32,284 nt of DNA from Syntrophobacterales bacterium. Its GTDB lineage: Bacteria; Desulfobacterota; Syntrophia; Syntrophales; UBA2210. The DNA is taken from the NCBI GenBank assembly GCA_018433345.1, contig JAHDRK010000103.1:1-32284 (forward strand). The letters run 5' to 3'. Each line of letters opens with the position of its first letter. The stretch's first letter is position 1. This document shows, in pieces, positions 1 to 32,284 of the stretch. Below the pieces are notes generated by a model. It made no database searches and was not told the DNA's origin. It saw only the letters and a program-made list of their open reading frames with translations. The position numbers and the translations under genes are program-made.

Positions 1-283
1 GGCACCGGCCGGAGACCTTACCTGTTTGACTTTACCACGATTGCCGTCTGAAAGGCTGACTGATTTTACATGTCAAGGGAGACGTTCGGCGCGCGTTTCC
101 CTTTCGCCGTCGAGTAAAAAATGTCGTAGTTCTTTAAGTTGCGAAATAGATGTGAAGGAACGCCGGGCATTTGTCGTGGATGATGAGCAGGGATCTAAAT
201 GGAACACCTTTTTGTTTGCTTTTTAATATTCCCATCTTCCCCGCACAAAAAGTTTTGTCCGACGAACATGCCGTAAAAAACGT
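1..283. other. Intergenic sequence downstream of lemA with one hairpin
   Basis: No convincing gene is visible here. A plus-strand open frame at 26-226 (66 codons) has no recognisable domain and no good ribosome binding site, so I do not call it. The one structured element is an inverted repeat at 75-84 and 94-103: a 10-base stem with one G:T wobble around a 9-base loop. No T-run follows it on either strand, so it does not fit an intrinsic terminator. Confidence 0.4.
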
Positions 284-859
284 TTAGAACTTCACCTCCG
301 GAGCCTTGGCAGCTTCCGAGGGGGCCTCGAAATAAGGCGCCTCTTCAAAGCCGAAGAGCGAGGCTACGAGTCTCGCAGGAAACTGTCTGATTGCCTGGTT
401 ATATTCTCTTACGGCTTCGTTATATCTTCTTCGTTCCACGGCTATCCTGTTTTCAGTTCCTGCAAGTTCGTCCTGCAACCTCAGGAAATTCTGGTTCGCC
501 TTCAGGTCCGGGTAGCGTTCAACGACAAGGAGCAATCGGCTCAAGGCATTGGACAATTCGTTATTGGCTTCGATTTTTTCGGCCACCGATCCCGCTTCTC
601 CAACCCTGGCGCGGGCGTTGGTAACTTCCACCAGCACTTCTCTTTCGTGCGCGGCGTATCCCTTAACTGTCTCCACGAGATTGGGGATCAGGTCATAGCG
701 CCGCTGCAACTGGTTTTCCACCTGAGCCCAGGAGGCGTTTATGGCCTCTTCCATTTTTACGAAACGATTGTAGTTTCCAGCGAACAGTGAGTAGAAAGCG
801 ATCGCCAGGACGGCGAGGATCGCGGCAACACCGATCAGTGTTTTTTTGCCTGGTGACAT
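284..859 (-). CDS. lemA: LemA family protein
   Basis: This 191-residue protein fits the LemA family. A single N-terminal hydrophobic anchor (about residues 8-27) is followed by a long helical domain containing the family core NYNRFVKMEEAINASWAQVE and then QLQRRYDLIPNLVETVKGYA. LemA proteins are membrane-anchored with an extramembrane helical bundle, and their biochemical role is poorly defined. The start is supported by GGAGG seven bases upstream of the ATG. The gene is last in a minus-strand operon behind a nucleotidyltransferase (19-base gap) and a TPM-domain protein. LemA and TPM proteins often occur together, so a shared envelope function is likely. Family assignment is firm; function is not. 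Confidence 0.93.
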   Translation of the reverse strand: MSPGKKTLIGVAAILAVLAIAFYSLFAGNYNRFVKMEEAINASWAQVENQLQRRYDLIPNLVETVKGYAAHEREVLVEVTNARARVGEAGSVAEKIEANNELSNALSRLLLVVERYPDLKANQNFLRLQDELAGTENRIAVERRRYNEAVREYNQAIRQFPARLVASLFGFEEAPYFEAPSEAAKAPEVKF

Positions 860-878
860 TTACATTCCTCCGGGATGT

Positions 879-1601
879 TTATAGTTGATCGACAGTTTGA
901 GCTATTTTTTTCGTTTCCGCCAGGTATTTTTTAAATATGACGGCGATGGCACCGCCAGAGGGACGGATGCCCCCACGTATGGCGAGACATGACTCGTATA
1001 CGCCTGTGTCGAGGCCGAAGGTCTCGGCCGTCCGCATTATTGTTTCCTTCTTGTTTCGTGGGATGTTTCCGGTTCTCAGATAGAGCAGCGCGTTGAAAAT
1101 AGCCACGAAGGCTGTGATGGATCGGCCGATCATCTCGCGCAGCCGTTTTTCCGAACCGCCGCATTCCAGGTATCCCTCGCGCAGCCAGAGTATTTTGCCC
1201 TTTATCTCTCTTTCTATCTGCAGCCGCAGATCCCCGGGTTTGAATGTCAGAGGTTCGAGGACATTTTCCCCGTAGATCAATTGTGAATTGTTCTGCATGT
1301 TGAGAAATTCAATGGGGTAGGCGTCAATCGATGAGGCGATGAATTCCTTTGTCATCAAAAGGGGTACGGCCACATTGCGTTTCCGCCAGGTCTTGACAAG
1401 AGGCAGACAGGCGTCGAGCCTTTCAATGCCCTTCGGGGTTAGTACAACCAGGATATTGATGTCCGACTTGCCTTTTATATAATCGCCTCCCGCGGCACTG
1501 CCGTAAAGCATCAGTGACACCAGGTCCTTGCCGTATGCTTCGAGGTAATCCCGAGTTAACGGCTCTAAAATGTCCTGTGGTTTTTCGGGTGCTTTAGTCA
1601 T
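879..1601 (-). CDS. Nucleotidyltransferase-domain protein (pol beta superfamily, MNT-like)
   Basis: This 240-residue protein has the nucleotidyltransferase signature near its N-terminus: GSAAGGDYIKGKSDINILVV at about residues 34-53. It matches the GS-x(10-11)-D-x-D pattern that binds nucleotide and metal, but the second aspartate is Asn49 (DIN instead of DxD). The rest is mostly helical, with no recognised second catalytic domain, and there is no signal peptide or membrane segment, so it is probably cytoplasmic. It sits between the TPM-domain gene (26-base gap) and lemA (19-base gap), which implies co-transcription. Family members transfer nucleotides to proteins, antibiotics or RNA. The target here is unknown, and the Asn could reduce or alter activity. 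Confidence 0.8.
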   Translation of the reverse strand: MTKAPEKPQDILEPLTRDYLEAYGKDLVSLMLYGSAAGGDYIKGKSDINILVVLTPKGIERLDACLPLVKTWRKRNVAVPLLMTKEFIASSIDAYPIEFLNMQNNSQLIYGENVLEPLTFKPGDLRLQIEREIKGKILWLREGYLECGGSEKRLREMIGRSITAFVAIFNALLYLRTGNIPRNKKETIMRTAETFGLDTGVYESCLAIRGGIRPSGGAIAVIFKKYLAETKKIAQTVDQL

Positions 1602-1627
1602 TTGTAATAATCCTCGCTTAGCACTTT

Positions 1628-2455
1628 TTAAAAACTGCGGCCCGCACCGCCGCCGCCGCTCATTCCCCCGCCGAAACCTCCGAACCCTCCTCCGGAGCCT
1701 CCCCCGAAACCACCGCTACCCCCGCCGCCTCTGCCGCTCGTCAACAACAGCAGAAGAACCCAGGGAAGCATGCGTCGGCCTTGGTTCGTTCCAAGAAGCA
1801 ATGACAATGCAAGAAATAAAAAGATCAGGCCGAGCCAGTTAATTCCCCCGTCGCGCGGAGCGGACCGGGACCCCGCAGGGGGGACGCCCCCTGTCAGTTC
1901 TACCCCCGCATCTTGCGCGATATAGGCGCTGCATGCAAAAGCAGCGTTATAAAGCGCCCTGCCTGTTTCACCCATTTTAAGGTAAGGTACCACGTATGTG
2001 TCAAGAATTTCACCAACCAGTCCATCCGGAAGTATGCCCTCCACGCCATAGCCCGTTTCTATACGGATCAGGCGATCCTCCACGGACAGAAAAATCAGCA
2101 GGCCCTTGTCCTCGCCTTTCTTGCCTATTCCCCAGGCGGTGTACAAACCGTTAACATAAAGATCGATGTCTTCGTCCGGACCCAGGGTTTCCACGGTGAC
2201 GACCACTATGGATGTGCCTGTTTTTTCAAGGACTTCCCGTGCCAAGGCTTCTATCTTCATGGCGTGGACTCTGTCGATGACGTCCGCGAAATCGTTGACG
2301 GCCGTACCACGGTGCCTGGGGTAAGAGGCGAAGGCCGAGGATAAAGATACCGTGAGCATAACTGCCGCCACAAAAGCCACGATAAATGCAAAGACAAACA
2401 GAGCCCGAAGGGTCGTCACTTCGCTGTTTTTCGCTTCTTGTCTCCATAGATTCAT
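1628..2455 (-). CDS. TPM domain-containing membrane protein (YgcG-like)
   Basis: This 275-residue protein has an N-terminal hydrophobic segment (about 16-43) that acts as a signal or anchor. A TPM-phosphatase-type domain follows (about 52-190), with typical stretches NDFADVIDRVHAMKIEAL and VEDRLIRIETGYGVEGILPD. Next come two hydrophobic segments (about 205-225 and 230-242) and a C-terminal tail made almost entirely of Gly with Ser and Phe. This layout matches YgcG-like proteins that accompany LemA. The domain should face the periplasm. It is the promoter-proximal gene of the TPM-nucleotidyltransferase-lemA operon. The ATG lacks a clear Shine-Dalgarno sequence, so the start is less certain than the family. 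Biochemical function is not established. Confidence 0.88.
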   Translation of the reverse strand: MNLWRQEAKNSEVTTLRALFVFAFIVAFVAAVMLTVSLSSAFASYPRHRGTAVNDFADVIDRVHAMKIEALAREVLEKTGTSIVVVTVETLGPDEDIDLYVNGLYTAWGIGKKGEDKGLLIFLSVEDRLIRIETGYGVEGILPDGLVGEILDTYVVPYLKMGETGRALYNAAFACSAYIAQDAGVELTGGVPPAGSRSAPRDGGINWLGLIFLFLALSLLLGTNQGRRMLPWVLLLLLTSGRGGGGSGGFGGGSGGGFGGFGGGMSGGGGAGRSF

Positions 2456-2836
2456 ATGCGATACCCAGACACATCGATCTGACTCGATTGTTTAATGTTT
2501 AATGTCATGGCTCCTAACGTTTTAAATGTCAAGTATTGGGTCAAGAAACTACGATTGAAGTGTCCCTTGGAAATTTTCGTTTTCGGGATTGGTAAAACAA
2601 TTTCAAACAAGAATGACGCCCATATAGAACGGCCCTTTCTGTATTTTCCCATTGGCGGTTTGGCGGCCTCTTTTTTGCGGCCGGAGGAATACTTAATCGC
2701 TCCGAGGTCCAAGAAAGCATTAAATATCTTGACTAAAATGCCTAAAACATATAGGAAAGCCACTTTGTCACTGAAATGGAACCGAGGGCCGTTTCGGTAT
2801 AAAACCAACTGAACTTCATCATTGCATGGGCGAAAG
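2456..2836. other. Divergent intergenic region between the TPM operon and lysS
   Basis: This 381-base, AT-rich stretch separates the minus-strand TPM operon from plus-strand lysS. Open frames of about 105-118 codons exist on both strands, but neither shows a domain or plausible composition, so I treat it as non-coding. It must carry the promoters for both directions. A possible plus-strand promoter is listed separately. For the minus strand, a TTGACA at 2532-2527 is a possible -35 box, but its -10 match is poor. Confidence 0.5.
2729..2755 (+). promoter_or_regulatory. Possible sigma-70-type promoter for lysS
   Basis: TTGACT at 2729-2734 and TATAGG at 2750-2755 are separated by 15 bases, slightly short of the ideal 17. 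They lie about 80 bases upstream of the lysS start. The match is modest and was found by eye only. Confidence 0.3.
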
Positions 2837-4327
2837 ATGAGCGAAACGAGCGAGCTTCTGAAGAAAAAAAGAGAGAAGGCCGAACAACTCAGGGCGGCCG
2901 GTGTAAATCTCTATCCCAATGACGTTCGGGTGAAAAACACTTCGGGAGAGCTGCACGATCGTTATGACGGCGTCGATAACGATGAACTGGCCGGACTGGC
3001 GGAGAGGTTTTCGATTGCCGGCCGTATCATGGCACAGAGGTCCTTCGGCAAGGCCTCTTTTGTGAGTGTTCAAGACAGAAAAGGGCGCATACAGGTATTT
3101 GTGCAAAAGGCCGGGGTGGGTGAGGAAAGGTACAACCTTTTCAAGAAATATGATGTTGGTGATATCGTTTTTGCCGCGGGGCGACTTTTTAAGACCAAAA
3201 CGGGTGAGTTGACGATCGACGCCGACGAAATACGACTTCTGTCCAAGGCATTGAGACCCCTTCCCGAAAAATGGCATGGCTTGACGGATGTGGAGATCAG
3301 ATACCGACAAAGATACCTCGATCTCATAATGAATCCTAAAGTTGCCGAGACCTTTGTCACGCGGAGTCGCATAATCCGCCTTATAAGAGATTTTATGACC
3401 GATCGCGACTTCCTGGAAGTGGAGACCCCTATGATGCATCCTATCGCGGGCGGCGCCGCCGCGAGGCCTTTCAAGACATATCACAACGCGCTCGACATGG
3501 AACTTTACCTGCGGATCGCCCCGGAGCTCTATTTGAAGCGACTCGTGGTGGGAGGTATGGATCGGGTCTTCGAGATCAATCGAAGTTTCCGTAACGAGGG
3601 AGTTTCTGTTCTTCACAACCCTGAATTCACCATGATGGAATTTTACCAGGCCTATGCCACCTACGAAGACCTTATGACCTTGACCGAAGAGCTCCTTTTG
3701 TATATTGCCCGTGAACTCTTCGGATCACCGCGGTTTTCTTACCAGGGAACGGAGATCGACCTTACACCGCCGTGGCGGAGGATGACCGTGGAAGAAGCGA
3801 TATGCGCCCACGCCGGAGTCGCCCCCGAACGTCTTGGATCCCAGGAGGCGATCCTGGCAGAGGCGAAACGTCTGGGAATCCTCGTGGATGAGACCGAAGC
3901 GAAAGGGAAGTTGCTTATGGCGATTTTCGATGCCGCCGTGGAAGAAAAACTTATTCAACCGACTTTTATTACACGCTATCCCGTTGAAGTTTCGCCACTT
4001 TCCAGAAGGAACGAGGAAAACGGAGATTACGTGGACCGGTTCGAACTGTTCATATATGGGAGAGAGATCGCAAACGCCTTTTCCGAACTCAACGATCCCG
4101 ATGACCAGAGAAAGAGGTTTTTGAATCAACTTGCCGACAAAGAGGCGGGCGACGAAGAAGCCCACGAAATGGACGAGGATTTTATAACGGCCCTGGAATA
4201 CGGCATGCCTCCCACTGCGGGGGAGGGGATCGGTATTGACAGGCTGGTAATGCTTTTTACCGATTCGCCTTCCATCAGGGACGTTATACTTTTTCCTCAC
4301 ATGCGTTCAAAGAGCAGAAATCCCTAA
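2837..4327 (+). CDS. lysS: Lysine--tRNA ligase (class II)
   Basis: This 496-residue enzyme attaches lysine to tRNA-Lys in the cytoplasm. The N-terminal part is an OB-fold anticodon-binding domain (about 55-145, including IAGRIMAQRSFGKASFVSVQ). The class II catalytic core follows. Motif 2 is seen as RVFEINRSFRNEG followed by HNPEFTMMEFYQAY (about 240-265), and motif 3 as GIGIDRLVMLF (about 463-473). Length is normal for bacterial LysRS. An upstream in-frame TTG at 2822 would add five residues (MHGRK), but the ATG at 2837 gives the usual MSE-type N-terminus and I prefer it. The gene is divergent from the TPM operon and 84 bases ahead of the Lol permease, so it may head the envelope operon. Confidence 0.97.
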   Translation: MSETSELLKKKREKAEQLRAAGVNLYPNDVRVKNTSGELHDRYDGVDNDELAGLAERFSIAGRIMAQRSFGKASFVSVQDRKGRIQVFVQKAGVGEERYNLFKKYDVGDIVFAAGRLFKTKTGELTIDADEIRLLSKALRPLPEKWHGLTDVEIRYRQRYLDLIMNPKVAETFVTRSRIIRLIRDFMTDRDFLEVETPMMHPIAGGAAARPFKTYHNALDMELYLRIAPELYLKRLVVGGMDRVFEINRSFRNEGVSVLHNPEFTMMEFYQAYATYEDLMTLTEELLLYIARELFGSPRFSYQGTEIDLTPPWRRMTVEEAICAHAGVAPERLGSQEAILAEAKRLGILVDETEAKGKLLMAIFDAAVEEKLIQPTFITRYPVEVSPLSRRNEENGDYVDRFELFIYGREIANAFSELNDPDDQRKRFLNQLADKEAGDEEAHEMDEDFITALEYGMPPTAGEGIGIDRLVMLFTDSPSIRDVILFPHMRSKSRNP

Positions 4328-4411
4328 GGGATTCTACTTACAGCTACGAGGAACCTCCAGGGATCTCGGCGGTGTCCCCGATCACAATAAACTCCAGGAT
4401 GTTATCATTTT

Positions 4412-5653
4412 ATGGGATATGAGTTGCTTGTCAGCATCCGATATCTTCGGGCTAAAAGGAAGCAGACATTCATCTCCGTTAACACGGTGATATCAATCCT
4501 GGGGATTTTTCTGGGCGTGGCGGCTCTCATAATTGTGTTGTCAGTGATGAGCGGTTTCGAAGCGGAACTCCGGAACAAAATCCTGGGTATCAACGCCCAT
4601 GTCACCCTGACGCGGGTCGACGGTCCCATGGAAAATTATCGGGAAGTAATCAGTAAAATTCAAGTCTTGGACCGAGTGATGGCGGTCACGCCATTCATTT
4701 ACGGGCAGGGAATGGTAAAAAAGGGCAACCGCGTATCCGGTGTTGTGCTCCGTGGCTTGGATCCGGAGTCAGCCCCTTCGGTGATAGACCTGGGTACTGT
4801 AACCGAGGGAGCCCTCTCCTTTGAATCCGAAAATGACCTGTCCTCCATCGTGATAGGCAAAGAATTGGCGGAAATTCTCGATGCGCAGTGCGGTAGTGAA
4901 GTGGATATCTTGCTGCCCTTGGGTGTGTCCACGCCCATGGGTACCATGCCGCGCCTCAAGACCTTCCGGGTCGGCGGTATCTTTGAGTCCGGTTTTTATG
5001 AATACGATTCGACCCTTCTCCTTCTTTCCCTCAAAGATTCCCAAGCCTTCCTGAACATGGGGGATTCGGTCTCCGGTGTGGAGATTAAAATAGATTCCAT
5101 TTATCATGCGGAGGAAGTTGCGAGGAGAATCGAGGCCCGTTTAGGTTACCCCTTTTGGGCGCGGACCTGGATGGAGATGAACAAGAATCTTTTCGCGGCA
5201 CTCAAACTGGAACGCACGGTCATGTTTGTCATTCTCAGCCTCATTGTACTGGTGGCGGCATTCAACATTGTCATTACGCTTGTCATGTCGGTCATGGAAA
5301 AAACGGGTGATATCGCGATTCTTAAATCGATGGGCGCCACGAGAGCGAGTATCATGAAAATTTTCATGATCCAGGGTTTCGTTATAGGAGTTCTGGGCGC
5401 ATTGCTGGGTTCCATAGCGGGCGTTCTTGTATCGCTCAATATAGAACCCATAGTTGCATTCCTCGAGAAAGTGTTCGGTATAACGGCTTTGCCTCGCGAT
5501 GTCTATTACCTGAGCACCCTTCCATCTCAGGTCAATTATTACGACGTGGCACTCATCGTTCTGGTAACTCTGGTGCTTTGTTTCGCGGCTTCTATTTATC
5601 CCGCCTGGACGGCGTCGCGCCTGGATCCGGCGGAGGCGCTACGGTACGAGTAG
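4412..5653 (+). CDS. lolC: Lipoprotein-releasing ABC transporter permease (LolC/LolE family)
   Basis: This 413-residue inner-membrane permease extracts mature lipoproteins from the inner membrane and passes them to LolA. Its topology is typical: one N-terminal transmembrane segment (about 26-48, after YLRAKRKQTFISVNTVIS), a large periplasmic domain, and three C-terminal transmembrane segments (about 270-295, 318-345, 375-400). The conserved permease motif KTGDIAILKSMGATRASIM lies between the first two C-terminal segments. Only one permease gene is present, followed five bases after its stop by the lolD region. The transporter may therefore be a homodimer (LolF-like), or a second subunit may be encoded elsewhere. 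LolC versus LolE cannot be decided from this sequence. Confidence 0.93.
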   Translation: MGYELLVSIRYLRAKRKQTFISVNTVISILGIFLGVAALIIVLSVMSGFEAELRNKILGINAHVTLTRVDGPMENYREVISKIQVLDRVMAVTPFIYGQGMVKKGNRVSGVVLRGLDPESAPSVIDLGTVTEGALSFESENDLSSIVIGKELAEILDAQCGSEVDILLPLGVSTPMGTMPRLKTFRVGGIFESGFYEYDSTLLLLSLKDSQAFLNMGDSVSGVEIKIDSIYHAEEVARRIEARLGYPFWARTWMEMNKNLFAALKLERTVMFVILSLIVLVAAFNIVITLVMSVMEKTGDIAILKSMGATRASIMKIFMIQGFVIGVLGALLGSIAGVLVSLNIEPIVAFLEKVFGITALPRDVYYLSTLPSQVNYYDVALIVLVTLVLCFAASIYPAWTASRLDPAEALRYE

Positions 5654-5666
5654 GAGATTGACAAAG

Positions 5667-6335
5667 GTGATCACCGTCGAGAATCTGACCAAGATCTTCA
5701 TTAAGGACAATAATGTGGTGGAAGTACTCAAGGGAATCGACCTGGAAATCGCTTCCGGTGAAACTGTTGCTGTTCTAGGTGTGTCGGGTTCCGGGAAGAC
5801 GACGTTCCTGCAGATTGTCGGATCGCTCGACCGTCCCACAACCGGAACGGTCTATTATGACGGGGTCGACATTTTTTCCGGTGACGAAAACATGCGTGCG
5901 GCCTTCAGGAATCGCCGTATCGGTTTCGTTTTTCAGTTTCACCACCTTCTCCCGGAATTTACGGCTCAGGAAAACGTCATGATGCCCGCCTTGATTTCCG
6001 GTATGTCCCGAAAAGAAGCCCTAATAAAGGCAGAGTCGGCATTGACTGACGTGGAGCTTGGTGATAGGTTAGCGCACAAACCAGGTGAGCTTTCAGGGGG
6101 AGAGCAACAAAGAGTGGCCGTGGCGCGAGCCATGATTATGGAGCCTGCCGTTCTTCTCGCCGATGAGCCCACGGGCAATCTTGATACGGCAACAGGCCAG
6201 ATAATTGAGGAACTGCTGCTCCGGCTGAACGGGGAGCGCGGTACGACATTGATGATTGTGACACACAATAATCAGCTGGCCCGGCGCATGTCCAGAACGT
6301 TAGGCCTGAAGGACGGTACGCTACGTGAATTATAA
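5667..6335 (+). CDS. lolD: Lipoprotein-releasing system ATP-binding protein LolD
   Basis: This is the ATPase of the Lol lipoprotein-release transporter, about 222 residues. It has Walker A (GVSGSGKTT), the Q-loop with the LolD-typical FQFHHLLPEFTAQENV, the ABC signature LSGGEQQRVAVARA, and Walker B (VLLADEPTGNLD). An in-frame TTG at 5658 would add three residues, but the GGAG at 5653-5656 leaves it only one base of spacing. The GTG at 5667 has ten, so I chose the GTG. The gene follows the permease directly, and its 3' end overlaps the bamA start by 11 bases, implying translational coupling of lipoprotein release and outer-membrane assembly genes. Confidence 0.95.
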   Translation: MITVENLTKIFIKDNNVVEVLKGIDLEIASGETVAVLGVSGSGKTTFLQIVGSLDRPTTGTVYYDGVDIFSGDENMRAAFRNRRIGFVFQFHHLLPEFTAQENVMMPALISGMSRKEALIKAESALTDVELGDRLAHKPGELSGGEQQRVAVARAMIMEPAVLLADEPTGNLDTATGQIIEELLLRLNGERGTTLMIVTHNNQLARRMSRTLGLKDGTLREL

Positions 6336-8976
6336 TCACTTTAAGGCGGTTATGGTTACTGTAGCTCTTGCGTTATGTATTGCCTTTCCCTCCGCTTCGG
6401 GGGCCTCCGAGGCCAGGCGGGTCGCTATTTTACCTTTCCAGGTGTACAGCGAAACCGATGTCTCGTTTCTAAGGGAACGAATGTATGAAAGCATGAAAGC
6501 GGAGATGTTGCAGCATACATACGTCAGCTTGATAGAGAGAGATGTAATCAGGGAGAAGATAGGCGATCGCCCCCTCATGGATCATGAGATCATGGCGGCG
6601 GGTCGCGAGCTCGAGGCCGATTATGTCGTTACAGGGAGCCTGACGCGGATCGGCAACCTTATCAGCGCCGACGTCCGGGTGGTGGATGTAGCCCAAGGTT
6701 TGGCGATACGCGACCTCTACGCACAGGGTGAGGGTCTTGAAAGCATCGAGTCGATTGCCAAGGAGTTGGTGCAAGATATACTCTTTAAGCTTTTCGCGGG
6801 CCAACGGATCGCCGAGGTTCGCTTCGAGGGAAACGAACGTATAGAGGACGCGGCGCTGTACAACGCAATCCGGAGTACCAAGGGAGTGCTGTTTTCGAGA
6901 CATATTCTCTCGGAGGATATCAAGGCCCTTTACAAGATGGGGCACTTCAGTGATGTGAAGGCTGAAGTGACAGATTCGTCCGATGGTCGGATTATCACCT
7001 TTATCTTGAAGGAACGTCCGAGAATAGTCGAAATCAATTTTCAGGGCAACAAGAAGATAAAGGAACGGGATCTACGAGACGTTCTTACCATAAAACCTCG
7101 AGAGATCTACGATCCCGACAAGGTAAACAACAATGTTGAAATCATCCGCAGGTATTATGAGGAACGGGGATACCTCAATGTCGAAGTGTCCTTTGTTGCC
7201 GATGAATCGAAAGACGGCATGGATGTATACATTACCTTCAACATAGATGAGCACCGAAAGCCTTCAATACGTTCAATCTCTTTTGAAGGTAACATGGTGT
7301 ATACTGACGAAGAGCTGAAGAAAATGATGGAGATTTCCGAGTGGGGAATATTTCATTTTTTCACCGATGCGGGTCTTTTCAATCGTGCCGAGCTACAGCG
7401 GGACGTTGAACGCCTTACCGTTTTTTATCACAACAACGGCTTTATAGACGCCCAGATCGGAGAACCGGAGATAACTATCGATGACCGATGGATCTACATT
7501 TCCATTCCCGTTTATGAAGGCCGTCAGTACCAGGTAGGTTCGGTTGCGATTACGGGAGATACCTTGGAAACCCCCGTAGAGAAACTCAAAGAAGGTCTTG
7601 AAATAACAAAAAGAGATCACTTCGACAGGGAAGCCGTCATCAAGGACTTGGAGTATCTCACGGGTGCCTGTAACAACGAAGGGTATGCTTATGCGAACGT
7701 GATTCCCGAAACGGTGGTTCACAAAGATAAACAGACCATTGACGTAATCTATCACATCGAAAAGGGACACAAGGTTTATATCGACAACATAATCATATCG
7801 GGTAATACCCGTACGAGAGACAAAGTCATAAGACGGCAGTTGGCCATTGTCGAGGGCCAACTCTACAATCGTGACAAACTTACCGCGAGCTATGAGCGAC
7901 TTAACGCGCTTGATTACTTCGAGGAAGTCAATTTCCAGACAGAAAAAGGCGCCGAAGAAGATCTCATGGACGTTATTGTTCAGGTCAGCGAGAAGCGAAC
8001 CGGCCTGTTTAGTGTAGGAGCGGGCTACAGCGCCCAGGAAAACGCCGTCTTCCTCGCCCAGATCGCGGAACGCAATCTTTTCGGCAGGGGCCAGACATTG
8101 GCTTTAAGCGGATGGCTGGGTTCCTCTTCGAACGAATACGAGCTGTCCTTCATCGAACCATGGCTTTTCGACATACCTCTCTGGAGCAAGGCGGAAGTTT
8201 GGAAGATGGAGTTGGAGCGCGACTTCTATGACGTGGATACCATGGGTTTTGCCGGTACCTTGGGATATCGGCTCTTCGAGTACGTGGACGGGTACGTCCG
8301 TTATCGATTCGCGGAAAATGAAGTGTTGAACATATCTCCCTACGCATCGTGGTGGATTAGGGAACAGGAAGGATCGAGATCGTCGAGCGGGTTGACCTTC
8401 ACCCTGGTGCGCGACACAAAAAGGCCGTACATGTTCCCCTCAAGGGGATCGCGCCACTCGGTATCCATTGAGTATACAGGGGGCGTGTTACAGGGAGACG
8501 ACAGCTTTATCCGTTGGCAGGGGAGCACCCGGTGGTACTTCCCCCTTCCCATGAAACACGTGTTCAGCGTCAAGGCCGAAATCGGCTGCATTCATCCCCA
8601 GGAAGGCAAGGAAGTGCCTGTTTATGAACGGTATATCCTAGGAGGTATAAACACCCTTCGGGGACTCCGGGACGTCGGTCCGCGGCATCCCGATTACCCC
8701 GCCGAGGTACGAGGCGGCAAGACCATGATGATCTACACGGCGGAGTGGTTGATTCCACTCCTGGAGGATGCGGGCATCAGGGGTGTTGTCTTTTTCGATA
8801 CGGGAAACAGCTGGGAAAGTGGATTCCATTTCGGCGACATGCGCCGCACGGCGGGCGCCGGTATAAGGTGGAATTCCCCCATAGGTCCGTTCAGGCTGGA
8901 GTGGGGGCACGTGCTCGACAGGAAAGAAAACGAATCGGCCAGCCGCTGGGAGTTCACCGTCGGTACCGCTTTTTAG
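6325..8976 (+). CDS. bamA: Outer membrane protein assembly factor BamA with extra N-terminal domain
   Basis: This 883-residue protein inserts beta-barrel proteins into the outer membrane. A signal peptide (1-26) is followed by five POTRA domains (about 161-232, 233-311, 312-400, 401-483, 484-558) and a C-terminal 16-strand barrel (about 560-883). The barrel carries the loop-6 motif as TLRGL, where E. coli has VRGF, and ends in the expected Phe (EFTVGTAF). Between signal peptide and POTRA1 lies an additional domain of about 130 residues (30-158): RRVAILPFQVYSETD, then DYVVTGSLTRIGNLISADVRVVD. It resembles the CsgG/FlgO/TolB N-terminal fold. E. coli BamA is about 810 residues and lacks it. The start is GTG inside lolD; an ATG at 6352 is an alternative. 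Confidence 0.95.
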   Translation: MNYNHFKAVMVTVALALCIAFPSASGASEARRVAILPFQVYSETDVSFLRERMYESMKAEMLQHTYVSLIERDVIREKIGDRPLMDHEIMAAGRELEADYVVTGSLTRIGNLISADVRVVDVAQGLAIRDLYAQGEGLESIESIAKELVQDILFKLFAGQRIAEVRFEGNERIEDAALYNAIRSTKGVLFSRHILSEDIKALYKMGHFSDVKAEVTDSSDGRIITFILKERPRIVEINFQGNKKIKERDLRDVLTIKPREIYDPDKVNNNVEIIRRYYEERGYLNVEVSFVADESKDGMDVYITFNIDEHRKPSIRSISFEGNMVYTDEELKKMMEISEWGIFHFFTDAGLFNRAELQRDVERLTVFYHNNGFIDAQIGEPEITIDDRWIYISIPVYEGRQYQVGSVAITGDTLETPVEKLKEGLEITKRDHFDREAVIKDLEYLTGACNNEGYAYANVIPETVVHKDKQTIDVIYHIEKGHKVYIDNIIISGNTRTRDKVIRRQLAIVEGQLYNRDKLTASYERLNALDYFEEVNFQTEKGAEEDLMDVIVQVSEKRTGLFSVGAGYSAQENAVFLAQIAERNLFGRGQTLALSGWLGSSSNEYELSFIEPWLFDIPLWSKAEVWKMELERDFYDVDTMGFAGTLGYRLFEYVDGYVRYRFAENEVLNISPYASWWIREQEGSRSSSGLTFTLVRDTKRPYMFPSRGSRHSVSIEYTGGVLQGDDSFIRWQGSTRWYFPLPMKHVFSVKAEIGCIHPQEGKEVPVYERYILGGINTLRGLRDVGPRHPDYPAEVRGGKTMMIYTAEWLIPLLEDAGIRGVVFFDTGNSWESGFHFGDMRRTAGAGIRWNSPIGPFRLEWGHVLDRKENESASRWEFTVGTAF

Positions 8977-9041
8977 GGTTATGTATCGTCTAGTTTCATG
9001 AACATTAAATAGAAATTTTGGAAACGGAAAGGAATCAACCG

Positions 9042-9566
9042 ATGAAAAAATTTGTTGTCTGTTTGTGGGTGGTGATGATTTTTGCCATGTTCAATGCCTC
9101 AGCTCAAGCGGAAGGGATAGCCTTTGTGGATATCAAAAAAATCATGCAAGAGTCGGAGGCGGGCAAACAATCCACGCAGGAAGTTGTGGCCCACGTAGAC
9201 CGGAAACGGGCTGAAATCAAGGCAAAGGAAGATGAGCTGGAAAAGCTTCAGGACGACTTGTCGAAACAGAAGTCGGTCCTGACGGAGGCCGCCTTTCGGG
9301 AACGTGAACTAGACTACCAGCAAAAGCTGCGTGAGTACAGAAGGTTCGTGGAAGACGCCAATGAGGAAATCAGAATTCTCGAGCAGCGCGTTACCCAGGC
9401 ACTTATCCCGGACATTCAGAAAGTCATAGAGGAAGTCGCCAAGAGGGACGGCTACACGGCGATATTCGACGTGGGTACCATGGGTCTTCTTTACAGTTCC
9501 GAAAAGAAGGATATTACGAACAAGGTGGTGGAAAGTTACGACAGATCTTTCCGCTCAAAAAAATAG
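9042..9566 (+). CDS. skp: Periplasmic chaperone Skp (OmpH family)
   Basis: This protein of about 174 residues has a signal peptide (MKKFVVCLWVVMIFAMFNAS, cleaved near AQAEG), then the OmpH/Skp fold. It opens with IAFVDIKKIMQESEAGKQ, continues into a long coiled-coil arm (about 55-130) rich in Lys and Glu, and returns to a compact beta segment (YTAIFDVGTMGLLYSS). Skp trimers hold unfolded outer-membrane proteins in the periplasm for delivery to BamA, which is encoded immediately upstream. An in-frame TTG at 9018 would add eight charged residues. The ATG at 9042 is preferred because GAAAGGA precedes it at good spacing and it gives a clean signal peptide. Confidence 0.93.
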   Translation: MKKFVVCLWVVMIFAMFNASAQAEGIAFVDIKKIMQESEAGKQSTQEVVAHVDRKRAEIKAKEDELEKLQDDLSKQKSVLTEAAFRERELDYQQKLREYRRFVEDANEEIRILEQRVTQALIPDIQKVIEEVAKRDGYTAIFDVGTMGLLYSSEKKDITNKVVESYDRSFRSKK

Positions 9567-9651
9567 GTAACCGTCGTAGGTCAAAATCTCTCGTCGATTT
9601 CCACTGACTGTTGTCGCATCTTTTTATCCCGGTATCCGGCTGCCGCGAGTT

Positions 9652-9670
9652 CCGGGGGATTTTACCCCGG
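9652..9670 (+). other. GC-rich hairpin between skp and lpxD
   Basis: CCGGGG (9652-9657) and CCCCGG (9665-9670) form a six-base all-GC stem around a seven-base AT-rich loop. A T-run appears only about ten bases later, so it is a poor intrinsic terminator. It could be an attenuator or RNA processing site in the 185-base skp-lpxD gap. Confidence 0.35.
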
Positions 9671-9751
9671 TAGGTGGCTTTTTCATTTCAACAGACTGAG
9701 GCGGCGACAAAGACCTGCTCTGGAGAAGGAAGGACAAGGATCTCCCGTACA

Positions 9752-10795
9752 ATGGGGAAAAAACTTTCAGACATAGCGTCTTACCTTGGCGGTGCTGTTA
9801 TAGGAAACGGCGAGATAGAAATTACCGGAGTTGCGGGGATCGATGAGGCCGAAGAAGGTGACCTCACCTTCGTGGCAAACCCCAGGTATCGGTCACGGAT
9901 TGCTGCTACGAGGGCTTCTGCTATTCTCGTACCGCCGGATATAAGGGTGGCTCCCCGCCCGCTTATCGTCGTTGACGATCCCTATCTGTCACTGGCGCGG
10001 GTGCTTGAGTATCTCTATCCCGACGATAATGATTTATCAGGGACAAGCGATAAGGCCTGGATTTCCGATGATGCCGTCCTCGGCGAAGGAGTGACGATTT
10101 GTCCGGGAGTCTACGTGGGGTCCAAGGTGCGGTTGGGGAAGGGAGTTACCCTTTATCCGGGAGTCTACGTGGGGGCAGGCACTGTAATCGGTGAGGATTC
10201 CGTTCTCTATCCCAACGTTGTCGTGTATAAGCGATGTATTGTAGGGAGGCGGGTTGTCCTTCATGCGGGTGTTGTGGTAGGTGCAGACGGGTTTGGATTT
10301 GCGAACCCTGGAGGGGCGAACGTGAAAGTTCCCCAAATCGGCATCGTCCAGATAGATGACGATTGCGAGATCGGTGCGAACACCACGATAGATCGGGGAA
10401 CTTTGGGCAAGACCTGGATAAAGCGCGGGGTTAAAATAGACAATCTCGTTCAGATAGGTCACAACGTGGTGGTGGGTGAAAACTCGATCATAGTGGCACA
10501 AGTCGGCATATCGGGGAGTACGAAAATAGGAGACGGTGTCCTGCTGGGCGGCCAGGCGGGGCTGGTCGGACACATCACCGTCGGCGACGGTTCCATGGTG
10601 GCTGCGAAATCGGGGGTCCACAAAGACGTACCCCCACGATCGATCGTATCCGGTTATCCCCAGATGCCCCACCGGCAATGGCTGAGAGTTCAGGCCGGCA
10701 TCCCCCTCGTACCGGACATGCGGAAGATACTTCTTCGGCTTGTTCGGAGGGTCGATGAGTTGGAGACGCTTTTAAAAAAGAAAGATAAGGAGTGA
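9752..10795 (+). CDS. lpxD: UDP-3-O-acylglucosamine N-acyltransferase LpxD
   Basis: LpxD adds the second (amide-linked) hydroxyacyl chain to UDP-3-O-acyl-glucosamine in lipid A synthesis. The 347-residue product has the uridine-binding N-terminal domain ([33 protein letters not shown]) and then a left-handed beta-helix of hexapeptide repeats (about 110-320). The catalytic His lies in the [20 protein letters not shown] region, and the C-terminus is helical. Length matches the family (about 340). The ATG at 9752 has AAGGA upstream and gives the usual N-terminus; a GTG at 9674 would add an unlikely 26-residue extension. lpxA follows after seven bases with no fabZ between them, unlike the common lpxD-fabZ-lpxA order. 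Confidence 0.95.
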
Positions 10796-10802
10796 GTTCT
10801 TC

Positions 10803-11576
10803 ATGACCATACATCCAACGGCCGTGGTGTCAACCGACGCCGTTATCGGCAAAGACGTCAATATCGGTCCCTACAGTGTGATAGGATCGGAGGTGTCTAT
10901 AGGCGATGGAACGATGATAGGTCCTCATGTGGTGATCGAGGGCCCGACGGATATAGGGAAGGGCAACCGGGTTTTTCAATTCGCGGCCATCGGGGCGGAA
11001 CCCCAGGATTTGAAATACAAGGGTGAAAAATCCAAGGTCATAATCGGAGACAACAACGTTATCAGGGAATGTGCTACAATTCATCGTGGGACGGCCGCCG
11101 ATATCGGCATGACGATCATGGGGGACCACAACCTGATCATGGCATATTGCCACGTGGCACATAACTGCAGCCTGGGGAATCATATCGTCATGTCGAGCGC
11201 CTCCATGCTAGCCGGTCACATTACCGTGGAGGACCATGTCACCATAGGCGGTATGACGGGTGTGCACCAGTTCTGCAAAATCGGTTGCTACGCCATGATC
11301 GGCGGAGCTTCGGCGGTGGCGGCCGATGTTCCCCCTTACGTCATTGTATCGGGGAACAGGGCGAAACTTTACGGCCTCAACCTTATCGGTCTCGAGCGAA
11401 AGGGGTTCGAAGCAAGCACGATAAAGGCACTAAAGGATGCCTACCGGATTCTCTTCCGATCTTCGCTCCTCATCAAAGATGCCGTGGAAAAGGTAAAGGC
11501 CGGGATGGCGCATGTCCCCGAAGTTGCACACCTGGTTGAGTTTATTGAAAAATCCGAAAGAGGAATCTGTCGCTGA
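10803..11576 (+). CDS. lpxA: Acyl-ACP--UDP-N-acetylglucosamine O-acyltransferase LpxA
   Basis: LpxA catalyses the first step of lipid A synthesis, moving a hydroxyacyl chain from acyl carrier protein to UDP-GlcNAc. The 257-residue protein has N-terminal hexapeptide repeats ([20 protein letters not shown] onward) forming a left-handed beta-helix and a C-terminal helical domain. The active-site region HVAHNC contains the catalytic histidine, as in E. coli HIAHDC, and the [11 protein letters not shown] and [11 protein letters not shown] segments are conserved. AAGGAG lies ten bases before the ATG. If the neighbouring oxidoreductase makes a 3-amino sugar, this LpxA might use UDP-GlcNAc3N and form an amide. 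That cannot be read from the sequence by eye. Confidence 0.96.
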
Positions 11577-11612
11577 TGTGAAGAAATCGGCGGCACGTTG
11601 CGGACTTGAGAA

Positions 11613-12560
11613 ATGGGAAACCTGAAAGTGGGGGTCGTGGGGATAGGACATCTCGGGACCTACCATTTAGAAAAGTATGATAAAATCGATGGTTGTGTAA
11701 TCAGCGGAGTGGCCGATCCGGATTCTGAAAGAGCGGTGAGCGCTGCTGAAAGATATGGGTGCAGGGTCTGCACAGATTATAGAGATCTTGTTGGGGAATT
11801 GGAGGCTGTAAGCATTGCCACGCCTACCGTTACACACCACGCCATCGCCCGCGATTTCCTGGATGCCGGTGTGGACGTTCTTCTCGAGAAACCGATGACA
11901 CTGACACTGGAGGAGGCTGACGATCTTATCCGGCGCGCGGAGATGGGGGGACGGGTACTCCAGGTCGGCTTCATCGAGCGTTTCAACCCCGCTGTCATAG
12001 CGCTTGAGAAAGTGATAGGTCGACCTCTTTTTATCGAGGCCCACAGGCTCCATCCCTTTAACAGCCGGGGGACGGACGTGGACGTGGTGCTCGATCTCAT
12101 GATACACGACCTGGACATCATCTTGGCCTTTGCCGATTCTCCCGTACGAAAAATCGATGCAGTGGGTGTTTCGGTCCTGTCTGACAAGGTCGATATTGCA
12201 AATGTTCGCATATCTTTCGAAAGTGGATGTGTTGCAAATATCACGGCAAGCAGGATAACAGGGAAAAAGTTGCAGAAAATCCGCTTTTTCGGTTTTGAAG
12301 GTTATCATTCCCTGGATTACGCCGAGAGGGAACTGGTGTCCTACGCCAGGAAGACAAACGCAGCCGGCGGGACGGAGATTGTTTTGCGTGACCTGGACAT
12401 ACATCAGCACGATCCCCTGGAAGCGGAAATCAGGCACTTCGTTGAATCGGTTCGGACCAGAACGAAACCCATGGTTTCCGGGCGGGAAGGTCGAAACTCG
12501 CTTGAACTGGCACTTCGAATATTGGAAAAGATCAAGAGGGAGAGAAGGGCGCTTATCTGA
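11613..12560 (+). CDS. Gfo/Idh/MocA-family NAD(P)-dependent oxidoreductase in the lipid A cluster
   Basis: This 315-residue protein has an N-terminal Rossmann fold (VGVVGIGHLGTYH, residues 6-18), the family's EKP motif (VDVLLEKPMTLTLEEA, about 90-105), and a C-terminal alpha/beta domain including DVVLDLMIHDLDIIL. It likely oxidises or reduces a sugar or sugar nucleotide. It lies between lpxA and lpxB, a position known in deltaproteobacteria. In Acidithiobacillus ferrooxidans the same interval holds GnnA (also of this family) and the aminotransferase GnnB, which together make UDP-GlcNAc3N for amide-linked lipid A. No aminotransferase gene lies beside it here, so a GnnA role is possible but unproven. 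Confidence 0.88.
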   Translation: MGNLKVGVVGIGHLGTYHLEKYDKIDGCVISGVADPDSERAVSAAERYGCRVCTDYRDLVGELEAVSIATPTVTHHAIARDFLDAGVDVLLEKPMTLTLEEADDLIRRAEMGGRVLQVGFIERFNPAVIALEKVIGRPLFIEAHRLHPFNSRGTDVDVVLDLMIHDLDIILAFADSPVRKIDAVGVSVLSDKVDIANVRISFESGCVANITASRITGKKLQKIRFFGFEGYHSLDYAERELVSYARKTNAAGGTEIVLRDLDIHQHDPLEAEIRHFVESVRTRTKPMVSGREGRNSLELALRILEKIKRERRALI

Positions 12561-12625
12561 AATACAACCTTTCTCGAATCCGCCGAGGGCGAGTACCGGC
12601 CGCGGAACAGACGGTGATGTAATCG

Positions 12626-13828
12626 ATGATAATGGAAACTTGTATGGGACATTCGGGAGCTACTGGACGGACCGTCGCCATAGTTGCCGGTGAGGCCTCC
12701 GGAGATCTCCACGGATCAATGCTCGTAACCGAAATGAAGTCCATGTACCCGGAAATTTCCTTTTTCGGGATCGGCGGCGGTGAAATGGAGAAGGCGGGAG
12801 TGAGCCTGGACGCCCATGCCTCTGATCTCGCAATGGTGGGAATAACCGAGGTGTTCTCGAGACTTCCGGTCATCCTCGGTATCAGGCGCTCCTTCAAAAA
12901 TATCCTTCGGCAGAGACGTCCGGACCTTCTCGTTCTTATCGATCTTCCCGACTTCAATATGCCGCTCGCTAAATTCGCCCACAAACTCGGTATCCCGGTA
13001 TTTTATTATATAAGTCCCCAGGTATGGGCCTGGAGGAAAAGGAGGATATTTTTTCTTGAAAAGTATCTCGATGGGATGGCGGTAATATTGCCTTTCGAGG
13101 AAGAGGTTTACCGAGAAACATCATTGGATGTCAGATTTGTGGGTCACCCCCTTATCGATCGAGTTGTCGCGCCTTTATCCCGCGGGGAAACAGTCTCCAA
13201 GTTGGGACTTAGGCCCGAGGGCAAGATCGTGGCGTTGGTCCCAGGGAGCCGAACGGGGGAAGTGACATTCCTCTTGCCCACTATTTTCGAAGCCGCGCGA
13301 ATCATAAGAGAGCGGCTGGCCGATGTTCAATTCGTGCTACCCCTTGCCGACGGCATATCCGAGGATTTCGTTGAGAATGCCAGGCGCGAAGCATCCTTGG
13401 AGGTGACCGTCGTGCGAAATAGTTTCTATGATGCCCTTGGTATCGCAGACGGCGCCATTGTAGCCTCGGGAACATCGACTTTGGAAACGGCCCTTCTTGA
13501 AGTCCCCATGGTTATCATATACAAGGTTTCATATCTTTCTTATCTGCTGGGGCGACTCTTCATCAAGGTCGATTCCATCGGATTGGTGAACATTATCGCC
13601 GGAAAGCGCATTGTACCCGAGTTTATCCAGGGCGACGCGCAACCGGAAATTATCGCCGGCGAGCTGCTGGAGCTCATGGCGAACGAGGAACGGAGAAAAC
13701 TCGTCAAGTCGGACCTGCAGGCAGTGAAACAGGCACTCGGTGAACCCGGCGCCGCGGGCAGGGCGGCCGCCATGGCCTTGGAAATAATGAAAAAACGACA
13801 GCCGAGAAGCTCCGCCTGGCAGCGGTAA
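12626..13828 (+). CDS. lpxB: Lipid-A-disaccharide synthase LpxB
   Basis: LpxB condenses UDP-2,3-diacylglucosamine with lipid X to form the lipid A disaccharide at the inner membrane. The 400-residue product carries the GT19 motifs: GEASGDLHG (22-30), the segment MVGITEVFSRLPVI, YISPQVWAWRKRR, the nucleotide-binding LVPGSRTGEV, and ASGTSTLETALLEVPMVIIYK. Length is slightly above the E. coli enzyme (382). In-frame ATGs at 12626, 12632 and 12644 are all possible starts; I keep the first. The 65-base gap after the oxidoreductase shows no clear promoter, so it is probably part of the same operon. Confidence 0.95.
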   Translation: MIMETCMGHSGATGRTVAIVAGEASGDLHGSMLVTEMKSMYPEISFFGIGGGEMEKAGVSLDAHASDLAMVGITEVFSRLPVILGIRRSFKNILRQRRPDLLVLIDLPDFNMPLAKFAHKLGIPVFYYISPQVWAWRKRRIFFLEKYLDGMAVILPFEEEVYRETSLDVRFVGHPLIDRVVAPLSRGETVSKLGLRPEGKIVALVPGSRTGEVTFLLPTIFEAARIIRERLADVQFVLPLADGISEDFVENARREASLEVTVVRNSFYDALGIADGAIVASGTSTLETALLEVPMVIIYKVSYLSYLLGRLFIKVDSIGLVNIIAGKRIVPEFIQGDAQPEIIAGELLELMANEERRKLVKSDLQAVKQALGEPGAAGRAAAMALEIMKKRQPRSSAWQR

Positions 13829-13848
13829 GTCGGGCGGGAGGATACAAA

Positions 13849-15615
13849 GTGAATTTATATCTACGGCTCCTTAAGATGGCAAAACCCCATGTAGGAAAAT
13901 TCCTACTGGCTTTATTGTGCATGGGAGGCTTCAGCGCCGCCACCGCTGCTATGGCCTACTTGGTAAAACCCATCATCGACGACATATTCGTTGATCGAAA
14001 CATGTCCATGCTGACCCTGGTCGCCGTGGCCATACTGGTGGTGGCATTTCTGAAGGGTCTGTGCAGCTACGGTCAGCTTGTCCTTATGAATTACATCGGG
14101 CAAAGGATCGTCACGGACCTGAGAAACGAACTCTACAACCACATTCAGCGGCACTCTCTGTCCTTTTTTTACCGCAACCCCACAGGCATGCTCATGTCTC
14201 GAATAACGAACGACGTCAATCTCATTCAACAAACCGTGTCCGATGCGGTTACAAGCCTGATGAAAGACAGCCTGCTGATCGTCGCCCTGACCTGTGTCAT
14301 CCTCTATATGAATTGGAAACTTGCCTTGGTCGCCTTTTTTGTATTCCCATTGGCCCTATATCCCATAGTCGTCTTCGGCCGGAAGATGCGAAAGGTATCG
14401 ACGGACAGTCAGGTAACCATGGGAACTCTGTCGAGCCTGCTCCAGGAAACGATTTCGGGAACGCGCATCGTCAAGGCCTTCGGCATGGAAGAATACGAAG
14501 GCAAGCGTTTTGCCAAGGAAAACGAGAATCTTTTCCGGCTCTTCATGAAAACCGCCTCCATTCGGGCACTGTCCAGTCCGTTTATAGAGTTTCTGGGGCA
14601 TGTAGGAGTCGCCGCCATCGTACTTTACGGCGGTTACCAAGTGATCCTGGGCAATTCGACACCGGGCACATTCTTTTCCTTCATGACCGCCCTTATCCTG
14701 CTCTACGAACCGGTAAAGAGGCTTTCCAACGTGAACAACACCGTACAGCAGGGGATTGCGGCGGCGGCCCGCGTTTTCGAAATATTGGACACCGAACCGG
14801 AAATCGTCGACCGCCCGGGAGCTGTCGAACTTCCCCCTATGAAAGAATCTATTGAAATAAGAAACGTTGACTTCAGTTACGGAGACGATCCGGCGGTGTT
14901 AAAGAATATCGATCTAACGATCAGAGCCGGTGAAATCGTGGCTTTTGTCGGAATGAGCGGTGTGGGCAAAAGCACGCTCATGAACCTGATTCCTCGTTTT
15001 CACGACGTAACTAAGGGTTCCATAACGATCGACGGAACGGATATCCGCGATGTTACCGTACGATCACTACGGGACCAGATCGGGATCGTCACCCAGCAGG
15101 TGATACTTTTCAACGACACTGTGCGAAACAATATTGCCTACGGGAACATAGCAAAAACGGAGCAGGAGATAATTCGAGCTGCAAAAGCGGCCCGTGCTCA
15201 TCAATTCATCATGAAGCTTCCGCAGGGATACGATACGATAATTGGTGAACAGGGCGTACGCCTCTCGGGGGGAGAGAGGCAGCGGATATCCATCGCCCGG
15301 TCGATCCTAAAAAATGCTCCAATTCTCATCCTGGACGAGGCCACCTCGTCCCTCGACACGGATTCGGAAAAGGAGGTCCAAGCCGCCCTGGAAAACCTAA
15401 TGAAAGGCAGGACCACTTTGGTGGTCGCCCATCGCCTGTCGACGATAAGCAACGCGGATCGTATCGTAGTCCTCTACGACGGGACGATCGTCGAAGAGGG
15501 AACCCACAATCAACTCATAAAGAAGCGCGGAGAATACCATCGACTATTCACCCTGCAGTTCGAAAACAACGGCACTGTTTTATCAGCAAGGCAAGGGACG
15601 GCGAATCCGTCATGA
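13849..15615 (+). CDS. msbA: Lipid A export ABC transporter permease/ATPase MsbA
   Basis: MsbA flips the lipid A-core precursor across the inner membrane. The 588-residue half-transporter has six transmembrane helices in residues 15-310 and a C-terminal nucleotide-binding domain: Walker A GMSGVGKST (368-376), Q-loop near VTQQVILF, signature LSGGERQRISIARS (472-485), Walker B ILILDEATSSLD (493-504), and H-loop His528. The start is a GTG preceded by GGGAGG at proper spacing. Its stop overlaps the lpxK start by four bases (ATGA). Placement between lpxB and lpxK identifies it as MsbA rather than a drug exporter. Confidence 0.95.
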   Translation: MNLYLRLLKMAKPHVGKFLLALLCMGGFSAATAAMAYLVKPIIDDIFVDRNMSMLTLVAVAILVVAFLKGLCSYGQLVLMNYIGQRIVTDLRNELYNHIQRHSLSFFYRNPTGMLMSRITNDVNLIQQTVSDAVTSLMKDSLLIVALTCVILYMNWKLALVAFFVFPLALYPIVVFGRKMRKVSTDSQVTMGTLSSLLQETISGTRIVKAFGMEEYEGKRFAKENENLFRLFMKTASIRALSSPFIEFLGHVGVAAIVLYGGYQVILGNSTPGTFFSFMTALILLYEPVKRLSNVNNTVQQGIAAAARVFEILDTEPEIVDRPGAVELPPMKESIEIRNVDFSYGDDPAVLKNIDLTIRAGEIVAFVGMSGVGKSTLMNLIPRFHDVTKGSITIDGTDIRDVTVRSLRDQIGIVTQQVILFNDTVRNNIAYGNIAKTEQEIIRAAKAARAHQFIMKLPQGYDTIIGEQGVRLSGGERQRISIARSILKNAPILILDEATSSLDTDSEKEVQAALENLMKGRTTLVVAHRLSTISNADRIVVLYDGTIVEEGTHNQLIKKRGEYHRLFTLQFENNGTVLSARQGTANPS

Positions 15616-16697
15616 TGGCACACCTGGCCGAGTATGGGAGAAGAAAACTCGAAGGAGATGAAAGGGCGCTTCCTGTCTTGTCGTACCCCTTTTCCCTGGG
15701 CTACGAGGCTTTGGTGCGCCTCAGAAACCGCTCATACGAGTTGGGGCTTCTAGACGTTTGCAGACTTCCCGTGCCGGTAATAAGCGTAGGTAACATCACC
15801 TTGGGGGGCACGGGGAAAACGCCCACTGTCATAATGCTCGCCCGGATTATGAAGGAGCTCGGGTACCGTCCCGCCGTCATCAGCAGGGGTTACGGAGGGA
15901 AGCACGATTCACCCGTCACCATTGTGTCCGATGGGCGCTTGCTCCTGTCCACCGCAGAGGAAGCGGGCGACGAGCCCCTTCTCATCGCCCGGTCCCTTCG
16001 GGGGGTTCCCGTTCTGGTCGGTCGAAGACGCGTCGAGGTTGGGAAGCTGGCATTGTCCGCATTCGATGTGAACCTGCTTATCCTGGATGACGCCTTTCAG
16101 CATCGCCGCATTGCGAGAGACGTCGATATCCTGCTTATCAACGGGGAGCGGCCTTTTGGTAACGGATGCCTGTTGCCGGGGGGTGCTCTTCGTGAGCCCC
16201 TGTCGAGTGTCAGGCGGGCGGACATGGTGATTGTAACCGACGGTCGCGGGTGGGGGCTAGAGAATGATATGGAGCGGCTGGCGCCGGGCACGCCTGTTTT
16301 TTATGCCGAACGGCGGCCTCGGGATCTTGTCGATGCCCTTACCGGTGAAATCCTTCCCCTTGATTTTTTAAAGGACAAGCGGGTGGCGGCTTTCGCCGGA
16401 ATAGCTTTCCCAGCACGTTTTCGGGACACCCTTGCGCCATGGTGTGGATCGATTGCAGCCTTTCTTCCCTTTTCCGACCACTACCGGTACAACAAGAAAG
16501 ACCTGGCGGATCTTCGTTTTGCCGCGTCAGACGCCGACGTTTTGGTTACGACGGAGAAAGACGGTGTGCGGTTGAAAGCGGGCGAAGACTTGAATAAAAG
16601 ACTCTTGTTATTCCGCATAGAAATGTGTCTGGTTCCTTCCGCGGAAGAACCGGTTGCGCTGATCCGGGAAATGATTCAAAAAGGGCGAACTTCATGA
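15612..16697 (+). CDS. lpxK: Tetraacyldisaccharide 4'-kinase LpxK
   Basis: LpxK phosphorylates the 4' position of the lipid A disaccharide. The 361-residue protein has an N-terminal membrane-associated helix region and the characteristic P-loop in VISVGNITLGGTGKTPT (56-72). It also has SRGYGGK, the acidic LLILDDAFQHRRIARDVDILLI segment, and the C-terminal DVLVTTEKDGVRL, all typical of the family. Translation is coupled to msbA by a 4-base ATGA overlap. A waaA (Kdo transferase) gene often lies next to lpxK in related genomes but is absent here. Confidence 0.96.
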   Translation: MMAHLAEYGRRKLEGDERALPVLSYPFSLGYEALVRLRNRSYELGLLDVCRLPVPVISVGNITLGGTGKTPTVIMLARIMKELGYRPAVISRGYGGKHDSPVTIVSDGRLLLSTAEEAGDEPLLIARSLRGVPVLVGRRRVEVGKLALSAFDVNLLILDDAFQHRRIARDVDILLINGERPFGNGCLLPGGALREPLSSVRRADMVIVTDGRGWGLENDMERLAPGTPVFYAERRPRDLVDALTGEILPLDFLKDKRVAAFAGIAFPARFRDTLAPWCGSIAAFLPFSDHYRYNKKDLADLRFAASDADVLVTTEKDGVRLKAGEDLNKRLLLFRIEMCLVPSAEEPVALIREMIQKGRTS

Positions 16698-16745
16698 TTA
16701 TTTCCATGTTGGAGGAAAAAGAGAAGGGCGAACGAAGAGACGACC

Positions 16746-17810
16746 ATGAAACACGTGAATGAAATCGGAGGGCTTCTCGAGGCGAAGGATATCCTCGTCC
16801 GCGGGACAAACTGGATCGGCGACGTGGTCATGAGTCTCCCCGCGCTGGAGACTATTCGTAAAAGCGTTCCCCATGCCAGGATTACGGTCTTGGCAAAACC
16901 CTGGGTGGCAGATATATATCGCTTGGTTCCCGGTGTGGACGAGGTAATGATTTACCGCAGTCCAGGCATTCACGAGGGATTGGTGGGCAAGTGGCGTCTC
17001 GCAGATGAACTGAAATCCCGGCGGTTTCACGCCGCGGTGCTCTTTCAAAATGCCTTCGAGGCGGCCCTGATCACAGCCGCTGCCGGGATTCCCATAAGGG
17101 CGGGATACACCACCGATGGAAGAAGGCTGTTGCTTACCCACCCCGTGAAAAAGAGAAAGGGCGTGGAAAGTCTTCACCAGGTTCACTATTATCGTGAGCT
17201 AGTGCAAGCCCTGGGTTTTCTTGCCGATCCCGGCGAGGTCCGGATTTATCCCAGCGAGAAAAGCCTGACACGAGCCGATGAAATTCTAAGAGACGAGGGG
17301 GTCGAAGAGGGTGAACGGCTGGTGGGGATGGCGCCCGGCGCGGCCTATGGACCAGCCAAGATGTGGTACCCGGAGCGTTTTGCCGCCGCCGCCGATCGGC
17401 TTTCTCAAATACATTCCACGCGCACCCTGCTGTTCGGGAGCGGTGGAGACTCCGTGCACACCGCCGCCGTTGGGGAACACATGCAGGGGCCATTCATAGA
17501 TTTCGCGGGACGAAAGACACTTGCCGAGGTGACTGCCCTGATAAGCCGCTGCAATCTTTTTATATCCAACGATTCAGGACTTATGCACCTGGCGGGGGCG
17601 CTGGGCGTTCCCCTCGTCGCCGTTTTCGGGTCAACCAATCCGAAAGCCACGTCACCGCTGGGATCGCGGAGCCATGTTATCTATAAGAAGGTTTCTTGCA
17701 GCCCCTGCCTCAAAAAAACCTGTCCCACCGATTTTCGATGCATGGATGCCGTGACCGCTGATGAAGTCGTGAAACTGGCGGACAGATTGCTGGCGGAAGG
17801 TGGGGAATGA
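16746..17810 (+). CDS. waaF: ADP-heptose--LPS heptosyltransferase II
   Basis: This 354-residue GT9 family glycosyltransferase adds a heptose to the LPS inner core at the cytoplasmic face of the membrane. The N-terminus ILVRGTNWIGDVVMSLPALE is diagnostic for the WaaF type. The C-terminal half has the ADP-heptose-binding pattern SNDSGLMHLAGALGVPLVAVFGSTNPKATSPLG and the late Cys-rich stretch CSPCLKKTCPTDFRCM. Its stop overlaps the gmhB start by four bases, linking heptose transfer with heptose precursor synthesis. Assignment to the heptosyltransferase II subtype rests on the N-terminal motif. Confidence 0.92.
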   Translation: MKHVNEIGGLLEAKDILVRGTNWIGDVVMSLPALETIRKSVPHARITVLAKPWVADIYRLVPGVDEVMIYRSPGIHEGLVGKWRLADELKSRRFHAAVLFQNAFEAALITAAAGIPIRAGYTTDGRRLLLTHPVKKRKGVESLHQVHYYRELVQALGFLADPGEVRIYPSEKSLTRADEILRDEGVEEGERLVGMAPGAAYGPAKMWYPERFAAAADRLSQIHSTRTLLFGSGGDSVHTAAVGEHMQGPFIDFAGRKTLAEVTALISRCNLFISNDSGLMHLAGALGVPLVAVFGSTNPKATSPLGSRSHVIYKKVSCSPCLKKTCPTDFRCMDAVTADEVVKLADRLLAEGGE

Positions 17811-18388
17811 CAATGGTGAAAAGGAAATGGGCCGTTTTCTTTGACCGTGATGGTACCATCAACGAGGAAGTAGGGTACCTGCGCGACTTAGACAGCCTCG
17901 TTCTTTACCCCGACGCCGCGCGGGCCGTCGGGATGGTCAATGCCAGCGGTATGAAGGCCGTAGTCGTCACCAACCAGTCCGGTGTGGCGAGAGGGTATTT
18001 TAAAGAATCCTTCGTTCATGTTGTCCATCGCCGGATACAGGAGATGCTTCAGTCCGAGGGCGCACAGATCGACCGCTTTTATTATTGTCCCCATCATCCG
18101 GATGAGGGACTGGGTGAGTATCGCCGCGCTTGCGACTGCCGTAAGCCTAGACCGGGAATGCTGTTGAAGGCGGCGGAAGAGCTTGACCTGGATTTGAGCC
18201 GATCTTACCTGGTGGGGGACACCATGAAAGACATGGAAACGGCTCGAAACGCGGGAATGCGAGGAATACTAGTAGCCACCGGTTTCGCCGGCAGGGACGG
18301 ATCGCCGGTTGAACCGGTCCACAGGGCGCCAAATCTCCTGAGCGCCGTGCAATGGATCATGAAGGACATGGAGGATCGGGACGGTTGA
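17807..18388 (+). CDS. gmhB: D-glycero-beta-D-manno-heptose 1,7-bisphosphate 7-phosphatase
   Basis: GmhB removes the 7-phosphate during ADP-heptose synthesis. The 193-residue HAD-superfamily enzyme shows the nucleophile motif FFDRDGTINEEVGYL (Asp13, Asp15) and motif II in VVTNQSGVARG. It has the GmhB zinc-binding loop CPHHPDEG followed by CDCRKPRPGM (about 94-116) and the C-terminal acidic motif LVGDTMKDMETARNAG. Length is typical. It overlaps waaF (ATGA) and the waaC start (TTGA), so the three genes form a tightly coupled heptose module. Confidence 0.94.
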   Translation: MTMVKRKWAVFFDRDGTINEEVGYLRDLDSLVLYPDAARAVGMVNASGMKAVVVTNQSGVARGYFKESFVHVVHRRIQEMLQSEGAQIDRFYYCPHHPDEGLGEYRRACDCRKPRPGMLLKAAEELDLDLSRSYLVGDTMKDMETARNAGMRGILVATGFAGRDGSPVEPVHRAPNLLSAVQWIMKDMEDRDG

Positions 18389-19428
18389 ACGTTCTTATCG
18401 TGAAGCTAAGCGCCTTGGGCGATGTGATTCATACGCTTCCATCTCTCGCCGCGCTTCGCAGAGGCTGCCCCGATGCGCACATCACTTGGGTCGTGGAGGA
18501 GGGAGCCGCCGACATGCTCTTGGATCATCCCTATATCGATCGCGTGCTTGTCTCCGGAAGAAAACGGTGGGTGGCGGATCTCCGCCGCGGGTCAAACAGG
18601 GGAAAGACTCTGTCAGAAATCCGATCTTTTGTCGCCTCCCTAAGGGACCGCCGTTACGGAGTGGCCATCGATTTTCACGGGCTTTTCAAGAGCGCCCTTA
18701 TAATGGGACTTGTGCGGGCCGATCGTAAGATCGGTTATCGCAGTATGCAGGAGATGAGCCGCTTTTTTTACAATGAAACCATTCCCGAAGACATGAACAA
18801 ACACGCCGTTCTTCGGTACCTTGATTTCGTCGAGTACCTGGGATACCAGGCGGGAGATCCCGAATTTACCCTCCCTACGGGGAGTGTCGAGACCGATCGC
18901 GTAAGCGGGCTGCTGGAAGAAGCGGGAATCGGCCGGGCGGACCCATTCATTGCCGTTAACCCCGTTGCCCTCTGGAAAACGAAACTTTGGGGCGATGAAA
19001 ACTTCGCCCGACTGGCCGACCGCATAGTACGGGATATTCAAATGCCGGTGGTATATACCGGTTCGGCCGCCGATGCGGCCGGATACATAAAGCGTATACG
19101 AGCTTTCATGAAAGAATCTTCTGTTGATCTCGCCGGCAGGACGGGTCTCAGGGAACTTGCCGACCTCTACCGGCGGGCCGCGTTAGTGGTAAGCACCGAC
19201 TCGGGGCCGATGCACCTGGCGGCGGCAATGGGAACGCCGACGGTTGCTCTCTTCGGTCCGACCGATCCGGCGAGGACGGGACCTTTCGGGAAGGGGCACA
19301 GCGTGATTCGTTCCGGTATCGAATGCAGCCCTTGCTTTCAAAAACGCTGCGAGTCGATGGCCTGCATGACCGGTATAACCGTTGATGATGTATTTGAAGC
19401 CGTGAAAAAACGATTGTCTGCCCGGTGA
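18385..19428 (+). CDS. waaC: LPS heptosyltransferase I
   Basis: This GT9 family protein of about 347 residues begins MNVLIVKLSALGDVIHTLPS, close to the WaaC pattern (VKTSSLGDVxHTLPA). It has VAIDFHGLFKSALIMGLVRA in the middle and STDSGPMHLAAAMGTPTVALFGPTDPARTGPFG in the ADP-heptose-binding half. It should transfer the first heptose to Kdo2-lipid A. I chose the TTG at 18385, which overlaps the gmhB stop (TTGA) and has GGAGG upstream. An ATG at 18352 would add 11 residues ahead of the conserved N-terminus and is less likely. A related core heptosyltransferase role cannot be fully excluded. Confidence 0.9.
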   Translation: MNVLIVKLSALGDVIHTLPSLAALRRGCPDAHITWVVEEGAADMLLDHPYIDRVLVSGRKRWVADLRRGSNRGKTLSEIRSFVASLRDRRYGVAIDFHGLFKSALIMGLVRADRKIGYRSMQEMSRFFYNETIPEDMNKHAVLRYLDFVEYLGYQAGDPEFTLPTGSVETDRVSGLLEEAGIGRADPFIAVNPVALWKTKLWGDENFARLADRIVRDIQMPVVYTGSAADAAGYIKRIRAFMKESSVDLAGRTGLRELADLYRRAALVVSTDSGPMHLAAAMGTPTVALFGPTDPARTGPFGKGHSVIRSGIECSPCFQKRCESMACMTGITVDDVFEAVKKRLSAR

Positions 19429-19458
19429 TTGTAGCGGATTGAAGGAAGGAGCCCGATT

Positions 19459-19641
19459 ATGGCGATCAATAGAGAACTTCTCGACATTCTCGCTTGTCCT
19501 GCTTGCAAGGGTAAGTTGAAACTTACCGATAGCGGAGACGGCCTTGTCTGCGAAGATTGTCGGTTGGTCTACGAGATCAGAAACGACATCCCCGTCATGC
19601 TTATCGACGAGGCACGACCCCTCGACGGTGACAAGGCGTGA
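19459..19641 (+). CDS. Trm112 family zinc-ribbon protein (YcaR-like)
   Basis: This 60-residue protein has two CxxC pairs, ACPACKG and CEDCRLVYE, and ends with the family pattern YEIRNDIPVMLIDEA. In eukaryotes Trm112 activates methyltransferases. The bacterial YcaR group has no settled role but is repeatedly found near lipid A genes such as lpxK, as here. A good AAGGAG precedes the ATG. It is the last gene of the envelope block. Confidence 0.93.
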   Translation: MAINRELLDILACPACKGKLKLTDSGDGLVCEDCRLVYEIRNDIPVMLIDEARPLDGDKA

Positions 19642-19710
19642 GGACGGTGGTCTTGTTTGCGAGAAGGATAATTTGATGACGGTAAGGTAAATTCGGCTGG
19701 TTGCAGGTGT

Positions 19711-19739
19711 TTGACATTGCCTTTCCCCGGTACTATGGT
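19711..19739 (+). promoter_or_regulatory. Likely sigma-70 promoter for the DUF151 gene
   Basis: A perfect TTGACA (19711-19716) and TATGGT (19734-19739) are separated by 17 bases. They lie about 50 bases upstream of the GTG start at 19787. Found by eye; the -10 box matches four of six consensus positions. Confidence 0.5.
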
Positions 19740-19786
19740 AAAAACCGATATAGTGACAATCGTTGAGGCGAGAGGAAGGGATTACC

Positions 19787-20395
19787 GTGGAAATCGGTCG
19801 ATCGGTTCTTAGAAAGGTGTTGTTCTTCCTATTGGTGGCAATCTTCTTGACAGCCGCGCGGGAAGAGGGATACCCCGCCGAAAAGAACACCCCTGGTGGA
19901 ATTCCGGTTTTCGTGGGGGACGTCATCATGGTTCCAGAGGCCGGGGCCGCCATAATTTACCTGGTAACTGAAGAGAGAGATCGTTATCTTCCCATCACCA
20001 TCGGTCATTTTGAAGCAACAGCTATTCTCCGTTCGCTCGCGTCCGTCAGCACGCCCCGTCCCATGACCCACGATCTTATCCTCCATGCAATCAGCGCAAT
20101 GGGAGGACAGGTAATCAGCGTAACCATCACGTCCCTGGACGAGGGCACCTTCAAGGCCCTTCTACGGATCGGCCTGGAAAGTGGGTCGGAAGTGAGCTTG
20201 GATGCCCGTCCGAGTGATTCCATCGCGATCGCCTTGCGCGCTGGTGCCGGTATGTATGTGTCGCCTTTCGTCATGGATCAGGCCGGTGAGCCTCTGAAGA
20301 AAGAGAGCGAAGGCGATGACAGGGATGATCCGCTGACCGAGGAACCAGGGGAATCTTTTACGCCTCCCAAAGTGTTCCCGGAAACAATCCTGTAA
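19787..20395 (+). CDS. Exported bifunctional nuclease (DUF151) family protein
   Basis: The core of this 202-residue protein matches the DUF151/BFN family: YLPITIGHFEATAILRSLAS, RPMTHDLILHAISAMGGQV, and the signature DARPSDSIAIALRAGAGMYV. Plant members were reported to have DNase and RNase activity; the bacterial role is unclear. Unusually, the domain is preceded by a hydrophobic N-terminus (SVLRKVLFFLLVAIFLTAA, about 6-24) that looks like a signal peptide or anchor, suggesting a periplasmic location. The C-terminal 35 residues are acidic and proline-rich. GAGGAAGGG lies before the GTG at 19787; an in-frame TTG at 19763 is an alternative. The gene has its own promoter candidate. Confidence 0.86.
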   Translation: MEIGRSVLRKVLFFLLVAIFLTAAREEGYPAEKNTPGGIPVFVGDVIMVPEAGAAIIYLVTEERDRYLPITIGHFEATAILRSLASVSTPRPMTHDLILHAISAMGGQVISVTITSLDEGTFKALLRIGLESGSEVSLDARPSDSIAIALRAGAGMYVSPFVMDQAGEPLKKESEGDDRDDPLTEEPGESFTPPKVFPETIL

Positions 20396-20435
20396 CGACC
20401 GCCTGTCACGTCCCTTACCCAACACCGACCCGGAT

Positions 20436-20468
20436 AGGGGGTCAAATCTTTAAACTTGACATTTGGGG
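20436..20468. repeat. Possible REP-like element
   Basis: GTCAA (20441-20445) and TTGAC (20456-20460) form an inverted repeat flanked by G-runs (GGGGG before and GGGG after). The layout, a G-run then TCAAATCTTTAAA then TTGACA, resembles short intergenic elements I recall from deltaproteobacterial genomes. That resemblance is from memory. Only one copy is seen in this window. Confidence 0.35.
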
Positions 20469-20477
20469 AAAAAGATC

Positions 20478-20556
20478 GGGGTAAAAGGTTAAGGGTAGGG
20501 GGTGAAAGGCTAAGGGCGAGGGGTTAGAGGTGAAAGGTTGGGGGCTGGAGGAGGGA
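20478..20556 (+). repeat. G-rich degenerate tandem repeat
   Basis: About three and a half imperfect copies of a 20-24-base purine-rich unit close to GGGGTGAAAGGCTAAGGG begin at about 20478, 20498 and 20520, ending in a G-rich tail. The strand is almost devoid of C. Runs of three to five G are closely spaced and could form a G-quadruplex. A partial reverse complement (CCTTAACCCTTCC, 20580-20592) follows about 25 bases later. It lies in the gap between the DUF151 gene and the phospholipase D-like gene. Confidence 0.75.
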
Positions 20557-20652
20557 GGCCGTAAATATCCCCCGTTCATCCTTAACCCTTCCAGGAATTT
20601 GGAATAATGTTGCGCGGGAACAGCTTATTTGAGTCTCAAAGGGATCAACGAC

Positions 20653-22116
20653 ATGAGAACCTTGCAGCGTGCATTGCCGAGACCGCCCACACTGATACCG
20701 GAGCGCACCCTTGCCGAACAGGTCTTTTCCCGGGCTGCCGGGGCGCCTCTGGTAGGGGGCAACGACATTCGGCTTCTTGTAAACGCTCAAGAAAATTATC
20801 CGACATGGATGAAGTCTATCGAATCGGCAAGAGAGACCATCCATTTTGAAATGTATTTTATCCGGGAGGATGATGCGGGGAGGCGATTCGCCGAAATGCT
20901 GGCTGCCAAGGCCCGGGAAGGTGTGCATGTACGCCTGTTATACGACTGGATGGGGCAGCTTTTTAAAACTTCCGGCCGCTTCTGGAAGCGGCTGAGACAC
21001 GCGGGGGTCGAAGTACGATGTTTCAATCCGCCTCGTTTGGACAGCCCCCTGGGTTGGCTGTCCCGGGATCACCGCAAGGTGATCGTTGTGGACGGCCGCG
21101 TGGCCTTTGTTACGGGGTTGTGCATCGGGCAGGAATGGACAGGAAATTCCAGGAAATCCATAGATCCCTGGCGGGACACGGGTGTGGAAATTAGAGGCCC
21201 GGCCGTTGCGGACATAGAAGAGGCATTTGCCGAGGTTTGGACCGCCGCGGGGGGATCGATACCTCTTGAAAAAATCCCCCGGAGGGAGAGCATGGAGTTG
21301 GCGGGAGACGTGGCTCTACGCGTCATCGCCACTGTACCTCACAGTACGGGGGTGTACCGTATCGACAACCTTGTAGCTTCCCTGGCAAGGCGGTCCCTCT
21401 GGCTCAGCGACGCGTACTTCGTGGGCGTAAGTTCATACGTCCAGGCCCTTCGCTCTGCGGCCCTTGACGGCGTGGACGTTAGATTGCTTGTGCCCGGTTC
21501 CACCGACATCCCGGTCCTGGGTCCCCTGTCCCGGACGGGTTACCAGCCCCTTTTGGAGGCCGGCGTTAGAGTGTTTGAATGGAACGGGGCGATGATGCAT
21601 GCCAAGACCGCCGTTGCCGACGGGGTGTGGGCCAGGGTGGGGTCCACGAACCTCAATCTCGCCAGTTGGATGGGCAACTATGAACTGGACGTGGCTGTCG
21701 AAGACAAAAATTTTGCCCGGTCCATGGAAGAGATGTTTTTGCGGGATCTTGAAAACTCTACAGAAGTGATCTTGCGCAGGCCCAACCGGGTGGGGTTGGC
21801 GACTTCACAAGCGCGAACAGATAAGAATCACAGGAAGATCGGTAAGCGAAAGGCATCGCGGACTGGTCGAGGTCCTATTCGGTTCGGTTATTCCGTGGGG
21901 GCCGTTCTGCGGGAACATCGTTTCTTTAACCAAGGCGAGACAAAGATCACCGCCTCCGCCGCCCTGCTGCTTTTTCTCATCGCGACGGCGGGTATATTGT
22001 GGCCGATGATAATCACGGTCCCTATCGCTTTTATATGCGGGTGGTTTTCCCTGTCACTTTTTGTGAGGGCCGTCAGGCTTTATGTGCGGTCAAAATCCGA
22101 GGGAGACGGCACCTGA
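20653..22116 (+). CDS. cls: Cardiolipin synthase-like phospholipase D family protein
   Basis: This 487-residue protein has two HKD catalytic motifs, HRKVIVVDG (His140, Lys142, Asp147) and HAKTAVADG (His316, Lys318, Asp323). Each is followed by typical segments ([22 protein letters not shown]). This is the cardiolipin synthase layout, joining phosphatidylglycerol or transferring phosphatidyl groups at the inner membrane. Hydrophobic segments lie at the C-terminus (about 433-475), preceded by a basic linker; E. coli ClsA has its transmembrane segments at the N-terminus. AAAGGG supports the ATG at 20653; an in-frame TTG at 20629 is possible. The exact phosphatidyl acceptor is unknown. Confidence 0.87.
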
Positions 22117-22319
22117 TCGTTGAAAAAGTCTGTCTGTTGTCGTCCGCCATCGGAAGGTACGAACTGAACGCCATGCGCACCCGAAGTAAAAAGAATGCCG
22201 TCGGATGTCAATGATGAATGGCGGGTTTCTGAAGGCGCTTTTGAATATAGTGCAACAGGTGATAGACGGGCATTTAGATAAAAATTATCCCCCGACAACC
22301 GTCCGGTCCAACTCAAGAC

Positions 22320-22337
22320 GATTTGTGGGCACAAATC
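22320..22337. other. Perfect 8-2-8 inverted repeat at the 3' end of the regulator gene
   Basis: GATTTGTG-GG-CACAAATC is a perfect inverted repeat overlapping the stop codon of the minus-strand regulator, in the gap between two convergent genes. No T-run follows on either strand, so it is not a standard terminator. It may still act as a bidirectional stem-loop or a protein site. Confidence 0.45.
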
Positions 22338-24108
22338 ATATGCCGTATTTTGAAATTTTTCTCCAGAGTGTCACCCTGGAAATCCCCAGTTCTTTTGCCG
22401 CCTGAGTTTGGTTAAATTTGCATCTCCAGAGAGCGTTGATGATGGATTCTTTTTCAGATTCCGCCAAGCTTTCCGAATTATCACCGCCTAGGGTGACACT
22501 ATCAGACACAATTTTAGACAAAGTCGTGGTCCCGGTATTAGACGACTGCGGAAACAATAAATGAACCGGCAGATGTTCAGGAAGAATCACCGAACCAGTT
22601 TTCATGGCCAGTGAATACTCTATTACATTTTCCAGTTCCCTTACATTGCCCGGCCATCGATATTCTAAAAGTATTTTTTGAGTTTCATGGTCCAACTTTA
22701 ATTTCTGATACTTATTCTTTCTTGCGTGTTGATTTATGAAATGGGTGGCTAGTATGAGGATGTCCTCCTTGCGTTCTCGCAAAGGTGGAACGTGCAAAGG
22801 AATGACCGCAATTCGATAATATAAATCCTGTCGAAATAAACCTTGCTTGACAAGACGTATCAAATCCTTGTTGGTAGCGCACAAAAGTCTTACGTCAACA
22901 CGATAAGTTTTGTTACTGCCGATCGGGCGTATTTCCTTTTCTTGAATCGCGTGTAATAGCTTTACCTGTAGGGGGATCGCAAGGTCCCCCACTTCATCTA
23001 GAAACAATGTCCCCCCGTCCGCCGCCCTGAATAATCCAATATTGTCTGAAATTGCACCGCTGAATGAGCCTCGTATATGACCAAATAGCTCTGATTCAAT
23101 GAGGTTTTCGGGAAGCGCGCCGCAATTGATCTGTACAAAAGGTTTATCGCTGCGGGTGCTGTTAGCGTGAATGGCTTCTGCGATCATGTTTTTACCAACA
23201 CCGGTTTCGCCCGTGATAAGTACCGTGGATTCCAATTCGGCACAACGTAAGGCGGTGTTAATGCATTTATGCATGACCGGGGCTGATGAAACTATTCCTG
23301 ACAAAACATTTTTCAGTTTGATTTGACGCTTGAAACATTGAAGTTCCTGTTCTCGGGCCTGCAACTCCACGATGCTGGTAGTGTCCTTTAAAATTTCTAC
23401 GTAGGCAAAGGTATGTCCCAAGTCGTTTTTAATTTCTTCCACGCTTGCTTCAAAATACCTTTGCTTTCTTCCGTCATTCAACGTGACGATTTCGTTTCTA
23501 CAGGCTTTAAGTGGCAGAAGCGGTTCTTGTTTATGGTAAATTTCACGGGCCTGCATGTTTGAAAGGAGATGATTGCCATTGACGTCAAATACCGATACGC
23601 TGTCGCCGATGCCAAACAAGATAGCTTCAAGCTTCATTTTTTCATTTTTCAGTGACTCCTGGTTTTCCCTCAAGGTCTCGTTTGCCTTTATAAGTTCCTG
23701 GTTGGCGGCTTTCAGTTTAGCCCGGATTTGCTTTTGTTCGCTGATGTCAAGGACAAGAACATTTTCCGATACCGGGCGTCCTGTGTCATCCTTGTTTATC
23801 GAAACTATGAATAGGACGGGAATTTTTTCCCCGCTTTTATGGTAGATGAAATATTCGGCCTGGTAATATTCTGAATCGATTTTTAAGAGGTCCCCGTGTC
23901 TTAATGTCTGATATTCCTGTTCAGTGAAGAATTCACTTACGTGATGCCCAATGAGTTCTTTACGCGTCAAACCGTTAATTTTGAGTAGTGCTTTGTTGAC
24001 TTCCAAAATATTGTCATCCATGTCTTGAAGCACAAAGCCGATATTTAGTGCATCCAAAAGTTTTTTAGACTTTTTTATCCAAATGAGATCGCTATGTTGA
24101 TTTGTCAT
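22336..24108 (-). CDS. PAS-domain sigma-54-dependent transcriptional activator (Fis family)
   Basis: This 590-residue enhancer-binding protein has PAS plus PAC (about 15-130), a coiled-coil linker (125-165), and a second PAS (about 160-250). The AAA+ domain (about 270-505) has Walker A GETGVGKN (300-307), a GAFTGA-loop variant GSFSGA (347-352), and Walker B GGTLFLDEVGDL (365-376). A Fis-type helix-turn-helix ends the protein (FNQTQAAKELGISRVTLWRKI, 565-585). It should sense a small ligand through PAS and activate sigma-54 RNA polymerase. No receiver domain is present. I start at the ATG at 24108; ATGs at 24129 and 24198 are in frame but lack better support. It is divergent from the cluster it probably controls. 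Confidence 0.94.
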   Translation of the reverse strand: MTNQHSDLIWIKKSKKLLDALNIGFVLQDMDDNILEVNKALLKINGLTRKELIGHHVSEFFTEQEYQTLRHGDLLKIDSEYYQAEYFIYHKSGEKIPVLFIVSINKDDTGRPVSENVLVLDISEQKQIRAKLKAANQELIKANETLRENQESLKNEKMKLEAILFGIGDSVSVFDVNGNHLLSNMQAREIYHKQEPLLPLKACRNEIVTLNDGRKQRYFEASVEEIKNDLGHTFAYVEILKDTTSIVELQAREQELQCFKRQIKLKNVLSGIVSSAPVMHKCINTALRCAELESTVLITGETGVGKNMIAEAIHANSTRSDKPFVQINCGALPENLIESELFGHIRGSFSGAISDNIGLFRAADGGTLFLDEVGDLAIPLQVKLLHAIQEKEIRPIGSNKTYRVDVRLLCATNKDLIRLVKQGLFRQDLYYRIAVIPLHVPPLRERKEDILILATHFINQHARKNKYQKLKLDHETQKILLEYRWPGNVRELENVIEYSLAMKTGSVILPEHLPVHLLFPQSSNTGTTTLSKIVSDSVTLGGDNSESLAESEKESIINALWRCKFNQTQAAKELGISRVTLWRKISKYGI

Positions 24109-24149
24109 ATCATACCCCACCCTTAGCATATCGTAGCAATCTGAAGCAT

Positions 24150-24167
24150 ATTGTAACACGTTACAAT
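24150..24167. promoter_or_regulatory. Candidate activator-binding palindrome (upstream activating sequence)
   Basis: ATTGTAAC-AC-GTTACAAT is a perfect 8-2-8 inverted repeat lying about 40-60 bases upstream of the regulator's start and about 140-155 bases upstream of the predicted sigma-54 transcription start. That distance is typical for enhancer sites of sigma-54 activators with Fis-type helix-turn-helix domains. A weaker half-site, GTAGCAAT, lies at 24133-24140. Binding by the divergent regulator is inferred. Confidence 0.65.
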
Positions 24168-24278
24168 AGTAAAGACAAATTCTTTGGGGATGCAGCATAG
24201 TTTTTTGATAAAGTTTATTAGTTAATGATTACCAGCAATTACAAAAATATTTTGCCTTTTTAATAAAGTTAAATTTTT

Positions 24279-24294
24279 CGGCACATCGGTTGCA
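24279..24294 (+). promoter_or_regulatory. Sigma-54 (-24/-12) promoter
   Basis: The sequence CGGCACATCGGTTGCA places GG (24280-24281) and GC (24292-24293) with exactly the ten-base interval required by sigma-54, and matches TGGCAC-N5-TTGCA at all but the first base. Transcription should begin near 24305, about 70 bases before the oxidoreductase ATG at 24375. Together with the upstream palindrome and the divergent activator this forms a complete control region. Confidence 0.8.
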
Positions 24295-24374
24295 CAAGAA
24301 AGATTTACGATTGCAACATTTTCTATAATGAAAGGTGCATCCAAGTTCATTCAATAAACTTGTGAGGAGGTTGT

Positions 24375-25568
24375 ATGCGAGTATTGGCATTAGGGGGCGC
24401 GGGAGACATGGGGAGAACAGCGGTCACAACCCTTATTAATTCACCCGGCATAGAAGCAATCACAGTGGCCGATAGGAATTATGAATCGGCTGAAAAGTTT
24501 ATAAATCTAGCCAATACGAAGAAGGCGTCGGCTACTAAGATCGATGTTACTGACCGCCGTCAGCTGATGGATCTGATTTCTCGACATGATCTCGTAATGA
24601 GTTCGGTCGGCCCATATTACAAGTTTGGCCCAAGTATCACAGAGGCGTGTATTGAGGCGGGGAAATCGTGTGCCGACATATGTGATGATTGGAAACCCAT
24701 GTTGAGTGTTTTGTCTATGGATGAAAAAGCAAAGCAGGCGGGAATCACGATAATTCCTGGAATCGGTGCCAGCCCCGGCCTTTCTAATCTCATGGCGGTC
24801 CTTGGCGCTTCCGAACTTGACGAGGTGGATGAAATAGTCACGGCGTGGGGGGCGGGGAAAGCGGTATCAGGACCACCGCAACCTCATCATGTAAAGAAAA
24901 AGTTTCTTGATGAAGCGGGAGTCAGTGGGGAAAATGCCGCCGTTGCACACCTTTTATATGAATGCCTGGAACCCATACCCACGTTTCGAGAGGGCGCAAT
25001 CACCTATATTGAACCTCTTTCAGATGCGGCGCCGATAAGGTTTCCTGGACATGAAGATACGCGTGCATATCACATCGGCCACCCGGAACCAGTCACAATA
25101 CCAAGAGCAGTTAAAGCAAATTCGGTTTCCAATGTAATGTTCTATGGAAAGTCCTTCATTGAACTTTTAAGAAAATTCGTAGGGCAAATTAAACAGGGCG
25201 TATTGTCAATAGAACAAGCGGCACTACAGCTACAACTAGATATGATAACCAATGCCGAAATAATCGGTGCAGAAAGCACAAGTCCTCTGCCTCCAATATG
25301 CGCAACGGTAACAGGCATGAAAAACGGAACAAGGAAAAGAATCGCTGTGGGATTGACACATATTCCCTATGGACAAATGGCAGGAGGCACTGGGGTTCCT
25401 CTCGCGATTGCCATTATGATGCTCGCTGAAGGTAGAATAACTTTAACAGGGGTGCAGCCGCCGGAGTTGGCCATAGAGCCCCGCTACTTCTTGAATAGAT
25501 ATGCGAAATACTGTGGTGAGGGTTTGAGTGTCGACGATGTCTTATTAAAGAAAGAAGATTATCTCTAA
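24375..25568 (+). CDS. Saccharopine dehydrogenase-family NAD(P)-dependent oxidoreductase
   Basis: This 397-residue protein has an N-terminal Rossmann domain (VLALGGAGDMGRTAV, residues 3-17), then DLVMSSVGPYYKFGPSITEACIEAG and GITIIPGIGASPGLSNLMA. These are typical of the saccharopine dehydrogenase/lysine 6-dehydrogenase superfamily. The C-terminal layout, ending with a GVQPPE segment, recalls bacterial lysine 6-dehydrogenase (GVYPPE). The substrate is unknown; an amino or carboxylate substrate with reductive or oxidative chemistry is plausible. GAGGAGG sits just upstream of the ATG. It is the first gene behind the sigma-54 promoter and precedes an acyl-CoA ligase by 94 bases, so the two probably form an inducible catabolic operon. 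Confidence 0.85.
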   Translation: MRVLALGGAGDMGRTAVTTLINSPGIEAITVADRNYESAEKFINLANTKKASATKIDVTDRRQLMDLISRHDLVMSSVGPYYKFGPSITEACIEAGKSCADICDDWKPMLSVLSMDEKAKQAGITIIPGIGASPGLSNLMAVLGASELDEVDEIVTAWGAGKAVSGPPQPHHVKKKFLDEAGVSGENAAVAHLLYECLEPIPTFREGAITYIEPLSDAAPIRFPGHEDTRAYHIGHPEPVTIPRAVKANSVSNVMFYGKSFIELLRKFVGQIKQGVLSIEQAALQLQLDMITNAEIIGAESTSPLPPICATVTGMKNGTRKRIAVGLTHIPYGQMAGGTGVPLAIAIMMLAEGRITLTGVQPPELAIEPRYFLNRYAKYCGEGLSVDDVLLKKEDYL

Positions 25569-25610
25569 AATCATATGTTCGCATAAAGGCATTAGATGTT
25601 CTGCAATTAG

Positions 25611-25644
25611 GTCAGGTGCTGTCCGTCACATAAAAACCTGACGG
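25611..25644 (+). other. Alternative stem-loops between oxidoreductase and ligase genes
   Basis: GTCAGGT (25611-25617) can pair with ACCTGAC (25636-25642). Alternatively CCGTCA (25623-25628) can pair with TGACGG (25639-25644). The two stems share the 3' strand and so exclude each other. They lie just before the ligase ribosome binding site and could affect processing or translation, but no T-run makes this a terminator. Confidence 0.35.
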
Positions 25645-25662
25645 AAAGGAGGAAGGGGGATT

Positions 25663-27210
25663 GTGAATGTCATGAGTCTAGCTTTGAGCTATGCAGCGAA
25701 AGGAGAGGAATATCCAGGATTAATTTTTGAAGGGGAATCATTTACTAACGAAGCTGTCAGCTCTGAAGCAAGGCGATTAGCAGAAGGGCTTAGAAACATA
25801 GGAGTTAATCCCGGCGATATCGTCGCAACAATTTTACCAAATTGCAAAGAAATATTAACAGTTTACGAAGGAGTACTACGTTGTGGAGGCGTATTGTTGC
25901 CGATCATCTTTGCCCTTACGGAGCCAGAAATTACGTACATATTAATGGATTCCGGAGCCGGATACATCATTACCAGCAGGGAACTTCTGGGCAAGATTAA
26001 CAAAACTCTTCGGCACAAGGCAAAAATTGTGGTGATCGATACGGAGGGTGCGACTGAAAACGATTTTATCGACTACCAATCGCTTATAGAAAACTGTCCG
26101 GATAGTGAAAACATTGCCGAGCGAACAGGCGATGACCTCGCAATGGTTATGTACACGTCAGGAACTACCGGCAAACCCAAAGGAGTCATGTTGACTCACG
26201 ACAATTTCTGCGCCTCTTTAGAATGCCCCTTTTACGATGCCTTTAATGCCGAAGGGGCTACCGTTCTTATCACCCTCCCCATGAATCATGTATTTGGACT
26301 GGCTATATGGCTGTATAGTTACTGGAAACACGGTGGGACATTGGTTCTTCACAAATGGTTTGACCCGGCAAAGGCATTGCAAGATATTGCAAGATTCAAA
26401 GTCACTTTAGTTCCGCTTGTTCCAACCATGCTTCTAAGAATTCTCGAAGAGACCGGCAAAGCCGTATACGATACAAGCTCCGTGCAGATCTGGTTTGTTG
26501 CCGGCGCTCCGTTTCCGCCTCATAAAATCAAAGAAGTCGAAGAGCGATTGGGCGGCATTTTTATTCATGATTATGGATTGACAGAAACGACAGGGGATCT
26601 TTGCTGTCAAGATCCCAACGGGATACGCAAGCCCGGATCAGTGGGTAAGCCTATGCCGGGGATGGAAGTTCGAATTGTTGACGATAACGGTAAAGAAGTA
26701 TCCCGTGGGGAATGGGGTGAGATTACCGTTAGAGGGTGGGGCGTTATGAAGGGTTATATAAATCGCCCTGAGGAAACGCATGAAGTCATAAGGGATGGAT
26801 TTTTATACACGGGTGATATTGGATATCTTGACGAAGACGGAGATTTGTTCATTACGGACCGCAAAAAAAACATGATCTTGCGGGGGGGAGAAAACATATA
26901 TCCGCTTGAAATTGAAAATGTCCTTCACAACATATCCGGCATAGCGGAAGCCGTCGTGTTCGGAATTCCTGATCCGGAGTATGGGGAAGAAGTCGTGGCG
27001 TGTGTTGTTTTGGATGAGGGGTGTTCAATAACGCAAGAGGCCATTGCTTCCGAATGCCTGAAATATATTCCAAGGTATAAGTGCCCCAAACAGATCGCCT
27101 TTGTCAAAGAACTGCCCAAAACTCAAACAGGGAAGTTTGACAAAAAAGTTCTTCTTGCAAACGCCGGTGTCCTGTTTGGTGCGAAGAGTTCCCAAGTAAC
27201 CCGGATGTAA
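25663..27210 (+). CDS. AMP-forming acyl-CoA synthetase/ligase
   Basis: This 515-residue adenylate-forming enzyme activates a carboxylic acid with ATP and links it to CoA. Visible motifs are the phosphate-binding loop YTSGTTGKPKG (164-174), YGLTETTG (304-311), TGD with Asp384, the hinge DRKKNMILRGGENIYPLEIE (399-418), and the C-terminal catalytic Lys491 in KTQTGKF. Length and motifs fit medium- or long-chain fatty-acid or aromatic-acid ligases; the substrate cannot be told. AAGGAGG precedes the GTG start at proper spacing; an ATG at 25672 is an alternative. It sits downstream of the saccharopine dehydrogenase-like gene, and the IS element begins 75 bases after its stop. Confidence 0.93.
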   Translation: MNVMSLALSYAAKGEEYPGLIFEGESFTNEAVSSEARRLAEGLRNIGVNPGDIVATILPNCKEILTVYEGVLRCGGVLLPIIFALTEPEITYILMDSGAGYIITSRELLGKINKTLRHKAKIVVIDTEGATENDFIDYQSLIENCPDSENIAERTGDDLAMVMYTSGTTGKPKGVMLTHDNFCASLECPFYDAFNAEGATVLITLPMNHVFGLAIWLYSYWKHGGTLVLHKWFDPAKALQDIARFKVTLVPLVPTMLLRILEETGKAVYDTSSVQIWFVAGAPFPPHKIKEVEERLGGIFIHDYGLTETTGDLCCQDPNGIRKPGSVGKPMPGMEVRIVDDNGKEVSRGEWGEITVRGWGVMKGYINRPEETHEVIRDGFLYTGDIGYLDEDGDLFITDRKKNMILRGGENIYPLEIENVLHNISGIAEAVVFGIPDPEYGEEVVACVVLDEGCSITQEAIASECLKYIPRYKCPKQIAFVKELPKTQTGKFDKKVLLANAGVLFGAKSSQVTRM

Positions 27211-27285
27211 CAGCTAAAAACCCCCTCCTTATTATAATTTTGCAGCGGTAGCGAGGTAGGGATTCATGGGGTGGTGTTCGGAACG

Positions 27286-27309
27286 TGTCAATGAAAATGA
27301 GACACTGCC
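27286..27309 (+). repeat. IS3 element left terminal inverted repeat
   Basis: This end begins TGTCAATG and contains TGAGACACT at 27298-27306. It matches the reverse complement of 28879-28902 at 18 of 24 positions. It lies just after the orfB stop. Confidence 0.82.
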
Positions 27310-27318
27310 ATCAACAAT

Positions 27319-28329
27319 TTAGTGTATCACCGACTCACTTTCATTCGGTGACGGTTTGTTAATCCAAACGGCCTTTGGCAATGCCATCGGCTTCGGAACC
27401 TTTCCCTTAAACCGATTCGGATATTTTTCAAAGGCCGCTTTCAACACCGTTTCACGCTCTTTGATAATCTGCTGAGCCCGTCCATAATGGACATCTTCCG
27501 GCGTCAGGTATCCAATACCGGAATGATAATGCTCCGTGTTATACCAAGTGAAAAATACCTGACAAAAGGACCTGGAATCTTGAAGACATCCGAACCGTCC
27601 AGGAAAATCAGGCCGATATTTCATGGTCTTAAACTGTGCTTCCGAATAGGGATTATCGTTGCTCACATACGGACGTGAATGACTCTTGGTAACCCCCAGA
27701 TCCGCCAGTAATAATGCTACCGGCTTCGATGTCATGCTGGGACCGCGATCGGCATGAATGATCAACTGATCCTGTTCAATACCCTGTTTCTCACTGCTCT
27801 GTTCGATCAGTTTTTTGGCCAGTGCAGATTTCTCACGGGTGGCTACCATCCAGCCAACAACATACCGGCTGAAGATATCAAGGATGACGTAGAGATAATA
27901 GTAGGTCCACTTCACCGGTCCCTTGAGCTTCGTTATGTCCCATGACCATACCCGATTGGGTGCTGTTGCCAGGAGCTCCGGCTTTTTATAGAAGGGATGG
28001 CGCAGTTGGTTTCTCCGTTCCCGCACTTCTCGATTCTCTTCCAGGATGCGGTACATGGTCCGTACCGAACACAGATAATGTCCGTCATCAAGCAGGGCCG
28101 CATAAACCTCGCGTGGCGCCTGATCGACAAACCGCTCGTCATGAAGGATATCCAGCACATCGCGTCGTTCGTTATCCGTCAGTGCTAACGGTGACACAGG
28201 ACGGCAGTGATCATGCGTCGAGGTTCTGTCTCTATCACGCCATCGGTAAAAGCTGGCTCGCGGAAGAGCCAGGGCATCTCAGGCGCTCTTTACCCCCACG
28301 TCTTTTGCTAATGATCCTGCCCTATTCAT
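27319..28329 (-). pseudogene. IS3-family transposase orfB, interrupted by an in-frame TGA
   Basis: The frame opens with an ATG at 28329 that overlaps the orfA stop (ATGA), as expected for coupled orfB translation. It would give 336 residues, but codon 17 (28281-28279) is TGA. The context KSA-stop-DALALPRASFYR suggests the ancestral codon was Cys, Trp or Arg. Downstream the frame is open for 292 codons from a GTG at 28197 and keeps the DDE integrase core: Asp in WSWDITK, Asp in IIHADRG, Glu in NPYSEAQFK, with 35 residues between the last two. A perfect 7-base hairpin (28253-28272) follows the TGA closely. It is probably a decayed copy; a truncated GTG-initiated protein or readthrough is possible. 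Confidence 0.78.
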
Positions 28330-28832
28330 GAGTTCTTCTCTCCGCTTTCCGCGAGAGGTATCTGCAGGATCTCGGATACTTTTTTTTGGACGTCGATAAT
28401 GGTTTCCGCCTGCTTGAGTTTCTTTTGCAATCGCTCATTTTCCCGTTCAAGTTCGGCGATACGACGGGCTGATGGGTCAGGCTCTTGTGCCTTGCGTCCT
28501 CTCTTCTTGGGAGACAGAGCTTCCAGCGTCCCATGCTCCCACTGGCGTCTCCACGTAACCAGATTGGATGAATACAGGCCTTCTCGACGCAACAGGGCAC
28601 CAATCTGACCGTGTTCCCTGCACCGTTCCGCTTCAGTGAGAATCCGAAGCTTATATGCTGCCGTGAATCGGCGGCGAACCCCTTTCTCTCGAACCTCGGG
28701 ATCGGGAATGGCACTGATAGCCTGAACGTTTTCTGTCTTGTAGATGGAGGAAATTCCAGTCGCCCTACGGACTCCTTCCATTTCCTCCATCCTGTTGCTA
28801 ATCCGAGCTTCCATATGTTCTTTCTCTAACAT
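28326..28832 (-). CDS. IS3-family transposase orfA
   Basis: This 168-residue DNA-binding subunit of the transposase has a basic helix-turn-helix region in RRRFTAAYKLRILTEAERC through LLRREGLYSSNLVTWRRQW (about 53-95). A coiled-coil or leucine-zipper segment follows (ARRIAELERENERLQKKLKQ, about 122-141), used for multimerisation with OrfB. GGAGG precedes the ATG. Its TGA overlaps the orfB ATG, so the element appears to use start-stop coupling rather than an A-rich frameshift site. Confidence 0.9.
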   Translation of the reverse strand: MLEKEHMEARISNRMEEMEGVRRATGISSIYKTENVQAISAIPDPEVREKGVRRRFTAAYKLRILTEAERCREHGQIGALLRREGLYSSNLVTWRRQWEHGTLEALSPKKRGRKAQEPDPSARRIAELERENERLQKKLKQAETIIDVQKKVSEILQIPLAESGEKNS

Positions 28833-28878
28833 CTTGCTTCTCCTCCCCCACCCTCTATATACTCTAATTTATGGGTTG

Positions 28879-28902
28879 GGAAGTGTCTCACTTATACTGG
28901 CA
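28879..28902 (-). repeat. IS3 element right terminal inverted repeat
   Basis: This is the reverse-complement partner of the left end, with AGTGTCTCA at 28882-28890 and outer end TGGCA. A TATACT within it (28893-28898) could act as an outward -10 box toward the MFS gene, but no good -35 box accompanies it. Confidence 0.82.
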
Positions 28903-28978
28903 CAGAGGGGTTTTTTGTATACGAACTTACATAACCGTACGTGTTGTTTACGTATGTAGTCTCTCAGGAGCTAATAAA

Positions 28979-30274
28979 ATGCCTTTAACAACAAGAATAA
29001 ATGCTTTGAAAGAAGAAAAAATGACTCAGATCAGATGGCAAATACCTGTAGTCCTCATGATCTCGATACTGGTTTCTTATTTTGATCGGATGAATATTTC
29101 TTTTGCTCTTCCCATGATAGCTAAAGATTATGGTTGGACAGTAGCTGAAACAGGAAAGTACGGTGGTTTACTGATGAGTGTATTTTTTGTGGGGTACGGT
29201 ATTTCCACGATATTTATGAGTCCGATAGGTGAGAGGTTCGGGGCGAAGAAAAGTATAATTGCCGTGGTTATTCTCTTCTCACTAGTGACCTGTCTCCAGG
29301 CTCCTGTCGGAATGATGCTGACATTATTTGTGGCAGTTCGTGTTTTGCTTGGGCTGGTTTCCGGAATTCATGGCCCGATGAATGGTGTTCTGACTGAAAG
29401 ATGGTTTCCAATAAATGAACGTTCCAGAGCCAACAGCATCTGGTTTTGTGGAATTTTTGCGGCCATGATATTGGCGCCCCTCGTGGTTGTACCTTTGTGC
29501 GAATTTCTTGGGTGGAAAATGATGTTTGTAGTTATTGGACTAGGCGGCATGATCATTACCGTGCCGTTACTAAAATTCTTTGTCTATGAAGAGCCGGAAG
29601 ATCATCCTAAAATTTCAGTGTCCGAGATAGATTACATTCAAAAGGGACGGATAGTTGATACTGAAAAGGAAACCGCTCTCAGTTTGATGAGCACTGTTAA
29701 AGTCCTAGGGCGTCAGAGAATATTCTGGTTGGTTATCGCTATAGGAATAATAAATAACATGATTGCTTTTGGCCTTGTAAGCTGGATGCCGACATTTTTT
29801 ACAGAAGGACGAAAATTGGAGTTCAGCAATTTAGTTTATGCGACTTCAGTGCCGTACATTCTAAGCATTGTGGGGGCTCTCACGTGGGCGTACCTTGGAG
29901 ACAAAACAAACAAAAGAGGGTTCTTGTCAAGTCTTGCCTTTTTAGGCTCCGGAATAATGATATGCTTAGCCGCTTCCACCTCTTTCATTCCGCTGATCAT
30001 CTTCTACTTTGCCGCCATGATATTTTTTAGTGCTGCTTATAACGCCAATGAAATCGCTTTTGTTCAGCGGATTGTTCCCAGCGAAAGAACAGGTACCGGT
30101 ATCGGAATTTATCTCGGGCTTTCAATGATGCTGGGAGGCGGATTGGGACCAATTCTGGTAGGTGGTGCCGTTTCTATCTCGGGAAGTTATAGTTATGGGA
30201 TTGGGTCTCTTTCTGTACTCTGCTTCGGATGCTCGTTTCTGGCATTCTTTCTCGGACGCAAGCTGGCATATTGA
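28979..30274 (+). CDS. MFS transporter (anion:cation symporter-like)
   Basis: This 431-residue permease has about twelve hydrophobic segments. The first (after MTQIRW, about 18-35) is followed by YFDRMNISFALPMIAKDYGW, and the loop 2-3 major-facilitator motif appears as GERFGAKKS. The style fits the ACS family, which imports organic anions. CAGGAG lies seven bases before the ATG at 28979. The frame remains open upstream to 28871 inside the IS element, but that extension (MGWEVSHLYWH...) is not credible. It probably imports the substrate of the dehydrogenase/ligase cluster upstream. The IS element now separates it from the sigma-54 promoter. Confidence 0.92.
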   Translation: MPLTTRINALKEEKMTQIRWQIPVVLMISILVSYFDRMNISFALPMIAKDYGWTVAETGKYGGLLMSVFFVGYGISTIFMSPIGERFGAKKSIIAVVILFSLVTCLQAPVGMMLTLFVAVRVLLGLVSGIHGPMNGVLTERWFPINERSRANSIWFCGIFAAMILAPLVVVPLCEFLGWKMMFVVIGLGGMIITVPLLKFFVYEEPEDHPKISVSEIDYIQKGRIVDTEKETALSLMSTVKVLGRQRIFWLVIAIGIINNMIAFGLVSWMPTFFTEGRKLEFSNLVYATSVPYILSIVGALTWAYLGDKTNKRGFLSSLAFLGSGIMICLAASTSFIPLIIFYFAAMIFFSAAYNANEIAFVQRIVPSERTGTGIGIYLGLSMMLGGGLGPILVGGAVSISGSYSYGIGSLSVLCFGCSFLAFFLGRKLAY

Positions 30275-30343
30275 AATGCCCGGTTATTTATATGGTATGC
30301 TGCTGGACGCCTTCGATTTCCCAAACCTTTGGCAGGGCCTCCT

Positions 30344-30568
30344 TCAACTTATGTCCAAAAGTCGTGTTGAATTAAAAAACTCCGTGCCGTCCATGTAATA
30401 CAGGTAGCTATTTTCAACCTTGCCAGGAAAAAGCGAGCGGTATGAGCGGTCGTACGTGGTGCCGCCGTCATCGTTATCGATGTCGCTCAATTTTACCAAG
30501 TGGTGACACAAATCGATCATCTGGGGAAGCTTACGGATAGATTGTTTTATGGGAGCGAGCTGAGTCAC
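30344..30568 (-). CDS. Small hypothetical protein, possibly frameshifted near its C-terminus
   Basis: This 74-codon frame starts with a GTG that overlaps the stop of the upstream small ORF (GTGA), which suggests real coupled translation. It begins MTQLAPIKQSIRKLPQMIDL and has an acidic middle (SDIDNDDGGTTYD). No known domain is recognised. After a six-T run (minus strand, around FFN), another frame continues with coding-like residues ALPKVWEIEGVQQHTI, ending at a TAA at 30288. The annotated stop may therefore result from a frameshift, and the original protein may have been about 95-100 residues. I am unsure whether this is a functional gene. Confidence 0.42.
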   Translation of the reverse strand: MTQLAPIKQSIRKLPQMIDLCHHLVKLSDIDNDDGGTTYDRSYRSLFPGKVENSYLYYMDGTEFFNSTRLLDIS

Positions 30569-30792
30569 GTCTTATCTCCCCCGTTTACTCGATAGAAACA
30601 AGTCGGGGCCTGCGAGCGCAGGGGGCAGAAAGCCGCCTTGCAATGCAGGCCGGCGCCGGCCTTACCTTTGATTACCTTTCGTTGCCGGTTTTCCACCCAG
30701 GCGCGGGCCTCTTCTTCCGTATCCGCATGGCCGGCGCTTCGGATCAGTTCCCCCCGGCAATGTACAAATCTATAGCAGAGCTCATACTTCAT
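30565..30792 (-). CDS. Small hypothetical protein with several cysteines
   Basis: This 75-codon frame from the ATG at 30792 (an upstream start at 30831 adds 13 residues) gives MKYELCYRFVHCRGELIRSA, then EEEARAWVENRQRKVIKG and a Cys-containing tail (HCKAAFCPLRSQAPTC). No family is recognised. The stop overlaps the next small ORF by four bases, and both lie on the same strand as the downstream-facing dehydrogenase genes. No strong ribosome binding site was seen, so existence as a gene is only moderately supported. Confidence 0.42.
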   Translation of the reverse strand: MKYELCYRFVHCRGELIRSAGHADTEEEARAWVENRQRKVIKGKAGAGLHCKAAFCPLRSQAPTCFYRVNGGDKT

Positions 30793-30964
30793 AATGATCC
30801 GAGTATTGAAGGTTTCGAAGGCGGCGGGCAAGGCCGGGAAATGAGATTTTCCGCTGAATGGGTTCGACTATCCATGATGATTGCCCTTTCGGACCTTTTT
30901 TGATTTTGTTGCCCGGCCGTCCCAATATTCAATTCCGCCGAAAGCCCGTCCGTGGGCGGGGAGA

Positions 30965-31981
30965 TTAAAACTCTTCCCCGATTTGCAGCAACGCCTTGAT
31001 CGCCTGGCCCGTATCGATGCGGGTCTGATATAGCTCCGGAAGCCTCTCAAGCGGCGCGTAATCGGTGATTAGGGGATGGGCGTCTATCAGGCCCTCCGCC
31101 ATCCAGTTCAGGCATTCGATATTCTCCTCGTGGGTGTTGGACATGGAGGCCGCCATTTTGATTTCCTTTAGATTCATCTTGTAGGGTTCGGGAACGGTGA
31201 AAGGCTGGAAGATCATGCTGATGATGCAAACCTGTCCACCGATTCCCGCCAGGTCGATGGCACGCCCGATATTGTCTACGACGCCGGAACATTCAAAGAT
31301 CCGTTCGAAGGAACCGCCGGAAAAGGCGGCAATCTCTTCGTTGGCCGCCTGGGGATGAAGGGCGTGATCGGCGCCGTAAGCAAGGGCTATGTCCCTTTTT
31401 GCATCAATCGGTTCCACCGCGACTATGGGATAATGCCCCAGGATTTTGAGCAACCTGACGGCACACAAACCTATGGGGCCGCCGCCCATGACAAGTGCCG
31501 AACCCGGGTCCCCTTCCGTCTGCCTGATTCCGTGCAGGGCAGCGGCAAATGTCTCTGCCAGGGCCGCATTCTTTGAATCAACGCCATCGGGGATAGGAAT
31601 GAGCATTCCGGGGAACACCTTTACATATTCGGCAAAACCGCCGTTGAGATCGCCTATGCCCGCCGTTCGTCTGTTCATGGTGCACATGTGGGGTTTCCCC
31701 TTTAGGCAGTTGGGACATTCCCCGCAGAATGTGGGACGGATGCATACCTTGGTGCCCAAGTCAGGCCCCTTCGCACCAGCACCCTTTTCCACCACCACTC
31801 CGCTGATCTCGTGACCGAGGATGTAGCCGTCCGGAACGAGTCCGATTTTTACCAGTGAATGATCAGAGCCGCAAAATCCGGTGTCGGCAACCTTCACCAA
31901 CACCTCCCCGTCATTTACTTCATAATCAGGTACATCTTGGTAAACCAGCCCCTTGCCGCTCCTAAAGACAACCGCCTTCAT
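30965..31981 (-). CDS. Zinc-dependent medium-chain alcohol/polyol dehydrogenase
   Basis: This 338-residue MDR-superfamily enzyme oxidises an alcohol or polyol with NAD(P). Catalytic zinc ligands are visible in GFCGSDH (Cys37) and GHE (His57, Glu58). The structural zinc site is CGECPNCLKGKPHMC (Cys86, 89, 92, 100), and the Rossmann motif is GGGPIGLCAVRLL (about 166-178). GGAGG lies five bases before the ATG at 31981, so I prefer it to an upstream start at 32050 inside the neighbouring gene. It begins one base after the TPP-enzyme stop, indicating co-transcription. Substrate unknown; sorbitol- or butanediol-type dehydrogenases are similar. Confidence 0.91.
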   Translation of the reverse strand: MKAVVFRSGKGLVYQDVPDYEVNDGEVLVKVADTGFCGSDHSLVKIGLVPDGYILGHEISGVVVEKGAGAKGPDLGTKVCIRPTFCGECPNCLKGKPHMCTMNRRTAGIGDLNGGFAEYVKVFPGMLIPIPDGVDSKNAALAETFAAALHGIRQTEGDPGSALVMGGGPIGLCAVRLLKILGHYPIVAVEPIDAKRDIALAYGADHALHPQAANEEIAAFSGGSFERIFECSGVVDNIGRAIDLAGIGGQVCIISMIFQPFTVPEPYKMNLKEIKMAASMSNTHEENIECLNWMAEGLIDAHPLITDYAPLERLPELYQTRIDTGQAIKALLQIGEEF

Positions 31982-31982
31982 T

Positions 31983-32284
31983 TTACCTCCAATTTCGATA
32001 ATCCAGATGTTGGTATTTCTTGAGATAGCGGACCGGAAGCGCCAGGGCATCCTTGCGGAACGGGGGAGCCAACATCATGCCGTCCACGCAGAACTCCAGG
32101 ACAGTGGGTTTGCGGCTTTTTATGCATGTATCGAAGGCCTCGGCAATATCCTGCGGCCTCTCGACCCTGACACCCTCTGCGCCCATGGCCTTGGCGACCG
32201 GTACGAAGCTCTTCGGGGTAGGGATATCCACTCCGTAAAAGCGACTGTTATAAAAGTCTATCTGGTTCTTTGCTTCCGCCCCCC
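31983..32284 (-). CDS. Thiamine-diphosphate-dependent enzyme, C-terminal part (partial)
   Basis: The frame runs through the window edge, so only about 100 C-terminal residues are present. [20 protein letters not shown] followed by [20 protein letters not shown] and [10 protein letters not shown] is the typical end of the pyrimidine-binding domain in acetolactate synthase-like enzymes. Such enzymes decarboxylate 2-oxo acids or make C-C bonds. It is followed after one base by the zinc dehydrogenase, so the pair may form or use an aldehyde or hydroxyketone. Specificity cannot be read from this fragment. Confidence 0.85.

Follow-up and report, generated by a model that had tools for sequence, protein, structure and literature searches.

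We consider it quite likely that the window (the whole 32,284-nucleotide stretch of DNA that was analysed) encodes an ordinary one-component sigma-54 switch, in which a divergent activator drives an operon for a saccharopine-dehydrogenase-like (SDH-like) oxidoreductase and a CoA ligase. The promoter layout of this switch is kept in a relative that lacks the perfect palindrome of the window's control region; as such, we read the locus as a standard switch for which the activator-binding site is a candidate only. The relative (JAGPFA010000017.1, from a Syntrophaceae metagenome-assembled genome [MAG]; L054 below) was found by scanning GTDB genomes with an alignment of the SDH-like protein. It keeps the order and orientation of the activator, SDH-like, CoA ligase, and MFS genes, including their divergent layout.

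Organization of the locus

The features of the locus, with the basis of each assignment and the identity to L054 in parentheses, are as follows.

22336–24108, minus strand: divergent sigma-54 activator gene, 590 aa, with PAS, possible second PAS, AAA+, and Fis-type HTH domains (Pfam, translation; 69%)
24115–24122, minus strand: ribosome-binding site (RBS) of the activator gene, GGGTGGGG (sequence)
24149–24168, no strand: perfect 9-2-9 palindrome, a candidate activator site whose left arm holds the −10 box of the activator gene (sequence)
24150–24178, minus strand: predicted sigma-70 promoter of the activator gene (promoter scan and L054 equivalent)
24279–24294, plus strand: predicted sigma-54 −24/−12 promoter, CGGCAC-ATCGG-TTGCA (genome pattern scan and conservation in L054)
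24364–24370, plus strand: RBS of the SDH-like gene, GAGGAGG (sequence)
24375–25568, plus strand: first operon gene, for the SDH-like oxidoreductase, 397 aa (Pfam Sacchrp_dh_NADP and Sacchrp_dh_C; 63%)
25663–27210, plus strand: AMP-forming acyl-CoA ligase, 515 aa (Pfam; 74%)
27285–28903, minus strand: IS3-type insertion sequence between the CoA ligase and MFS genes, with orfA at 28326–28832 and orfB at 27319–28197 (Pfam rve and HTH_Tnp_1; repeats)
29021–30274, plus strand: MFS transporter gene, which followed in the original operon (Pfam; 75%; start taken from the ortholog)

A −24/−12 promoter conserved within a diverged spacer

The element at 24279–24294 (CGGCACATCGGTTGCA) departs from TGGCACGN4TTGCW at two positions but has an intact GG-N10-GC core, in agreement with the correct spacing attributed to it in a preliminary description of this DNA, and it predicts a transcription start at about 24304–24306. 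The exact pattern YGGCAC-N5-TTGCW occurs five times in the 2.13-Mb genome, one of the five being this site, and the probability of such an element arising by chance on the plus strand of the spacer is about 0.005. The spacers of the window and L054 are mostly diverged, but that of L054 retains the element (aligned pattern TTTTCGGCAC.....TTGC.CAAGA) at nearly the same distance from the start of the activator gene (170 nt in the window versus 171 nt in L054). The best 25-base ungapped match between the two spacers is in fact the promoter (TTTTCGGCACATCGGTTGCACAAGA in the window, TTTTCGGCACGACCATTGCTCAAGA in L054), with 20 of 25 bases identical, compared to 19 for the best of 60 shuffles. Such retention of both sequence and position within a diverged spacer is strong footprint evidence for the promoter and supports a functioning sigma-54 promoter at this site, as judged from sequence comparison.

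The genome carries one rpoN (Sigma54_DBD match, E 1e-64), as well as eleven full sigma-54 activator domains and three further, weak matches. With the promoter and layout conserved in the ortholog and rpoN present, there is good support for the earlier proposal that the divergent activator exerts sigma-54 control, and we infer that transcription of the operon is sigma-54 dependent in the cell. Transcription by the housekeeping polymerase, with an accidental −24/−12 match, would account for two genome statistics: counted by mismatches, such sites are as frequent in the window as chance predicts (four seen versus 3.7 expected, unremarkable on that measure), and the pattern with one mismatch is no commoner genome-wide than its reversed control. 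We nevertheless regard it as very unlikely, in that the promoter scan detected no sigma-70-type site on the plus strand between 24130 and 24375, and the element, beside an activator gene, keeps its position although the spacer around it has diverged.

The activator and its own promoter

The activator gene is taken to start at 24108, where GGGTGGGG lies six bases upstream and the start agrees with that of the ortholog; a 620-aa reading frame starting at 24198 was rejected in favor of this RBS-preceded, ortholog-matching start. Residues 24 to 123 form a clear PAS domain (Pfam), the AAA+ domain matches Sigma54_activat with an E value of 3e-66 (its lid is also clear), and a Fis-type HTH is present at the C terminus (HTH_8, E 1.5e-15). 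Of the PAS-PAS-AAA+-Fis architecture given in the preliminary description, the first PAS, AAA+, and Fis-type HTH domains stand, whereas the second PAS corresponds to a match below the cutoff (PAS_9, E 0.03), which leaves a PAS-PAS arrangement plausible; an AlphaFold model of the protein was too poor to help (mean pLDDT 37). The loop that contacts sigma-54 reads GSFSGA rather than GAFTGA, a conservative variant that occurs also in the L054 ortholog and in L011, another activator of the window's genome. The Walker A motif of sigma-54 activators usually has E at a position where this protein has N (GETGVGKN, residues 300 to 307, ending in GKN), and the ortholog is identical there. The variant loop and the GKN ending both count against the proposed switch, and both recur in the ortholog. 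On two grounds, the PAS domain and the absence of a receiver domain, control may be ligand inducible.

The predicted sigma-70 promoter of the activator gene comprises a −35 box (TTGTCT, 24178–24173), a 17-bp gap, and a −10 box (TACAAT, 24155–24150) with an extended TG at 24158–24157. Its equivalent in L054 is TTGCTT-17-TACATT, again with an extended TG (extended −10 letters TGTTACAAT in the window and TGATACATT in L054), and the distance from this promoter to the activator start codon is 70 nt in the window versus 72 nt in L054. Of the similarities upstream, one is in register with both promoters (TGAAGCATATTGTAACACG versus TGAAACACAATGTATCAGG), its minus strand holding the activator −10 box. 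In simulations, such a sigma-70 site arose in 4% and 1% of spacers taken singly, but at the same place in both spacers in none of 20,000 pairs.

The palindrome as a candidate activator site

The palindrome, originally given as a perfect 8-2-8 at 24150–24167, is real but one pair longer: a perfect 9-2-9 at 24149–24168 (TATTGTAAC-AC-GTTACAATA; arms of 9, loop of 2). It spans about −137 to −156 relative to the predicted +1, as anticipated when it was placed some 140 to 155 bases before the start, and its center, at about −146, falls within the 100 to 250 bp upstream of the promoter where most activator sites of Clostridiales lie (PMC6615313). Chance statistics are suggestive but not decisive. In 266 bp of the same composition, a palindrome with arms of at least 9 and a loop of at most 6 has a probability of about 0.015, and one with a loop of exactly 2 has a probability of 0.0017; across the 32-kb window, two perfect palindromes with arms of at least 9 were seen versus 0.75 expected, the other being a perfect 10-0-10 (5351–5370, ATCATGAAAATTTTCATGAT) inside the coding ORF 4412–5653. 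A genome search for further copies, as had been proposed, returned none with up to three mismatches, and a text search of the literature for the half-sites TTGTAAC/GTTACAA together with enhancer-binding proteins returned nothing relevant among the papers listed. Scans of the spacer detected neither TGT-N9-13-ACA sites (the palindrome itself has TGT-N8-ACA) nor an exact IHF site.

Conservation of the palindrome could be assessed against a single ortholog (two sequences compared), and here the L054 spacer lacks an equivalent: the closest sequence in it differs at 8 of 18 positions, which 88% of shuffles equal, despite the identical HTH core (AAKELGISRVTLWRK) of the two activators. The half of the palindrome that is conserved is explained without an enhancer, because the sigma-70 −10 box of the activator gene occupies the left arm. 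Footprinting therefore lends no support to the palindrome as the activator's enhancer, and to call the control region “complete,” as the preliminary description did, was an overstatement.

These observations bear directly on whether the sigma-54 promoter and activator are correctly identified but the activator does not bind the palindrome, the symmetry of which would be accidental or serve another repressor, the activator itself binding a weaker, unrecognized site in the spacer or within its own gene. The mismatched L054 spacer, the −10 box that accounts for the conserved part, and the occurrence of a similar palindrome within coding sequence all favor such an arrangement, but the low probability of a palindrome of this kind in the spacer (about 0.002 to 0.015), its customary distance from the promoter, and the lack of a better candidate in the scan count against it, and we judge the chances to be about even. 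Positions 24149–24168 are the best single candidate for the activator-binding site, and the data fit either an accidental dyad or a lineage-specific enhancer/operator.

The palindrome may bind the activator as a candidate enhancer and autorepression site: any protein bound to the whole of it would cover the promoter of the activator gene, and the activator, if bound there, would thus also repress its own gene. That one dyad does both jobs, acting at about −146 as the enhancer of the operon and as an autorepression operator covering the activator gene's extended −10, is a possibility that we hold tentatively. If true, a single site would lock regulator and operon together, having arisen recently in the lineage atop an older sigma-70 promoter.

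Proposed mechanism and output genes

In the one-component switch that we propose, the activator gene (22336–24108, minus strand) would be expressed from its own sigma-70 promoter (24178–24150), and the protein would be activated by a signal sensed through its PAS region, presumably an organic acid or the corresponding CoA thioester. The activator would then reach sigma-54 RNA polymerase at 24279–24294 by DNA looping, and transcription of the SDH-like/CoA-ligase operon (originally also including the MFS gene) would start near 24305. Judging from their families, the SDH-like, CoA ligase, and MFS proteins probably serve to take up an organic acid and activate it with CoA.

The regulated unit was first described as an SDH-like/CoA-ligase cluster, but it is larger than that: in L054 it includes the MFS gene, located 36 bases after the CoA ligase gene with no insertion between them. 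In the window, the IS3-type element (imperfect 25-nt terminal inverted repeats; a single copy in the assembled genome) separates the two genes, so the sigma-54 promoter may no longer drive the transporter gene. The region from activator to MFS gene (22336–30274) forms a low-GC island (43 to 47%, versus 53 to 54% in the flanks), whereas the GC content of the L054 island is 50 to 52%. The whole unit was probably acquired horizontally. A same-genus genome that has the neighboring cardiolipin-synthase block carries other genes at this place (TRAP-transporter-like by eye). The island adjoins a block of lipid A/heptose core genes, and no Rfam families were detected in the window.

Distribution of the unit

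Searches of the order and class recovered the activator in two genomes (the window genome and L054) among the 155 of the order, and a search by HTH alone returned the same two; it was not found among genome contigs (single-protein patterns), viral contigs, or plasmids. With the activator in so few genomes, no multi-species motif could be built, and the motif comparison is between two sequences, from the window and the one ortholog of the whole unit.

After L054, the next best relatives of the SDH-like protein are from Asgard archaea, mostly Lokiarchaeota (43 to 51% identity; L055 to L062), and bacterial relatives outside the Syntrophaceae MAG are more distant (about 37%), which suggests, at the level of protein sequence, a cross-domain transfer of this gene. 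The Asgard loci have no matching CoA ligase alongside. A sigma-54 promoter as a trait of the SDH-like family was rejected: none of about 105 other SDH-like loci has an upstream −24/−12 element with two or fewer mismatches. Two distant SDH-like paralogs (30%; L024 and L040, in the same-genus genomes G004 and G001) adjoin and converge with another sigma-54 activator gene.

Comparison with known systems

The locus belongs to the known divergent one-component sigma-54 regulons, and its mechanism is not new. One-component activators beside a single target operon with a −24/−12 promoter are the common form in Clostridiales, and the PAS-type regulons there, like the present locus, pair a PAS-AAA+-Fis activator with one adjoining −24/−12 operon (PMC6615313). 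The sites differ: those of Clostridiales are backed by several orthologs and are often multiple or of the form TGT-N10-12-ACA (PMC6615313), whereas here there is one nonconserved palindrome. Single-component regulons of Desulfovibrio vulgaris likewise have activator genes divergent from the sigma-54 promoter, but their target genes differ from those described here (PMC4641369). The loops GSFTGA and GAFSGA, with one substitution each, are both listed as compatible with function in Desulfovibrio (PMC4641369), and GSFSGA carries both substitutions. Gene content is a further distinction, since the combination of SDH-like oxidoreductase, CoA ligase, and MFS transporter is absent from the published table of such operons (Table 1 of PMC6615313).

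The closest counterpart is L054, which shares the orthologous activator, the SDH-like, CoA ligase, and MFS genes, and both promoters at the same places, but is without the perfect palindrome, the insertion sequence, and the low GC content of the window's island. The locus thereby adds one footprint-supported sigma-54 regulon in Syntrophales-related bacteria, and it illustrates that even one ortholog can part the solid elements of a control region (here, both promoters) from an eye-catching candidate palindrome.
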